A stretch of DNA of 64,000 bases, taken from positions 496,001 through 560,000 of the forward strand of contig NZ_CP017194.1 of NCBI RefSeq assembly GCF_006770265.1. The letters are read 5' to 3'. Source of the stretch: Lactococcus carnosus. GTDB taxonomy: Bacteria > Bacillota > Bacilli > Lactobacillales > Streptococcaceae. Below the pieces are notes generated by a model. It did no database searches and was not told where the DNA came from. It was given only the letters and a program-made list of their open reading frames with translations. Positions 1 to 64,000 of this stretch are shown here, one piece after another. Position 1 is the stretch's first letter, and each line of letters begins with the position of its first letter. Both the position numbers and the translations under genes were made by a program.

Positions 1-978
1 GTGATGATGATCCGGGCCTCTATCGTCATGACCTTTACCATGAGTGCCTTGGCCTTTGTACCAAATGTTTGGTGGCTGTTAGTCATGCGTTTACTGAATG
101 GTATATTTGCCGGTTATATTCCAAACTCGACTGCTCTGATTGCTAGTCAAATCCCACGAGAGAAGAGTGGGTACGCCTTGGGGATTTTATCAACAGGTAT
201 GATAGGTGGGTCTCTAATCGGGCCATCTATTGGTGGATTTTTTGCACAGATTGTCGGGATGGAAAATGTCTTCTTGATTACAGGTAGTATTTTACTACTT
301 GTCACTGTGTTAACAATATTTTTCGTAAAAGAAGACTTTACCCCAATCGAAAAAGTTGATTTGCTGACGACCAAGCAAGTCTTTGAGCGTGTGCCAAACC
401 AACAAATTCTCTATGGGCTATTTATCACCAGCTTTATTCTGCAATTAACTGTCCAGTCAGTTTCGCCGATATTGACACTTTACATTCGCCAATTAAATGG
501 CCACTCAGGTAATCTCTTGATGATATCAGGATTCATCGTTTCAGCAGTCGGATTATCTGAAATGCTATCATCAGGTACATTAGGTAAGATTGGTGATAAG
601 ATAGGCAGTCATCGTTTAATTATTATCGGGCTGGTTTACAGTCTTGTCGTCTACGTCCCGATGGCTTTTGTTAAAACACCACTCCAACTTGGTATTCTAC
701 GATTTCTATTAGGCTTTGGTTCGGGGGCACTAGTGCCATCTGTTAATTCATTACTATCAAGAATTACACCACCTGAGGGCATCTCACGTATTTTTAGTTT
801 TAATCAAATGTTCATGAACTTCGGACAGGTGGCGGGGCCACTTTTAGGGAGTGCAATCGCAGGTTATATCAGTTACCAAGCAGTATTTATCGCGACAAGT
901 TGTTTTGTCCTCTTTAATCTGATTTGGTCATTGTTCAATTTTAGAAAATTTTTAGGGGTGAGAACGATTGAGAGTTAA
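1..978 (+). CDS. MFS drug exporter, 3' part (5' end cut by window)
   Basis: The reading frame is open from the first base and gives 325 residues of a hydrophobic protein. A 12-helix major facilitator exporter is usually about 400 residues, so roughly the first 75 are missing. Near residue 30 the segment [14 protein letters not shown] matches the conserved R...G motif of the fourth helix of drug:proton antiporters. A charged loop around residues 110-130 marks the boundary between the two six-helix halves. The likely role is proton-driven efflux at the membrane, similar to the PmrA/PmrB group of streptococci and lactococci. The substrate cannot be read from sequence. The stop overlaps the start of rpmG by 11 bases, so the two are co-transcribed. 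Confidence 0.8.
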
Positions 979-1114
979 AATCAATCTAAAATGTACAGGT
1001 TGTGGGCAACAAAACTATATTTCGTCAAAAAATAAAGCAACACATCCGGATAAAGTAAAAGTTTTAAAATACTGTCCGAAAGAGCGTAAGGTTATCATAC
1101 ATGTTGAGGCTTAG
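968..1114 (+). CDS. rpmG: 50S ribosomal protein L33
   Basis: A 48-residue protein starting at TTG 968, which overlaps the end of the MFS gene. A GGGGTGAG ribosome site lies five bases upstream. It begins MRVKINLKC and carries CxxC at residues 9-12, then KYCPKERK, as in L33 of the large ribosomal subunit. The second zinc knuckle keeps only one cysteine (C36), so zinc binding by the usual four cysteines is incomplete, as in several lactic acid bacterial L33 paralogues. It is too short for a 60-residue cut-off and easily missed. Firmicutes often carry several rpmG copies that differ in zinc use; this looks like one of the accessory copies. Confidence 0.9.
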
Positions 1115-1150
1115 TCAGCTGATCATTTGACAAACCGAACATTTAGATAG

Positions 1151-1187
1151 AGTTGTTAGAAAATTTCAACTACTTTCTTTTTTTTTA
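1151..1187 (+). terminator. weak Rho-independent terminator after rpmG
   Basis: AGTTG at 1151-1155 pairs with CAACT at 1167-1171, followed by a run of T. The five-base stem makes this weak, but its position right after rpmG fits. Confidence 0.35.
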
Positions 1188-1197
1188 TTTTAAAAAA

Positions 1198-1206
1198 TGA
1201 TATAAT
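1198..1206 (+). promoter_or_regulatory. extended -10 promoter for ftsW
   Basis: TGA-TATAAT is an extended -10 element without a good -35. The predicted start near 1213 gives ftsW a leader of about 227 bases. Confidence 0.55.
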
Positions 1207-1212
1207 TAAGAT

Positions 1213-1439
1213 TAAACATCTATCACCTTGTGGTATCAAGTTAGCCAATAAGGTTAGCATGTGATGGTATTATTAAATAGGATTGATTGTGATTTTGAAG
1301 GTGTTTTCAAAATATATGTGGAAAAATAAGTAACGACATTGAAACAAAACTAGCGTCAGTCATCGCACAAGGCGAAATCGTGACTGCTAGGGTTATATAG
1401 CAAAGGAATAGGTCACATAAGTGACTTGAAAATGAATAA
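1213..1439 (+). promoter_or_regulatory. long structured 5' leader of ftsW
   Basis: No gene lies in this stretch, but it holds four ordered secondary-structure elements. The first is a three-way junction, with P1 1220-1226/1261-1267, P2 1227-1230/1237-1240 and P3 1242-1246/1252-1256. The second is a perfect 8-bp hairpin, 1292-1299/1306-1313. The third is an interrupted hairpin spanning 1350-1390. The fourth is a 5-bp hairpin, 1412-1416/1421-1425, between the AAAGGA ribosome site near 1403 and the ATG at 1440. I do not recognise a known riboswitch class. Control of ftsW translation is inferred from position only. Confidence 0.45.
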
Positions 1440-2699
1440 ATGAAAGAACTCAATAAAAGACATTTTTTAAACTACTCGATTTTAATCCCCTATCTGATTC
1501 TATCTGTATTGGGTCTCATTATCGTCTTCTCAACAACAGTACCACATCAAATTGAATTAGGCTTACCACCTTATCAGCTATTTAGAAACCAGACCATCTT
1601 CTTTGTTTTTTCATTAGTGATGATTGCTATGATATATAAGATGAAGGTTGATAAACTCAGGTCACGTGGTTGGTTTGGTATCTTAATTCCCATCATGCTG
1701 GCCTTGCTATTTATCGCAAGGTTTCTAGCACCACCAATTAATGGCGCCCATGGTTGGATTCCCATTCCAGGGATTGGGACCATACAACCAGCTGAGTATT
1801 TGAAACTCGTTTCTGTCTGGTTCTTAGCGGCAACTTTTGCAGCAAAACAGAAGAAAATTAAGGACCAGGATATCGATGCCTTGTTCAATAGGAAACAATT
1901 TTTTATCAACTTTATCAGTGGATGGCGTCTTTGGATGGTCTTAATGGTGGGTGCGGTTGTCGTCATGCCAGATATGGGGAATGCACTCTTGATTTTGATT
2001 AGTGCAGCAATCGTTTTGGCAACCAGTGGTATTTCTTATCGTTGGACAACAGGTTTCTTGAAGATATTTGGTATCTTTTCACTCATCGCTTTAGTGATTT
2101 TGAAGATTACCGGCGGCAATATTATTCCTAGTATTTTTGGTTCGATTACCTATGTGAATAAACGCTTTATTGCTTTTGCAAATCCATTTCAGGACAGTAG
2201 TGATTCAGGTCACCAAATGATTAATGGCTATTATGCCATGTCAAATGGTGGTTGGTTTGGTCGAGGGTTAGGTAATTCTATCGAGAAAAAAGGATACTTA
2301 CCCGAAGCACACACTGACTTCGTATTTGCGATTGTGATGGAAGAATTAGGGTTGATTGGTGGTATGATTATCTTAGGTCTGATCTTCTTTCTCATCATGC
2401 GTATTTTTATGGTTGGTATTCGTGCTAAAGATCCGTTTAATAGCATGATGTCGATCGGTGTCGGCGGGATCTTTTTTGCCCAAGTACTGGTTAATATTGG
2501 CGGTATTGCGGGGTTGATCCCTTCTACAGGTGTTACCTTCCCATTTCTAAGTCAAGGAGGGAACTCACTCTTGATTTTATCCGTAGGTATTGGCTTTGTC
2601 CTTAATATTTCTGCTGATGAAAAACGGCGAGAGTTAGCAGAAATTACATCAAAATATGATCTATCTGAGTTATCAGATACCTCGCTTAGTAAGTCGTAG
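1440..2699 (+). CDS. ftsW: FtsW/RodA-family peptidoglycan glycosyltransferase
   Basis: This 419-residue polytopic membrane protein belongs to the SEDS family, which polymerises lipid II into glycan strands together with a class B penicillin-binding protein. Typical motifs are NGAHGWI (residues 101-107), QPAEYLKL (116-123) and PEAHTDF (288-294). About ten transmembrane segments can be seen. The lineage order ftsW then pyruvate carboxylase favours FtsW over RodA. The codon directly before ATG 1440 is TAA, so no earlier in-frame start exists. The only ribosome site, AAAGGA near 1403, lies some 30 bases away, and a small hairpin in between could bring it close. The C-terminal tail after residue 395 is charged and cytoplasmic. 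Confidence 0.9.
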   Translation: MKELNKRHFLNYSILIPYLILSVLGLIIVFSTTVPHQIELGLPPYQLFRNQTIFFVFSLVMIAMIYKMKVDKLRSRGWFGILIPIMLALLFIARFLAPPINGAHGWIPIPGIGTIQPAEYLKLVSVWFLAATFAAKQKKIKDQDIDALFNRKQFFINFISGWRLWMVLMVGAVVVMPDMGNALLILISAAIVLATSGISYRWTTGFLKIFGIFSLIALVILKITGGNIIPSIFGSITYVNKRFIAFANPFQDSSDSGHQMINGYYAMSNGGWFGRGLGNSIEKKGYLPEAHTDFVFAIVMEELGLIGGMIILGLIFFLIMRIFMVGIRAKDPFNSMMSIGVGGIFFAQVLVNIGGIAGLIPSTGVTFPFLSQGGNSLLILSVGIGFVLNISADEKRRELAEITSKYDLSELSDTSLSKS

Positions 2700-2788
2700 T
2701 AGACGTTATCAAGCAAAAAAATGAAGTATTAATTAGTATAGGTGACATCAAGGGTTAAGCATGTGACACTTGATTGCAGAAACAGTTT

Positions 2789-2821
2789 TAAAAGGAGCCA
2801 CTTTAGGCTATCTTTTATTTT
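2789..2821 (+). terminator. terminator between ftsW and pyc
   Basis: TAAAAG...AGCC pairs with GGCT..CTTTTA around the loop ACTTTA, followed by TTATTTTTG. The stem has a small internal bulge. It could also attenuate transcription entering pyc. Confidence 0.55.
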
Positions 2822-2845
2822 TGTAAAAATTGAAAGGTTTTATAA

Positions 2846-5800
2846 ATGAAAAAACTATTAGTTGCTAACCGTGGTGAAATCGCAATCCGTGTTTTCCGTG
2901 CCTGTAGTGAGTTGGGTATTTCAACCGTCGCAATTTATGCTAAGGAAGATGAGTATTCTGTTCACCGATTTAAAGCAGATGAAGCCTACATGGTCGGTGA
3001 AGGAAAAAAACCAATTGACGCTTATTTGGATAGTGATGATATCGTGCGTATTGCCTTAGAATCAGGTGCAGAAGCGATTCACCCAGGGTATGGCTTGCTA
3101 TCAGAAAATATTGACTTTGCTCGTAAAGTCGAAGCAGCAGGCTTGATTTTTGTCGGCCCAACCTTACACCATCTGGATATTTTTGGTGACAAAATCAAGG
3201 CTAAAGAAGCATCTGTTGCAGCTGGTGTTGGGTCAATTCCAGGTACTGAAGGGCCAGTTGACCTAGAAGGTGCTTTAGAGTTCGGTCGTACCTTTGGCTA
3301 CCCAGTCATGATCAAAGCTGCGCTTGGTGGTGGTGGCCGCGGTATGCGTGTGGCCCATAATGAAGCTGAAGCGCGTGATGGTTATGTACGTGCAGCTTCT
3401 GAAGCCAAGTCTGCTTTTGGCTCGGATGAAATTTATGTTGAAAAATACATTACAGATCCTAAACATATCGAAGTACAAATACTTGGTGACTCGCATGGTA
3501 ATGTTGTCCATCTTTATGAGCGTGACTGTTCTGTCCAACGCCGCAATCAAAAAGTGATTGAGGTTGCACCGAGTGTGGGGATGTCAGATGAATTGCGTAT
3601 GCGTATCTGTGATGCAGCAGTTCAACTCTGTAAGCACGTTGGCTATATTAATGCAGGGACAGTTGAGTTTCTAGTAAAAGATAATGAATTTTACTTTATT
3701 GAGGTTAATCCACGTGTTCAGGTAGAGCATACGATTACAGAAGCAGTTACTGGTATCGATATCGTTCAAGCACAAATCCTGATTTCTGAGGGTGCAAACC
3801 TGCATCAGGATATCAAGATTCCCTTGCAAGCGGATATGCCTTTATTAGGATCAGCGATCCAATGTCGGATTACAACAGAAGATCCAGAGAATAATTTCTT
3901 ACCTGATACTGGGATTATCGACACTTACCGCTCACCAGGTGGGTTTGGTGTCCGACTAGATGTCGGCAATGCCTATTCTGGTTATGAAGTAACGCCTTAC
4001 TTTGATAGTCTATTAGTTAAAGTTATTACACAAGCAACTGACTTTAGTGCTAGTATCTTAAAAATGGATCGATGCTTACGTGAGTTCCGAATTCGTGGCG
4101 TGAAAACAAATATTCCTTTCTTGAGAAATGTTTTGAATCATCCAGAATTTATTGCTGGTAATGCAAAAACGACCTTTATCGATAGTACGACTGAGCTTTA
4201 TAACTTCCCACGCCTACGTGACCGTGGTAATAAAACAATGAAATACGTTGCCAACATCACGGTAAATGGCTTCCCAGGCATCAGCAAGGTTTCTAAACCC
4301 TACTTTGATGAAACACGCTATCCAAAAGTTAAAAAAATAGAAACACTGACAACTAAAAATATCCTAGATAATCAAGGTGCTGATGCTGTTGTAGAGTATG
4401 TAAAATCTCGTAAGGAAGTCTTACTGACAGATACGACACTACGTGATGCCCATCAAAGTTTACTTGCGACACGTATGCGTTTGCAAGATATGAAAAAAGT
4501 CGCAAGCTCAATAGACCAAGGTTTACCTAACCTATTTTCATCAGAAATGTGGGGAGGCGCTACATTTGACGTCGCCTACCGTTTCTTAAATGAAAGTCCT
4601 TGGTATCGGCTACGTGAACTACGTAAGTTGATGCCAAATACCATGTTCCAGATGTTATTCCGCGGTTCTAATGCGGTCGGTTATCAAAATTATCCAGATA
4701 ACGTAATTGAAGAATTCATTAAAGTTGCAGCCCATGAAGGCATGGATGTCTTTCGTATCTTTGACTCATTAAACTGGTTACCACAGATGGAAAAATCTAT
4801 CCAAGCAGTCCGTGATACAGGTAAATTGGTTGAAGCAACGATGTGTTATACCGGTGATATTTTAGATAATGACCGCCAAAAATATAATATCAAGTACTAT
4901 AAAGATTTGGCTAAAGAGCTACAAGCAACTGGTGCTCATATCTTGGCAATTAAAGATATGGCAGGTATTCTTAAGCCACAAGCAGCCTATCGCTTGATAT
5001 CTGAATTAAAAGAGACGATTGATATTCCACTCCATCTCCATACACATGATACAGCTGGAAATGGTGTGATGATTTATTCTGCGGCTGTCGCTGCAGGAGT
5101 TGATATCATCGATGTTGCGACGTCTGCCCTATCATCAGGCACGAGTCAACCAAGTATGACATCAGTTTACTATGCCCTTAAAAATGGCGAACGCACACCA
5201 GAGTTAGACGTTGATAATGCAACGCAGATCAACCATTACTGGGAAGATGTCCGTAAGTTCTATACACCGTTTGAAAAAGGCCTCACAAGCCCGCAAACGG
5301 AAGTCTATAGCCATGAAATGCCTGGTGGGCAATATACCAACCTCCAGTCACAAGCAGCTGCTGTAGGCCTTGGTTTGCGCTTTGACGAGGTCAAGGTGAT
5401 GTATCATACAGTTAACATGATGTTTGGTGATATCATCAAAGTCACACCATCTTCTAAAGTTGTTGGTGATATGGCCTTGTTTATGGTCCAAAATGACCTA
5501 AGTGAAGCTGATATTTATGAAAAGGGAGAAACACTTAACTTCCCTGAATCAGTCATCAGCTTCTTTGCAGGTGACCTAGGTCAACCAGTAGGTGGCTTCC
5601 CAGAGAAATTGAAAAAGATTATTCTTAAGGATAAACCATTTTTCACAGATCGACCAGGTTTGCATGCCCCAGCTGTCAGTTTTGAGGCTGTCACTGTCGA
5701 GTTAACTGAAAAGTTAGGCTATACACCAGGTCGTCATGAAGTCTTGAGCTATATTCTATATCCACAAGTCTTCCTGGATTATCAAAAGATGCAAAACGAA

Positions 5801-6259
5801 TTTGGTAGTGTGACCTTACTTGATACACCGACATTCTTTAATGGCATGCGCGTTGGTGAGAAAATTTCAGTTGAGATTGAAAAAGGTAAGACTTTATTGA
5901 TTCATTTGGATAGTATTTCTGAGCCAGATAATGAAGGTAATAGAACACTCTTCTTTAACCTGAACGGACAACGACGGGAAGTGGTCATCAAAGACACCTC
6001 TGTTAAATCGATGACTGCAGTCAAAGAAAAAGCAGAGCCAAGTAATCGTCATCATATCGGGGCAACGATGCCAGGATCAGTTGTTACGATATTGGTTGAA
6101 GCTGATGAGAAAGTTGTTAAGGGACAACCGCTTATGGTGACAGAAGCCATGAAGATGGAAACAACGATTGAGTCGCCAGCTGATGGTGAGATTAAGAAAA
6201 TCTATGTCAAGGCATCGGAAGCGATCGCGACACAAGATTTATTAATCGAATTGAAATAA
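2846..6259 (+). CDS. pyc: pyruvate carboxylase
   Basis: A full-length 1137-residue biotin enzyme that carboxylates pyruvate to oxaloacetate with ATP and bicarbonate, supplying aspartate synthesis. In order it has a biotin carboxylase ATP-grasp domain (about 1-450, with the glycine-rich GGGGRGM loop), a carboxyltransferase TIM barrel starting at TDTTLRDAHQS (about 527), an allosteric linker, and a biotinyl domain whose AMKM motif carries the biotin lysine K1103 near the C-terminus. The start ATG follows AAAGG at a normal distance. It is a single-gene transcription unit flanked by terminators. Length and motifs match single-chain PYC of Gram-positive bacteria. Pyruvate carboxylases of this group can be inhibited by cyclic-di-AMP, but nothing here tests that. 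Confidence 0.97.
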   Translation: MKKLLVANRGEIAIRVFRACSELGISTVAIYAKEDEYSVHRFKADEAYMVGEGKKPIDAYLDSDDIVRIALESGAEAIHPGYGLLSENIDFARKVEAAGLIFVGPTLHHLDIFGDKIKAKEASVAAGVGSIPGTEGPVDLEGALEFGRTFGYPVMIKAALGGGGRGMRVAHNEAEARDGYVRAASEAKSAFGSDEIYVEKYITDPKHIEVQILGDSHGNVVHLYERDCSVQRRNQKVIEVAPSVGMSDELRMRICDAAVQLCKHVGYINAGTVEFLVKDNEFYFIEVNPRVQVEHTITEAVTGIDIVQAQILISEGANLHQDIKIPLQADMPLLGSAIQCRITTEDPENNFLPDTGIIDTYRSPGGFGVRLDVGNAYSGYEVTPYFDSLLVKVITQATDFSASILKMDRCLREFRIRGVKTNIPFLRNVLNHPEFIAGNAKTTFIDSTTELYNFPRLRDRGNKTMKYVANITVNGFPGISKVSKPYFDETRYPKVKKIETLTTKNILDNQGADAVVEYVKSRKEVLLTDTTLRDAHQSLLATRMRLQDMKKVASSIDQGLPNLFSSEMWGGATFDVAYRFLNESPWYRLRELRKLMPNTMFQMLFRGSNAVGYQNYPDNVIEEFIKVAAHEGMDVFRIFDSLNWLPQMEKSIQAVRDTGKLVEATMCYTGDILDNDRQKYNIKYYKDLAKELQATGAHILAIKDMAGILKPQAAYRLISELKETIDIPLHLHTHDTAGNGVMIYSAAVAAGVDIIDVATSALSSGTSQPSMTSVYYALKNGERTPELDVDNATQINHYWEDVRKFYTPFEKGLTSPQTEVYSHEMPGGQYTNLQSQAAAVGLGLRFDEVKVMYHTVNMMFGDIIKVTPSSKVVGDMALFMVQNDLSEADIYEKGETLNFPESVISFFAGDLGQPVGGFPEKLKKIILKDKPFFTDRPGLHAPAVSFEAVTVELTEKLGYTPGRHEVLSYILYPQVFLDYQKMQNEFGSVTLLDTPTFFNGMRVGEKISVEIEKGKTLLIHLDSISEPDNEGNRTLFFNLNGQRREVVIKDTSVKSMTAVKEKAEPSNRHHIGATMPGSVVTILVEADEKVVKGQPLMVTEAMKMETTIESPADGEIKKIYVKASEAIATQDLLIELK

Positions 6260-6274
6260 AATAAGCTATATATT

Positions 6275-6319
6275 AAAAACTTGTGCGTTAGCTAAATTAG
6301 CCGACCAACAAGTTTTTTT
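6275..6319 (+). terminator. terminator of pyc
   Basis: AAAAACTTGT at 6275-6284 pairs with ACAAGTTTTTTT at 6308-6319. A smaller hairpin sits in the loop. Confidence 0.8.
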
Positions 6320-6447
6320 AGTTAAGCATGAGGCTGCTATGCCAATCGTTACAAGGGATAAACTGCGAAAACTATCTTAGATATTTTTTATCCAATAAGA
6401 TAAAATGAAAATAAGTACAGTAAAAACTAGAATAATGCTTCACAAAG

Positions 6448-6456
6448 TGGTATAAT
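6448..6456 (+). promoter_or_regulatory. extended -10 promoter of fba
   Basis: TGG-TATAAT is an extended -10; no clear -35 is seen. The predicted leader is about 29 bases and carries a strong GGAGG site. Confidence 0.7.
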
Positions 6457-6491
6457 TAACACGTTAAATAAATTTTGGAGGAAATTAAAAA

Positions 6492-7388
6492 ATGGCAATC
6501 GTTTCAGCAGAAAAATTCATTCAAGCCGCTCGTGACAACGGGTACGCAATTGGTGGTTTCAATACAAACAACTTGGAGTGGACTCAAGCTATCTTGCGCG
6601 CAGCAGAAGCTAAGAAAACACCAGTACTTATCCAAACTTCTATGGGTGCGGCTAAATACATGGGTGGTTACAAAATGTGTAAATTGCTCGTTGAAACTCT
6701 TGTAGAATCAATGAACATCACTGTACCTGTATCTATCCACCTTGACCACGGTCATTTCGAAGACGCTTTGGAATGTATCGAAGTTGGTTACTCTTCATTA
6801 ATGTTTGATGGCTCACATCTTCCAATCGAAGAAAACCTTAAACTTGCTGAAGAAGTTATCGCTAAAGCACACGCTAAAGGCATTTCAGTTGAGTGTGAAG
6901 TTGGGTCTATCGGTGGTGAAGAAGACGGTATCGTTGGTGAAGGCGAACTTGCACCAATCGAAGATGCAGTAGCAATGGCTAAACTTGGCGTTGACTTCCT
7001 TGCAGCTGGTATCGGTAACATCCACGGACCTTACCCAGAAAACTGGAAAGGTCTTCACATCGACCACTTGACTAAATTAAACGAAGCGCTTATCGCTGCT
7101 ATGGGCAAAAATGTACCGATCGTATTACACGGTGGTTCAGGAATCCCTGACGATCAAATCCGCGAAGCAATCGCTAACGGTGTTGCTAAAATCAACGTTA
7201 ACACTGAGTGTCAACTTGCTTTTGCAAAAGCAACTCGCGAATTCGTAGCAGTATTTAACGCTAACGAAGCTGAATACATGAAGAAAAAAATCTTCGACCC
7301 ACGTAAATTCTTGAAACCTGGTTTCGATGCAATCACTGCTTCAGTTGAAGAACGTATCGAAGTTTTCGGTTCAGCAAACAAAGCATAA
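6492..7388 (+). CDS. fba: class II fructose-bisphosphate aldolase
   Basis: A 298-residue zinc-dependent aldolase that splits fructose-1,6-bisphosphate into dihydroxyacetone phosphate and glyceraldehyde-3-phosphate in glycolysis. The metal-site motif HLDHGH lies at residues 83-88, and the second metal/phosphate segments VLHGGSGIP and KINVNTE follow at about 210 and 232. Codon choice is strongly biased (aac, ttc, gaa, ggt), as expected of a highly expressed gene. ATG 6492 follows GGAGG with good spacing. The last bases of the gene are the first unit of the tandem repeat that fills the 3' untranslated region. Confidence 0.97.
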   Translation: MAIVSAEKFIQAARDNGYAIGGFNTNNLEWTQAILRAAEAKKTPVLIQTSMGAAKYMGGYKMCKLLVETLVESMNITVPVSIHLDHGHFEDALECIEVGYSSLMFDGSHLPIEENLKLAEEVIAKAHAKGISVECEVGSIGGEEDGIVGEGELAPIEDAVAMAKLGVDFLAAGIGNIHGPYPENWKGLHIDHLTKLNEALIAAMGKNVPIVLHGGSGIPDDQIREAIANGVAKINVNTECQLAFAKATREFVAVFNANEAEYMKKKIFDPRKFLKPGFDAITASVEERIEVFGSANKA

Positions 7389-7535
7389 TTAATTTCTGCG
7401 AAGCAATCTTAGATTGTGAGCAAACAAAGCATAATTAATTTCTGCGAAGCAATCTTAGATTGTGAGCAAATAAGGCTTAATTAAATCTGCGAAATATCTT
7501 TTGATATTGAGCAAATAAAGTATAAATAAATTAAC
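7374..7535 (+). repeat. 46-base tandem repeat with hairpin, 3' of fba
   Basis: Units lie at 7374-7419, 7420-7465 (identical, 46 bases), 7466-7510 (diverged, 45 bases), and a partial fourth unit starts at 7511. The first unit includes the last codons of fba. Each full unit holds a small hairpin: CAATCT/AGATTG in units 1 and 2, and AATATC/GATATT in unit 3. The stem sequence changes while pairing is kept. A standard terminator follows at once. Confidence 0.85.
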
Positions 7536-7563
7536 GTTTGTCACTTGTGGCAGGCGTTTTTTT
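7533..7563 (+). terminator. terminator of fba
   Basis: AACG...TGTCAC pairs with GTGGCA...CGTT, followed by TTTTTTT. Confidence 0.75.
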
Positions 7564-7698
7564 AATGCGCTTATTAGCTATTTTTGATTAGCTAACTAGT
7601 GTGTTTAGAAACGACTGATGGCACAAGTGGGTTAAGTTGCCTAGCTAGATAGGATACTAGAGTATAGGCTGCACAGAAAGCCGATAGCCCCTGAATAA

Positions 7699-7720
7699 GT
7701 CAAATTATTTTTAATTTGAC
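7699..7720. other. perfect 9-bp inverted repeat upstream of DUF4044 gene
   Basis: GTCAAATTA and TAATTTGAC surround four T. It lies just upstream of the -35 of the next promoter and could be an operator. No regulator is assigned. Confidence 0.4.
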
Positions 7721-7727
7721 CGAACAC

Positions 7728-7756
7728 TTGAAAAACAAGTCATTTTAAGGTAAAAT
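7728..7756 (+). promoter_or_regulatory. promoter placing +1 on the DUF4044 ATG
   Basis: TTGAAA (7728-7733), a 17-base spacer and TAAAAT (7751-7756). The predicted start at 7763 is the A of the ATG, so the transcript would be leaderless. Confidence 0.65.
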
Positions 7757-7762
7757 CTGTTT

Positions 7763-7882
7763 ATGGCTTATAAAAAGAAACAAAAAACGACTTTTCAAAA
7801 AGTCGTCATGATCATTGTCTGGTTGATGCTGATTCTAACTGTCTTTGCGGCAGTTGCAGCAGCATTAACAGTATTCGTTTGA
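7763..7882 (+). CDS. DUF4044-type small membrane protein
   Basis: A 39-residue protein with a basic N-terminus (MAYKKKQKTTFQK) and one hydrophobic helix (residues 15-38), most likely inserted in the cytoplasmic membrane. Length, charge pattern and the FQKVV start of the helix match the DUF4044 family of lactic acid bacteria, whose function is unknown. There is no ribosome site; the -10 box ends six bases before the ATG. A terminator follows immediately, so it is monocistronic. Confidence 0.7.
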   Translation: MAYKKKQKTTFQKVVMIIVWLMLILTVFAAVAAALTVFV

Positions 7883-7909
7883 CTTCGTCTAAAGGCGAGG
7901 TTTTTTTAT
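7883..7909 (+). terminator. terminator of the DUF4044 gene
   Basis: CTTCGTC pairs with GGCGAGG using G-T pairs, followed by TTTTTTTA. Confidence 0.75.
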
Positions 7910-7959
7910 TGCGTTTAGCAGTTGTTAATCCAGTGGGTCTAGTATAAAGATAAGCAATG

Positions 7960-8760
7960 CTAGATACTATATAAAGGACTAGCTTCTATATGACTGGTAT
8001 CTAATACTTGGATACCATTTTTAGTATCGACATCATGTTGCATCAAGGTATTCTCCATCGTTAGATGGGCGAGTTCTTTGAGATTATTTTCTTGGCTACG
8101 GTGGCCGAGTAAGATTTTTTTGGTTTGGTTGCCGATAACAGAAAGTGCTGTTGTGGCACCATCTTCATTAGAGAGATGGCCGTGGTCAGACAGGATACGC
8201 TGTTTCAGGCGCCAAGGATAATTTCCCATACGAAGGATCTCGACGTCGTGGTTTGACTCCATGAGATAGGCGTCAGCGTTCTCAATCGTACCGCGCATGC
8301 GGTCGCTCACATAGCCTGTATCTGTCAGCATGACAAAACTTTTGCCGTCTTTCATAAATTTATAAAACTGGGGTGCGGCAGCATCATGGCTGACACCGAA
8401 ACTTTCGATATCAATATCCCCAAAGGTTAATAATTTGCCCATTTCAAAGGTGTTCTTTTGTGCGTTATCAATCTTCCCACAGCCCTCTCCGATGGCTTGC
8501 CAGGTCTCTTGATTGGCGTAGAGCGACATCTTATACTTACGTGCAAGGACACCGAGTCCTGCGACGTGGTCTTTATGCTCATGGGTTACAAGTAGACTGT
8601 CAACGTCTGCTAGGCTTCTGCCGATATCATTCATGAGGCCTTCTATCTTTTTACCAGATAGGCCAGCATCTACTAAAATTTTGCGTTCTGGCGTTTCGAT
8701 GTAGGTTACATTGCCTGAGGAACCACTTGCTAATATACTGTATTTAAATCCTTGTGTCAT
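7960..8760 (-). CDS. walJ: MBL-fold metallohydrolase WalJ/YycJ (VicX)
   Basis: About 266 residues with a metallo-beta-lactamase fold. The first metal motif HEHKDH is at residues 60-65, and an LTDTGY segment supplies a further metal-binding aspartate. It is the third gene of the walR-walK-walJ cell-wall regulon operon, where WalJ/VicX is a cytoplasmic nuclease-like hydrolase linked to replication and cell division. ATG 8760 has AAGGAA twelve bases upstream; an in-frame TTG at 8766 lies six bases from it and is an equal alternative that adds two residues. A long hairpin separates it from walK. Confidence 0.9.
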   Translation of the reverse strand: MTQGFKYSILASGSSGNVTYIETPERKILVDAGLSGKKIEGLMNDIGRSLADVDSLLVTHEHKDHVAGLGVLARKYKMSLYANQETWQAIGEGCGKIDNAQKNTFEMGKLLTFGDIDIESFGVSHDAAAPQFYKFMKDGKSFVMLTDTGYVSDRMRGTIENADAYLMESNHDVEILRMGNYPWRLKQRILSDHGHLSNEDGATTALSVIGNQTKKILLGHRSQENNLKELAHLTMENTLMQHDVDTKNGIQVLDTSHIEASPLYSI

Positions 8761-8840
8761 CGTCAATTTGTGTTCCTTACTAAGGCTAGTTATTGTTAAA
8801 AATCATGTTTGTGTGTCTGTCTATGAGACGCGTTTTTTTT

Positions 8841-8880
8841 GCCCACTAGATGATCAGTATGGTGTTATCATCTAGTGGGC
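8841..8880 (-). other. perfect 14-bp hairpin between walK and walJ
   Basis: GCCCACTAGATGAT (8841-8854) and ATCATCTAGTGGGC (8867-8880) pair perfectly around 12 bases. On the minus strand the hairpin is followed by eight A, not T, so it is not a standard terminator for walK. It may stabilise or process the mRNA. Confidence 0.7.
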
Positions 8881-8889
8881 CTTACTATT

Positions 8890-10352
8890 TCAACTGATTA
8901 GCGATGATTTTTCGCTTGTTTGACTACCCCAGCTGCTCGCTTCGTCGTCATTGTCTGTTTCAAGTGGTGCATAAGGTAAGACGACAGTGAAAGTCGTCCC
9001 AGTTTCACCATCAGATTTAGCCCAGACGAAACCATCATGCATTTTGACAATATCACGAACGATTGCAAGTCCCAGGCCACTCCCCCTTGATTCCGACTGC
9101 GTGCTTTGTCTACCCGATAAAATCTGTCGAATATTTTAGGGATATCTTTCTTAGGTATGCCCATGCCTTCATCGGTTATTCTGAGTAGGACTTGGGTATT
9201 GGTTTGTTCTAGACTGACGGTCACATTACCGCCGTCAGGGCTATATTTGATCGCGTTATTCATTAGATTATCGATCACTTGGCCCAGTCTATCGGTATCG
9301 ATTTCCATCCAAATAGGTTGTAAAGGAATTTTACGGACGATCTTGAATTGTTTTTCATTTGCATCCGAATTGCCAACGATTTGGTCAAAGCGATTGAGCT
9401 GATAATGCAAAAATGCAATTAGATTAATCACTTCTTTTTCTAAAATAATCGTGTCGGAATCCATTCGGGACAGAGTCACTAAGTCTAGGATCATCCGAAT
9501 CATTCTGTCGGTCTCATTTAAAGAGACTTTGATGAATGAGGGCGCAATATCTGGATCTTGTAGCACACCGTCATCCAAGGCTTCGAGGTAGGATTTAATA
9601 GATGTTAATGGCGTGCGGAGCTCATGCGAGACGTTTGAAACGAATAACCGGCGTTCACGTTCATTTTTTTCTTGTTCTGTGACATCATGTAAGACAGCAA
9701 CAACACCGGAGATAAAGCCAGATTGTCGACGAAATAGGGCAAAGTTAATACGTAGAGTTGTAAACTCTCCCATGATATTTTCACAGTCAATAATGATCTC
9801 AGGTTCAGATTCTAACAAATCCCGAAAGGTATAATCTGCTTCTATGTCAAGTGCATCGATAATCTTACGTGACAAGATATCTTTTTCTTTGACATTTAAA
9901 TATTCTAGAGCTGCTGCGTTAGCAAGGACGATTTTGCCACGTCGGTCGGTTGCGATGACACCATCAGTCATATAAGTCAAAATACCATTCAAGCGCGTAC
10001 TTGAGGATTCTAATCTTTCTTGTGCATGCTCACTTTTTTCACCTAAATCAACCACTTTATCATAAAGGCGATTAATCTCTGTGTTACCAGGGATTTGCTT
10101 TCTGACAGTGTGTTTTTTGTCTGTAAACTCGTTGATTTGATCTGAAATCTGGTTTAGGCCGATAGTGATGCGCATAGTAAACCAGACAATCAGTATAAGT
10201 GATAGGATATAAAAAGCACAAAATCTGATGAAAGAATCATGCTGTCCGATATAAGCTTGTGTATTTAGTGCAAAGAGTCCTGCAAAGAGCAGGAGGTGTA
10301 ACAGGATTGCTTTGAATAGAATGCTACTGGTGAAGGGCAATTTACTTTTCAT
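8890..10352 (-). pseudogene. walK: sensor histidine kinase WalK/VicK, frameshifted in G-tract
   Basis: The membrane sensor kinase that phosphorylates WalR in cell-wall homeostasis. From ATG 10352 it shows two N-terminal helices (about 11-30 and 43-60), HAMP, PAS (about 120-225), HisKA with phospho-accepting H243 in VSHELRTP, and an ATPase domain with the N box and DEGMGIP. The reading frame breaks in a run of five C on the plus strand (9082-9086) just after RSRNQGG. One extra G restores SGLGLAIVRD and a normal tail ending at 8890. As written, the protein reads out of frame to 8898 and lacks the second glycine box. Start by coupling: it overlaps the walR stop. An error or a real mutation are both possible. 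Confidence 0.85.
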
Positions 10353-11049
10353 TTGGATCACTCAGGTAGTAGCCAACACCACGACGCGTAGCGACGTATT
10401 CTGGTCGGCTGGGTGTATCTTCAACTTTTTCCCGTAAACGACGAATTGTCACGTCAACTGTTCTCACATCACCAAAATAATCATATCCCCAAACCGTCTC
10501 GAGTAGATGCTCACGGGTCATGACTTCACCGATGTGTTGTGCTAGATAATGTAGGAGTTCGAATTCCCTATGCGTTAAGTCGATATGTTTATCGTTCTTA
10601 TAAGCAGCATATTTTTCAGGGGCAATCGAAATATCACCAATCCTAATTTCCTTTTTATCATTAGGTGTAGCACTCGCTTCAGTGCTAAGGTTTGAGCGTC
10701 TCAAGTTGGCCTTGACACGTGCTAATAATTCGCGGTTTGAAAAAGGTTTTGTGACGTAATCATCAGCTCCCAACTCTAAGCCGATAACTTTATCAAACTC
10801 AGTATCTTTGGCAGACACCATAATAATAGGCACTTCAGACGACTTGCGAACTTCGCGTGCCACCTCAAGACCATCTTTTTTAGGCAACATCAGATCTAAT
10901 ATAATCAAATCAGGTTGCTCAGCAGCAAAAATAGTTAATGCTGCCTCTCCGTCAAAAGCTGTTAAAACGTCATAACCCTCTTTCGTTAAGTTGAACTTAA
11001 CGATATCTGAGATAGGTTTTTCATCATCAACGACGAGTATTTTTTTCAT
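10342..11049 (-). CDS. walR: response regulator WalR/VicR
   Basis: A 235-residue OmpR-family regulator that controls peptidoglycan hydrolase and other envelope genes. It has a receiver domain with D8-D9 and phospho-acceptor D52 in LDLMLP, and a C-terminal winged helix (about 130-230) ending RRGVGYYL. The start is ATG 11049 ([10 protein letters not shown]) because ATGGAGAAAC gives a ribosome site at normal distance; longer in-frame starts lie upstream of the promoter's expected +1. The stop overlaps the walK start, which points to translational coupling. Confidence 0.95.
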
Positions 11050-11074
11050 ATGTAGTTTCTCCATTAATACCACT

Positions 11075-11103
11075 ATTATACCGTTTTTTATAGGTTTCAT
11101 CAA
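11075..11103 (-). promoter_or_regulatory. walRKJ promoter
   Basis: On the minus strand TTGATG (11098-11103), a 17-base spacer and TATAAT (11075-11080). It agrees with the sigma-A consensus and gives a short leader with a GGAGA site. Confidence 0.75.
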
Positions 11104-11189
11104 TTAAAAGCATCTATCTGTGCTGTATGCAAAAGATAAATTGTTTGACAATTCAGATATTACATGATAAAATAGGCACATGTTATAAC

Positions 11190-11219
11190 TTGTGACATAT
11201 AAAAAACAGATGATATAAT
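11190..11219 (+). promoter_or_regulatory. promoter of the amino-acid ABC operon
   Basis: TTGTGA (11190-11195), an 18-base spacer and TATAAT (11214-11219), followed by AGGAG before the ATG. It diverges from the walR promoter. Confidence 0.6.
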
Positions 11220-11235
11220 AGATTAGGAGTTTTAG

Positions 11236-11976
11236 ATGCCACTTATAGAGTTTAAAGATGCCGAAAAATATTACGGTGACTATCATGCATTGAAGCATAT
11301 TAATTTAGCAATTGAAGAAGGCCAGGTTGTTGTTTTGTTAGGCCCTTCTGGATCGGGTAAGTCTACCTTAATCAGAACAATTAATGCTTTGGAAGGCATT
11401 GAAGCAGGTGAATTAACTGTGAACGGTCATCGTGTTGATCATGTGTCAAAAAAAGAGTTAGTGGAACTTCGCAAGGAAGTTGGGATGGTGTTTCAGCATT
11501 TCAATCTTTATCCTCACAAAACTGTGCTAGAAAATGTCACATTAGCACCGATTAAAGTGCTTAAAAAAGAATTACGTGAAGCGACAGTTGTTGCTGAGAA
11601 GTACTTGAAGTTTGTTAACATGTGGGATAAAAAAGATGCCTATCCTGGTCAACTTTCTGGAGGTCAAAAGCAACGGGTTGCCATTGCACGTGGCCTTGCC
11701 ATGAATCCTAAGTTACTATTATTCGATGAGCCGACCTCAGCATTAGATCCAGAAACAATTGGAGATGTTTTATCAGTGATGCAAGGGCTTGCCAAAGATG
11801 GCATGAACATGGTAGTCGTTACTCACGAGATGGGCTTTGCCCGGTCAGTAGCGGATCGGATTATCTTCATGGATGCTGGGGAAATTTTAGAAGATACGAC
11901 GGATGTTGCTGGATTCTTTGATAATCCACAAGAACCTAGAGCCAAGCAGTTTCTCAGTAAAATTATCAATCATTAA
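11236..11976 (+). CDS. polar amino-acid ABC transporter, ATP-binding subunit
   Basis: A 246-residue ATPase of the GlnQ/HisP type that powers amino-acid import. Walker A GPSGSGKST lies at residues 36-44, the Q-loop in MVFQHFNL, the signature in LSGGQKQR, Walker B in LLLFDEP and the switch histidine in VTHE. It is the first gene of a four-gene operon with a binding lipoprotein and two permeases, so the importer is complete. Family resemblance suggests glutamate, glutamine or aspartate, but the substrate is not settled by sequence. AGGAG precedes the ATG at good distance. Confidence 0.93.
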   Translation: MPLIEFKDAEKYYGDYHALKHINLAIEEGQVVVLLGPSGSGKSTLIRTINALEGIEAGELTVNGHRVDHVSKKELVELRKEVGMVFQHFNLYPHKTVLENVTLAPIKVLKKELREATVVAEKYLKFVNMWDKKDAYPGQLSGGQKQRVAIARGLAMNPKLLLFDEPTSALDPETIGDVLSVMQGLAKDGMNMVVVTHEMGFARSVADRIIFMDAGEILEDTTDVAGFFDNPQEPRAKQFLSKIINH

Positions 11977-12100
11977 TGATCAGACTTTAAACATCAATGT
12001 CAAACGTTTAATACAGTATTGTACCGCTATTACCTGAAAATAGGCTTAATGTCATGATGTCTATGAGCAGTTACGGTCAATTATTAAAAAGGAGCCTATT

Positions 12101-12907
12101 ATGAAAAAATCAATTAAAGTTTTAGCTAGTCTTGCAGCTGTTTTTGCAGCAGTAACACTTGCAGCCTGTGGCGCGTCAAAAGATGACAGCTCAAAATCAG
12201 CAACAGCTAAGATTAAAGACAACGGAAAAATTGTTTTTGGTGTGAAACAAGATGTACCGAATTTTGGCTATAAAGATCCAAAAACAAATAAATTTACAGG
12301 TGTTGAAATTGATATCGCCAATAAAATTGCTAAAGATTTAGGTGTTAAGGCCGAGTTTGTTGCTGTAACAGCGCAAACACGTGGGCCATTGCTAGATAAT
12401 AAACAAGTTGATGCTGTTATAGCAACCTTTACAATTACCGATGAACGTAAAAAAACGTATAACTTCACAACACCATACTTTACAGATGAAGCTGGCTTCT
12501 TAGTTAAAAAAGATGCAGGATTTAAATCTGTTTCAGATTTAAATGGTAAGACAATTGGTGTTGCACAATCTGCTAATACCAAAAATGGTCTTGCTGCATT
12601 AGCAAAAGAAAAAGGTATCTCATTTGAGTACTCAGAATTACCCGATTACCCAACGTTAAAAACAGCATTGACATCAGGTCGTATCGATGCGTTCTCAGTT
12701 GATAAATCAATCTTGTCAGGCTATGTGGATGCTAAAACTGAGATTCTTGGTGAAGGGTTTGCCAAACAAGAATACGGTATCACAACTAAGAAATCAAATA
12801 CTGAATTGGCAAGTTATCTGGATAAACAAGTTAAAACGCTCAAATCAAATGGTGAGTTAAAAAAAATGACAGATAAGTATAACTTGAAAGACGCAACTGC
12901 TAAATAA
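12101..12907 (+). CDS. amino-acid ABC transporter substrate-binding lipoprotein
   Basis: A 268-residue periplasmic-binding-protein type 2 fold, anchored outside the membrane. It has a signal peptide with lipobox LAAC and lipidated C23. The core holds VEIDIANKIAKDLG, the conserved entry to the ligand cleft, and ATFTITDERKK, typical of polar amino-acid receptors (SBP_bac_3). It sits between its ATPase and permeases. The ribosome site AAAGGAGCC is strong. Two hairpins follow the stop and would favour more binding protein than permease. Glutamate/aspartate is the likeliest ligand class. Confidence 0.92.
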   Translation: MKKSIKVLASLAAVFAAVTLAACGASKDDSSKSATAKIKDNGKIVFGVKQDVPNFGYKDPKTNKFTGVEIDIANKIAKDLGVKAEFVAVTAQTRGPLLDNKQVDAVIATFTITDERKKTYNFTTPYFTDEAGFLVKKDAGFKSVSDLNGKTIGVAQSANTKNGLAALAKEKGISFEYSELPDYPTLKTALTSGRIDAFSVDKSILSGYVDAKTEILGEGFAKQEYGITTKKSNTELASYLDKQVKTLKSNGELKKMTDKYNLKDATAK

Positions 12908-12937
12908 GCCTAAGGCATAACGTGTCATGGCTAACTC

Positions 12938-12999
12938 AGCTACTTAGTTCTGATGGCTGAAAATAAGTAGCTAGCAACAGGCGCTAGATAAGCTAGCGC
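12938..12999 (+). other. two successive intra-operon hairpins
   Basis: A 9-bp stem AGCTACTTA/TAAGTAGCT (12938-12946/12964-12972) and a 7-bp stem GCGCTAG/CTAGCGC (12981-12987/12993-12999). Neither has a T-tract. Position after the binding-protein gene suggests 3' protection or partial attenuation. Confidence 0.6.
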
Positions 13000-13023
13000 G
13001 TTAAAAACAAAGAAAGGTAATAT

Positions 13024-13707
13024 ATGAGTCCTTTTGCTTTAGAACGTTGGCAGGCATTCTTTGCTGACTTTGGTCAATTTGCCAAGGGGTTTCTCTTTAC
13101 CTTAGAGATTTCAATTGGTGCATTACTGTTAGCAGTAGTGTTGGGTTTGATTTTTGGATCACTCTCAGCAACACGAAATAAATTACTAAGAGGCATCAGT
13201 AGAGCCTATGTAGAGGTCTATCAAAATACGCCACTGTTGATCCAATTTGTGATTGTCTACTATGGCTTTCCACTTTTAAATAAAAATTTCGTTATTTCAG
13301 CGTTTTGGACAGCGATTATTTGTGTCGGTCTCTATCATGGTGCTTATATCGCAGAAGTGATTCGTTCAGGAATTGAGGGCGTTTCTAAAGGTCAGACGGA
13401 AGCCGCAGAGGCACAGGGATTCACTTATGGTGATACCATGCGCTTGATTGTTTTGCCCCAGGCCATCCGTATGATTTATCCGCCTTTAACAAACCAGGTC
13501 GTTAATCTAATCAAAAATACATCGACAGTCGCGATTATTTCAGGAGCGGATTTGATGTTTACGGCTAAATCTTGGTCATCGATGAATGTCAACTACATTC
13601 CAGCCTTTGTTGGTGTTGGTGTACTGTACTTTGTCCTATGTTTCCCGCTTGCGACATTAGCGAGACGGATGGAAGAAAAGAATAAAAAATCCTATAGTGT
13701 TGGGTAG
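13024..13707 (+). CDS. amino-acid ABC transporter permease 1
   Basis: A 227-residue membrane subunit of the HisM/GlnP family with about five helices. The cytoplasmic EAA loop, EAAEAQGFTYGDTM followed by LPQA, contacts the ATPase. It pairs with the following permease gene as a heterodimer. GAAAGG lies seven bases before the ATG. The C-terminus is basic and cytoplasmic. Confidence 0.92.
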   Translation: MSPFALERWQAFFADFGQFAKGFLFTLEISIGALLLAVVLGLIFGSLSATRNKLLRGISRAYVEVYQNTPLLIQFVIVYYGFPLLNKNFVISAFWTAIICVGLYHGAYIAEVIRSGIEGVSKGQTEAAEAQGFTYGDTMRLIVLPQAIRMIYPPLTNQVVNLIKNTSTVAIISGADLMFTAKSWSSMNVNYIPAFVGVGVLYFVLCFPLATLARRMEEKNKKSYSVG

Positions 13708-13721
13708 AAAGGTAATATGAT

Positions 13722-14390
13722 ATGAGTTTAGCACAGGAAGCAGCACAGGTCTTTACAGCGACTAATATACGATTCCTTTTTCAAGGCTTAGGATTGACGA
13801 TTTTTATCGCCTTTATTTCCATCGTTTTATCCACTATTTTTGGGACCTTCTTAGCAGTCATGCGTAATGGTAAAAATCCATTTTTCAAGTTAATTGCCAG
13901 TGTTTACATCGAAGTCGTTCGAAATGTACCTAATCTCCTCTGGATTTTCGTTATTTTCCTTATTTTTCAAGTTAAATCAGTACCTGCTGGTATTATTTCT
14001 TTTACGGTCTTTACGACTGCAGCACTTGCGGAAGTTATCCGTGGTGGTTTGAATGGCGTGCCAGAAGGTCAGACTGAGGCTGGGAAATCACAGGGATTCA
14101 CCGATAGACAAATCCTAACGAGTATTGTTTTACCCCAGGCAATCAGAAAAATGTTACCAGCGATTATTTCACAGTTTGTAACAGTAATTAAAGATACGTC
14201 CTTCTTATATTCGGTTATTGCCTTGCAAGAATTGTTTGGGAACTCTCAAATTTTAATGGGCCAATATTTCCAAGCGGGTCAAGTTTTCATGCTCTATGGA
14301 TTTGTCGCAGCAATTTATTTTGTCATCAACTTTGCCATCTCACAGTTTGCACGGAGACTACAAAAATCTTGGGCAAATTCTTTAGAATAA
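13722..14390 (+). CDS. amino-acid ABC transporter permease 2
   Basis: A 222-residue HisQ/GltK-type permease, 14 bases after permease 1 with its own GAAAGG site. The EAA loop reads EAGKSQGFTDRQIL then VLPQA. With the preceding permease it would form the translocation channel of the importer. It is the last gene of the operon; a promoter for the next gene overlaps its end. Confidence 0.92.
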   Translation: MSLAQEAAQVFTATNIRFLFQGLGLTIFIAFISIVLSTIFGTFLAVMRNGKNPFFKLIASVYIEVVRNVPNLLWIFVIFLIFQVKSVPAGIISFTVFTTAALAEVIRGGLNGVPEGQTEAGKSQGFTDRQILTSIVLPQAIRKMLPAIISQFVTVIKDTSFLYSVIALQELFGNSQILMGQYFQAGQVFMLYGFVAAIYFVINFAISQFARRLQKSWANSLE

Positions 14391-14391
14391 A

Positions 14392-14422
14392 TGTTAAAAT
14401 AGAGCCGAGAGGTTCTTTTTTA
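14392..14422 (+). promoter_or_regulatory. promoter and terminator-like hairpin before the CBS gene
   Basis: Extended -10 TGT-TAAAAT (14392-14400) overlaps the end of the operon. AGAGCC/GGTTCT around GAGA, followed by T6, looks like a terminator. The same hairpin contains the only ribosome site (GAGAGG) for the gene starting at 14424. A start near 14407 would remove half of the stem and free the site. Confidence 0.5.
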
Positions 14423-14423
14423 T

Positions 14424-15164
14424 ATGACAAAACGACCAGATGACACAGCACCTGATATGACAGAGCTGACGAGTAAAAATAGAAATGATAGGTTCATTGC
14501 GCAGTATAAGCAGCTCGAAGCCTTTGCTAATCAAAAGTTTAACAAGACGGGTAAATATATGCCCATGTCGCAACTGACAGACATGATGATTGCGCAGCTT
14601 CCTGGGGCGCGTGATTTTGCCACTGACTTTGAGTTGTTCAATAATTTACGCAATATGATCCAGCATAAAGCTGCTAATCGGTATTTTATTATTCAACCAG
14701 AGGTTGTGACGCGCATCAAGCATGTCTATGACGTCCTGACTAGACCGATAACAGTCGGCGAGCTGTTCTCATCTGAGGTTATATTTGTCAATGAATCAGA
14801 TCATTTTGCCACGGTCATGAGTAAAGTGAGGGAACATCATCACACTCAATTTCCCGTCGTCAGAACAGATGGTATGCTCATGCGTCGGGTCGTAACAGCC
14901 AATGCTATGGCGCATGCCTTGAGTATTTCACAAGCACCTACTGTTTCAGAGATGATTCAGCATACTGAGTCAGTTGTTTTTTTCATTCAGTCATCTGCCT
15001 CTATTTTTACAGCTGAAAAAATGATGCTTGATGAGATGAGAACGGGTAAAAAATCAGTTGTCCTATTACTGACTAACGTGATAGACTTTAAAAAGGTGAG
15101 ACCCGCTGATGTGCTTGGCCTCATCAATATTGCTGATTTGCCCCAAATCTTATCAAAAAAATGA
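14424..15164 (+). CDS. CBS-domain protein with HEPN-like N-terminus
   Basis: A 246-residue soluble protein. Residues 110-235 form two CBS domains, a ligand-binding module for adenine nucleotides; the small streptococcal c-di-AMP-binding protein CbpB is also a CBS pair. The first about 105 residues are helical and hold NNLRNMIQH, i.e. R76-x4-H81, the motif of HEPN RNases. A fusion of a possible nuclease or scaffold domain to a nucleotide sensor is an inference; no catalytic activity is shown. It lies directly before tmk, which has its own promoter. Confidence 0.75.
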   Translation: MTKRPDDTAPDMTELTSKNRNDRFIAQYKQLEAFANQKFNKTGKYMPMSQLTDMMIAQLPGARDFATDFELFNNLRNMIQHKAANRYFIIQPEVVTRIKHVYDVLTRPITVGELFSSEVIFVNESDHFATVMSKVREHHHTQFPVVRTDGMLMRRVVTANAMAHALSISQAPTVSEMIQHTESVVFFIQSSASIFTAEKMMLDEMRTGKKSVVLLLTNVIDFKKVRPADVLGLINIADLPQILSKK

Positions 15165-15170
15165 TATAAT
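15162..15170 (+). promoter_or_regulatory. extended -10 placing +1 on the tmk ATG
   Basis: TGA-TATAAT overlaps the stop of the CBS gene and ends six bases before ATG 15177, which predicts a leaderless tmk mRNA. No ribosome site is present. Confidence 0.6.
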
Positions 15171-15176
15171 TTAAGA

Positions 15177-15821
15177 ATGAATAAGGGAATTTTGATAACG
15201 TTTGAAGGACCAGAGGGTGCTGGTAAAACGACTGTTTTACAACATATTTTACCAGAATTAGCAAAACAGGATATTGACATCATCACAACACGGGAACCTG
15301 GCGGGATTCGGATCGCTGAATCCATCCGAGAAATCATCCTTGCACCTGAAAATACAGCAATTGACGGCAAGACGGAATTGCTTTTATTTGCTGCGGCCCG
15401 CAGACAACATCTGAATGAGAAAGTCCTACCAGCTTTAGCAGATGGGAAACTCGTCATCATAGATCGCTTCATAGACTCCTCAGTAGCCTATCAAGGCTAT
15501 GCACGAGGCATTCCTGTGTCAGACGTTGAGACGATAAACAATTTTGCCACGGATGGTCTTTTACCAGACTTGACACTCTATTTTGATGTTGACACAGCGA
15601 TAGGCTTGGCGCGGGTCATGACTGGTGATCGCGAAGTCAACCGACTTGATTTAGAGGCGCAAGAGATGCATGAAAAAGTACGAGCAGGTTATCAAAAAAT
15701 AGCAGCCTTGCATCCTGAACGGATCATCACAATAGATGCCTCACAAGTGTTAGACCAAGTCATAGCAGACACGTTATTTGCGATAAAGACCAAATTTCCG
15801 GAGAGTTTTGATGGCAATTGA
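15177..15821 (+). CDS. tmk: thymidylate kinase
   Basis: A 214-residue kinase that makes dTDP from dTMP for DNA synthesis. The P-loop GPEGAGKTT lies at residues 11-19, the dTMP-binding REPGG at about 42, DRFIDSS at about 98, and a lid follows. It opens the classic Firmicute cluster tmk-holB-ricT-yabA-rsmI. The gene lacks a ribosome site and appears leaderless from an overlapping -10. holB starts inside its last codons. Confidence 0.95.
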
Positions 15822-16674
15822 TCAGTTACAGCCGGACTTGTTTAACCGGTTTTCTCATGTCCTAGCAAATGACAGATTACATCATGCCTTCCTCTTTTCA
15901 GGGGGATTTGGTGCCATGGAGATGGCTATATGGCTAGCTCAGTCTAGGTTTTGTCTTCAAAAACAAGCAGGCTTGCCTTGTGGTACCTGTCGGGAATGTC
16001 GCTTGGTTGCAGCCAATGACTATACTGACTTACACATAGTAAGTCCAGATGGTCAGACAATCAAAACCCAACAGATTCGAGAGTTATTACTCACGTTTGC
16101 CCAATCAGGGTTTGAGAGTAGTCGACAAGTGGTGGTCATAGATGGTGCTGAAAAGATGCATGTTAATGCAGCCAATGCACTGTTAAAATCGATTGAAGAA
16201 CCCGAATCTGAAATCTATATCTTTTTACTCACGGCATCTGAAAATATGGTTTTAGATACGATTAAGTCTCGGGCACAGGTGATTAACTTTCCAAACCAGT
16301 CCAAGATGGTACAAAGAGCTTTAGAGCAAGATGGGACGCTAAAGACAGATGCGATGATTATCTCAGAGATTGTCTCATCGGTATCCGATGCCAAAAGTTT
16401 AGCCAAAGATAAGCTATTTTTGGAAGGTATCAAACAGATAGAAAAATTTGTCATGCTACTTACCTCAGATGTCTCAGAAGCATTTTTGCAAGTCACCCAG
16501 CTTGCCGCATTTTTTAAAGATAAAAAGGCACAGGGACTAGCTTTTAAAATACTTGCTATATGCTTGGTTAAAAAACGGCAAGCAAAGCGGGTTGAACAAG
16601 TATTTGTTGCGCAAAAGTATTGGCAATCAAATGTTAATTTTCAATCCTGTTTGGAAAAAATTTGTTTAGGATAA
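15811..16674 (+). CDS. holB: DNA polymerase III delta' subunit
   Basis: About 287 residues of a clamp-loader AAA-like subunit that helps place the sliding clamp on DNA. The N-terminal part holds a zinc-type cysteine cluster ([16 protein letters not shown] near residues 48-63) and the conserved [16 protein letters not shown] 15811 lies five bases after GGAGAG; an in-frame TTG directly upstream is less likely. It overlaps the end of tmk by 11 bases. The C-terminal third is weakly conserved, as usual. Confidence 0.93.
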
Positions 16675-16775
16675 TCGGTAGTATCTCAAGTATAAACGCA
16701 TGACTTTAGGCAGATCAGCTTGTCTTTTGTCAAGCCAGTCTTTGAGATAGGGTTAATACATAAAGAGAGAAAACA

Positions 16776-17546
16776 ATGAATTATGAAATAAAATTTGCGC
16801 ATGGCGAAGATAACATCTTTGTTGCAAGCGAAAAAAACTATACTGTATCAGATATGGTGCTTGTCAAAGTAGACAAGTGCAAAATGATTGGCCGTGTGAT
16901 TCGTGAGCTATCTGAGTCGTTAGCAACTGAAGGCGTCATAATTGGGCTAGCAACGTCCCTTGATCTTGAATTAGCAGAAAAAGTGGCACGAGACTCTGAT
17001 CAGGCTAAAGTAAAAGTAAAAGCTTTAGTCAAGTCTCACGGTCTCGATATGAAAGTGATAGAAGCTAAGTATACGCTTGATTATAAACGCCTGTATATCA
17101 GTTTTACGTCTGAGCATCGGGTAGATTTTAGAGCACTATTAAAGGATTTAGCTAGTAATTTCAAGACTAGGATTGCCTTACGCCAAATTGGCCCTCGAGA
17201 TGTTGCCAAAACATTTGGAGGTCTCGGTCCTTGTGGTCGACCGCTTTGCTGTTCAGAATTTATGGGTGAATTTCCCAATGTCAGTATTAAGATGGCAAAA
17301 AATCAGGCCTTATCACTCAATCAGAATAAGTTAAATGGGCTTTGTGGTCGATTGATGTGTTGCTTGACCTATGAAGATGATTTTTACCGTCAGGCGCGTA
17401 AGAACTTTCCAGATTTTGGAGATGTGATTAAGACAGCAGATGGACAAGCGCGTGTCATTGGCTTAAACATTTTAGGAAATACTGTAAAAGTACGTTTAGA
17501 TAATGCAGTGCGAGATTACGATGTGACAGAAATAGAGGTGGTTTGA
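16776..17546 (+). CDS. ricT: PSP1-domain protein RicT (YaaT)
   Basis: A 256-residue PSP1-family protein. The cysteine-rich core holds GPCGRPLCC and LCGRLMCC (about residues 150-210), which in Bacillus RicT helps bind iron-sulfur clusters of the RicAFT complex that acts on mRNA maturation through RNase Y. It lies between holB and yabA, the conserved order. The ribosome site AGAGAG is adequate. Its stop overlaps the yabA start (TGATG), so translation is coupled. Confidence 0.9.
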   Translation: MNYEIKFAHGEDNIFVASEKNYTVSDMVLVKVDKCKMIGRVIRELSESLATEGVIIGLATSLDLELAEKVARDSDQAKVKVKALVKSHGLDMKVIEAKYTLDYKRLYISFTSEHRVDFRALLKDLASNFKTRIALRQIGPRDVAKTFGGLGPCGRPLCCSEFMGEFPNVSIKMAKNQALSLNQNKLNGLCGRLMCCLTYEDDFYRQARKNFPDFGDVIKTADGQARVIGLNILGNTVKVRLDNAVRDYDVTEIEVV

Positions 17547-17884
17547 TGACGGGTAAAGTACCCTTTTTTGATAATTTATCAGAACTTGAGGGAATATTGG
17601 TCGCAACGCTAACTCAGGTGAGTGACATTAAGAGTAATTATCAAAAATTACTGACAGAGAATACGAGTCTGCGCTTAGAGAATGCACGCCTGCGTGATCG
17701 CTTAGCTGACTTTTCAGAGTCTCATGTTTCAGAAAACAAGAGTGAACAGATAACAAAGAAAGGGCCGATGTCCAATCTACACGAAATTTATGAAGATGGG
17801 TTTCATGTCTGTCGTGATTTTTATGGGCAGCGCTTAGAGCCTGGAGAAACGTGTTTGTATTGTGCGGAGATTTTATATAGATGA
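17546..17884 (+). CDS. yabA: replication initiation control protein YabA
   Basis: A 112-residue negative regulator of DNA replication initiation that bridges DnaA and the DnaN clamp. It has an N-terminal leucine-rich coiled coil (about 10-60) and a C-terminal zinc site: FHVCRDF followed by CLYC near the end. ATG 17546 overlaps the ricT stop and follows GAGGTGG. The family is usually 105-120 residues, so it is complete. Confidence 0.93.
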   Translation: MTGKVPFFDNLSELEGILVATLTQVSDIKSNYQKLLTENTSLRLENARLRDRLADFSESHVSENKSEQITKKGPMSNLHEIYEDGFHVCRDFYGQRLEPGETCLYCAEILYR

Positions 17885-18744
17885 TGAATTTTCAGCAGAG
17901 TTTTAAAGGAGTTAAGGCAGCAGGCCAATTATTTTTAGTACCGACACCAATTGGCAATCTAGATGATATGACTTTTCGGGCGGTAACGATCTTGAAAACA
18001 GTTGACTTAATCGCATCAGAAGACACACGTAACACACAGAAATTATTGAATCATTTTGAGATTACTACCTCTCAGGAAAGTTTTCATGACCATAATAGTG
18101 GTTTAAAACTAAGTAAGATGGTTGACTTGCTCAAGTCTGGCAAATCAATCGCTCAGGTATCGGATGCTGGTTTGCCGTCTATCTCCGATCCGGGACATGA
18201 TTTAGTGTTGGCCTGTATTGCCCAAGAGATTGATGTCATCGCACTACCAGGTGCTAGTGCTGGTATTACAGCCTTGATTGCCTCAGGTATTGCGCCGCAA
18301 CCACACATTTTCTATGGCTTTTTACCGAGAAAGAAAAATGAGCAAATCGCGTTCCTAACTGAGAAGGTCGCCTATCCTGAAAGTCAGATTTTTTATGAGT
18401 CACCTCATCGTGTCTCCGCAACTTTGACTAACATGTTGGCAGTCTATGGTGATCGTGAGGTCGCCTTTGTACGTGAACTGACAAAGATATACGAGGAGTA
18501 TCGTCGCGGTCCTATTTCAGAGGTTTTGGCATCCATCACTGAACAGCCGATTAAGGGAGAATGCCTGATTATTGTAAGTGGTTCAGTAGAACAGCTGAGT
18601 CAAGCAGATTCAGACTTAACAGACTTAGAAGCCGTGCAAGCCCTAATTACGGCAGGTGAAAAGCCCAATGCTGCCATCAAAAAAGTAGCTAAGACACGTG
18701 GTTTAGTCAGACAAGAACTGTATCAAGCCTTCCATCAACTTTAA
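17881..18744 (+). CDS. rsmI: 16S rRNA (cytidine-1402-2'-O)-methyltransferase
   Basis: A 287-residue SAM-dependent methyltransferase of the tetrapyrrole-methylase fold, acting on 16S rRNA C1402. It shows LVPTPIGNLDDMTFRA at the N-terminus, the SEDTRNT segment, SDAGLPSISDPG, and LPGASAG of the SAM pocket. The start overlaps the yabA stop as ATGA; a second ATG at 17884 is also possible. It ends the tmk cluster, with a terminator seven bases later. Confidence 0.95.
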   Translation: MMNFQQSFKGVKAAGQLFLVPTPIGNLDDMTFRAVTILKTVDLIASEDTRNTQKLLNHFEITTSQESFHDHNSGLKLSKMVDLLKSGKSIAQVSDAGLPSISDPGHDLVLACIAQEIDVIALPGASAGITALIASGIAPQPHIFYGFLPRKKNEQIAFLTEKVAYPESQIFYESPHRVSATLTNMLAVYGDREVAFVRELTKIYEEYRRGPISEVLASITEQPIKGECLIIVSGSVEQLSQADSDLTDLEAVQALITAGEKPNAAIKKVAKTRGLVRQELYQAFHQL

Positions 18745-18750
18745 TGTGAA

Positions 18751-18785
18751 AAGATAGTCAGTTATTGGCTATCTTATTTTTTTAG
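18751..18785 (+). terminator. terminator of the tmk-rsmI cluster
   Basis: AAGATAG (18751-18757) pairs with CTATCTT (18769-18775), followed by ATTTTTTTA. Confidence 0.8.
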
Positions 18786-18885
18786 GTCGTCATATCATTT
18801 TTAAAAGTCCTAAGCAATATAGCTTATGTTAAACTTAATCTATGATAAAATTAAGCTTAGAAATGATAGAAGAGGTGGAGTGGTT

Positions 18886-19722
18886 ATGAAATTGAAAAAA
18901 ATGTTAGCAGTAACAGCAGTTGGTTTATTAAGTGTTGGCTTTTTAGCAGCATGCGGTAAATCGGATAAAAAAGCATCAGATACCGACAAGAAAGTGACGA
19001 CGGTGACGATTGCCCAGACTGCAGATTCAAAACCCTACGCTTATAAAGATGGTGATAACTTAACAGGATTTGACATCGAAGTCTTAAAAGCGGTTGATAA
19101 AAACTTGCCCGACTATAAATTTGACTTTAAAACAGTGACAGATGAGTCAATCTTGACTGATGTTGATGCTGGTCGTAGCCAAATTGGTGCCAATAATTTT
19201 GGTAAAACACCAGAACGTGAGAAAAAATATCTGTTTACATCACCTATTTCAGAAAATGTAAATGCGATTTTCTCTAGTACCAAAAACAACTTCACATCAA
19301 TTAAAGATTTGATTGGTAAGAAGACTGAGATTCCTGCAGGTACTAACTATGGCGCTATTTTTGAAGCGTGGAATAAGAAAAATCCTGATAAAAAAATTGA
19401 GGTTGCTTATTCAGAACGTTCATTAACAGACCGACTAGCTGCTGTGGAATCTGGACAAATTGATTTCTTATTTGCATCCAAATTAGCTGCAGAAAATTTT
19501 GCTAAAAAACACAATATCACAGTGGCTAGCAACATTCCTGATCTCAAAAACTATCCGACATTTAAGACCTATGAATACTTTATTTTAGATGGCTCACAAG
19601 AAAAACTTCAAAAAGTGATCGATAAAGAATTAAAAGTCCTCTATAAAGATGGCACATTAACAAAATTATCTAAAGAATTTTATGGTGGTGATTATGCACC
19701 ATCAGCAGATAACTATAAATAA
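18886..19722 (+). CDS. orphan amino-acid ABC substrate-binding lipoprotein
   Basis: A 278-residue SBP_bac_3 lipoprotein with lipobox LAAC and lipidated C23. GFDIEVLKAVDK and NNFGKTPEREKKY match receptors for cystine and other polar amino acids. ATG 18886 follows AGAGGTGG; the in-frame ATG at 18826 lacks a ribosome site. No permease or ATPase gene is adjacent, and terminators lie on both sides, so it must serve a transporter encoded elsewhere or act alone. Confidence 0.88.
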   Translation: MKLKKMLAVTAVGLLSVGFLAACGKSDKKASDTDKKVTTVTIAQTADSKPYAYKDGDNLTGFDIEVLKAVDKNLPDYKFDFKTVTDESILTDVDAGRSQIGANNFGKTPEREKKYLFTSPISENVNAIFSSTKNNFTSIKDLIGKKTEIPAGTNYGAIFEAWNKKNPDKKIEVAYSERSLTDRLAAVESGQIDFLFASKLAAENFAKKHNITVASNIPDLKNYPTFKTYEYFILDGSQEKLQKVIDKELKVLYKDGTLTKLSKEFYGGDYAPSADNYK

Positions 19723-19761
19723 TACGTTGTCGATAGCACACGAAATGAGCTTATAAAAAAT

Positions 19762-19792
19762 GACTAAGGGTTTGATGCCCTTAGTCTTTTTT
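19762..19792. terminator. terminator after the orphan binding protein
   Basis: GACTAAGGG and CCCTTAGTC form a perfect 9-bp stem with T6 on the plus strand and A6 on the other side. It can serve both converging genes. Confidence 0.85.
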
Positions 19793-19839
19793 ATATGATA
19801 AGTCAGATAAGTGGAGGAGCTAACTACAGTAAGGTGTTT

Positions 19840-20943
19840 TTAATGTAATAGGAGCAATCCTGCTATGAAAAAGACAAAGAGATAAACGATATTGTAGACT
19901 GTAAACTTGGCAAAAAAGGATGACGTTGACTGATCCTCAGATAGGAGATGATATTGTCTTAAGGCTAGGAGATTAGCTAAAGAAGCAACGATTGTTCCTA
20001 GACCACCTACTGTGACACCTAGATAAATAGCGGAGACATGGTTGGTGAATTTAGAGAGCAAAACCGCCGCTGGCACATTACTAATGAGTTGGCTTGAAAT
20101 AATAGCAGTCGAGAAAATAGAGAAAGTTGTCGTTGTGACGTGCTCTAGAAAGATATGAATCGCTGGAATGCGACCTACTGCACCAACAATGATGAAAAAA
20201 TTGATAAAGGTTAAAATAATCCCATAGTCGACGGTTTCATAAATGGTGTGATCAACATAAGCTGTACAAAGTAAGCTAGCAATTAGTGAGAAGATGATCG
20301 GGATAAAGGATAAGACTCCCAGTAAAACGATGAGCGTCGTAAAGACTAAGGCAAGGAGGTGTTTTCGAGAGACGGTTAACTCAGTACTTTTAAGTTGACT
20401 AATCTTGTCTTTGGGAAAGAAAAATAGGCAAAGTAGTAGGGTTAGAAAACTGACCAAACCGATGGGTAAGGAGAGACTTAGAAAATCGACAATCGATAAA
20501 TGAAAGAAAGAGACGAGGTAGATATTTTGCGGATTACCAAACGGCGTGATCGAGCTACCTAAATTCGCATATATTGTCATCAGACTGATGACAGCTATCT
20601 TGGGTAGTTTTATTTTTTTACTAATGTTGAAGACAATCGGAACAAGTGTTAAAATCGCAACATCATTGGTAAAAAACATGGAACCAAAAAAGGAGAATAG
20701 GAAGATGACGAGAATAATTCCCCTGGTCGTATTACATTTTTCTATAATCAGGTTGGCGACATGATTGAGGATTGTCAGATGCTCGTAGATTGAGATGACA
20801 ATGATCAAACTTAATAGGGTAAGGATCGTTTTCATGTCAATATCAGATGGTTTTACGGTGCCAAAGATAAGGGCAAGAATCGACATGAAAAGCGTCACTA
20901 GTAATGTTTTATCGGAGAAAATCCGTTTTAAGGTAAGTGTCAT
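19840..20943 (-). CDS. SLC13/ArsB-type anion permease
   Basis: A 367-residue protein of about ten hydrophobic helices from the ion-transporter superfamily that holds citrate, arsenite and Na+/H+ (NhaD) carriers. FGNPQN and MFFTNDVAILTLVP resemble its conserved re-entrant loops. ATG 20943 follows GGAAAG by seven bases; the longer frame to 20994 has no ribosome site. The substrate cannot be assigned. It is shorter than classic SLC13 carriers (about 450), closer to the small lactobacillal forms. Confidence 0.75.
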   Translation of the reverse strand: MTLTLKRIFSDKTLLVTLFMSILALIFGTVKPSDIDMKTILTLLSLIIVISIYEHLTILNHVANLIIEKCNTTRGIILVIFLFSFFGSMFFTNDVAILTLVPIVFNISKKIKLPKIAVISLMTIYANLGSSITPFGNPQNIYLVSFFHLSIVDFLSLSLPIGLVSFLTLLLCLFFFPKDKISQLKSTELTVSRKHLLALVFTTLIVLLGVLSFIPIIFSLIASLLCTAYVDHTIYETVDYGIILTFINFFIIVGAVGRIPAIHIFLEHVTTTTFSIFSTAIISSQLISNVPAAVLLSKFTNHVSAIYLGVTVGGLGTIVASLANLLALRQYHLLSEDQSTSSFFAKFTVYNIVYLFVFFIAGLLLLH

Positions 20944-21139
20944 ATTGTCTTTCCGGTCTTTAAAAAAGTATTGGTACAAAGTGTATTCTATCATAAAAGA
21001 CGATGGATAGGCATATAAAATAACTCAGTATTAAGCGATATATGGAAAATAAGCAAAGACATGGCTTGCTAGCTAGCATGACCTAACGCATCGTATAACA
21101 AAACAAGTCATGACTAAGCAATCAAATCGTTGACCCGTG

Positions 21140-21148
21140 TGCTACAAT
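21140..21148 (+). promoter_or_regulatory. extended -10 placing +1 on the gntR ATG
   Basis: TGC-TACAAT ends six bases before ATG 21155, and there is no ribosome site. A leaderless transcript is predicted. Confidence 0.55.
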
Positions 21149-21154
21149 ATAGGT

Positions 21155-21877
21155 ATGAAAACACAAAAATATGTGACGATCGCAAATATTTTAAGAAACA
21201 AGATTTTATCTGGTGAGTATCCTGTTAAGAGTAAACTGCCTTATGAGCGAGAAATGATTGCTAAATTTCAGGCCTCTAAAATGACGATAAAAAAAGCAAC
21301 AGATATTTTAGTGGAAGAAGGGATGATCACCAAAATCAAGGCAAAGGGGACCTTTGTAAATGATTTTGCAGAAGGTTCCCTTGACCAGATGAAGCAGGGG
21401 AATTATTTTAGAGGATTGACGGCACTCTATGCAGACATCACGCTGACGTCTCATGTCTTAGTATTTGAAGTCATTCCCTCAGATACCTTTATCAGTGATA
21501 AATTAAATCTATCGGTTAATACAGCAGTCTATCATATTAAACGCGTGAGAATTAAGGATGAACAGCCATTTGTCGTGGAAGAGATATGGATGCCTGCCAG
21601 TTTGATTGTCAATTTGAAACGCGTTCATGTTGAACATTCTATCTATGAATATATCGAGCAACAGCTGGGCTACATTATTGATAAATCCCATAGACGAATT
21701 GAAGTCCACACTGCCAATGAAACTGATGCAGCACTCTTACAAATTGCCATTGGTCAGCCGGTTATACTTGCTAGGCAAACAGGCCGTTTTAGCACGGGTC
21801 AAGTATTTGAATATTCTAAGGCAACACACCTTGGGGAGACATTTAGCATGGATGTGATCTTAACCAGACGGAATTAA
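21155..21877 (+). CDS. GntR-family regulator with UTRA domain
   Basis: A 240-residue regulator: an N-terminal winged helix (about 5-70, with KLPYEREMIAKF as in GntR proteins) and a C-terminal UTRA effector domain (about 85-235) that binds a sugar phosphate. It lies directly upstream of a beta-glucoside PTS IIC and a 6-phospho-beta-glucosidase, so it most likely controls them, and phospho-beta-glucoside release from DNA is the expected signal. The in-frame GTG at 21137 would lie inside the promoter, so ATG 21155 is chosen. Confidence 0.88.
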   Translation: MKTQKYVTIANILRNKILSGEYPVKSKLPYEREMIAKFQASKMTIKKATDILVEEGMITKIKAKGTFVNDFAEGSLDQMKQGNYFRGLTALYADITLTSHVLVFEVIPSDTFISDKLNLSVNTAVYHIKRVRIKDEQPFVVEEIWMPASLIVNLKRVHVEHSIYEYIEQQLGYIIDKSHRRIEVHTANETDAALLQIAIGQPVILARQTGRFSTGQVFEYSKATHLGETFSMDVILTRRN

Positions 21878-21954
21878 GCTATACATTAGCATGTGTAAAA
21901 CAACCTAAATCCCTTTATATAGCTGATTTCAGGTGCAATATAAGCTATACATTA
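21875..21954 (+). promoter_or_regulatory. paired 14-base direct repeat, candidate GntR operator
   Basis: TAAGCTATACATTA occurs at 21875-21888 and again at 21941-21954, 66 bases apart. Both copies lie between the regulator and its target operon; the first starts at the gntR stop. Binding by the upstream GntR protein is inferred. Confidence 0.55.
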
Positions 21955-21980
21955 CCGAAAACCCTCTTGTAACTTTCTAA

Positions 21981-21994
21981 TGGAAGCGTTATCA
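21981..21994 (+). promoter_or_regulatory. cre box (CcpA site) before PTS IIC
   Basis: TGGAAGCGTTATCA matches the cre consensus TGWAANCGNTNWCA at 13 of 14 positions. It sits just upstream of a TATAAA-like -10, consistent with glucose repression. Confidence 0.75.
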
Positions 21995-22027
21995 TAAGCT
22001 TATAAAATAAGATTTGGAGGTTCTCAC

Positions 22028-23311
22028 ATGAATCGATTTATGGATGTATTGGGTGCTAAAATTGCACCTATCGCACAGAAAATAGGCAGTAATCTGTATC
22101 TGACAGTCCTTCGGGATGCATTTATGCTTAGTTTTCCACTTACCATGTTTGGCTCATTCATTGTTGTATTTAACAATTTACCGTTTTGGCCAGATTCATT
22201 AAAAGCACAATTTTCAACTTTATTCGGTAATGGACAAAATGCAACCATGTCTATCATGACCGTTTTTGTGACACTTGGTATCGGCTATTATTTTTCAAAA
22301 GCAAAACAAGTTGAGGCAATTTTTGGGGCAGTCGTATCATTGGCATCATTTTTAATTTTGACACCATTCTTCATGACTGTTCTGGATGGCAAGAAAGAAA
22401 TTCAGGCTTCTGGCCTTCTCTCTCTTGATCGCTTAGGTGCTAAAGGCATGTTCCTTGGTATGATTGCGGCCTTCTTAGCAGCTAAACTCTACGTCTACTT
22501 CACACAAAAAGGTTTTGTCATCACAATGCCTGATGGTGTGCCACCTGCAGTTTCTAAATCATTTTCAGCATTAATTCCTGTTTTAGGCACACTATTACCA
22601 TTTCTAATTGGTAATGCAATCATGGTTGGCGTTTTCAATACCAACTTACACGATGTTATCTATAACATCATCCAAAAACCACTCACAGGCCTTGGTACCT
22701 CTTTACCAGGCACAATTATTGCAGTATTCTTTGTTCAATTCCTTTGGTTCTTCGGCTTGCACGGTCAAGTGATTGTTAACTCAGTATTTGAACCATTTTG
22801 GCAAACAAATGGGCTTGACAATGCAGAACTCCTCAAAAAAGGCAATACAGCCTTACAAGAACATGGTCATATCGTAACAAAATCATTTATGGATACCTTC
22901 ACTGTATCCCTCGGTGGATCAGGGTCAACTTTAATCGTCTTGATTTTGATTATGGTTGTTATGACTAAAAAACAATATAAAGAAGTTGCAAGACTCGCGA
23001 TCGCACCAGGCATATTTAATGTAAACGAACCGGTTATCTTTGGTTTACCGATGGTGATGAATGCGACACTCTTCATCCCTTGGATACTTGCACCACTTGT
23101 ATCCGTTGTCATCGCTTATGCAGGATTTGCATCAGGTCTTGTGCCATTGACGACGGGTGCACAAGTACCATGGACAATGCCAGCTATCATTTCAGGTTTC
23201 CTTGCCACTAACTCGATTATGGGTAGTGTGCTTCAAATCGTTCAGATGCTTGCTGTTGGCCTTATCTATCTACCATTCTTACTCATGATTGATAAATCAA
23301 AAGAGGTATAA
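22028..23311 (+). CDS. PTS cellobiose/beta-glucoside transporter, subunit IIC
   Basis: A 427-residue lactose/cellobiose-family EIIC membrane channel with about ten helices. FGLHGQ and NVNEPVIFGLP are the conserved sugar-site segments of this family. It imports and phosphorylates beta-glucosides together with soluble IIA and IIB, which are not encoded nearby and must be shared from another locus. TTTGGAGG precedes the ATG. It forms an operon with the 6-phospho-beta-glucosidase and follows a cre box and GntR operator candidates. Confidence 0.93.
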   Translation: MNRFMDVLGAKIAPIAQKIGSNLYLTVLRDAFMLSFPLTMFGSFIVVFNNLPFWPDSLKAQFSTLFGNGQNATMSIMTVFVTLGIGYYFSKAKQVEAIFGAVVSLASFLILTPFFMTVLDGKKEIQASGLLSLDRLGAKGMFLGMIAAFLAAKLYVYFTQKGFVITMPDGVPPAVSKSFSALIPVLGTLLPFLIGNAIMVGVFNTNLHDVIYNIIQKPLTGLGTSLPGTIIAVFFVQFLWFFGLHGQVIVNSVFEPFWQTNGLDNAELLKKGNTALQEHGHIVTKSFMDTFTVSLGGSGSTLIVLILIMVVMTKKQYKEVARLAIAPGIFNVNEPVIFGLPMVMNATLFIPWILAPLVSVVIAYAGFASGLVPLTTGAQVPWTMPAIISGFLATNSIMGSVLQIVQMLAVGLIYLPFLLMIDKSKEV

Positions 23312-23365
23312 TCAGCTAAACACACGACGGTCCATATAGACTTAGTAAAAATAGAAAGAGCGCTT

Positions 23366-24787
23366 ATGACATTACTTGAATTTCCACAAAATTTTTGGTG
23401 GGGTGCTGCCACCTCAGGACCACAAACAGAAGGTAGATTTCATAAGACACACGACAATATATTTGATTATGACTTTGATCACTTTCCAGACCATTATTGG
23501 GGAGGGATTGGCCCAGATACAGCTTCCAATTTTTACAATGACTACCAAGCAGATATCGCCTTAATGAAGGCAGCAGGCTTAACCTCTGTCAGAACATCCA
23601 TTCAATGGACACGCTTGATTGATGATTTGGAAACGGGCACTGTTAATGCAGATGCAGCTAGATTTTATAATGCTGTGATCGATGAATTTATCGCAAATGG
23701 TATCAAACCGGTCATTAATCTCCATCATTTTGACATCCCGGTTTCACTAGTCCACAAATATGGTGGCTGGGAGTCCAAACATGTTGTCGACTTATTTGTT
23801 AAGTTTGCGCAAGCAAGTTTTACCTTGTTCTCTGATCGTGTGACCGATTGGTTCACACATAATGAGCCTATGGTAGTGGTTGAAGGGGGCTATCTTTACC
23901 AGTTTCACTATCCAGATATCGTAGATGGTAAGCGGGCTGTTCAAGTTGCCTATAATTTACAACTTGCCTCTTCGAAAGCAATCGCCGCATTTCGTCAGGT
24001 AAATCAAAATCCTGACGGTAAAATCGGTATCATTCTGAACTTGACACCAAACTATCCTGCATCAGCATCACCTGAGGATCAGGCAGCAGCAACATTTGCA
24101 GATTTATGGCAAAATCGCCTATTCTTAGACGCATCTGTTAAAGGTGCATTTGCAGCAGAACTTGTCGATGTGCTAACAAATGATGACGTGCTTTGGGCAT
24201 CAACAGCTGAAGAGTTAGCCATCATTCAGAAAAATACTGTCGACTACCTAGGTGTTAATTTCTATCATCCTAACCGTGCACAAGCACCGAAATACGCACC
24301 GGATTCGCTAGCCATCGATTGGCTACCAGACAAATACTTTGAAGCATTTGACAAACGCGGTGTGCGCATGAATGCGGATCGCGGATGGGAAATTTATCCT
24401 AAAGCACTCTATGATATCGCCAAAAATATCCAAGAAAATTATGGGAATATTGCCTGGTTTGTATCTGAAAATGGCATGGGTGTAGCGCGTGAAGAGCGCT
24501 ATCTAGGTGAAGATGGGATCATTCAAGATGACTATCGCATTCGCTTCATCAAAGAACATCTTTACTATGTTCATAAAGCAATTGCAGAAGGAGCTAACTG
24601 TTTTGGCTATCACCTCTGGACACCGATAGACTGTTTTAGCTGGAGAAATTCATATAAAAATCGCTATGGCTTGATTGCAGTTGATGTACATAGACAAGAC
24701 AAAACACTTAAAAAATCAGCTCACTTCTTCAAAACGCTGTCAGCATCATCTAGCTTCGATATTAGTCATACTGAAATGGCGAAATAA
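23366..24787 (+). CDS. 6-phospho-beta-glucosidase (GH1), PTS-linked
   Basis: A 473-residue glycoside hydrolase family 1 enzyme in the cytoplasm that splits phosphorylated beta-glucosides delivered by the PTS. The acid/base glutamate lies in THNEP (about residue 168), the nucleophile in VSENGMG (about 367-373). The N-terminal FWWGAATSGPQ is typical of the family. It lies 54 bases after the IIC gene. The sequence just before the ATG (GAAAGAGCGCTTATG) resembles half a cre box and is a poor ribosome site, so coupling may help. A terminator follows at 24825. Confidence 0.93.
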   Translation: MTLLEFPQNFWWGAATSGPQTEGRFHKTHDNIFDYDFDHFPDHYWGGIGPDTASNFYNDYQADIALMKAAGLTSVRTSIQWTRLIDDLETGTVNADAARFYNAVIDEFIANGIKPVINLHHFDIPVSLVHKYGGWESKHVVDLFVKFAQASFTLFSDRVTDWFTHNEPMVVVEGGYLYQFHYPDIVDGKRAVQVAYNLQLASSKAIAAFRQVNQNPDGKIGIILNLTPNYPASASPEDQAAATFADLWQNRLFLDASVKGAFAAELVDVLTNDDVLWASTAEELAIIQKNTVDYLGVNFYHPNRAQAPKYAPDSLAIDWLPDKYFEAFDKRGVRMNADRGWEIYPKALYDIAKNIQENYGNIAWFVSENGMGVAREERYLGEDGIIQDDYRIRFIKEHLYYVHKAIAEGANCFGYHLWTPIDCFSWRNSYKNRYGLIAVDVHRQDKTLKKSAHFFKTLSASSSFDISHTEMAK

Positions 24788-24824
24788 GCAGTAGTAGATT
24801 ACTTAACCTTAGCTAATACAAGTC

Positions 24825-24862
24825 AAAAAACGGATAGCGGATTTATTGCTATCCGTTTTTTT
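24825..24862 (+). terminator. terminator of the PTS beta-glucoside operon
   Basis: ACGGATAGC and GCTATCCGT pair with flanking A and T runs. Confidence 0.85.
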
Positions 24863-24953
24863 GAGGTTATCAGGTATCAGATAGCGTGAGCAAGAGCACA
24901 TTTACGCTAGCTAACATCTGCGAGATTAAAAAATAACAAATTTTAGGTTATCC

Positions 24954-25009
24954 TTGACGCGCATATTATGATATTGTATAATAATATCATAAAGTAAGCG
25001 CTTACTTTA
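24954..25009 (+). promoter_or_regulatory. strong promoter with nested palindromic operators for peptide gene
   Basis: TTGACG (24954-24959), a 17-base spacer and TATAAT (24977-24982) is near-ideal. A 10-bp inverted repeat, TTATGATATT/AATATCATAA (24966-24975/24983-24992), encloses the -10. A second, perfect 20-base palindrome centred on AAGCGCTT (24990-25009) starts about at +2; it is cre-like with mismatches only at the outer positions. This is a tightly controlled promoter. Which regulators bind is unknown. Confidence 0.8.
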
Positions 25010-25030
25010 AAAATAAAAGGAGGATTCAAA

Positions 25031-25201
25031 ATGAAACAATTAACAGTTAATGAAACTCAAAAGATTGTAGGTGGGGTATCATGGGAATGTTTGGCGTGCC
25101 CGTTTAAGAGTGCTAATCATGTATTTACAGCTACTGCAAGTCAAAGAGCCTATGAGCATGAATCACGATATGGTCACTATGGTAAAACAAGAATAAGATA
25201 A
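25031..25201 (+). CDS. double-glycine-leader secreted peptide (bacteriocin- or pheromone-like)
   Basis: A 56-residue peptide with AAAGGAGG eight bases upstream. Residues 1-15 (MKQLTVNETQKIVGG) form a short leader ending in Gly-Gly, the cleavage mark for C39 peptidase exporters. The 41-residue core starts VSWEC and has only two cysteines, C20 and C23 (CLAC), with histidines at 30, 43 and 49, and is basic near its end. The CxxC plus spaced histidines suggests metal binding or a disulfide; neither is shown. An ABC pair and a C39-type fragment follow. I do not recognise the core as a named bacteriocin. Confidence 0.8.
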   Translation: MKQLTVNETQKIVGGVSWECLACPFKSANHVFTATASQRAYEHESRYGHYGKTRIR

Positions 25202-25238
25202 TTTTTTGTCAAGACTGCTAAACGCGCGTGTAAACTAA

Positions 25239-25252
25239 TCACTAGTTAGTGA
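25239..25252 (+). other. short perfect palindrome after peptide gene
   Basis: TCACTA-GT-TAGTGA lies between the peptide stop and the attenuator. Role unknown. Confidence 0.3.
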
Positions 25253-25264
25253 TGATTATTAGGA

Positions 25265-25300
25265 AACTGCTATTGCATGACTGTCAATATGCAGTTTTTT
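25265..25300 (+). terminator. attenuating terminator between peptide and ABC genes
   Basis: AACTGC..TATTG pairs with CAATA..GCAGTT with one bulged base, followed by TTTTAG. It would let the peptide be made in excess over the transporter. Confidence 0.7.
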
Positions 25301-25319
25301 AGTTAAGTATGGAGGAAAC

Positions 25320-26189
25320 TTGTTAGTATTAAACAATATTTATAAAAAATATCAGGATAAAGTCATTCTAGAAGATATCTGTTTAACTTTAAACAATGGT
25401 ATCTATGGCTTACTTGGTGCGAATGGAGCTGGCAAAACGACGCTGATGAAAATGATTTGTGGCGTGATCAAACCAAGCTCTGGTTATATCCACTATGATG
25501 GTGAAGCGATGGGAAGTGGTCAAAGTCAACTCATTGATTGTCTGGGCTATTTACCTCAAGATTTTAGCTACTACCCTGAGTTTACCGCCTATGAATTCAT
25601 CACCTATATGGCTACTTTAAAAGGAATGAGCAGAAGTGATTTTGAGAAGCAGGGCCACTCTCTTTTACAGATGGTGGGACTGGACACAGTAAAACATGCT
25701 AAAATAAAGTCCTTCTCTGGTGGGATGAAACAAAGATTAGGCATTGCCCAAGCGCTTTTAGGGGACCCTAAAGTTTTAATTCTGGATGAGCCAACCGTTG
25801 GTCTGGATCCCAAGGAAAGAATTCGCTTTCGTAATCTAATCAGTTCCTTGTCCAAAGATAAGATCATTATTCTATCAACGCATATTATTGGTGATATCGA
25901 TGCAGTGGCAGACGAGATACTTATTCTTAAAAAGGGCATCCTGCTTGAGCAGGCGACACCCCAATTATTATTAGAGAAAATAGACAACCAAGTTTGGGAA
26001 GTTGAAGTGGAGATAGACCTTGCTGATAAACTCAAAGCATCATACATTATTAGCAATCAAAAAGTTGTCAATAATCGACTGATGCTACGGATTGTATCAA
26101 GTGTTTCGCCTATTGAGGGTGCCCATCATGTGCAAGCTAATCTGGAAGACTTGTATCTTTATTATTTTCCAAATATAGGAGAAAGTTAA
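25320..26189 (+). CDS. ABC transporter ATP-binding protein of the peptide locus
   Basis: A 289-residue ATPase of the ABC-2/BcrA type. Walker A GANGAGKTT lies at about 37-45, the signature in FSGGMKQR, Walker B in VLILDEP, and the switch histidine in STHI. The C-terminal about 75 residues are a family-specific tail. The start is TTG 25320 with GGAGG four bases before it; no in-frame ATG lies nearby. It is directly followed by its permease, sharing TAATG. Such pairs commonly give self-protection against, or export of, antimicrobial peptides. Confidence 0.88.
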   Translation: MLVLNNIYKKYQDKVILEDICLTLNNGIYGLLGANGAGKTTLMKMICGVIKPSSGYIHYDGEAMGSGQSQLIDCLGYLPQDFSYYPEFTAYEFITYMATLKGMSRSDFEKQGHSLLQMVGLDTVKHAKIKSFSGGMKQRLGIAQALLGDPKVLILDEPTVGLDPKERIRFRNLISSLSKDKIIILSTHIIGDIDAVADEILILKKGILLEQATPQLLLEKIDNQVWEVEVEIDLADKLKASYIISNQKVVNNRLMLRIVSSVSPIEGAHHVQANLEDLYLYYFPNIGES

Positions 26190-27352
26190 TGTATATGTTA
26201 TATAAATTTGAGCTGAAAAAGATAGTTAAGACAAAATTATTTTTAGGTGTTTGCCTCGCTTTACTGGTAACCACTTTAGGGGCCATGTGGACTGTCTTCT
26301 ACATATCTCCTATGGGGATTGGTCCCAAGGAGATGTCGAAGCGATCGGTTGTCCAGTATAATCAGAAATTTGCTAGACAGTATGAAGGCGACTTAACTGA
26401 TAGTAAAATTAAGGAGGTTCTGAGTGATTATTTAGCTTTTCATAAGTCACGAAAACAAGACGAAAATAAATACCAAGAGGAGATACCAAATAATGTCTTT
26501 TCCTATCGGATAGCTGATGCAGTGCTAAATCCTAAAGATAATCTGCCCAATCAAGTAGATAAAAATCCAAATGTATCGATCGATGATATACCAGTAAAGC
26601 CGATCAGTAGTTTGGGGATCAACAAAGATATAAAACCTATCAAATTAACAAGTTATTACGGATGGTCTGATTTGTACAAGATGACAGAAGTTATATATAT
26701 CCCCATTGTGATGGCGATCATTGTGGCATGTTCGGGCATCTTTTCAAGCGAACGTGCCGCAAATATAGATCAACTCTTGTTAGCGACTAAGCATGGTCGT
26801 AAGCGATTAACGACCTCGAAAATCTGTGCAGTAGGACTTGTTTCGGTTGCTTTATTTCTTGTCACCAGTTTACTGATTTTGGGGTCATTCATTATATTTT
26901 ATGGTTTTGATGGCTGGAATGGCAGTATTCAGGCAAATTTTGAGCTAGCAACATTTACCTTTCCAATTGCACTTAGCCACTTACAAGTTTCTCTTGTCAT
27001 GCTAGGCATTCAACTCTTTAACGTCCTATTTATCAGTAGTCTAGGTATTTTGATCTCCAGTTTTACAAATTCACCTTTTATATCTATGATCATATCATTA
27101 GTTATATTTGTCATACCAAAAGGCTTAGATAAACTCTTTACTGTAGGGACGTTACCTAACAAGGTACAACAGTACTTACCAATTAATAATTTTAGTGTCG
27201 ATACCATCTTACAGAAGATGACTAATAACGAGGAAGTTTTGCGTAATAGTTTCACAGCAAATCTATTAATCATTGGTGTCATAGCATGTTTGGTTATGGT
27301 GGTGAGTCTAGTCGTCACGAGCATACATCAAAAAAAATATTATGCATCATGA
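26189..27352 (+). CDS. ABC-2-type permease of the peptide locus
   Basis: A 387-residue membrane protein. One helix at about 15-35 is followed by a large hydrophilic, likely extracellular loop (about 40-170) and then five helices (about 175-385). This layout, with a big loop between the first and second helix, is seen in ABC-2 permeases for peptide resistance. ATG 26189 overlaps the ATPase stop and follows AGGAG. With the ATPase it forms a complete transporter, inferred to act on the locus peptide. Confidence 0.85.
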   Translation: MYMLYKFELKKIVKTKLFLGVCLALLVTTLGAMWTVFYISPMGIGPKEMSKRSVVQYNQKFARQYEGDLTDSKIKEVLSDYLAFHKSRKQDENKYQEEIPNNVFSYRIADAVLNPKDNLPNQVDKNPNVSIDDIPVKPISSLGINKDIKPIKLTSYYGWSDLYKMTEVIYIPIVMAIIVACSGIFSSERAANIDQLLLATKHGRKRLTTSKICAVGLVSVALFLVTSLLILGSFIIFYGFDGWNGSIQANFELATFTFPIALSHLQVSLVMLGIQLFNVLFISSLGILISSFTNSPFISMIISLVIFVIPKGLDKLFTVGTLPNKVQQYLPINNFSVDTILQKMTNNEEVLRNSFTANLLIIGVIACLVMVVSLVVTSIHQKKYYAS

Positions 27353-27367
27353 GGTTAGGAGGTTACT

Positions 27368-27613
27368 TTGATCATTACAAGAGGTATTTTACAGCATGAT
27401 CAGTCTGACTGTGGTGCTGCCGCGCTAGCTAGTGTCTTTAATATGCATCATCTGTTAATACCTGTTACCCAGTTAAGAGAAACGATGCGAGTTGATAAAT
27501 CAGGAGCTAGTATTTACGCAATCATTAAGACAGCTGAAACGTATGGTATCAGAGGAGAAGGGTTAGTAGGGGATTTAGAGGAGCTAGCAGCTAGTATTGG
27601 CAGTAAGATGTAA
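27368..27613 (+). CDS. short C39-peptidase-like protein, lacking the catalytic His/Asp half
   Basis: An 81-residue protein with a strong AGGAGG site and TTG start. It begins ITRGILQHDQSDCGAAALAS, the Cys segment of C39 bacteriocin-processing peptidases (C15), and continues with the helix and GASIYAIIKTAETYG typical of the family. It stops before the His and Asp of the triad, and a terminator follows about 40 bases later. So it is either a truncated remnant of a processing exporter or a genuine short protein that binds leaders without cutting. No membrane or ATPase part is present. Confidence 0.7.
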   Translation: MIITRGILQHDQSDCGAAALASVFNMHHLLIPVTQLRETMRVDKSGASIYAIIKTAETYGIRGEGLVGDLEELAASIGSKM

Positions 27614-27653
27614 CAAATCAAACTAATGCTTGTTTAATCTTGTATAGGACAAA

Positions 27654-27674
27654 AGGCGCATTGCGTCTTTTTTT
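27654..27674 (+). terminator. terminator of the peptide/ABC locus
   Basis: AGGCGC pairs with GCGTCT (one G-T) around ATT, followed by T7. Confidence 0.75.
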
Positions 27675-28268
27675 GATTCATATGGACGTGGCGAAGTTGA
27701 TGAAAAAGCGATGTAGATTTAGCATATTCCAGTAAATAGTTTAGGTGTGGCATGTTACTTAGTTAATTTGGAACAATTTTTAGCTGCGGATAGTCCTATT
27801 GGTAATAGCGTAAAATAAAGGTTTGAGCGAGTAGTCAATGCTTTCGTACAAAAGATACAGGATGTACCATTCAGAATTTGATGCCTGCCTACCTAGAAGC
27901 AACAGGTCAATTAGTGGTTGATGAAACTCTGAACCTGAACCTGATCGCTTAAAAAGTGGCGTTAAGACTCATTTTTTTATTATCTTCAAAAAAATTCGAA
28001 AGTCCCCAAAAAAGCGAGTTTGGTGCTTACTGGTGATGAAGGTACTAGATTAAAATTGACTTTTGGAAATTACATCTGTAAACTAAAGATATACAGAAAA
28101 TGAATAACGAATGAGTCAAGTAAGAGATGTCGTGTGAAATAACTGAAACAGTAGCGCTAGGGGAAGCAGTCAAGTAGTGGAAACACGCTGTCACTTTCTA
28201 TGTTTCCTCTCCTCTTATCATGTTGTTTTATCAAATTTTTAGTCAGGTTCAAAATGCAAGGAGAGACC
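27675..28268. other. intergenic region with no intact gene
   Basis: About 590 bases without a supported gene. Short open stretches look coding-like but are broken by stops, for example one ending LEQFLAADSPIGNSVK near 27818 and one with MPAYLEATGQLVVDE near 27885. They could be remnants of a decayed gene between the peptide locus and the Mga-like regulator. I cannot name the family. Confidence 0.3.
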
Positions 28269-29723
28269 ATGTATCCAATGATGAAAGAAATAATCACTGA
28301 AAAAGATATTCGGAGGCAGATTTTATTAATTGAAAAGTTATTGAATCATAGCCAACTGACGGCTAAGGAATTGGCCGAATCTATTCATACAACTGAAAGA
28401 ACTGTTTTTTCAGATATACAATTAATCAGAAGTCAATTACCTGATGATTGGATGATTGAGTCTGACAGCTCAGGTTTCAAATTATTTCCAGCAAAAAATA
28501 GTGTGACAACGGAGATATGGGAAATTTTTTTGTCGCAATCAATTGGGATTCAAATTTTAAAAGCCTTATTTCTCAACCCCGAAGTATCTCGTCATCAGCT
28601 TGCACAATTGACCAGTGTTTCTGTTGAAACACTAAAAAGGCATATTAATCAGATTAATAGACGGATTAAAGCCTATCAAGTTAAAATTAAATTAACAAAA
28701 GGGGTTTACAAGCTAACTGGAAAAGAAAGTACGATTCGTATTTTTTTTCATCGGTTACTTTTACCTTATACATACAGTAACTATTTTTTTAAGGATTATG
28801 CAGTTCACGAGATCCACTATTATCAATTTCTGAAAAACATACGCCAATCCGATGTGAAGATTGAGACGGAACATATTTTTGGCATGAACTGGTTTTTTAT
28901 TAATACCATCAGGATTAAGGCAAATTGCCGAATTAATAACTTTTCCTATCAAAAAGAAGATCCACTTTTTTCGCTTTATCACTTAATGCTAGTTGAGCTT
29001 TATCAAAAAGAAGGGATTTACTTAACGGATGATGAAGCATTTTTCAGTTTTTTCTGCTTTTTAGAAAGTTGGAATTATAATAATACGTATGGAAACATTT
29101 TAGATGATACGATTCATACCCAATACCCGACACTTTTAAAAGCAGCTTCTGATTTTGTTGCGCGTTTTGTATCAAGTGGGACACTACCTGAACTCAGTCG
29201 CTCAAAATTAAGTGATAATTTATTTTTGCTATTGTTGAAGTATGTGGAATCCCCAAAGCTTTCCAAACAATTTCAACTTGAATATCATGAGCTAATCAAT
29301 TTAAGAGCAGATCATTATCAATTACTTCAAAAATTTGGTCCAGAGTTGATTCAACAGTTGAATCCCTTAGCAAAAATAGACGATATAGGCTATCTTATCC
29401 ATCTCATATCATTACTTGTGCAACAAGCAATTTTTCAAACCCATCCTATTATGATGACTGCCTACTTTATTTTTCAAGGAGAACCTGCATGGAAAGACTT
29501 CCTTAGACAAGAAATTAGTGATGCTCTTGGTAATCGTGTTAAGGTAATTGGCATTGAACCGTTTGATTTAAAAGATGTCCAATATAATACGCAAGATATT
29601 ATAATCTCAAATTTACTTTTGGAAACTCAGCCTGTACCGATTCATTATATCTCAATGCTTCCAACAAAAAATGAACTCAATACATTGATTGAGTCCACAA
29701 GATCGCAATATTTATTAATCTAA
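28269..29723 (+). CDS. Mga-like helix-turn-helix regulator
   Basis: A 484-residue protein. Two N-terminal helix-turn-helix segments (about 20-75, LTAKELAESIHTTERTVFSD; and about 90-150, VSRHQLAQLTSVSVETLKRH) match the Mga/RofA family. The middle holds PRD-like helices (about 170-380) and the end an EIIB-like domain (about 390-484). Such proteins sense PTS phosphorylation and activate surface or sugar genes. AAGGAGAG precedes ATG 28269; the frame upstream of it has no ribosome site. The target genes are not evident here. Confidence 0.82.
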   Translation: MYPMMKEIITEKDIRRQILLIEKLLNHSQLTAKELAESIHTTERTVFSDIQLIRSQLPDDWMIESDSSGFKLFPAKNSVTTEIWEIFLSQSIGIQILKALFLNPEVSRHQLAQLTSVSVETLKRHINQINRRIKAYQVKIKLTKGVYKLTGKESTIRIFFHRLLLPYTYSNYFFKDYAVHEIHYYQFLKNIRQSDVKIETEHIFGMNWFFINTIRIKANCRINNFSYQKEDPLFSLYHLMLVELYQKEGIYLTDDEAFFSFFCFLESWNYNNTYGNILDDTIHTQYPTLLKAASDFVARFVSSGTLPELSRSKLSDNLFLLLLKYVESPKLSKQFQLEYHELINLRADHYQLLQKFGPELIQQLNPLAKIDDIGYLIHLISLLVQQAIFQTHPIMMTAYFIFQGEPAWKDFLRQEISDALGNRVKVIGIEPFDLKDVQYNTQDIIISNLLLETQPVPIHYISMLPTKNELNTLIESTRSQYLLI

Positions 29724-29798
29724 TAGGGCAATGATACTAAGGTAACTTGTTACGCTTTGTCAACAGTCTTTTATTTTCAAAGTTGCCTCACTATCCTA

Positions 29799-32333
29799 TT
29801 ATGTCTTACTAACAGTTATCTTTTTTGTTATCATTTTCTCAACTTCAACTATGATGAAAATAATTAAAGCATTTAAAAGCATGGCAGAAATTTGTGTCAG
29901 TGTTAATTGTGCCGTACCAATTAGCGTATGTGCTAATGGTGAAAATTGTAGTCCCAATTGCAGTAGCGTTAGGATACCGAGTGAGATAAATAATGCACGA
30001 TTTTGAAACATCGCTTTGTTAATGGACGGGTTAAGTAACTCACGACAGTTGATCATATATACAGCTTGCGCAAAAACGATACTCTGCAGTAGCACTGTTT
30101 GCTGAACCAGGACACCATCATATTGGGTAGATAGGAAATAAGACGGTATCATAATCAATAAGGAAACATAGAAAATTCTGAAGAGACTATATGCCGACAG
30201 GATACCTTCATTTGTAGGTCTCGGTGGTCGACTCATTGTATCGGCACTAGCCTTTTCAAACCCTAAAGCATAAGACAGAGCAATCGTTGTCACCATATTC
30301 ACCCATAAAATTTGTACAGGGCTCAATGGTAAGGGGCGGTTCATCAATAAAGCGAAGATAACGACAAAACCTTGCGCTAATGCGGTCGGAATAAAGAAGT
30401 TAATCGTTTTTTTCAAGTTATCAAAAATACGTCTTCCTTCTTTAACCGCTTTTGAAATCGTTTGGAAGTTATCATCTGCTAAGACCATATCAGCTGCTTG
30501 TTTAGAGACTTCACTCCCTTTAATTCCCATGGCGATACCAATATCAGCTTTCTTCAAGGCAGGTGCATCATTGACACCATCTCCAGTCATACCAACAATT
30601 TCACCATTACTTTGCAAGGCGGTGACAATTCTTAGTTTATGTTCTGGTGTTGTTCTAGCAAAGACATCCACATGTTTAACTGCCTCTCTCAATGCGTCGT
30701 CTGACATCAGATCAATTGCTAAACCTTCTAATACTTCTGCTGTGTGTGTTAATCCAATTTGTTCACCAATTGCTTTTGCAGTTTCTTTATGGTCACCTGT
30801 GATCATTTTAACGCTAATACCTGCTTGTTGACAGGCTTCAACTGCTTGAATGGCACTCTCTTTTGGTGGGTCAATGATGCCTGCAAGTCCTGCAAATGTT
30901 AAATCGGTTAGCATATCGTGCCTTATGTCGGCTTGTGGGTCGACTTCTTTATAGGCAAATCCTAAGACACGTTGTCCTTTTTGAGCCAGCTCAACCGCCT
31001 TTTGTTGCCAGTCAGATAGATCACGTTTATCTAAATTGGCAAGTGACATCAAGACTTCTGGTGCCCCTTTAACATAGATGATATCTTGTTGACCATAAGG
31101 ATGTACGGTTGCCATATATTTATAACTTGAGTTAAAGGGTATCTTTGCTTTAACTTTCTTAAGGGTCAACCCTGCTTTTTCAACGTAGTGAAGGAGTGCG
31201 AGTTCAGTTGGATTACCCTGAAGGTCATCAATCGTTTGCTTGTCATCTAGTTTTAATTCTTGACAGTTATTCATAATGTCAAATAGATGTCCGGAATGCT
31301 TCTCAGCTTCTATTACATCTACTACGGTCATTTCATTTTTAGTCAGGGTACCTGTTTTATCGGAACAAATGACAGTCATGGAACCCAGAGTTTCAACAGA
31401 AGGCATACTTTTGATAATAGCCTGTTCCTCTGCCATTTCCTTGACACCTGCTGATAGGATCATTGTTAATACAGCAGGTAAGCCTTCAGGCACCATTGCG
31501 ACAATTAAGGCAATCATGGCAGAAAATAGTAAATTGAAGTCCATACCATATTTAAAAGTTGAGAAAAAAATCAGGAAAACAATTAATACCATAATCCCTT
31601 TGAATAACTGTTGATTTAAGTCATTCATTTTTTTGACGAGAGGCGTTGTTTGCTGCTGAATTGATTGTAAGGCTTGGTTTATTTTACCGATTTCTGTATC
31701 GCTACCTGTTGCAACCACAATGCCTAAGGCCGAGCCAGACTGAACTAGCGTTCCCGAGAATGCCATGTTAGTCTGGTCACCAATGGCACTTTCTGCTTCG
31801 ATAAGGTGAGCATATTTTTCAACTGGTTCGGATTCGCCTGTTAAAATTGATTCTTCTATAATCAAATCATGTACATCAATTAATCTTAGATCGGCAGGTA
31901 CAACATCGCCAGCATTGAGTGAAACAATATCACCCATGACAACAGTTTCATTAGGAATTGTTGCTTTGACACCATCGGATAGGACGACCGCTTCTTGTCC
32001 CATCATTTGCTTCAAGCCGTCCAGAGAATCTTGGGCCTTTCTTTCTTGCCAATAGCCGACTAATCCGTTGATAATCACCACTAAAAAGATAATTGCACTC
32101 TCAACATAGTCACCTGTGATCATTTTCAAAATAGAAGCAAAAAGTAAGACAATCATGAGTAAGTCTGTAAAATGTTTTAAAAACTTCTGCCAAGGTTTTA
32201 ATGCTTGTTTTTCTTCTATTTTATTAAAGCCATTGGATTCGAGGCGTTGCTGTCTCTCTATGTCCTGAATCCCTTTGTCTGTAGTCTGAAGTTTACTTAG
32301 TATTGCTTCTTTTGTTAACTGATACCATTTCAT
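29799..32333 (-). CDS. P-type Ca2+-transporting ATPase
   Basis: An 844-residue P2-type cation pump. It has the N-terminal cation-ATPase domain, the TGES actuator motif, the ion-site helix AMVPEGLPA, phosphorylated D325 in DKTGTLT, the nucleotide domain, the TGDGVNDAP hinge and a C-terminal group of helices. PEGLP fits Ca2+ or related divalent cation pumps rather than copper types, which carry CPC. AAAGGA lies eight bases before the ATG. It is monocistronic on the minus strand, divergent from tex. Confidence 0.9.
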   Translation of the reverse strand: MKWYQLTKEAILSKLQTTDKGIQDIERQQRLESNGFNKIEEKQALKPWQKFLKHFTDLLMIVLLFASILKMITGDYVESAIIFLVVIINGLVGYWQERKAQDSLDGLKQMMGQEAVVLSDGVKATIPNETVVMGDIVSLNAGDVVPADLRLIDVHDLIIEESILTGESEPVEKYAHLIEAESAIGDQTNMAFSGTLVQSGSALGIVVATGSDTEIGKINQALQSIQQQTTPLVKKMNDLNQQLFKGIMVLIVFLIFFSTFKYGMDFNLLFSAMIALIVAMVPEGLPAVLTMILSAGVKEMAEEQAIIKSMPSVETLGSMTVICSDKTGTLTKNEMTVVDVIEAEKHSGHLFDIMNNCQELKLDDKQTIDDLQGNPTELALLHYVEKAGLTLKKVKAKIPFNSSYKYMATVHPYGQQDIIYVKGAPEVLMSLANLDKRDLSDWQQKAVELAQKGQRVLGFAYKEVDPQADIRHDMLTDLTFAGLAGIIDPPKESAIQAVEACQQAGISVKMITGDHKETAKAIGEQIGLTHTAEVLEGLAIDLMSDDALREAVKHVDVFARTTPEHKLRIVTALQSNGEIVGMTGDGVNDAPALKKADIGIAMGIKGSEVSKQAADMVLADDNFQTISKAVKEGRRIFDNLKKTINFFIPTALAQGFVVIFALLMNRPLPLSPVQILWVNMVTTIALSYALGFEKASADTMSRPPRPTNEGILSAYSLFRIFYVSLLIMIPSYFLSTQYDGVLVQQTVLLQSIVFAQAVYMINCRELLNPSINKAMFQNRALFISLGILTLLQLGLQFSPLAHTLIGTAQLTLTQISAMLLNALIIFIIVEVEKMITKKITVSKT

Positions 32334-32670
32334 TGTTTAAATCCTTTCTTTTTCTCCTGGGGGCCTGCTGTTACTGAAGATTTAAAGCTTAACTATAGTA
32401 TACCGTCATTTTTTATGTTAAAAGGGTCACAAATTTCAGGCTAGACTGAAAAAGCTGATAAGGAAGTTATCTGCCATAGCAGACCGATTTTGTTAGGAAA
32501 AGTATGAAAGATGATGCAATTGAAAAAATGAACAACTTGAGTATTTAACACTAACCAAAAAAAATGGTTAGCATAGTACAGTGAGTTGAAACATCTGTAA
32601 AGCCTTATTTCAAGGCTATCTAGCGTGGTATTCCGTGTTGTAGTGATGATAATTATGGTATAATAAGAGA
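32334..32670. promoter_or_regulatory. divergent intergenic region of Ca2+-ATPase and tex
   Basis: On the minus side a TTAACA-18-TATAGT promoter lies near 32393-32422. On the plus side a CTAACCA/TGGTTAG hairpin lies at 32551-32571. The tex -10 is at the right end. A 14-codon open frame at 32504-32548 has an AGGA site but no other support. Confidence 0.4.
32656..32664 (+). promoter_or_regulatory. extended -10 placing +1 on the tex ATG
   Basis: TGG-TATAAT ends six bases before ATG 32671. No ribosome site is present; a leaderless mRNA is predicted. Confidence 0.6.
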
Positions 32671-34827
32671 ATGGAAAATAATGAACATATCAAGAAAATA
32701 GCTGATCTATTGACGATTTCACCCAAGCAAGTCAATCAAGTTTTAGACTTGACTGCCGAAGGCAATACGATTCCCTTTATTGCACGTTACCGTAAAGAAG
32801 TGACTGGTGAGTTAGATGAAGTACAGATAAAAGCGATTGTTGATGAACATGATCGTGTGATCAAGTTAACTGATCGTAAGACAGCCGTACTTGCAAAGAT
32901 TGAGGAGCTAGGCAAGCTGTCTGATGACCTGAAGCAAACGATTCTTGCTGCTGAAAAGTTGTCAGAGGTTGAAGAGTACTATCTCCCATATAAAACCAAG
33001 CGCCGTACCAAAGCGATGATTGCCAAAGAACGTGGTTTATTTGGTCTGGCCAAAGTAATCATGCAAAATGGTGATGTGGCTGGCCAAGCTGAGACCTTTG
33101 TAAACGATGATGTGCCGACAGCTGCTGATGCCATAGCAGGTGCACTGGATATCTTATCTGAGGCGATTTCTGAGGATGTCAAAATGCGTGCCTGGGTCCT
33201 AACTGAGCTCAAGCAGAATGGCCGTTTACTAACCAGTGAAAAAGATAGTAGTCTGGATGAGAAACAGGTTTTTCAGATGTACTATGACTTTTCAGATAGC
33301 CTATCAGACATCCCCAACTATCGTGTGCTAGCCGTTAACCGAGGTGAAAAACTTGGTATCTTGACGGTAAAATTTGAGCATAATTGGGACAAGATGATTG
33401 CTATGTTTGAGAATCGCTATAACGCCAAACAAAATGCCCATTTAAAAACTGCCATTCATGATGCACTCAAGTCAAAAATCGTGCCAGCCATGGAAAGAAA
33501 TGTGCGTGCAGAACTCAAAGAACGTGCCGAAGATGGGGCGATTGAAACTTTTGGTAAGAATCTACGCAACTTACTCCTTGTTGCGCCTTTAAAAGGTAAG
33601 GTTATTCTAGGATTTGACCCTGCCTTTAGGACAGGTGCTAAAATCGCCATTGTCGATAAGACAGGTAAGATGCTGATGACCACGGTGATTTATCCCGTTA
33701 AACCAGCCTCTGCTAAACAGATTGAGCAGGCTAAGGTTGAGTTGGCAAAACTCGTTATGACTTATGAAGTAGAGATGATTGCCATAGGTAATGGGACGGC
33801 ATCTCGTGAAAGTGAACAGTTCGTGTCTGATGTCATTAAAGCGCATCACTTATCTGCCAAGTACGTGATTGTCTCAGAGAGTGGGGCGTCAGTTTATTCA
33901 GCAAGTCCGATAGCACGTGAAGAGTTCCCAGACTTGACTGTCGAGAAACGCTCGGCTATTTCGATCGCTCGTCGCTTGCAGGATCCTTTAGCCGAATTAG
34001 TTAAGATAGAACCTAAAGCGATTGGTGTTGGTCAGTACCAGCATGATGTGTCTGAGAAGAAATTAACGGATAATCTGGATTTTGTCGTTGAAACAGTGGT
34101 AAACCAAGTCGGCGTTAATGTCAACACGGCAAGTGCCAGTTTACTTGCTCATGTAGCGGGACTTAATGCAACGATTGCTAAAAATATTGTCACCTACCGT
34201 GAAGCGAATGGGATGATCAACTCACGTAAGGAAATTAATAAAGTCCCACGTCTGGGTGCCAAAGCATTTGAACAGGCAGCTGGTTTCTTACGTATTCCGA
34301 CGAGTGATAATGTACTTGATCATACGGGTGTCCATCCAGAATCTTATCAGGTAGTTGCACAACTGTTTACTGAGCTTGGTATCGACGAATTAGCTGATGA
34401 AGCGCGTGCCAAACTCAAACAGGCTGATTTAAAGCAGCTAGCTGAAAAGTTAAGTGTTGGTCAGTCGACATTAAAAGATATCATATCTGATTTGTTAAAA
34501 CCAGGTCGGGACTTACGTGATGAATTTGATGCACCGATTTTGAGATCTGACGTCTTATCTGTTAAAGATTTACGTGTGGGTCAAAAGTTAGAAGGCGTTG
34601 TCAGAAATGTCGTTGATTTTGGTGCCTTTGTTGATATTGGGATCAAAGAAGATGGTTTAGTTCACGTCTCTCGTATGTCTAAAAAATTCATCAAAGATCC
34701 ATCTAGTGTCGTAGCTGTTGGTCAGATCGTAACCGTTTGGGTCTATCAGATAGATCAAAGCCGAGGTGGAAAAGTTGGTCTATCGATGATTGAGTTACCG
34801 CCACAAGCTAAAGCTGATGATAAGTAA
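32671..34827 (+). CDS. tex: Tex-family RNA-binding transcription accessory protein
   Basis: A 718-residue protein with the full Tex layout: N-terminal helical domain containing TIPFIARYRKE, a YqgF-like RNase H fold (about 310-440, starting GFDPAFRTG), helix-hairpin-helix repeats (about 480-560) and a C-terminal S1 RNA-binding domain (about 635-710, DFGAFVDIG). Tex binds nucleic acids and affects transcription fidelity and toxin expression in several bacteria. It appears leaderless. The sprT gene starts inside its last codons. Confidence 0.95.
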   Translation: MENNEHIKKIADLLTISPKQVNQVLDLTAEGNTIPFIARYRKEVTGELDEVQIKAIVDEHDRVIKLTDRKTAVLAKIEELGKLSDDLKQTILAAEKLSEVEEYYLPYKTKRRTKAMIAKERGLFGLAKVIMQNGDVAGQAETFVNDDVPTAADAIAGALDILSEAISEDVKMRAWVLTELKQNGRLLTSEKDSSLDEKQVFQMYYDFSDSLSDIPNYRVLAVNRGEKLGILTVKFEHNWDKMIAMFENRYNAKQNAHLKTAIHDALKSKIVPAMERNVRAELKERAEDGAIETFGKNLRNLLLVAPLKGKVILGFDPAFRTGAKIAIVDKTGKMLMTTVIYPVKPASAKQIEQAKVELAKLVMTYEVEMIAIGNGTASRESEQFVSDVIKAHHLSAKYVIVSESGASVYSASPIAREEFPDLTVEKRSAISIARRLQDPLAELVKIEPKAIGVGQYQHDVSEKKLTDNLDFVVETVVNQVGVNVNTASASLLAHVAGLNATIAKNIVTYREANGMINSRKEINKVPRLGAKAFEQAAGFLRIPTSDNVLDHTGVHPESYQVVAQLFTELGIDELADEARAKLKQADLKQLAEKLSVGQSTLKDIISDLLKPGRDLRDEFDAPILRSDVLSVKDLRVGQKLEGVVRNVVDFGAFVDIGIKEDGLVHVSRMSKKFIKDPSSVVAVGQIVTVWVYQIDQSRGGKVGLSMIELPPQAKADDK

Positions 34828-35272
34828 AAATGAGACCTTATTAGCCTTTGTTAGATGGGTTTCGCTGGTTGATTTTGCTAAACCTTTTGAGCATGAGGCT
34901 AGATTTAATGGTCGCTTGCGGTCTACAGGTGGCCGTTTCTTTCCCAAAGACCTCCATCTAGATTTTAATGAAAAGATGTATGATGCCTTTTCTGAGGATG
35001 TCTTTCGGCAGATTGTGCAGCATGAGCTGGTACATTACCATCTATATAGAGCAGGTAAGGGTTATCGTCATAGGGATGCAGATTTTAAGGTCTTACTTGC
35101 ACAAGTAGGTGGCTTAAGATTTGCCCCCGCCTTACCTGATACGTCCTTCCTCGTTTATCAGTGTATGAGCTGTAAGCAGATGTATCAGAGACGTAGAAAA
35201 ATTGATCTTAAAAAATATCGGTGCGGTAAATGTGGCAAACCGTTACAATTTGTTAAGGGAAAGGAGGCTTAA
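34817..35272 (+). CDS. SprT-like zinc metalloprotease-fold protein
   Basis: A 151-residue protein of the bacterial SprT family (YdcK type). The zinc motif HELVH lies at 69-73, followed by YH. The C-terminus has a zinc ribbon, CMSC and CGKC. The conserved N-terminal region FAKPFEHEARFN fits a start at ATG 34817, inside the tex end; the longer TTG frame would overlap tex further. Activity is unknown in bacteria; eukaryotic relatives cut DNA-bound proteins. Confidence 0.85.
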   Translation: MISKNETLLAFVRWVSLVDFAKPFEHEARFNGRLRSTGGRFFPKDLHLDFNEKMYDAFSEDVFRQIVQHELVHYHLYRAGKGYRHRDADFKVLLAQVGGLRFAPALPDTSFLVYQCMSCKQMYQRRRKIDLKKYRCGKCGKPLQFVKGKEA

Positions 35273-35275
35273 TCT

Positions 35276-36094
35276 TTGAAGAAATCAGATGAGAAAAAAT
35301 TGATTAAGGCAACAGAAAAAGTTTTTAAAGGCTTAACGAAAACCCAGCAACTCATTGCTGTTCTCATCGTAGCGGTTGGGCTTGGTACCTATTACTTTGT
35401 ATCACAATCGACGCAGGAACAGCCAGCACGACAAGAGAAACGCATCACGGCAACTGATGTTGCTGAATTTCTTGAGTTGAAGTGGGATGACTCGGATAAG
35501 TATTATACGGAGATCAATGGTGGGAAGTCAACATTTTCAGATGCTGATTTAAAGCAAAATACCACATCAGATTACTGGATAGCATTTTCAAAATTGGATC
35601 AGCTAAATAGAGCAAATCAGGCTAATGCCCGTCTCAGTTATACCCAGTATATGAAGATTAAAAAAATGAAGCGACCCAGGATTCCAAATAATCCCGTTGG
35701 CTGGTATTATAAGGGGCGCTCAAATAATCAGGATATCTTGTTTAATAACACACCCCTGACCTTATATAATCGGAGCCATCTCATCGCTTGGATGTTTTCT
35801 GGTGATGTCGGTAGTCCTAAAAATTTAGTAACTGGTACTCGGGCCATGAATTCGCCTGGCATGCAGGACTTCGAAACAAAGATTTCAGATGTCTTGTATC
35901 GGGATAAGTTGCATGTCCGCTACCAAGTTACGCCAATCTATCAAGATAATGAGTTATTACCACGGGGTATGCACATGATGGCAAAGTCTGTTGAAGATGA
36001 TGGTAAAGCATGTGATATCAATGTTTACGTGTTTAATATTCAGCCCAATTATCAGATCGACTACACGACAGGTGTCGGTCAAAGGCTGAAGTAA
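35276..36094 (+). CDS. membrane-anchored DNA/RNA non-specific endonuclease
   Basis: A 272-residue beta-beta-alpha-metal nuclease. One helix (about 21-42) anchors it, with the enzyme outside. The active-site motif is NRSHLIAW with catalytic H168, the NRSH variant of the DRGH motif. Streptococcal EndA, with the same layout, degrades DNA at the surface and serves DNA entry in competence; that role is only inferred here. TTG 35276 has AAGGAGG eight bases upstream. It starts four bases after the SprT stop. Confidence 0.87.
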   Translation: MKKSDEKKLIKATEKVFKGLTKTQQLIAVLIVAVGLGTYYFVSQSTQEQPARQEKRITATDVAEFLELKWDDSDKYYTEINGGKSTFSDADLKQNTTSDYWIAFSKLDQLNRANQANARLSYTQYMKIKKMKRPRIPNNPVGWYYKGRSNNQDILFNNTPLTLYNRSHLIAWMFSGDVGSPKNLVTGTRAMNSPGMQDFETKISDVLYRDKLHVRYQVTPIYQDNELLPRGMHMMAKSVEDDGKACDINVYVFNIQPNYQIDYTTGVGQRLK

Positions 36095-36158
36095 GGTTTA
36101 TCATATATAAGTGTCTATAGAACAGCAATTAATTAAGAGAACAAGTGAGGTTAGACAA

Positions 36159-37166
36159 ATGTGCTTATCGCGTACTGAATTAAATCAACTCCCTAAGATA
36201 GAATTGCATTGCCACCTAGATGGCTCGATTTCGATGGCAACGATCCGCGTCTTAGCTGAAAAAGCTGGGATCAGCATCCCAGAGGCAGATGAGGCATTGC
36301 GTCTTAAAATTACAGCGCCAGAAAGTGCTGAAAGTCTGTTGGATTATTTGGCGCCATTTGATTTTGTATTACCGATGTTACAAACACAAGAGGCACTAGA
36401 GCTTGCAGCCTATGACTTGATTTCGCAGGCAAAGGCAGATCATGTTCGCTATATCGAAGTCCGCTTTGCACCAACGCTCCATACTGCCGGGGGACTTAGT
36501 CTAGAGCAAGTCGTTGTGGCGGTAACAAAAGGGTTGGCAAAAGGAGAAGCCGATTTTGCTGTCAAATCGAATGCGTTACTTTGCGGTATGCGGCATGAAT
36601 CTGTTGCGACAGTTATGACAGTGGTTGACCTATTTTCAAAAGGTGAGTTAACGCATGTAGCAGGATTTGATCTGGCCGGTGGAGAAGCGGACGGTTACGT
36701 CTCTGGCTTTACTTCCGTCCTTGAAACGGTCAAGGAACGTGGTATTCCCATGACACTACATGCAGGTGAATGTGGGTGTGCCCAAAATGTCATGGATGCG
36801 ATCAAGTTAGGCGCTACACGTATCGGTCATGGCGTTGCCATCAAAGATATGCCTGACAAATGGGCTGAGCTGATCGATAAAAAAATTACCTTAGAAATGG
36901 CACCAACATCAAATATTCAAACAAAAGCGATAGATAAAGCTGAAAACTATCCCTTTAAGACCTTATTTGATGCAGGTGTTAGGGTAACCATCAATACAGA
37001 TAATCGAACTGTTTCTGATACCACATTGACAGACGAGTATGTGAAACTTGCCGACTGGTTCGGCTTTGATGAAGCAGTCTTTCGACAAGTGGCCCGCTAT
37101 GCTTTTGAAGCAAGCTTCATGTCACCGCAACAACGTGCTGACTTGGCAGATGAGTTTATAAAATAA
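36159..37166 (+). CDS. add: adenosine deaminase
   Basis: A 335-residue zinc deaminase that turns adenosine into inosine in purine salvage. HCH at residues 17-19 binds zinc, HAGE holds the catalytic glutamate, GHGVAI a further histidine, and NTDN the metal aspartate. ATG 36159 has GAGG eight bases upstream; the in-frame GTG at 36111 lacks one. A terminator follows at 37208. Confidence 0.93.
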   Translation: MCLSRTELNQLPKIELHCHLDGSISMATIRVLAEKAGISIPEADEALRLKITAPESAESLLDYLAPFDFVLPMLQTQEALELAAYDLISQAKADHVRYIEVRFAPTLHTAGGLSLEQVVVAVTKGLAKGEADFAVKSNALLCGMRHESVATVMTVVDLFSKGELTHVAGFDLAGGEADGYVSGFTSVLETVKERGIPMTLHAGECGCAQNVMDAIKLGATRIGHGVAIKDMPDKWAELIDKKITLEMAPTSNIQTKAIDKAENYPFKTLFDAGVRVTINTDNRTVSDTTLTDEYVKLADWFGFDEAVFRQVARYAFEASFMSPQQRADLADEFIK

Positions 37167-37207
37167 CTAGCATCAAAAATAGAACAGCTCATCAATAACT
37201 AGATATG

Positions 37208-37246
37208 AAAAAACGACTTAGATTAACAAATCTGAGTCGTTTTTTT
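37208..37246 (+). terminator. terminator of add
   Basis: ACGACTTAGATT and AATCTGAGTCGT pair (one G-T) around AACA, flanked by A and T runs. Confidence 0.85.
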
Positions 37247-37330
37247 GTCCAATAGGTTAATGCTGACTCGGTATTTTTTGGCTGAGGCACTTATATGGCT
37301 TATCAACCTAAGGTGTTTTCTATAATTTGA

Positions 37331-37360
37331 TTGTACTTTTAATAAATATTGGTATATAAT
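37331..37360 (+). promoter_or_regulatory. promoter of the membrane-protein/YiiX operon
   Basis: TTGTAC (37331-37336), an 18-base spacer and TATAAT (37355-37360). Confidence 0.55.
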
Positions 37361-37438
37361 AAAGGTAGAAAAATTCATTTAATGAAGTGGCGTAAATGAA
37401 TAAGTCACTTAGCCATGCTATAAAATTAGGAGGATAAG

Positions 37439-37858
37439 ATGAAGGATAAAAAATTAGTATTAACTTGGATTGGTTTAGTGATGTTGACGTGTTGGTTGAG
37501 TTTATTCATAAGTCTTTTGAGTATACCTAACTTATATGAGATCTATATTGGTATTAAACATATCATACCTGTAAAATTCTATGACGTCTGTTTATTATTG
37601 TATTTAATCATAATGACTATCTTTATTTTTTCACCCCTACTAGAGAATCGAATTTTTCGTGTTGCATTAGGGATGCTTATTTTTGAGTATATCTCACTAT
37701 GGTGGTTGTATATCTTTGATTCATCTGGCTTAATTTTTAAGTTTCGTGGGCAATTTATTCATACTTTATACTTTATTTATATACATACAACTCATTTATT
37801 TTTTATATTCTGCTTGTTATTTGAGGCTATTAAATCAATAAAATATTGGAAAAGATAA
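37439..37858 (+). CDS. hypothetical membrane protein, four helices
   Basis: A 139-residue hydrophobic protein with about four helices and a strong AGGAGG site. I do not recognise its family. The pattern MKxKK..L..IGL..L at the N-terminus and FSPLLENRIFRVALGMLIF in the middle recurs in the next gene, so the two are diverged paralogues. AT content is higher than in neighbouring housekeeping genes. It heads a three-gene operon ending in a secreted cysteine hydrolase. Confidence 0.7.
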   Translation: MKDKKLVLTWIGLVMLTCWLSLFISLLSIPNLYEIYIGIKHIIPVKFYDVCLLLYLIIMTIFIFSPLLENRIFRVALGMLIFEYISLWWLYIFDSSGLIFKFRGQFIHTLYFIYIHTTHLFFIFCLLFEAIKSIKYWKR

Positions 37859-37894
37859 CGTAGATAATTGAGAGCGTTTAGAAGGAGTTTAAGA

Positions 37895-38512
37895 ATGAAA
37901 AATAAGAAAATAACATTACCGATGATTGGCCTTGGCATGCTAGTGTGGCATGTGATTCATGTCATCTGCATTACCCAGATAGGCTGGGTACGAAAGATGT
38001 ATGAAAAGTTATTCGTCTTGATACCAAGCAACCTATTATCAAGTCTATTAACGCTTTGCATTTTACTATATTTTATTGTATTAACTGTCTTGATTTTATC
38101 CCCCTTACTCAGGTATACCCTACCGCGTGTTGGTGTGGGGATATTGCTTATTGATCTGATGTATATGTATTGTATTTTTAATATCAGGTGGGTTTCAATT
38201 TTACTGACTAATATTTTAGAACCAATACCTATGCCTGTACGATTTTTTACTTTTTTTATCTATTTGTTAATAGCTGTTTTCTTTATATTTTCTCCAGTAT
38301 TGAAAAATAAGTTGATATGGATTGGTTTAGGGATGATGGTTGTTCAATCCATCTTTCTGTGGGGTATATTTTCATTAGCTCCTTGGAGTGAGATGTTTGC
38401 TTTACCGTTTCTGTTTTATATCGTGTATTTTTGTACAACCAAACTATTACTTGCTGTCGGTAGTATAAAGGAACTTAGGAAGCACAGTAGGTCAGGTAAA
38501 ATGAGTGATTAA
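37895..38512 (+). CDS. hypothetical membrane protein with internal repeat
   Basis: A 205-residue protein with about six helices. ATG 37895 follows AAGGAG by seven bases; an upstream TTG lacks a site. It contains three versions of one unit: LPMIGLGMLVWHVIH at the start, SPLLRYTLPRVGVGILL in the middle and SPVLKNKLIWIGLGMMV near residue 140. The previous gene has two such units, so these proteins seem built by repeat of an about 70-residue two-helix module. Function is unknown. Confidence 0.7.
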   Translation: MKNKKITLPMIGLGMLVWHVIHVICITQIGWVRKMYEKLFVLIPSNLLSSLLTLCILLYFIVLTVLILSPLLRYTLPRVGVGILLIDLMYMYCIFNIRWVSILLTNILEPIPMPVRFFTFFIYLLIAVFFIFSPVLKNKLIWIGLGMMVVQSIFLWGIFSLAPWSEMFALPFLFYIVYFCTTKLLLAVGSIKELRKHSRSGKMSD

Positions 38513-38544
38513 ATCATTTCAACTAAATTAGGAGGTGTTTACAG

Positions 38545-39895
38545 ATGAAAAAAAAGATGATGTTATTATTGATAGGACTAATCTGCTTATCGTGCGCAAT
38601 ACAGACTGTCCATTCAGAAACAATGACAAACCAAGGCAAGCTAAAAGCTTCGCTTAGTCAGACAGAGGAAGGCGCTTTAAAAGAGCGTTTTTCAAAGTTA
38701 CGCAAAAAGATAGTCACAACTTATAATCTGACTTATGAAGGCTTTGTAAAAGAGTTTATTTATATGAAAGAATGTGAGCCAAGTCTGAGTGTTGCTGACT
38801 ATGCGTCTCGTTATAATGGCTTGATAGGTAAAACTGGTCGTAGTATTGGAGATAGGTCGTGGCGGCGTAATATCGGAACAGATGTAAAAAACCTAACCTT
38901 CAAATCAGTACCTAATTATGATACTTATGGCTTACTTGATATGGGCTTAAGAAAAGGCGATATCATAGTATGAAGGAAATGGTGGTAATACCTTTACTGG
39001 TCATACAGCCATGGTTGATGACATTGTAACAGAGACGCATCTTATAAAGGGTAAGAAAAAAACGTTTACCTATGTCAGACTAATAGATGCCATGACAGAT
39101 GGTGTCGTCTATAGTGTGTTAGACGATACGCGAGCAGAAAAACAAAATAGTGTCGTCTTACGGCCCAAAGAAGTAACGGCGCAACAGATGAGACAAGCAT
39201 TTTCATTTGTGAAAAGTCAGCTAGGAAAACCATATAATTTAAATATTGGCAATCGAAATGCATCTAGGAATAGAAAAGATTGGTACTGTTCGGTCCTACT
39301 ATGGGCAGCCTATAAAGATATCGGATTAGATATAGAAAGTAGAGCCAATGGAGCCTGGTATAATGAACCAGGTGTCACACCAAGAGATATTAGATATTCC
39401 AGTGCTGTTGCTGTATTTGATCATAAGTTTAAACTAAGTAATAGAAATGACGTCAAAAATCTAACCATATCAGAAAAAAGTAATAGAGCAAATAATGAAG
39501 ATTTAGCATATGAAAAAAGTAATCCCAATTACTATCGTCTCTATAATAACTACTATGTGCTAGAAAAACAGAAAGATGGTAAGTATCGTGCGCAAACGTC
39601 ATTGTACTTAGGAGGAGATTATTATAGGTCAGCAGATAGGCATTTATTAGGCGGTTTATATGAAATTGAGATGACTGCCTCAGCTAAGGCTCATTTCAAA
39701 GGCTACAATTACAATGTCGGTAGAAACCGAGATGCCAATTATGCTTTTCAGTGGATTAACTACTGGTCGACAAGTGAAATCTCTATCATCTACTCTGAGA
39801 ATATTAAGGCAGATGTTATGTCCTTAAACGAGGGAAAAGCAGAAGTTAGTCAAGGCTTAAATGATAAGGGACAGGAGGTCTCTAGAGTTAGTTGA
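38545..39895 (+). pseudogene. secreted YiiX-like NlpC/P60-type cysteine hydrolase, frameshifted
   Basis: Two open frames (38545-38973, 142 aa; 39011-39895, 294 aa) together make one about 450-residue protein. The first has a signal peptide ending near VHSE and stops right after MGLRKGDIIV. Shifting by one base at 38967-38971 continues as EGNGGNTFTGHTAMVDD, the His segment of the permuted papain fold. The Cys lies further on in DWYCSVLLW. A one-base insertion is the simplest cause. The C-terminal about 150 residues are of unknown fold. It could be active through an alternative start only without its export signal. Confidence 0.8.
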
Positions 39896-39941
39896 CGGAG
39901 CCATAATTATGAGGTACACCCTTTATCTATAATTCATATAA

Positions 39942-39953
39942 ACAACCGGTTGT
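39942..39953. other. 12-base perfect palindrome
   Basis: ACAACCGGTTGT in the space between converging genes. Role unknown. Confidence 0.3.
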
Positions 39954-39968
39954 ATAGTCACAAAATCA

Positions 39969-40005
39969 AAGATCACCTTAGACTCAGTCCAAGGTGATCT
40001 TTTCA
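39969..40005. terminator. bidirectional terminator between YiiX-like gene and rnjA
   Basis: AAGATCACCTT and AAGGTGATCTT form a perfect 11-bp stem with an 11-base loop. T runs lie on both strands. Confidence 0.85.
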
Positions 40006-40014
40006 TATAATCGA

Positions 40015-41712
40015 TTATTTCTTATCAGGTGTTAAAATCATCGGAATGATGATGGGTTCACGTTCTAATTCGCGGTAGAAGAAGGGTTTGATTGCTTCTG
40101 TCATGGCACGTGAGACACTTGCTTCATTTGCATTTTCAGCATTCATTGCTTTACGAATAGCATTAAACAAGACGCGTTGGCCTGAACGAATCAAGTCACC
40201 AGATTCGCGCATGTAGATAAAGCCACGGCTGAGCATATCAGGACCGGCAAGAATCATCTTGCTCTTGAAGTCGACTGTAGCAACAGCAAGTACGACACCA
40301 TCTTCTGAAAGTTCATGGCGATCACGTAAGACAGCGTTACCGATATCTCCGATGCCATTTCCATCTACATAAGTATCTTGTGCATTGAAATGACCGGCAG
40401 GTCGTGCAGAATCGGCAGTGAGGGCAAGAACATCACCATTTTCAAAGATGAAACAGTTTTCCTTAAGTACACCAGTATCTTGTGCAAGACCAGAATGGAT
40501 TTTCAACATGCGGTATTCACCATGGACAGGCATGAAATATTTAGGTTTGATCAAACGAAGCATGAGTTTTTGTTCTTGTTGTCCACCATGACCAGATGTA
40601 TGAACGTTATTCATCTTACCATAGATAACCTTAGCGCCAGCTTCTGAAATGCGGTTGATCAGTTGGTTAACACCATGTGTATTACCAGGGATCGCATTAG
40701 AGGAGAAGACGACAGTATCACCCATTTGAAGAGTAACAAAACGGTGCATGCCATTAGAGATACGGCTAAGTGCCGCCATCGGTTCACCTTGAGAACCCGT
40801 ACACATGATCAATAATTCATGTGGTTGGAATTGGTTAACTTCTCCAGGCTCGATGAAGGTATCTTTTGGTGCTTTGATATAGCCAAGTTCAATCCCATTA
40901 ACGATTGCTTTTTCCATAGAGCGACCAAAGACAACGATTTTACGGCCAGTTTTTACGGCAGCTTCAACAGCTTGTTGGAGGCGGAAGATATTTGATGCGA
41001 ATGAGGCAAAGATAATACGGCCTTCGATACGTTCAAATATTTTTTGGATAGACGCGCCGACAACTTTTTCTGAATGAGAAAAAGTTGGGATTTCAGCATT
41101 TGTTGAATCCGAAAGTAACAGTAACACACCCTCATCACCAAGTGCTGCCATACGATGTAAATCGGCAGGTTCACCAACAGGGGTAAAGTCAAATTTAAAG
41201 TCACCAGTCGCAACGATCTTACCTTGTGGGGTATCAACGACCATGGCGATCGGTTCAGGTATCGAGTGAGTCGTCCGGAAGAACGAGAGTTTCAAGTGTT
41301 TGAACGCAATGACATCGTCTGGTTGGATTTCAAATAATTTGGCATCCCGTAACAGACCATGTTCTTCAAGTTTACCGCGGATCAAAGCCAGTGACAAAGG
41401 TCCTGCGTAAATCGGAACGTTAGCCTGTTTGAGTAAGAAAGGAATCCCACCAATATGGTCTTCGTGACCATGGGTGATGAAAACACCCTTAATTCGGTCC
41501 TGGTTTTCAACGATGTAACTATAGTCAGGAATGACATAGTCGACACCTAGTAAATCATCTTCTGGGAATTTGATCCCAGCATCAACGATGATAATCTCAT
41601 CTTGATATTCAACACCATAAGTGTTCTTACCAATTTCTCCCAGTCCACCAATGGCAAAGACTGCCACTTCATCGGGGTTTATGGCTAAATTGGTGTAGCT
41701 ATTATCGCTCAT
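40015..41712 (-). CDS. rnjA: ribonuclease J1
   Basis: A 565-residue MBL/beta-CASP ribonuclease with 5' exonuclease and endonuclease activity, central in mRNA decay. HGHEDH at residues 81-86 is the first metal motif, followed by SDSTNAE, the beta-CASP domain and VHGEYRM with the motif C histidine. ATG 41712 (MSDNSYTN) is chosen; the longer frame to 41775 would read through a hairpin after rpoY. It is transcribed with rpoY, the common arrangement in streptococci and lactococci. Confidence 0.93.
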
Positions 41713-41790
41713 AAGTCTCTTTTCTATATTATTATGTTTATTTGAGTTTATTAAAAAACCTGTGATGACGCTCACAAGTTGTAAGGTTGC

Positions 41791-42021
41791 TTAAAAGGTT
41801 GTAATTGAAAAATGTGCTGCTTCTTTTTCGTATTCAGCTTGTTCATCACTGATCGCATCAATGAATTCAACATGAAAATCAGTATGGTCACGCATGATTT
41901 CGCGTGCTTGGATGACACCACTACGGACGTCTGTTGTGTCCAACTCTAGGTATAGTGAATGGGTTGTTTCGCGTTTAGGGCTACGTTTTTTTGTTTCTTG
42001 ATAAAAGACTTTAAATAACAT
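41791..42021 (-). CDS. rpoY: RNA polymerase epsilon subunit
   Basis: A 76-residue protein of the RpoY (DUF1447) family, a small RNA polymerase subunit of Firmicutes. It starts MLFKVFYQETKKRSPKRE and contains the conserved LYLE..T.D segment. GGAGA lies before the ATG. It is upstream of rnjA in the same transcript, as in relatives. A partial terminator-like hairpin (about 41740-41790) separates the two. Confidence 0.93.
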   Translation of the reverse strand: MLFKVFYQETKKRSPKRETTHSLYLELDTTDVRSGVIQAREIMRDHTDFHVEFIDAISDEQAEYEKEAAHFSITTF

Positions 42022-42097
42022 GTTTTTTCTCCATTTTATAAGGTAATTAGTTTACAGGTGCACCTCTAATACAGGTCGCATTATTGCAATTACTTAT

Positions 42098-42126
42098 ATT
42101 TTATCATAAAATGGTAATATACTCAA
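42098..42126 (-). promoter_or_regulatory. rpoY-rnjA promoter
   Basis: On the minus strand TTGAGT (42121-42126), a 17-base spacer and TAAAAT (42098-42103). The divergent side carries TATACT at 42118 for tsaB, so the two promoters overlap. Confidence 0.6.
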
Positions 42127-42223
42127 CAAGCACAAATTGGAAATACAGACATGCATAGCCTGATAGGCATGTATCCTAGTAAAGTGTGAGATTGTGCAAA
42201 AAGATGGGAAGAATCGACAAGAT

Positions 42224-42931
42224 ATGAAACTATTAGCTTTTGATACCTCCAGTCAAGCATTATCTGTCGCCTTGTGCGACGATGATCGCTTACTCGGTAA
42301 AATTGATCTGAATATAAAGAAAAATCACAGCCTAACCTTAATGCCAGCCATTGATTTTCTAATGAAAAATGCTGGTGTTAAGCCGCAAGAACTAGATAGA
42401 ATTGCTGTTGCCATGGGTCCAGGCAGTTACACGGGCCTTAGAATTGCCGTAACGACAGCTAAAACACTAGCTAGCACGCTAAATATTGACTTAGTTGGCG
42501 TGTCAAGTCTCGCGGCTATCGCAGCAAATGTGACCGTTACTGGGAAGATAGTCCCGATAATAGATGCAAGACGCCAAAATGTCTATGCTGGTGTTTATCA
42601 GGATAAAGACTTGATTAGTGCGGAAGGTCATATGTCCCTTGAGCAGTTATTGCACACACTCACGAAAGAGGATGATCTTTATTTTACTGGCGAGATTGCC
42701 CAATTTCGCGACAGTATTCGCCAGGCACTACCGAATGCGCGCTTTATAGACAATCCAGAACGGCGCTTGCCAAATGCCTATGAAATTGCCTGTTTAGGCA
42801 TCAATGCGGTGCCTGTTAACGTGGATTTCTTTGCACCTGAATATTTGAAGAAAGTTGAAGCGGAAGAAAAATGGTTGGAGACGCATGCGCATGATGAAGC
42901 AACTGATGCAAACTATATCAAAAAAATTTGA
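42224..42931 (+). CDS. tsaB: tRNA threonylcarbamoyladenosine protein TsaB
   Basis: A 235-residue ASKHA-fold partner of TsaD in making t6A37 on ANN-decoding tRNAs. It begins MKLLAFDTSSQALSVAL and carries AMGPGSYTGLRIA, the family hallmark. ATG 42224 fits the conserved N-terminus; an in-frame GTG at 42194 is less likely. The next gene overlaps its 3' end. It heads the tsaB-GNAT-rimI-tsaD operon. Confidence 0.92.
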   Translation: MKLLAFDTSSQALSVALCDDDRLLGKIDLNIKKNHSLTLMPAIDFLMKNAGVKPQELDRIAVAMGPGSYTGLRIAVTTAKTLASTLNIDLVGVSSLAAIAANVTVTGKIVPIIDARRQNVYAGVYQDKDLISAEGHMSLEQLLHTLTKEDDLYFTGEIAQFRDSIRQALPNARFIDNPERRLPNAYEIACLGINAVPVNVDFFAPEYLKKVEAEEKWLETHAHDEATDANYIKKI

Positions 42932-43457
42932 GTACCACCAATTTCGAAAGTATCGCGCTTTTGATGATTTCGAAGTAGATACTGTTATCGATCAGGCCCG
43001 CTATCGTATTTCAGAACGTGAAGATATCGTCAGTTTTTTGACAATCGAGCGGGATGTTTATGGCGGTGAAACGCCTTGGACTTTTTCGCATTTTGAGCAC
43101 GAAATCATGAGCAATGATAAAGCAATCTTTCTAACAGCAGAAGCAGGTGGTAGAATCGTTGGCTTTATCGGCGCACGTATTGTACCTGAGAGACAGTCAG
43201 TACATCTTTCTAATCTAGCTGTTTTATCTACTTTTCAAAATCAAGGTATTGGGTCAAATCTTGTCAGCATCATGGCAAATTTGATGCAACAACTTGGTGT
43301 TGCACGATTAACACTAGAAGTAATGCGAGACAATACATCTGCCCAAGCCATGTATCGCAAGTTAGGATTTGAAACTAAAGAAATTCTACCTGAATACTAT
43401 GAAAATAAATCAGATGGTTTATGGATGGCCAAGGAACTCAAGGATATGAGGAAATAG
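42891..43457 (+). CDS. GNAT-family N-acetyltransferase
   Basis: About 188 residues. The acetyl-CoA site reads NQGIGSNLV with the preceding SNLAVL strand, and the C-terminal NTSAQAMYRKLGF is typical of GNAT enzymes. It overlaps the end of tsaB. Several in-frame ATG codons (42885, 42891, 42894, 42906) could start it; GGAG at 42877 favours the first three. It is additional to the rimI gene that follows, and its substrate is unknown. Confidence 0.8.
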   Translation: MMKQLMQTISKKFEYHQFRKYRAFDDFEVDTVIDQARYRISEREDIVSFLTIERDVYGGETPWTFSHFEHEIMSNDKAIFLTAEAGGRIVGFIGARIVPERQSVHLSNLAVLSTFQNQGIGSNLVSIMANLMQQLGVARLTLEVMRDNTSAQAMYRKLGFETKEILPEYYENKSDGLWMAKELKDMRK

Positions 43458-43463
43458 CTTAGC

Positions 43464-43910
43464 GTGATAAAAATTAGGCAGATAAATGTGATGACAGATG
43501 ATGATAAAGCGATTGCACAGGCAATTCATGGCATCCTAAGAGAAGCTTATTTACATGTGCCCTGGACACTAGATCAGACTTTTTCTGATATGTGCCGCAA
43601 AGATACGGTCTATTATCTGGCAAGCGATGACCAGAATCAGGTAGTTGGGTTTCTAGCGACGACTAGCGTAATGGATGAAATCGAAATTACTAATCTTGCT
43701 GTTGCTAAAGCCTATCAAAGTCAAGGTGTAGCAAGTTTGTTGTTAAAGCAGTTGCTCAGTCATGATGGGACCTTTTTTTTGGAAGTTAGGGCATCTAATC
43801 AAACAGCAAGACATTTATACGAAAAAAATGGATTTGATCCGTATTTTATCAGGCAAGATTATTATCAAAATCCAAAAGAAAATGCAATTTTAATGAAAAG
43901 AGAGCCATGA
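43464..43910 (+). CDS. rimI: RimI-type N-alpha-acetyltransferase
   Basis: A 148-residue GNAT enzyme. [19 protein letters not shown] forms the acetyl-CoA loop, and [20 protein letters not shown] with [12 protein letters not shown] matches RimI, which acetylates the N-terminus of ribosomal protein S18. GTG 43464 lies after GAGGA. Location directly before tsaD is the conserved one. The stop overlaps the tsaD start. Confidence 0.88.
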
Positions 43911-44923
43911 AAGATAAGTATATATTGGCATTTGAAACATCATGTGATGAAACAAGTGTTGCCGTATTAAAAAATGATCAGGAACTTTTGAGCAACATCA
44001 TTGCCAGTCAGATCGATAGCCATAAACGATTTGGTGGTGTTGTGCCTGAGGTTGCAAGCCGACATCACGTCGAAGTGATCACAACTTGTATCAACGAAGC
44101 CTTGTCAGAAGCAAATATTACCGTTTCAGATCTGACTGCTGTTGCAGTAACTGAAGGACCGGGCCTTGTTGGTGCGCTTTTAGTCGGTATTGCAGCAGCT
44201 AAGGCTTTTGCTTGGGCGCATGAGCTCCCCCTTATCCCAGTGAATCATATGGCCGGTCATTTATGGGCAGCACGTCAGGTCAAACCACTTGAATTTCCTT
44301 TGATGGCTTTACTGGTTAGTGGTGGGCATACTGAACTTGTCTATGTTTCAGAGCCAGGCGACTACAAAATTATCGGGGAAACACGAGATGATGCAGTAGG
44401 AGAGGCCTATGATAAAGTCGGTCGTGTTATGCAGTTGACCTACCCTGCTGGACGAGAGATTGATACCTTAGCCCATCAAGGAAATGATGTCTTTAACTTT
44501 CCACGTGCCATGATGAAACATGATGATCCAGCACTTGAATTTAGTTTTTCTGGTCTAAAATCAGCCTTTATCAATACCGTCCACAATGCAGAACAAAAGG
44601 GTGAAAGCCTTGATGTAAAAGATTTATCAGCAAGTTTTCAAGCAGCTGTTCTGGATGTCTTATTAGCAAAAACAAAGATAGCCTTAACGAAATATCCAGT
44701 CAAGATGCTAGTCGTTGCTGGCGGGGTAGCTGCCAACAAAGGCTTACGTGATCGTCTTGCAGCTGAAATCACAGAGATTGATGTCGTGATCCCACCGCTT
44801 AGACTGTGTGGTGATAATGCAGGGATGATTGCTTACGCTAGTGTTTGTGAATATAACCAGAATCACTTTGCAGACTGGGATTTAAATGCCACACCAAGCT
44901 TGAGCTTTGAGCAATTGAGCTAG
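43907..44923 (+). CDS. tsaD: tRNA N6-adenosine threonylcarbamoyltransferase
   Basis: A 338-residue Kae1/TsaD enzyme that transfers the threonylcarbamoyl group to A37 of tRNA together with TsaB. It begins [14 protein letters not shown]. Metal ligands H114 and H118 sit in NHMAGHLWA, and [12 protein letters not shown] and [10 protein letters not shown] are further family motifs. ATG overlaps the rimI stop (ATGA). It is complete and essential in most bacteria. Confidence 0.96.
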
Positions 44924-44974
44924 CCTATAGTGTTGCAGAAGTAGTTACACGGTGCAAGATGCAGGAGAAACCTT

Positions 44975-45712
44975 ATGTCTTTTTTTGAAAATGTTGACTT
45001 AGCCCAATTATCCGAAACGGATCGCTATATTTACGGGTATTTAGCAGATAATAGCAGTAAGGTACCTTACATGCGCATTCGAGAAATCGCAGAAGGATCT
45101 CATACGTCATCAGCATCGGTTATGCGGTTTATTCATAAGATTGGCTATGCTAGTTTTGTCGAGTTTCGGACAAATTTAAAGCAGGTAACGCAAGACAAGG
45201 ATCAGTCACCTGATTTTTCAAATCGGTTAGCAAGTCTGACGCAAGCGAGCTTTCCCCAAAATATCGAGATGAAGTTAGAAATTGTTGCTGATTTGATAAG
45301 TGATGCAGAAAATATCATGTTTCTAGGGATGGGTGCAAGTGGTGCCATCTGTGATTATGCTGCAAGACGACTTGCAGCCATGGGCTATAACGCATTTGCG
45401 ATGAGTGATCCCACTTACCCGGTCGCACAAAAATTGCAGCATACAGCTAATAATATGCTTGTGATTCTATCCGTATCAGGGACAACAAATGAAGTGATTG
45501 AAGTGGTGAATACTTTTAAAAATAAGGATGATTTTACAATCATCACGATCACATCTGATGACGTGTCAATCCTGGCACGGATGTCAGATTATGTCCTTAG
45601 CTATCAGACACCTCTGGTTAGGATAAACACCTATCATGATATGTCTAGTCAAATTCAGGCTGTATTTTTAGTAGAGGCTTTAACGCAGAAAATTTGGCAT
45701 CGAGAAACATGA
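44975..45712 (+). CDS. MurR/RpiR-family regulator
   Basis: A 245-residue regulator with an N-terminal HTH_6 domain (about 1-75, TSSASVMRFIHKIGY) and a SIS sugar-phosphate domain (about 100-230, with LSVSGTTNEVIE). CAGGAGAAAC precedes the ATG. It lies just upstream of the second GH1/ABC locus and probably controls it, with a phosphosugar as signal; this is inferred from position. A strong terminator follows. Confidence 0.88.
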   Translation: MSFFENVDLAQLSETDRYIYGYLADNSSKVPYMRIREIAEGSHTSSASVMRFIHKIGYASFVEFRTNLKQVTQDKDQSPDFSNRLASLTQASFPQNIEMKLEIVADLISDAENIMFLGMGASGAICDYAARRLAAMGYNAFAMSDPTYPVAQKLQHTANNMLVILSVSGTTNEVIEVVNTFKNKDDFTIITITSDDVSILARMSDYVLSYQTPLVRINTYHDMSSQIQAVFLVEALTQKIWHRET

Positions 45713-45718
45713 GTTAAC

Positions 45719-45754
45719 ACAAGTGGAACGTAGCGTTCCACTTGTGTTTTTTTT
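45719..45754 (+). terminator. terminator after the RpiR regulator
   Basis: ACAAGTGGAACG and CGTTCCACTTGT form a perfect 12-bp stem with a TAG loop, followed by T8. Confidence 0.92.
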
Positions 45755-45784
45755 ATCAGCTTTTGGGAACATGACCTAAACTAA

Positions 45785-45798
45785 AGAAAGCGCTTACC
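45785..45798 (+). promoter_or_regulatory. cre box before GH1/ABC operon
   Basis: AGAAAGCGCTTACC matches the cre consensus at 12 of 14 positions with an intact core. Confidence 0.65.
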
Positions 45799-45829
45799 TA
45801 CAGTGTTTTTTTTGCTATTATAAAGTTAA

Positions 45830-48284
<2,455 letters not shown>

Positions 48285-48298
48285 AAAGGAGGCATCAC

Positions 48299-49192
48299 TT
48301 GCAAGATCAAACAAGTACAATCAAGCTCAAGGCTAAAAAGCATACGTTTGATATATTTAATATGTTACTCATGGCTATTTTCACTTTGATTATCGTCGTC
48401 CCACTCTGGAATGTGCTCATCTCTTCTTTTGCCTCAAGCCAAGCACTAAATGAGGGCGGGTTTATCTTCTGGCCATCAGAATTATCCTTGGATCATTACA
48501 GAAGTGTCTTCCAGGATAAAAGTCTGTGGTCAGCCTTTCTGATTTCAGTTGCCAAAACAGGTATTGGTGTCTTTGCCCATGTCGTTTTTTGTGCGATTGT
48601 CGCTTACGCATTGAGTAAGCGTGACTTGAAAGGTCGTAAACTCTACGCATCGATGGGCATCGTGACTATGTTTTTTACTGGTGGCATGATTCCAACTTAC
48701 CTCTTGATCAAGTCATTAGGTTTACTGAACAGTTTCTGGGTCTATATTCTACCAGCCATGTTTAGCTATTACGATGTCGTGATTCTGATGAATTTCTTTA
48801 GAGATGTGCCAAGCTCTCTAGAAGAGTCGGCAAGGATAGATGGGGCAAGTGATTGGGGAATTTTCTTTAAGATTATTGTCCCTTTATCAAAACCAGCACT
48901 TGCTACGATTGCCTTGTTTCATGGCGTTTGGCAGTGGAATGATTTTATGACCACAAAACTTTATGTGCAAAATGAAGGACTGTATCCCTTACAAATGAAA
49001 CTTTATGAACTGATTTTGAAATCCCAAGCTGCAGCACAGACTGGCTTGAGCGCACAGCTCAGTATTCAAACGTCATCCAAAGGCATGCAGTTAGCAACAA
49101 TCGTCGTGACAATGGTGCCCATTTTAGTTTTATATCCTTTTTTACAAAAATATTTTGTAACGGGGACAATGCTAGGTGCTGTTAAAGAGTAA
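48299..49192 (+). CDS. sugar ABC transporter permease, YtcP/LplC type
   Basis: A 297-residue second channel subunit. The EAA loop reads ESARIDGASDWGIFF with IVPLSKPALA. It starts at TTG 48299 with AAAGGAGG six bases upstream. No ATPase gene is present in the operon, so a shared MsmK-type ATPase from elsewhere must drive the importer, as in many Firmicutes. Confidence 0.9.
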   Translation: MQDQTSTIKLKAKKHTFDIFNMLLMAIFTLIIVVPLWNVLISSFASSQALNEGGFIFWPSELSLDHYRSVFQDKSLWSAFLISVAKTGIGVFAHVVFCAIVAYALSKRDLKGRKLYASMGIVTMFFTGGMIPTYLLIKSLGLLNSFWVYILPAMFSYYDVVILMNFFRDVPSSLEESARIDGASDWGIFFKIIVPLSKPALATIALFHGVWQWNDFMTTKLYVQNEGLYPLQMKLYELILKSQAAAQTGLSAQLSIQTSSKGMQLATIVVTMVPILVLYPFLQKYFVTGTMLGAVKE

Positions 49193-49284
49193 CGCTAAAA
49201 ATACAGCTAAACGAATAAATAAAAAACTTAAGGTTTAGCCGTGTTCTTAACTAATACCAACAAGAAAGTATAGGAGAGCTGAAG

Positions 49285-50910
49285 ATGAAGATGAAAAGTA
49301 TGATAGGGCTATCCATGACAGGTCTAGTAGCAGTTGCGCTACTTGCCTCATGTGGTACCAAGAAAAAAGAATCGACTAGTACAACAAAATTACCTGATCC
49401 CACTTACAAAGTGGACAAGTCAAAACCTGCCTGGCAGTCAGATAAAAGTAAAGATAATACCTTAACATGGTATATCAATGCGGAATGGTGGAATAAAAAA
49501 TATGGCACCGATTTGATCACTAAGCAGGTCAAAAAAGATTTAAATCTTGATATTAAATTTGTCGTAGGAGATGATACCAAACTCAATACCTACTTTGCTA
49601 GTGGTGATATTCCTGATATCGTGACGGTGCTTGATCCCAATACTGAAGTCGCCCGTACGGCCAACAAATGGGCACTTCCTTTGCAAGACCTAGCTAACAA
49701 ATACGATCCCTATTTTTATGATGTAGCGCGTGAAGATACCCTCAACTGGTATAAACTATCAGATGGGAAAACCTATGGCTATCCCAATTATTCAAATACT
49801 CAAGCTGATTTTAAGAGTGGAAAAGTGCCAGCAAGGGATGCTTTTGTGATTCGACAAGACGTGCTTGATGCTATCGGCCCACAAGACTTTAAGACACCGC
49901 AAGGTTTTATTAATGCCATGAAAGCAATAAAGGATAAGTTCCCTGATCTTGTACCGTTTGGCTTTAATGATTTTTCAGGTGGCACAAGTTCCCTTGGTGA
50001 TGTCGTTCAAGACATGCTTGGTGTAGCGATGACAAATAAGGATAATACCTACTATGATCGCAATCTAGATGAGGATTACATTACCTGGTTAAAAGCTTTT
50101 CGCCAAGTTCATGAAGCTGGTAATATATCTGATGATAGTTTTTCTGATAATAATGATGCATTTAAGGAAAAAATGACAAGTGGTAAATATGCAACGATGA
50201 TGGTGGCAGCAAATGTTAACCAAGGTAATAGCCTACAAACATGGCTATCTGCAAACCCGAATAAGGGCTACATCGCCAGTGATGGGATTCAATCAACCAA
50301 AGGTAAGACGCCAACTTTATCTCAAGCTGGGCTTTCAGGTTGGATGATTAACTATATTTCTCAGAAGACAAAAAATCCTGCCAAAGCCATTCAAGTATTT
50401 GAATACCTACTGAGTGATTATGGGCAAATTTTGACAAATTTCGGTATAGAAGGAGACACGTTCAATTATATCGATGGCAACAAAGAAGCGATTAGTTGGA
50501 CAGATGCCGCTGCCAAAATTCAATCAGATGACCTGACAAAATGGCAAAAAGACTATCGGATTGGTGAGTTTATTCAATTTGGTCATGATCGCTTCAAGGC
50601 ATACAATAAGGCATCTTATGTAAAAGCAGTTTGGCAACAACAAGCATGGGGACAAAAATATTTGACACCTCAGTTTAAAATGGAGAATATTTCACCAGAA
50701 CCTGGTACGCAAGAAGCGCGTGCTTTAAGTGCAATTACAACCAAATGGCAGACGACCTTGGTCAGCTTGATTCGTGCTAAAGATACAGCAGAGTTTGACA
50801 AAACATTAGCAACATTTAAGCAATTTCAAAAAGACAATAAAGTCAAAGAAATTAACGTGACACGTGACAAAAATATTAAGCTTAACATGAAAAAATTAGG
50901 GGAGAAATAA
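49285..50910 (+). CDS. sugar ABC transporter substrate-binding lipoprotein
   Basis: A 541-residue extracellular receptor of the large LplA/YtcQ type (cluster for oligosaccharides). The signal peptide ends in lipobox LASC with lipidated C23. The N-terminal lobe holds FASGDIPDIV, a typical ligand-cleft segment. AGGAG lies seven bases before the ATG. It is the receptor for the two preceding permeases; an oligo-beta-glucoside ligand is inferred from the adjacent GH1 gene. Confidence 0.9.
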   Translation: MKMKSMIGLSMTGLVAVALLASCGTKKKESTSTTKLPDPTYKVDKSKPAWQSDKSKDNTLTWYINAEWWNKKYGTDLITKQVKKDLNLDIKFVVGDDTKLNTYFASGDIPDIVTVLDPNTEVARTANKWALPLQDLANKYDPYFYDVAREDTLNWYKLSDGKTYGYPNYSNTQADFKSGKVPARDAFVIRQDVLDAIGPQDFKTPQGFINAMKAIKDKFPDLVPFGFNDFSGGTSSLGDVVQDMLGVAMTNKDNTYYDRNLDEDYITWLKAFRQVHEAGNISDDSFSDNNDAFKEKMTSGKYATMMVAANVNQGNSLQTWLSANPNKGYIASDGIQSTKGKTPTLSQAGLSGWMINYISQKTKNPAKAIQVFEYLLSDYGQILTNFGIEGDTFNYIDGNKEAISWTDAAAKIQSDDLTKWQKDYRIGEFIQFGHDRFKAYNKASYVKAVWQQQAWGQKYLTPQFKMENISPEPGTQEARALSAITTKWQTTLVSLIRAKDTAEFDKTLATFKQFQKDNKVKEINVTRDKNIKLNMKKLGEK

Positions 50911-50961
50911 GATAGCATATTCTATTGAGCGATAGCAAATAGTAGACAAGGAGCTGAAGGG

Positions 50962-51857
50962 ATGCGTGGGTTATTTGCAATTGATGGGAACATCTATAAC
51001 TATATGTTGAAGCTATAATAGAAAAAGGCTTATTTCCATCAACGCCTGATGATGGTGAATTACTCCTTAAAAATATGGCAAGCCAAGTGGCTACCTATCA
51101 AGTAAAGTATCCGATTGAAGGTATTGGCATTAGTGTGCCCGGAATTGTTAGGAAAGATGGCTATATGGTAACAGCTGGTGCCATAAAACCATTTTATAAA
51201 GTCAATCTCAAAGAAAAATGTGAAGCTGCTTTTCACTTGCCAGTTGTTCTTGAAAATGATGCAAATTGTGCTGCGATTGCCGAGCAATGGTTGGGTAATG
51301 CCCAAGGTATTGAAAACTATATCGTCGTTGTTTTGGGCACTGCTGTTGGCTGCGGAATCATTATTAATGGTAAGGTCTATCAAGGGGCGCATGGCGCTGC
51401 TGGAGAAATTGGCTGGAGTATGCAAGGTCCACTGGATTACACACATGATTTAGAAGATGATTCATGGAACTTTACGAGTGGTGTGATATTAGGACTATAC
51501 AATCGCTATTATCAAGCGACTGGTCAGAAAATATCTGATGCACGCCTGATACTAGACTTAGTCCGACAAGGTGATGTCCTAGCTACCAAAGTCGTGGACC
51601 AGTATTATGATGATGTCGCCAAGGGCTTACTAAATTTGATTTGCGTGTTTGATCCCGAGGTGCTACTCTTAGGCGGTGGTATCAGTGCCAACCAGGAGTT
51701 TTTGGACAACCTCACAGATAGAATTGAGAAGATTAAGCGGCATCATAGGAGCATGAATCAATTAAAAAATGAAACGATAGCAGATATCAAACCTTGTCTC
51801 TTAAGAAATGATGCCGGCTTGATTGGAGCTGTATATCAAGCTAAAAAAATGAAGTGA
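50962..51857 (+). pseudogene. ROK-family sugar kinase, N-terminus decayed
   Basis: The original start ATG 50962 has AAGGAG eight bases upstream and reads MRGLFAID, then deviates: the phosphate-binding GGT motif is missing and a stop follows after 18 codons. From about 51017 another frame continues as IIEKGLFPSTPDDG and joins the long frame from 51075 (260 residues), with GISVPGIV, ENDANCAA, GTAVGCGI and GAAGEIGW, all ROK motifs. The canonical zinc CxCGxxGC motif is absent. So the kinase has lost its ATP-binding start by a small deletion and frameshift. It ended the beta-glucoside operon. Confidence 0.8.
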
Positions 51858-51860
51858 AAA

Positions 51861-51894
51861 AAAACGAGTAGGTCATGTTAGACCTGCTCGTTTT

Positions 51895-51897
<3 letters not shown>
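51861..51897. terminator. bidirectional terminator between ROK gene and flavoprotein gene
   Basis: AACGAGTAGGTC pairs with GACCTGCTCGTT (one G-T), with A and T runs outside. It overlaps the last codon of the minus-strand gene. Confidence 0.85.
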
Positions 51898-53082
<1,185 letters not shown>

Positions 53083-53085
53083 TTA

Positions 53086-53094
53086 ATTGTAACA
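53086..53094 (-). promoter_or_regulatory. extended -10 placing +1 on the flavoprotein ATG
   Basis: Minus strand: TGT-TACAAT, six bases, ATG at 53079. Confidence 0.55.
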
Positions 53095-53390
53095 CACCTT
53101 TTCTACTATATGCCACCCTATTGTCGCTAGGGCGCTCATACCAAGGGTCCCAATTTAATGAGGATTCCAGCCAAAGTTTCTGCATGCGATAAGATAGAAG
53201 CTACAGCTCAAATTGTGAGGTAAAGAAAAACACCCATACCAGTTTGGTGCTAGTGTTTCAAGGTCGCGTCAATTACGTTGACACCACAGTAAAAACAGCT
53301 TGAAATCGTTAATAAATAAGGATGCAAGAGATATTTGCTAGACAATAAATTAGTTTTGATCTATTATAAAGTTATAGAAAAGGAGAGAAA
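53095..53390. other. intergenic region, no gene seen
   Basis: About 300 bases. It contains an imperfect hairpin AACAC..GTGTT at 53229-53257 and a TATAAAG-like -10 near 53365 for the next gene. No open frame with a ribosome site is present apart from the next gene. Confidence 0.3.
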
Positions 53391-53777
53391 GTGAACTTAA
53401 GTAGTATTTTAGTAGCAGAACGCAAGAAAAAAGGAGAGACGCAACAAAAAGTCGCAGATGCCCTCTATATTTCTAGGCAGTCCCTTTCAAATTGGGAGAA
53501 TGGGAAAAATTTTCCAGATATTCCCACGCTCATAGAGTTGAGCAATTACTATGATTTTTCACTTGATATTATTAAAGGAGATACACAGTTCATGAAGAAA
53601 GTCGAAAAAGATTACGAGTTAATTAATACCCAAAAAGCTAACAAGAAGTATGCAGTCCTACTGGCAGTCCTAACGATTATTGTTTTTCTGATCTCTGCAG
53701 TGTTAATAACGACAAACTTGTTGACCAGATCCAGGAACCTAGTGCGTCCCAACCCGTTATTAAAAATAGCTTACTAA
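53391..53777 (+). CDS. XRE-type HTH protein with C-terminal membrane helix
   Basis: A 128-residue protein starting at GTG with AAGGAG upstream. Residues 5-60 are a Cro/C1 helix-turn-helix (TQQKVADALYISRQSLSNWE). One helix spans about 90-112. The last 15 residues read out of step: one frame over, coding continues into the next open frame (DQIQEPSASQPV and on into MKRFIIGGAS). So this may be the first part of a longer, frameshifted protein rather than a complete gene. Confidence 0.7.
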   Translation: MNLSSILVAERKKKGETQQKVADALYISRQSLSNWENGKNFPDIPTLIELSNYYDFSLDIIKGDTQFMKKVEKDYELINTQKANKKYAVLLAVLTIIVFLISAVLITTNLLTRSRNLVRPNPLLKIAY

Positions 53778-53809
53778 TTAAAGATCAATTATTTGCTAAA
53801 AAAAGGCAG

Positions 53810-54931
53810 ATGAAGCGATTCATAATCGGTGGGGCAAGTTGTTTGGCAGTAGCTAGTATTTGTTTATTTTACTATAAGCAGACGCATGTAACCTTACCAG
53901 ATTTCACGAATAAGCCAGTGAGTAAAGCCCAAGCATGGGCAGATGATAATCAAGTTAAACTAGTGATTAATCGGGTGTATCAACTGGATTAGAAAGTCAA
54001 TACAATCATTAAACAGGGCGATAAAAATAAGTCAATTGCTAAGAAAAAAGGCACCAAGCTGACTGTCAGTCTGGGAGCGGATCCGAAGGTCAAAATCAAA
54101 CTGCCAGATTTTTCAACACGATCAGTTGACCAAGCACGTGACTTTATCAAGAAAAATAAACTGGAAAATACAGTGATAGAGATGGGGTATTCAGATACAG
54201 TTGCAAAAGTAGGCTATTTAAAGCAAGCTTTTGCGAATGCATCACTAACTTCTGACAACTTTAAGCGAGAAGATAATTTAACGCTTCACTATTCAAAAGG
54301 TAAAGAGCCAATCACTAAAAACATTGCTGTACCAGATTTTTCTAGTCAGACTAAAGATCAGATCAATAGTTGGAGTAAAGATAAAAGCGTTAAAGTTGAG
54401 ATGCAAGAGGAAGGTAGCAATACGATAGAGGTAGGGAAGGTCATCTCTCAGTCAGTCGCTAAGTCAGAAAAAATATCGAAAGCGGATACGATCATCATCA
54501 AATTATCTGCTGGTAAACCGATTTTAGTCCCTTATTATGCCAAATTTACCTTTGAGGAGGCAAGTGGTGCTTCAAAAGAGTTACCGGTACTTGCCAAGCA
54601 AGTGTATAGTGATACAGTTCCTTATGGCGATTTTATCGGTCAGTCTGTTGCTGCTGGCACCCAGTATTTTATCAAAGATACGATCCCAGATATAACAGCA
54701 ACTTATTCACTTGGCCGTGTCTATATGAAAGATTTGTCTGGTCAAACAGAAGGCGACTTGCAAAGTACCTTTCATAATGACTATACCTCTAAAGGGGCTA
54801 ATATTAGCTATCAAATTCAGTATATCAACAGTAGCGAGACCAAAGGGACCGTCGTTGAACAGAGCGTCCTAAATGAATTTGTACCACTTACATTTACGGT
54901 TGCAATTGGGATTAGTACAGGCAATGAATAA
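53810..54931 (+). pseudogene. membrane-anchored PASTA-repeat protein, broken by an in-frame stop
   Basis: One frame from ATG 53810 to 54931 interrupted by TAG at 53990 (codon 61); a GAG-to-TAG change would explain it. A helix (about 5-22) is followed by PASTA-like repeats at VTLPDFTNKPVSKAQAWA, IKLPDFSTRSVDQARDFI and IAVPDFSSQTKDQINSW, then further degenerate units. PASTA domains bind peptidoglycan in StkP/PrkC kinases and penicillin-binding proteins; no kinase is present here. The frame is open upstream into the HTH gene, suggesting an HTH-membrane-PASTA fusion. Confidence 0.75.
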
Positions 54932-54941
54932 GGTAGGTGTT

Positions 54942-54974
54942 ATTAAAAGATAGTCGATTAGACTGTCTTTTAAT
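54942..54974 (+). terminator. terminator after the PASTA gene
   Basis: ATTAAAAGATAGTC pairs with GACTGTCTTTTAAT around GATTA, with one G-T pair. Confidence 0.7.
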
Positions 54975-55034
54975 ATGGCTTTGGTTAAAATAGTGAAGTG
55001 CTGGCTAGTTATGAGACAAATATTGAGTAAATCC

Positions 55035-55063
55035 TTGAAAAAACTCGTAAAAAGCGGTAGAAT
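55035..55063 (+). promoter_or_regulatory. pgi promoter
   Basis: TTGAAA (55035-55040), a 17-base spacer and TAGAAT (55058-55063). The leader of about 105 bases holds an ATTTTTTAG/CTAAAAAAT stem and a GTGTG/CACAC hairpin just before the ribosome site. Confidence 0.65.
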
Positions 55064-55174
55064 AAGTCAGATTGATTTTTTAGTGAAAACGATATCACTG
55101 ATCTAAAAAATTAAGTTAGCGCATAGGCGTTATTAAGTAAGGTGTGTAGCCCACACAACTAATAAGGAGAAAAG

Positions 55175-56521
55175 ATGTCACACATAAAATTTGATTACAA
55201 AACTGCTCTAACTTTTGTTGCGCAGCACGAATTTGACTATTTACAACCAGCAGTTACTGCTTTTGATGCAGCCCTACGTGATGGGACTGGTCAGGGAGCT
55301 GACTTTACAGGTTGGATTGATCTACCAAAAGACTATGACAAAGCAGAATTTGATCGTATTCTTAAATCAGCAGAAAAAATCAAATCTGATAGTGACGTTT
55401 TGATCGTCATCGGTATTGGTGGCTCTTACTTAGGTGCTAAGGCTGCGATTGATTTCTTGAACAGTTCATTTGTTAACCTTGAGACAAAAGAAAAACGTCA
55501 AGCACCACAAATTGTGTATGCAGGTAATTCAATTTCATCTACTTACTTGTCACAATTAGTTGATTACGTTGCTGATAAAGATTTCTCTGTTAACGTCATT
55601 TCAAAATCTGGTACAACAACTGAACCAGCGATTGCTTTCCGTGTTTTCAAAGAAATGTTGATCAAAAAATATGGTACTGAAGAAGCAAACCGTCGTATCT
55701 ATGCAACAACAGACAAAGAAAAAGGTGCTGTTAAAGTTCAAGCTGATGCTGAAGGTTGGGAATCATTTGTCGTACCAGATGCTGTTGGTGGTCGCTTCAC
55801 AGTCTTGACACCAGTTGGCTTGTTACCTATCGCTGCAAGTGGTGCAGATATTCAAGCTTTAATGGATGGTGCAGCAGCAGCGCGTGAAGCCTACAGTACA
55901 GCAGATTTGAAAGAAAACGAAGCCTACCAATATGCAGTACTTCGGAATATTCTTTTCCGTAAAGGCAAAACAATCGAAATTTTAGCAAACTATGAACCAT
56001 CACTTCAATACTTTGGTGAGTGGTGGAAACAGTTAGCAGGCGAATCTGAAGGGAAAGACTACAAAGGTATCTACCCAACATCAGCTAACTTTTCAACAGA
56101 TTTACACTCTATCGGTCAATCTATCCAAGAAGGTAGCCGTAACCTCTTTGAAACAGTCATCAAAGTTGAAGAACCAAAATTGAACATCAACATCCCTGCT
56201 GAAGCAGAAGATTTAGATGGTCTTGGCTACCTTGAAGGTAAAGATGTTGACTACGTCAATACAAAAGCTTTCCAAGGTGTCTTGCTTGCCCATACAGATG
56301 GCGGTGTACCAAACTCAGTGATCACAATCAAGAAACAAGATGAGTTCACGTTAGGTTACCTCATCTACTTCTTTGAAATTGCAATTGGCTTATCTGGCTA
56401 CTTAAACGGGGTTAACCCATTTGACCAACCAGGTGTTGAAGCCTACAAGAAAAATATGTTTGCGTTACTTGGTAAACCAGGTTTTGAAGCCCTTAGTGCT
56501 GAATTAAACGAACGTCTATAA
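55175..56521 (+). CDS. pgi: glucose-6-phosphate isomerase
   Basis: A 448-residue glycolytic enzyme that interconverts glucose-6-phosphate and fructose-6-phosphate. It has [11 protein letters not shown] (about 85-95), [11 protein letters not shown] (about 142) for the phosphate, [14 protein letters not shown] (about 205) and [14 protein letters not shown]. The codon bias is that of a highly expressed gene. AAGGAG precedes the ATG. Length is typical of Gram-positive PGI. It is monocistronic. Confidence 0.97.
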
Positions 56522-56544
56522 ACAACATCGTTAAAAAATGTAAG

Positions 56545-56572
56545 TCGTCTGAGTGTATACTCAGGCGATTTT
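56545..56572 (+). terminator. terminator of pgi
   Basis: TCGTCTGAGT pairs with ACTCAGGCGA (one G-T), followed by TTTTA. Confidence 0.75.
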
Positions 56573-56610
56573 ATAATACAATTAAGGAAAAAGAATTGGA
56601 GACATACAAC

Positions 56611-57090
56611 ATGATTATTACGAGACACGGTGATGTTTTTGCAGAGATTAGCCCACTGACGACAGGTCAAGCACCAGATTTTACCTTAACTGATCTCAAT
56701 CAAAATCCAGTGACACTATCTAAATTGACAGATCCGATTATCATCAGTGTTTTTCCTGATATTAATACCAGTGTTTGTGCCTTACAAACCAAGCACTTTA
56801 ATGTTGCAGCAGCAGCTAATCAGGCAATCTCTTTTCTATCTATTTCAAATAATACAGCCAAAGAGCAGGCTAATTGGTGTGCTGCTGAGGGTGTAGATAT
56901 GACGATTTTATCTGATGAAAAAAATACGTTTGGTGAACTGTATGGTTTGGTACTACCTGAAGCTAACCTATTGGCACGAAGTGTTTTTGTGATTAAAGAT
57001 GGGCAGATTATCTATTCTGAAATTTTGAGTGAGATGAGTAACGAACCGAATTATGATAAAGCGCTTGAGATTGCAAACTCAGTGATTTAA
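56611..57090 (+). CDS. tpx: thiol peroxidase (atypical 2-Cys peroxiredoxin)
   Basis: A 159-residue peroxiredoxin that reduces peroxides in the cytoplasm. Peroxidatic C56 lies in NTSVCALQT and resolving C90 in NWCAAEG, the Tpx pattern. ATG 56611 follows TTGGAG by nine bases; the TTG in that site also starts a frame but is less likely. It is flanked by terminators, so it is a single-gene unit. Confidence 0.93.
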   Translation: MIITRHGDVFAEISPLTTGQAPDFTLTDLNQNPVTLSKLTDPIIISVFPDINTSVCALQTKHFNVAAAANQAISFLSISNNTAKEQANWCAAEGVDMTILSDEKNTFGELYGLVLPEANLLARSVFVIKDGQIIYSEILSEMSNEPNYDKALEIANSVI

Positions 57091-57095
57091 ATAAG

Positions 57096-57125
57096 AAAGT
57101 GAGCTGATTATGCTCGCTTTTTATC
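57096..57125 (+). terminator. terminator of tpx
   Basis: AAAGTGAGC pairs with GCTCGCTTT (one G-T), followed by TTATC. Confidence 0.65.
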
Positions 57126-57162
57126 TTGCTTGAATTTAAGAGATACTGGTTTAAAGACATAA

Positions 57163-57190
57163 AAAAATCCTGAGCAATCTCAGGATTTTT
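57163..57190. terminator. bidirectional terminator overlapping the CDF stop
   Basis: AAAAATCCTGAG and CTCAGGATTTTT form a perfect 12-bp stem around CAAT. The minus-strand gene ends inside it. Confidence 0.8.
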
Positions 57191-58376
57191 GGGTCAACTG
57201 GCGGGCTTCACAATACCATTGTGTGCGTCTACGCCAAATACTGGTCACAGCAAAGGTTTGATCATGCTCGAAATAATGATAAGTCACAACAATCGTTTTC
57301 TTTGAAATGCGATCAGGTTTGTAGTCAGCAATTGCTAAATGCTCGTGCTGCTCTAGCAGCTTTTGCGCTTTATCGATCACTGAGCCATCTGCTCGTATCT
57401 CAGTAAACGTCTCAGCTAGTAGACTCGGATTACGATTGTTTAAGACTTGTTCCTCTAAGCCGAGTATGACGAGCGCAATTGATGCATCACGTTCTTCATC
57501 AGCTAGAATCGCGGGTTCAACATGTACGTCGATGTCGAAAACATCATACTTTTCTTTTAAGGTTTCTTCGATATCTTCAGTGGCTGCATGACTTTCGAAT
57601 ACAGATAAATCTGGAGACATTTCAACAACGACATCAAGGAAGATGTTACTGCCGTAAGTTCTACCACGGATAAATTTGACAGCCGATACTTTGGGAATTT
57701 CAGAAATTTCCTTGGTGTAGATATCTATTTTTTCCTCATCAAATCCATCTGATAGGCTAAAAACAGATTCAGCAAAGATATCGTAAGCTGTTTTAAAGAT
57801 AAAAATTGTGATGACGATTGCCATCAAACGGTCGATAAAGGTCAAGTTAAAGCTAGCTGCAAAAATCGCGATGGAAGTTGCAATAGAAGAAACGGCATCA
57901 GATAAATTATCTTTTGCAGCACTCATCAGGCCAGAACTTTTTGATCTTGTTGCAAGGTTTCGATTATAGAGGTAGATGGCAAACATGACAATCGCTGAAC
58001 CGATACCAACAAAAGAGCCCATCAAGTCTACTGACGTTTGCGTGTTACTGATAATGGCTGTCACAGTGTCCTTAAGCACAAAGAAGCCAACGACAAACAT
58101 GATAAAACTTGTTACTAGGGAAGCGACAGATTCGACTTTCCAGTGGCCATAGGTATGGTCGTCATCAGCAGGTCTGCGAGCGATTTTAAGGCCGATTAAG
58201 ACCGCGACATTACCTAAAATATCGGTTATATTGTTAAACCCATCGGCACGTAGACTCTCCGAATGGGTCATATTAGCGACAGTAAGTTTGATGATTGAGA
58301 GAATGACATAGGCCCATATACTTAAGAGTGCACCACGTTCTGCGAGTTTTAAATCTTGATAGCGTGAATTATTCAT
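57180..58376 (-). CDS. cation diffusion facilitator transporter
   Basis: A 398-residue CDF-family exporter of divalent metal ions such as Zn2+, Mn2+ or Fe2+. Six helices fill about 15-210, with metal-site segments RADGFNNITDILGN and the DDHTYGHWKVE loop. A cytoplasmic CTD (about 215-300) is followed by about 100 extra residues beyond the usual CDF end. Its mRNA appears leaderless: TATACT ends six bases before the ATG and there is no ribosome site. Its stop lies in a shared terminator. Confidence 0.9.
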   Translation of the reverse strand: MNNSRYQDLKLAERGALLSIWAYVILSIIKLTVANMTHSESLRADGFNNITDILGNVAVLIGLKIARRPADDDHTYGHWKVESVASLVTSFIMFVVGFFVLKDTVTAIISNTQTSVDLMGSFVGIGSAIVMFAIYLYNRNLATRSKSSGLMSAAKDNLSDAVSSIATSIAIFAASFNLTFIDRLMAIVITIFIFKTAYDIFAESVFSLSDGFDEEKIDIYTKEISEIPKVSAVKFIRGRTYGSNIFLDVVVEMSPDLSVFESHAATEDIEETLKEKYDVFDIDVHVEPAILADEERDASIALVILGLEEQVLNNRNPSLLAETFTEIRADGSVIDKAQKLLEQHEHLAIADYKPDRISKKTIVVTYHYFEHDQTFAVTSIWRRRTQWYCEARQLTQKS

Positions 58377-58382
58377 ACTCTT

Positions 58383-58391
58383 AGTATAACA
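58383..58391 (-). promoter_or_regulatory. extended -10 placing +1 on the CDF ATG
   Basis: Minus strand: TGT-TATACT, six bases, ATG at 58376. Confidence 0.6.
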
Positions 58392-58552
58392 AATTTTTCA
58401 TCGCTTTCAGACTTTAGGAACCGAAAAAAATAAATAGTATGATAAAATGAAAGGGGTCTTTGCTTAACGCTTATTAAACTTGTGCTTGCAAATTTAAGGT
58501 TATTGACAACGATTTATCATTATTGCGAGCTACTAAAGCGACGCATTAAAGA

Positions 58553-58590
58553 GCTATTAATCTGAGCTTAGTTGCGCAAAGGTTAATAGC
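58553..58590 (+). promoter_or_regulatory. hairpin in the leader of the ABC exporter operon
   Basis: GCTATTAA (58553-58560) pairs with TTAATAGC (58583-58590), followed by CCTAATTTATTTT. It looks like an attenuator, about 80 bases before the ORF. The rest of the 293-base gap shows no gene. Confidence 0.4.
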
Positions 58591-58669
58591 CCTAATTTAT
58601 TTTAAGAAAAAAAGAGATAGACGCTACTAGTAACAAAATAGACGGGTATCTATCGTGAAAGGAAACAAC

Positions 58670-60376
58670 ATGCTATTTAATGCAATCAAGCAATACAAAT
58701 TCTGGGCTTTGGGCTCACTTGCCATGGTTATCATTGTCGTCGCAACATCATTATGGCAACCACAAATTCTGACACAAGTCCTCGAGGCTGTGTCTAAAAA
58801 TGATAAAGAGAAGATAGCGGGTTATGGGGTACAACTCCTCATTATTGCTGGTATCGGTCTTATCGCTGGTGTGATTAATACCATCTTTGCTGCAAAAATT
58901 GCGCAAGGGGTATCAGCTGATTTACGGGAGCAAACGTTCCGTAAGATTCAGAGCTTTTCATATGCGAATATCGAGCAGTTCAATGCGGGTAATTTAGTTG
59001 TCCGTATGACAAATGACGTCAATCAAGTTATGAACTTGATTATGATTCTCTTCCAGATCTTATTACGCGTGCCACTTTTGTTCATCGGTGCATTTGTTTT
59101 AGCGATTCACACGCTACCAAAATTATGGTGGATCATCGTTGTCTTGGTTGTTGTGATTGTCTTAATCACAGCAGTTGCCATGGGCAATATGGGCAAACAT
59201 TTTGGTGCCTTCCAAAAATTAATGGACAAACTAAATGGGATTGCAAAAGAAAATCTGCGTGGCACACGTGTCGTCAAATCTTTTGTACAAGAAAAAGAAC
59301 AGGCTGCCAAGTTTGATGCCAACTCTGATGAGCTTTTAGGCCATAACTTAGTTGTTAGCTACATTTTCTCAGTCATGATTCCAGCCTTTACATTTGCGGC
59401 TTATATCGCTATTTTTGCTGCTATCTGGTTTGTATCGACCTATGTTGAAAAAGCACCAAAGGATTTAGCAAGTATCGCCTCATTTATGACCTACATGATG
59501 CAAATTATGTTTGCTATCATCATGGGTGGTATGATGTCGATGATGGCATCACGTGCCTTCATCTCACTAAAACGGATTGGTGAAGTCATCCATACAGAAC
59601 CAGCTATGTACTTCAAAGATACTGAAGATATCGATTTGAGCGGAGATCTTGAATTTGATAAGGTGAGTTTCTCTTACCCATCAGATGATGAGTTGACACT
59701 TGAAAATATATCTTTTAGTATCAAAGCTGGTGAAATGGTCGGTGTCGTTGGTGCAACGGGTGCGGGTAAATCAACCTTAGCACAACTCATCCCTCGTTTG
59801 TTTGATCCAACAGCGGGTACGATTAAAATCGGTGGTCACGATCTACGTGAGATTAACCGCCATAATTTACGTCAGACAGTCTCTATCGTCTTACAGCGTG
59901 CTATTTTATTTTCAGGTACTGTCGGACAGAATCTCAAGCATGGTAAAGCAGATGCGACAGAGGCTGACATGACACGTGCCAGTGCAATCTCACAAGCACG
60001 TGAGTTTATAGAAAAAATGTCAGATGTTTTTGAGAGCCCTGTTGAAGAACGTGGGACAAACTTTTCCGGTGGTCAGAAACAACGCCTATCAATCGCACGT
60101 GGTGTTATCGGAGATCCTAAAATTTTGATTTTAGATGATTCAACGTCGGCACTTGATGCCAAATCTGAGAAACTCGTTCAACAAGCCTTAGCAGGGGAGC
60201 TTGCCAATACAACGAAGATTATTATTGCCCAAAAGATATCATCAGTCGTACATGCAGATAAAATCTTAGTCTTAGATGCTGGTAAATTAATCGGGGTCGG
60301 GACACATAAAGAACTTGTTGCTAACAATGACACCTATCGTGAAATCTATAATACACAGAAAGGAAGTGAGGATTAA
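58670..60376 (+). CDS. heterodimeric multidrug ABC exporter, subunit 1 (LmrC-like)
   Basis: A 568-residue half-transporter: six helices (about 1-310) then an ATPase. Walker A is GATGAGKST; the signature reads FSGGQKQR; Walker B is [11 protein letters not shown], with Asp where the catalytic Glu normally sits. That is the degenerate-site subunit of pairs such as LmrCD, EfrCD and TM287/288. AAAGGA before ATG 58670 decides the start; the GTG at 58655 is an alternative. It exports drugs or lipids with the next gene. Confidence 0.9.
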
Positions 60377-62280
60377 TGGGAGAATATAGAAAAGCAATCA
60401 AATTTTTCTGGAATTACTTCAAAAAATTTAAACTATCCTTGCTATTGATTGCTGTCACAGTAATCGTAGCAACTTATCTGCAAGTTAAGGCACCAGTTTA
60501 TATCGGTAATGCCTTGACAGAGTTAGTCCAATGGGTCACAGACTTTTTTAAACACCAAGGTGCTGAAAAAGCAGTCGCCTCTTTTAACGGTCATATTCCG
60601 GCCGAATTACCACAGGCGATGGCCAGTCAATTGGCTAAAAATGGGCTACCTACTGATGTCAGTAAATTAGTAGATTTAGCCAAACATGTGCCAGAAAAAA
60701 CAGCCTTCTTTCATGTCATGTGGCAACTACTAATTGCCTACGTTTTCATGACAGTTGCTATGTTAATGTATGAAGTACTCTTTGGACGTATCGTCTCACA
60801 TTCAACTAACTCTATGCGTAAAGGCTTGTTTGGGAAACTTGAGCGTTTGACGGTATCATTCTTTGACCGTCATAAAGATGGAGATATTCTAAGTCGCTTT
60901 ACATCAGACTTGGATAATATCCAAAACTCACTCAACCAATCCCTTGTACAAATTGTTACCCAAGCTGCCATGTTTATCGGCGTCTTGATTATGATGTTCC
61001 GTCAAAATGTCACCTTGGCATGGGTGACGATTGCCTCAACACCAATCGCCCTGTTACTTGTCATTGTCATCATTCGTCAGGCTAAGAAATACATCGACTT
61101 GCAACAAGAAGAAGTTGGTCATCTCAATGCCTATATGGACGAAAAAATCTCAGGTCAAAAAGTGATCATCGTCGAAGGTCTTGAGCAAGACGCAATCGAT
61201 GGCTTTATCGCACAAAATGATAAAGTACGCAAGGCGACCTTTAAAGGTCAAGTTTATTCTGGTATGCTAATGCCCATGTTAAATGGGATGAGCTTTGTCA
61301 ACTTGGCTATCGTCATCTTTGCGGGGTCAATGATTGCGCTGAATGATGCATCGATGTCAAATGCTGTAGCGCTTGGCCTAGTCGTTATGTTTGTCCAATA
61401 TTCGCAACAGTACTACCAACCACTGATGCAGATTTCATCTTCATTTTCTCAATTACAGATGGCCATTACAGGTGCCCATCGTTTGCAAGAAATGTTTGAT
61501 GAAAAAGAAGAAGTGAGACCTGAAAATGGCCTTGTCTTTGATGATATCAAAGAGGGTGTGCAAATCGAACATATCGATTTCAGTTATCTACCAGGTAAAC
61601 CGGTTTTAAATGATGTCAGTATCGATGTTAAAAAAGGTCAGATGGTTGCAGTTGTTGGGCCAACAGGTTCAGGTAAAACGACCATTATGAACCTGATGAA
61701 TCGGTTTTATGATGTTGATAGTGGTAGTATCAAATTTGATGGCGTTGATATCAGAGAGATGGATCTAGATTCATTACGTCGTGGTGTTGGGATCGTGTTA
61801 CAGGATTCAGTTTTATTTAGTGGCACGATTAGAGATAACATCAGATTTGGTTTTGATGCGACGGATGAAGCCGTGATTACGGCTGCTAAGACGACGCACA
61901 TTCATGAGTTTATCGAGAGCTTACCAGATAAGTATGACACATTAGTTGACGATGACGAGAGTGTCTTCTCGACAGGTCAAAAACAACAAATTTCGATTGC
62001 TCGGACGATTTTGACGAATCCTAAGCTACTCATACTAGATGAAGCAACATCAAATGTTGATACGGTTACGGAAGAACAAATTCAATGGGCCATGGAAGCT
62101 GCCATCGCTGGCCGTACATCATTTGTTATTGCCCATCGTCTCAAAACGATTCTCAATGCAGATAAAATCGTTGTCTTAAAAGATGGCGTTGTGATTGAAG
62201 AAGGGAATCATCATGAGTTACTCCAAATACCTGATGGTTTCTATTCTGAACTTTACCACAATCAATTCGTATTTGAATAA
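60376..62280 (+). CDS. heterodimeric multidrug ABC exporter, subunit 2 (LmrD-like)
   Basis: A 634-residue half-transporter that overlaps subunit 1 (TAATG). An insertion after helix 1 (about 45-110) lengthens the external loop, as in LmrD. The ATPase has Walker [10 protein letters not shown], Walker [13 protein letters not shown] with catalytic Glu, and a changed signature STGQKQQ. Thus this subunit supplies the catalytic Glu for the active site and the poor signature for the inactive one. No PadR-type LmrR regulator gene is adjacent. Confidence 0.9.
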
Positions 62281-62315
62281 TCAGTATCAGCTTTAAACTA
62301 GCTGAGATATAAGAC

Positions 62316-62355
62316 TAAAAATCGGCAAAGTGAGTCACTTACTTTGCCGATTTTT
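62316..62355 (+). terminator. terminator of the ABC exporter operon
   Basis: AAAAATCGGCAAAGT and ACTTTGCCGATTTTT form a perfect 15-bp stem. Confidence 0.9.
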
Positions 62356-62507
62356 ATGTGCTAAACTTCTGCTTAGAAAGTCACAAAGCTCACTTTTTCA
62401 GGCAAAACTAGTATAAGCGACTGATGATATGGCAGGAAAAATGCTTATTGTTCTAACCTGTTTATTCTCATTTATTATGCGATATAGGCGTCAAAATAGA
62501 AATTTTA

Positions 62508-62554
62508 TGGTAAAATGAATAGGCATGAATTTGACATTTAAGAATTGGACTTAA
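62508..62554 (+). promoter_or_regulatory. murA promoter and possible 9-codon leader ORF
   Basis: Extended -10 TGG-TAAAAT (62508-62516) predicts a start near 62523. An open frame ATG 62525 to TAA 62554 (9 codons) fills the leader and ends seven bases before murA. murA itself has only a weak TTGGA site inside this frame. Confidence 0.4.
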
Positions 62555-62561
62555 GATAAAT

Positions 62562-63830
62562 ATGAAAAAAATAGTAATAAATGGTGGTAAGAGAATCTCC
62601 GGGGAAGTGACGATATCAGGAGCGAAGAACTCAGTTGTTGCCCTGATTCCAGCTACGATTTTAGCGGATGACATCGTCACATTAGAGGGTGTACCAGACA
62701 TTTCGGATGTGGCAAGTTTAATTGAGATTTTAGAAATCATGGGCGCTAAAGTTGCGCGTGATATCGCAGCGGGTGTGGTCGTTATTGACCCTCGTGGTGT
62801 TGAATCTAAGCCGTTACCTTATGGTAAAATCAACTCATTACGTGCCTCTTATTACTTTAATGGCTCTTTACTAGGTAAATTTGGTGAAGCGACTGTGGGA
62901 TTACCTGGCGGTTGTGATTTAGGGCCAAGACCAATAGATTTACACATCAAAGCGTTTGAGGCTTTAGGTGCGCGTATGACCTTTAAAGAAAATGCCATGC
63001 ATTTAACAACAGATGGTGTACGCCTGAAAGCTGCGACTATTTTTATGGATATGGTCTCAGTTGGAGCGACCATTAATACGATGCTAGCAGCAGTTAAAGC
63101 TGAAGGTCGTACCATTATTGAAAATGCAGCAAGAGAACCTGAAATTATCGATGTTGCAACCTTGTTGAATAACATGGGTGCAAAAGTTCGTGGTGCAGGA
63201 ACTGACGTGATTCGTATCGATGGTGTTGAAAAACTGGGTGGTGCGCGTCATACAGTCATTCCAGACCGGATAGAAGCTGGGACTTATCTCAGTATTGCCG
63301 CAGCGTTTGGAGACGGTGTTATCGTCAATAACGTGATTTATGAGCATCTAGAGTCTTTCATCGCTAAACTTGAAGAGATGGGTGTTAAACTGATTATTCG
63401 GGATGACTCGATAGAAGTCTTAAAATCGGAAAATCTCAAAGCTGTCACGATTAAAACAGTCCCATATCCTGGATTTGCAACAGACTTACAGCAACCCATC
63501 ACACCGCTGCTTCTCATGACAAATGGGCGTGGTAAGATTATTGATACCATCTATGAAAAACGGGTTAACCATGCCGCTGAACTTGCACGCATGGGGGCAA
63601 CTATTTCAGCTAATAATGGTGAAGTGAGCTACCATGCACCAAATGTTTTAAGTGGTGCAGAAGTGGTTGCGACAGATTTAAGAGCTGGCGCAGCTTTGGT
63701 CAATGCAGGAATTATAGCAAGTGGTGAAACTAAGATTTCAAATGTTGAGTTCATCCTACGTGGCTATGATAATATTATCGAGAAGATGACAGCACTGGGT
63801 GTTGATATTAAATTAGTTGATGAAAACTGA
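62562..63830 (+). CDS. murA: UDP-N-acetylglucosamine 1-carboxyvinyltransferase
   Basis: A 422-residue enzyme of the first committed step of peptidoglycan synthesis; it adds enolpyruvate to UDP-GlcNAc. [14 protein letters not shown] is at the N-terminus, and the active-site cysteine is C118 in [10 protein letters not shown], the residue modified by fosfomycin. [13 protein letters not shown] is the substrate loop near 325. Lactic acid bacteria usually have two murA genes; which one this is cannot be told. The start MKKIVINGG is the family start. Confidence 0.95.
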
Positions 63831-63867
63831 TTTTTATACCTAGTCACTTGATAGGCAGATAGATACA

Positions 63868-63897
63868 AGAGAACAAAGTAATTTGTTCTTTTTTTAT
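63868..63897 (+). terminator. terminator of murA
   Basis: AGAACAAA pairs with TTTGTTCT around GTAA, followed by T7. Confidence 0.85.
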
Positions 63898-63948
63898 TTT
63901 GGCAAATTGTAAAATTAGTTTAGCCACCCTGAAGCAAGCAAAAAACAT

Positions 63949-64000
63949 CTGAATCTCTTATACTTGAATTGTAAGATAACAAGTAGGAAGGTATTCAGAT
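63949..64000. other. nested inverted repeat at window end
   Basis: ATCTGAAT (63949-63956) and ATTCAGAT (63993-64000) enclose ACTTG/CAAGT. The structure may continue past the window, so its nature (leader RNA, operator or element end) is open. Confidence 0.3.

Follow-up and report, generated by a model that had tools for sequence, protein, structure and literature searches.

Gene organization of the peptide operon

The window analyzed here, a stretch of 64,000 nucleotides of Lactococcus carnosus (contig NZ_CP017194.1, positions 496,001 to 560,000), is part of a closed 2.16-Mb genome; Lactococcus piscium DSM 6634 belongs to the same genus, which is now named Pseudolactococcus. An operon at positions 24954 to 27671 is arranged in the order promoter, 56-residue Gly-Gly-leader prepeptide, terminator-like hairpin, ABC ATPase, ABC-2 permease, 81-residue C39 open reading frame (ORF), and terminator. 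Every part listed in the initial annotation (GG peptide, hairpin with U-tract, ABC ATPase, ABC-2 permease, and C39 piece) was found, and the features are as follows.

24954..24982, plus strand: sigma-70-type promoter, TTGACG-17-TATAAT, matching 11 of 12 consensus positions and ranking first among 16 promoter-like sites of the region
24990..25009, no strand: perfect 20-bp palindrome TAAAGTAAGCGCTTACTTTA, a possible operator, read directly just 3' of the -10 element and kept in two sister genomes
25031..25201, plus strand: gene for the 56-residue prepeptide with leader MKQLTVNETQKIVGG, AAGGAGG ribosome site, orthologues in the sister genomes
25076..25198, plus strand: predicted mature core of 41 residues, VSWECLACPFKSANHVFTATASQRAYEHESRYGHYGKTRIR, based on the family alignment, AlphaFold2, and computed properties
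25263..25300, plus strand: intrinsic-terminator-like hairpin with U-tract between the peptide and ABC genes, -12.5 kcal/mol, conserved in the sister genomes
25320..26189, plus strand: ABC transporter ATPase, 289 residues, TTG start, GGAGG ribosome site, Pfam ABC_tran 5.6e-31
26189..27352, plus strand: ABC-2 permease, 387 residues, Pfam ABC2_membrane_2 5.7e-14, overlapping the ATPase stop by one base, orthologues in relatives
27368..27613, plus strand: remnant of a C39 peptidase-containing exporter, codons 1 to 80 (81-residue ORF), Pfam C39 9.5e-13, profile positions 5 to 72 of 133
27597..27608, no strand: single copy of the 12-bp repeat TTGGCAGTAAGA, the deletion junction; two copies lie 1,957 bp apart in sister genome G003
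27651..27671, plus strand: operon terminator, also found 3' of the full exporter in G003

The description of the promoter as near ideal is borne out by its rank in the region, and alignment shows TTGACA-17-TATAAT, a 12-of-12 match, in both sister genomes (G003 and L. piscium DSM 6634). The core of the palindrome resembles a CcpA cre site, but this match contains two mismatches and such matches are no commoner than chance within the window, so that CcpA control is only a suggestion. The hairpin behind the peptide gene, also seen in the initial annotation, was missed by a simple terminator scan, probably owing to its bulges. Streptococcus saliviloxodontae and Streptococcus thoraltensis have a different hairpin with a T-run at the same junction, so that what persists at this position is a hairpin and not a particular sequence. 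No Rfam family or tRNA was detected by scanning the window.

The surroundings of the operon differ among the three genomes. A 4.98-kb stretch directly after the operon terminator (27676 to 32652) is present in the window and absent from both sisters; it encodes an Mga-type regulator (28200 to 29723) and a P-type cation ATPase (29799 to 32333), and no transposase was seen in it. L. piscium DSM 6634 carries a cassette between a beta-glucosidase gene and the peptide operon (L083:3857-7345), absent from the window, which encodes an 872-residue protein with a staphopain-like C47 peptidase domain.

The C39 fragment and the missing exporter

The C39-like protein had been taken as a separate component of the gene set. 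It is instead the N-terminal remnant of a 709-residue exporter, with 98.75% identity to residues 1 to 80 of the exporter in G003. The region of the catalytic Cys is kept, whereas the remainder of the peptidase domain and the membrane and ATPase domains are lost, and no other exporter remnants occur downstream in 27,301 to 29,900. When 12 genomes of the genus were searched for C39 (PF03412), G003 and L. piscium DSM 6634 both proved to have a full exporter of 709 residues at this position. In G003, TTGGCAGTAAGA is located both within the exporter gene, ending at codon 80-81 (L023:7674), and after the exporter (L023:9631); 1,957 bp were evidently lost between these 12-bp direct repeats, the window junction having the sequence that such a deletion would give. 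The earlier remark that a full C39 exporter is lacking therefore holds for the window genome but not as a natural design, because both sisters have the complete 709-residue protein. The odd-looking gene set is accounted for by an ordinary repeat-mediated deletion.

The adjacency of the genes in the window could also suggest that the ABC pair exports the peptide while the 80-codon C39 piece acts as a separate processing protease. This reading is largely refuted and very improbable: the piece is the scar left by deletion from an exporter that had its own membrane and ATPase domains, it breaks off at residue 80 without the latter half of the peptidase domain, and in other genomes the ABC pair is found alongside full exporters.

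Three other C39-type loci are present in the genome, L140, L141, and L142 (at approximately 204, 289, and 1214 kb): the first is Blp-like, with a response regulator and a 570-residue C39 exporter ORF, the second is lanthipeptide-like, and the third has a GG peptide with a 739-residue exporter. The 739-residue exporter is apparently intact, but the GG peptide near it has a leader unlike that of the window peptide. Cross-export of the window peptide by another exporter of the genome is possible; pneumococcal GG exporters, however, discriminate by leader (PMC7018657). Disrupted exporters are common at the pneumococcal rtg locus (PMC7018657), and Lactococcus garvieae Lg-Granada, which parallels the window strain in having bacteriocin genes without an exporter, keeps these genes intact, lacks the dedicated exporter, and shows no activity (PMC9101539). 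The peptide ORF and promoter of the window strain are intact; we consider the strain more likely to be an immune, silent non-producer.

Gene order in relatives and the role of the ABC pair

Absence of the gene order from related genomes had been named as a possible refutation of a peptide system, which did not materialize. The operon is shared by G003 and L. piscium DSM 6634, in which the full exporter is its last gene. The operon is also complete in S. saliviloxodontae DSM 27513, where the peptide, ATPase, and permease are 65%, 54%, and 46% identical to those of the window and are accompanied by a 722-residue C39 exporter. S. thoraltensis DSM 12221 has a peptide gene with an in-frame stop and the ABC pair, and no C39 exporter.

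The ATPase is 98 to 99% identical within Pseudolactococcus and 47 to 55% identical in the Streptococcus operons. Among the relatives of the permease in Streptococcaceae, those of ten Streptococcus genomes come immediately after a core-family peptide or what decay has left of one, and eight further Streptococcus genomes have the ABC pair with no recognizable peptide upstream; these eight pairs share 93 to 99% DNA identity with the pair of G095 over the approximately 80 ATPase bases compared. An ABC-2 pair is linked to the peptide in most GG-type members of the family. In two genomes (G225 and G440), the peptide and a C39 exporter are followed by an ABC-2 pair of another type, whose permease is unrelated, and more distant ABC pairs have unrelated neighbors.

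Whether the ABC pair serves immunity or export had been left undecided in the initial annotation. The comparison favors immunity over export, because complete operons also carry a C39 exporter and because the pair occurs without a peptide, the latter being what is expected of immunity genes; immunity would be the simplest role. The LanFE(G)-type ABC transporters that protect lantibiotic producers likewise have an ABC-2 permease partner and share the proposed self-protection, and the window ATPase resembles them with a score of 177 bits against TIGR03740 (galliderm_ABC), below the cut-off of 310. The window operon differs from them in having no lanthipeptide enzymes and a single permease.

The prepeptide and its core

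The prepeptide ORF is not a chance reading frame, since it is preceded by a ribosome site and is 91% identical in the two sister species, with an identical leader. As anticipated, a Gly-Gly leader precedes a short core; the leader is a near-match to the TIGR01847 bacteriocin signal (13.9 bits, below the curated cut-off of 15.7). The core has a mass of 4.76 kDa, a pI of 9.2, and a GRAVY of -0.71 (hydrophilic), so that in length and charge it is the small cationic peptide expected of class II bacteriocins, and its C..C...H...H...H pattern is zinc-finger-like. The operon contains no modification enzyme genes, and no lanthionine synthetase gene was found within 24000 to 36000 or in the sister operons.

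The core was also said to resemble no familiar bacteriocin class, which agrees with our searches: the window peptide has no above-cut-off match in Pfam, NCBIfam, or PHROGs, and no curated family in these collections covers the core. The YGNGV motif of class IIa (pediocin-like) bacteriocins is absent, and no curated model of the Garvicin Q/bovicin 255, lactococcin 972, or ComC/BlpC families matches the window core; among relatives of the peptide, ComC or class IIc models match only the leaders. The prepeptide has no match in plasmid and phage collections. In the open-licence literature searched, the core sequence strings did not turn up, and no matching peptide was found in the work read on zinc-finger-like peptides, Sil, angicin, garvicin, or lactococcin 972; an earlier description elsewhere is possible. 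Angicin and garvicins AG1/AG2 were considered as the identity of the window peptide and rejected, as their printed cores are dissimilar.

Compared with the sisters, 9 of the 41 core codons are changed (five amino acids) and the leader is unchanged, whereas 20 of 289 codons differ in the ATPase gene and 33 of 387 in the permease gene, approximately one-third of the rate in the core. All five substitutions (A to E, P to R, N to D, T to R, and K to E) alter charge. This pattern would fit the competition-driven evolution of a toxin, although the numbers are small and the fit is only suggestive.

Predicted fold and the metal question

AlphaFold2, run with a 28-row alignment, predicts for the core a strand (residues 3 to 5), a helix (18 to 32), and a second strand (38 to 40), with a mean pLDDT of 96 and a pTM of 0.70; the same arrangement is predicted for a Blp-type member (pLDDT 97). 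A fold search of the PDB gave no significant match. By sequence, the first profile found only short zinc-finger matches in the PDB around the CxxC region, and a larger profile found none. In a viral structure library, the nearest shapes are small phage proteins (TM 0.74 to 0.79, E 0.4 to 4), including one named CxxC motif protein and one DUF7848 protein. DUF7848 and zinc-ribbon models also make up the main weak Pfam matches of the family cores: 5 of 28 cores match DUF7848 (PF25232) weakly (best 1.1e-4), the gathering cut-off is not reached, and the window core is not among them. The family cores thus resemble DUF7848 and small phage CxxC proteins in weak profile and shape matches, but these proteins are not secreted GG peptides; because the scores are below or near significance, only a shared fold is proposed.

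A zinc-finger-like, possibly metal-bound mini-domain is therefore a reasonable, if tentative, reading. The Cys/His pattern is kept in the CxxC members of the alignment, but Cys8 and His28 are missing from some members of the family, which weakens the case for a universal metal site. The conserved Cys/His pattern and the zinc-finger-like predicted fold would also suit a peptide acting on something other than a competitor, for example a secreted metal-binding peptide, as would the Sec-type relatives, which stand alone without linked transporter genes. We consider this improbable, given that the GG-type relatives are placed in multi-bacteriocin loci with ABC pairs, that the ABC pair occurs without the peptide, and that the operon has no metal-transport or metal-regulator gene.

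The wider peptide family

Sequence comparison places the window peptide (core motif W-x-C-x2-C-x6-H-x12-H-x5-H) in an unnamed family outside Pfam, NCBIfam, and PHROGs, one branch of which lacks CxxC. The family profile was built from nine cores, and the later alignment has 28 rows. At E ≤ 0.05, the nine-core profile matched 35 of the 335 genomes from the bacterial family, the weakest of these matches being due to chance. Across the order, 13 of 395 genomes had matches at E ≤ 0.001, and when the class was sampled evenly, no member outside the family passed 1e-4. A Flavobacteriales match (L086) and the low matches L079 to L082 were discarded as chance, having no leader, the wrong frame, or zinc-ribbon proteins. 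Residues W3, C5, S12, and H15 (numbered on the mature peptide) do not vary in the alignment, and A25 and H28 hardly do.

The members occur in three forms. The first, to which the window peptide belongs, joins a GG leader to a core with CxxC. The second also has a GG leader, but its core lacks CxxC and has a Cys near the C terminus (C.VY); this form is found in Blp/Sil-like loci. The third comprises Sec-signal precursors of approximately 90 to 145 residues with the CxxC core at the C-terminal end, in other Lactobacillales genera. Streptococcaceae members have GG leaders and often lie inside Blp/Sil-type bacteriocin loci. The loci of distant members also encode further GG peptides, several in number, together with response regulators and exporters of the Blp/Sil type, and a homologous ABC pair directly follows the member. 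No transporter is located near the Sec-type members; in G033, two of them are adjacent (L031:5825-6685), again without a linked transporter.

Several loci depart from these arrangements. In G004 and G001 (L025:85-9842 and L026), a diverged GG core peptide (MNKVNVTEAQTVNGG...) has an Rgg regulator on one side and, on the other, an unusual lipoprotein that carries a solute-binding domain. A 714-residue C39 exporter, a pair of sugar-type ABC permeases, and a membrane-fusion-like protein come next, so that the locus combines GG-peptide genes with importer-like ones. In G017 (L013:253-1605), a core homologue without a recognized leader is upstream of another protein, which we take to be lactococcin 972-like, and an ABC ATPase. 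In G014 (L012:1501-1659), a GG peptide with the core FHWHCMFCKAGG... is flanked by genes for an Rgg-like regulator and for an ABC pair of FtsE/FtsX-like type; it is possibly a very distant member and was left out of the alignment.

These Rgg-type neighbors in G001 and G004 (G014 is a weaker case) and the fact that GG leaders are found on pheromones too raise the alternative of a signalling peptide rather than a toxin, which the ABC pair would sense or clear. We regard it as unlikely. No receptor kinase or Rgg gene adjoins the operons of the window, the sisters, or S. saliviloxodontae, a folded core of 41 residues is long for a pheromone, and, where response regulators are near, the peptide is one among several GG cargo peptides. 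Because contexts vary, from the Rgg regulator, solute-binding lipoprotein, and exporter of G001 and G004 to the Sec-type members without a transporter, function may differ across the family.

A proposed bacteriocin system

The operon, from which the exporter has been deleted in the window strain, probably encodes a class II-like bacteriocin, with the ABC pair as the likely source of immunity. The bacteriocin reading is supported because S. saliviloxodontae and two Pseudolactococcus genomes each encode the peptide, the ABC pair, and a C39 exporter of 709 to 722 residues in a single operon, because the leader is constant while the core changes faster than the ABC genes, and because distant members sit in multi-GG-peptide loci with an ABC pair behind; the initial proposal of a GG-leader peptide system of this type is thereby strengthened. 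Most known class II bacteriocins have no fold in water and act on membranes. The core is predicted to be folded and hydrophilic, unlike most of class II, which weakens this reading.

In the proposed mechanism, cleavage behind Gly-Gly would free the core from the 56-residue prepeptide, and the C39 exporter encoded in the operon, still intact in the sisters, would secrete it. The released cationic core of 41 residues is modeled as a folded mini-domain of strand, helix, and strand, which a metal ion probably holds together through C5 and C8 with H15, H28, and/or H34; in Blp-type members a Cys-Cys link would stabilize the core instead. The core would inhibit related Gram-positive bacteria, and the ABC ATPase and permease would shield the producer, as LanFE-like pairs do, with the hairpin setting a high peptide-to-immunity ratio. 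With its exporter cut to 80 codons, the window strain would most likely be an immune non-producer unless another exporter serves the peptide.

The complete operon resembles the Blp, Sil, and Rtg loci of streptococci, whose GG-leader peptides leave through C39 transporters (PCATs), in its GG leader and dedicated C39 exporter, and the setting of the family's distant members is similar to these multi-peptide loci. It differs in its cargo, a predicted folded, zinc-finger-like core in place of GxxxG-type Blp peptides, and in pairing the peptide with an ABC-2 ATPase and permease in place of a small membrane immunity protein. The class IId garvicins AG1/AG2 are also small GG-leader peptides, from a lactococcal relative, but their cores are unrelated and each has one immunity gene instead of an ABC pair. 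The family may even represent a new structural class of bacteriocin, a secreted, metal-stabilized, zinc-finger-like mini-domain exported through GG/C39 or Sec routes, with stabilizing residues swapped between branches (CxxC plus His or a Cys near the C terminus) and a dedicated ABC-2 immunity pair; this we put forward tentatively, as a possibility short of an even chance.

The main interest lies in the peptide family rather than in the missing exporter: it is unnamed in the collections searched, it is common to GG and Sec precursors, and its predicted fold is atypical for class II bacteriocins. If the proposed reading is right, the bacteriocins known from streptococci and lactic acid bacteria would gain an uncharacterized, folded, possibly metal-dependent peptide family, and the genome pair in which the exporter is present or deleted would be suited to separating producers from merely immune strains.

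Follow-up and report, generated by a model that had tools for sequence, protein, structure and literature searches.

What do a CxxC pair and three spaced histidines do in a small peptide that carries an export leader? The question is raised by a gene of Lactococcus carnosus at positions 25031-25201 on the forward strand of the window, as the whole 64,000-nucleotide stretch of DNA analysed is called here. A sequence-only reading had described a peptide containing C20, C23, H30, H43 and H49, and translation of the open reading frame bears it out, with only two cysteines. The 56-residue precursor, MKQLTVNETQKIVGG|VSWECLACPFKSANHVFTATASQRAYEHESRYGHYGKTRIR, has a 15-residue double-glycine leader, MKQLTVNETQKIVGG (25031..25075, + strand), and a 41-residue core that holds all five residues and is followed by the stop codon (25076..25201, + strand). 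The leader ends in GG, the GG is kept in the homologues, and the TIGR01847 score of 13.9 bits lies just below the cut-off of 15.7. Upstream there is a promoter (24954..24982, + strand) with a -35 box TTGACG and a -10 box TATAAT separated by 17 nt, which matches the consensus at 11 of 12 positions and is conserved in L. piscium, and a ribosome site AAGGAGG lies 7 nt upstream of the ATG. Homologues are present in Lactococcus and Streptococcus, and comparison with L. piscium gives a pS of 0.11 against a pN of 0.04, from only 9 differences. The promoter, the ribosome site, the homologues and the excess of synonymous over non-synonymous change show that the gene is real. Just 3' of the -10 box is a perfect 20-bp palindrome, TAAAGTAAGCGCTTACTTTA (24990..25009, no strand), which is identical in L. 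piscium and differs by one mismatch from the lactococcal cre consensus in a cre scan; cre-like boxes near several promoters suggest sugar-dependent expression. The reading favoured here, with a probability of about 0.5, is that the gene encodes an exported, unmodified bacteriocin-type peptide whose core folds around a structural zinc held by C20, C23, H43 and H49.

The genes behind the peptide gene give the first indication of its role. An ABC transporter ATPase, probably for immunity (25320..26189, + strand; PF00005), and its partner, an ABC-2 type permease (26189..27352, + strand; PF12679 and PF12730), lie directly 3' of the peptide gene, and from this position the pair is probably a dedicated immunity system for the producer. 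The arrangement is that of the lantibiotic-protection transporters of the LanFEG and BcrAB type, and TIGR03740, the lantibiotic-protection ATPase model, is among the best matches of the ATPase, under the cut-off. Unlike those transporters, however, the pair falls under all curated equivalog and subfamily cut-offs, and the immunity role is read from position. Clostridial relatives of the ATPase also have a permease, with no such peptide just upstream; one of them follows a response regulator. These contexts fit a resistance pump. Between the peptide and ATPase genes is a hairpin (25258..25303, + strand; -17 kcal/mol, z -4.0), a probable attenuator or terminator. Streptococcus saliviloxodontae has a hairpin of different sequence at the equivalent place (z -4.35), and the two would fit an attenuator through which the peptide is made at higher levels than the products of the downstream genes.

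The cassette ends in a truncated gene for a C39-peptidase exporter, of which only the first 81 codons remain (27368..27613, + strand; PF03412 and a match to the L. piscium gene). L. piscium DSM 6634 (L001) has this cassette too, at about 96% identity, with an intact exporter of 709 residues. The match between the two breaks off at 27608; from 27630 another 46 bases match, and these correspond to L. piscium sequence downstream of its exporter gene. The window has therefore lost about 2 kb of that gene by deletion. The stretch that follows the truncated gene and its surroundings (27368-27675), from 27676 to 32652, is absent from the L. piscium locus. The L. piscium locus has a peculiarity of its own at 1540-5985, where a stretch matching window 24829-25015, promoter included, is present twice around a 4-kb insert, which carries a gene for an 872-residue secreted protein with a cysteine-peptidase-like stretch. 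With local export broken in this strain, the peptide could leave the cell only through a C39 exporter encoded at another place in the genome. The deletion raises the possibility, short of even odds, that the system is a decaying remnant in this strain and that no exported peptide is made; stop codons in the peptide genes of S. thoraltensis and of three further genomes (G058, G403 and G067) point the same way. Against such decay, the peptide, ATPase, permease, promoter and ribosome site are all intact in the window, and a second, intact C39 exporter of 739 residues is encoded in the same genome (G000:C1:1212068-1214077) beside a GG-type peptide. That second locus, at about 1.21 Mb, comprises the exporter, a 145-residue GG-type protein and possibly a shortened accessory protein.

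Whether the cysteines and histidines form a site can be judged from 25 homologous cores. The most informative columns are W18, C20, H30, H43 and C23, followed by the W29 position and H49, and W18, C20, S27, H30 and H43 are invariant in 25 of 25. A CxxC followed by H-x3-6-H at finger-like spacing arises in 0.4% of shuffled cores, and conservation is a stronger argument than this rarity for the set being real. The second cysteine is present in 19 cores and H49 in 22, and every loss of H49 falls among the losses of C23 and brings a new cysteine two residues further on. This is the case in L033, L034 and L035, and also in L074, which is of the same type and has lost H43 as well. Four other relatives, L043, L026, L036 and L037, have a single cysteine and keep H49, so that the family can do without the CxxC set, and these members count against zinc. 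The distant relative L039 has a CCHC-like set, with CxxC, H43 and a cysteine near the H49 position, and has glutamine in place of H30. Since it has lost H30 alone, H30 is probably functional and not a ligand. Although the pattern comes from few, partly related sequences, the simplest reading is that the metal site consists of C20, C23, H43 and H49 and that H30 is kept for another reason. The metal-binding knuckle proposed from sequence alone thus survives for those four residues, co-conserved across genera, and gives way for H30, while nothing in the analysis supports the redox activity raised as an alternative. Free variation of the flagged residues among homologues would have spoken against a knuckle; the losses of C23 (6 of 25) and H49 (3 of 25) go part of the way, but the variation is patterned, and the residues are among the best-conserved columns.

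The predicted fold agrees with such a site. The AlphaFold2 model of the window core (mean pLDDT 90) has a strand at residues 2-5, a helix at 18-32 and a second strand at 36-39, in core numbering, with the knuckle after the first strand and H43 within the helix, and it resembles a small zinc finger. As in C2H2 fingers, a CxxC (C20-x2-C23) and a histidine pair (H43-x5-H49) are conserved and the order is strand, knuckle, helix. Unlike them, the two pairs are separated by 19 residues against about 12 in the classical finger, and neither the zf-C2H2 profile nor any other zinc-finger profile matches above threshold, which counts against zinc. The nearest structural matches, in BFVD, are unnamed mycobacteriophage mini-proteins and a halophage CxxC protein (TM 0.8, rmsd 1.1 Å). 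With the actinobacteriophage CxxC mini-proteins the likeness is structural and kinship is not supported by sequence; in contrast to them and to C2H2 fingers, the window peptide is exported and has an extra C-terminal strand. Foldseek found no significant match in the PDB, which does not establish a new fold; a second look with VIA-align gave Z scores of at most 5.1, and a sequence search of the PDB returned only rubredoxin-like CxxCGY snippets. For DUF7848 (PF25232) the best relative reaches 23.5 bits against a cut-off of 24.5 and the window core does not match; a search for its members in control genomes found no match and so carries no weight.

A second model raises another way of holding the core together. 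The L034 core is predicted by AlphaFold2 with a strand at 2-6, a helix at 18-31 and a strand at 37-41 (pLDDT 97), and one of its two cysteines is on the first strand and the other on the last, a placement that suits a disulfide. In the streptococcal relatives of the L033-L035 type a disulfide staple probably replaces the metal, because C23 and H49 have been lost jointly, a new C-terminal cysteine has appeared and the predicted fold is the same; the two models together suggest that one fold may carry either a metal or a disulfide staple. If a disulfide is the likely state there, the window peptide might also be a disulfide peptide: once exported, it would have its CxxC oxidised to a disulfide between C20 and C23, or cysteines of separate molecules would pair, and activity, not metal, would be the reason why the histidines are conserved. 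The tendency of exported cysteines toward oxidation and the existence of single-cysteine relatives (L043 and L036) are in favour of this. However, CxxC disulfides are usually reactive and not structural, and both the joint loss of C23 and H49 and the retention in L039 of CxxC, H43 and a fourth cysteine suit metal coordination, leaving the disulfide peptide rather unlikely.

By profile search the core was reported from 21 of 295 Streptococcaceae genomes (about 7%) and from 13 of 395 genomes of the order, counts that include one or two weak false matches, and was essentially absent from the class and phylum samples outside the order. No relative was found in plasmid searches, and the core is not covered by any Pfam or NCBIfam model. 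Several candidates were rejected: a chance RYGHYGK match within a 219-residue protein of the Flavobacteriales (L004), L073 and the first reading of L040 as unconvincing members, and two records named Listeria phage (OR846889.1 and OR848932.1) as cases of phage carriage. The latter look like bacterial chromosome fragments, and they are not evidence of carriage because the core protein is the same as that of a bacterial member of this order (L065) and a cold-shock-type gene adjoins it. The family uses two types of export signal, GG leaders and Sec-type signal peptides. Members with GG leaders mostly adjoin C39 exporters and/or ATPase-permease pairs (the window, L001, L003, L059-L064 and L066), and an intact C39 exporter is nearby in L001, L003, L056, L059, L060, L061, L064 and L066; this arrangement points to a bacteriocin that has its own immunity function. 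Among Sec-type members there is no consistent immunity partner, which counts against the bacteriocin reading. A copy of the core without a clear start codon in L067 (2216-5234) lies directly behind a lactococcin-972-type operon, whose products are a secreted protein of 137 residues, a bacteriocin-associated membrane protein and an ATPase that scores over the TIGR03608 cut-off; in S. saliviloxodontae (L003) a circular bacteriocin gene of the uberolysin family at 601-831 is about 5 kb from the peptide gene; and class IIc-type peptides adjoin two streptococcal loci (L061 and L062). These neighbours place the family among antimicrobial genes. In L055 (7017-10246) a single-cysteine relative is found beside BlaI-like and BlaR1-like genes and a divergent 409-residue membrane protein, suggesting regulation by wall stress.

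With the GG-leader class II bacteriocins of the Blp/IIc type (PF10439) the peptide shares its leader, its small unmodified core, the adjoining C39 exporter in relatives and the probable immunity genes. Unlike them, the window core matches no class II profile and is predicted to be a compact strand-helix-strand mini-protein with a conserved Cys2His2-type set. Pfam found no PF10439 match for the window peptide or five relatives, and the peptide has neither a YGNGV-type motif nor a CxxxxC in its N-terminal half, as pediocin-like class IIa peptides would. In the open-licence literature, subscription papers being outside the search, neither the family nor any member as an antimicrobial was found described, and full texts held no zinc-binding bacteriocin and no core fragments. 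The peptide is best described as bacteriocin-type, of a family not found described in that literature. A zincophore-like role, with the secreted peptide depriving competitors of zinc or supplying it to the producer, could draw on the conserved Cys/His set and on His-rich stretches before the core in some Sec-type relatives, such as THDHDHDDADHKD in one of two tandem copies in L051 (8825-9685), but it is improbable: a scan for AdcR and Zur boxes gave nothing convincing in front of any member, and instead of zinc uptake genes the surroundings contain peptide exporters and ATPase-permease pairs. Least probable of all is a pheromone, for although the peptide is small with a GG leader and one relative (L063) lies near a quorum-sensing-type sensor and regulator, linear pheromones do not resemble a folded core of 41 residues that carries a conserved metal-type site, and the cassettes of the window, L. 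piscium and S. saliviloxodontae contain neither a sensor kinase nor a regulator.

The zinc-held bacteriocin-type peptide is a proposal built on the gene, its conservation, the predicted fold and the neighbourhood, from which we infer the zinc, the killing, the target and the immunity. A C39-peptidase ABC exporter would recognise the precursor, cut after GG15 and release the 41-residue mini-protein. Outside the cell the core would fold as strand, knuckle, helix and strand round one structural Zn2+ bound by C20, C23, H43 and H49, with the metal as its staple, a role that a disulfide plays in other small bacteriocins. W18, S27 and H30 would be kept on this scaffold for function, probably for contact with the target; the peptide would attack the envelope of related bacteria, and the downstream ATPase-permease pair would protect the producer.

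Extended to the family, a more tentative view is that these are bacteriocins whose fold, and thus killing, depends on zinc outside the cell, and that lineages have traded the metal for a disulfide and switched the core between the C39 and Sec routes. On the tree of cores, which is poorly resolved, parsimony gives five swaps between GG and Sec export, and one is also compatible. What normally holds an unmodified bacteriocin together is a disulfide or the packing of helices in the membrane. If this family-wide view is true, the activity of the peptide would depend on free zinc, and the family would offer a small natural scaffold on which metal and disulfide staples can be compared directly. A metal site that can be exchanged with a disulfide on one scaffold would make the family a further class of antimicrobial peptides, one that depends on metal.
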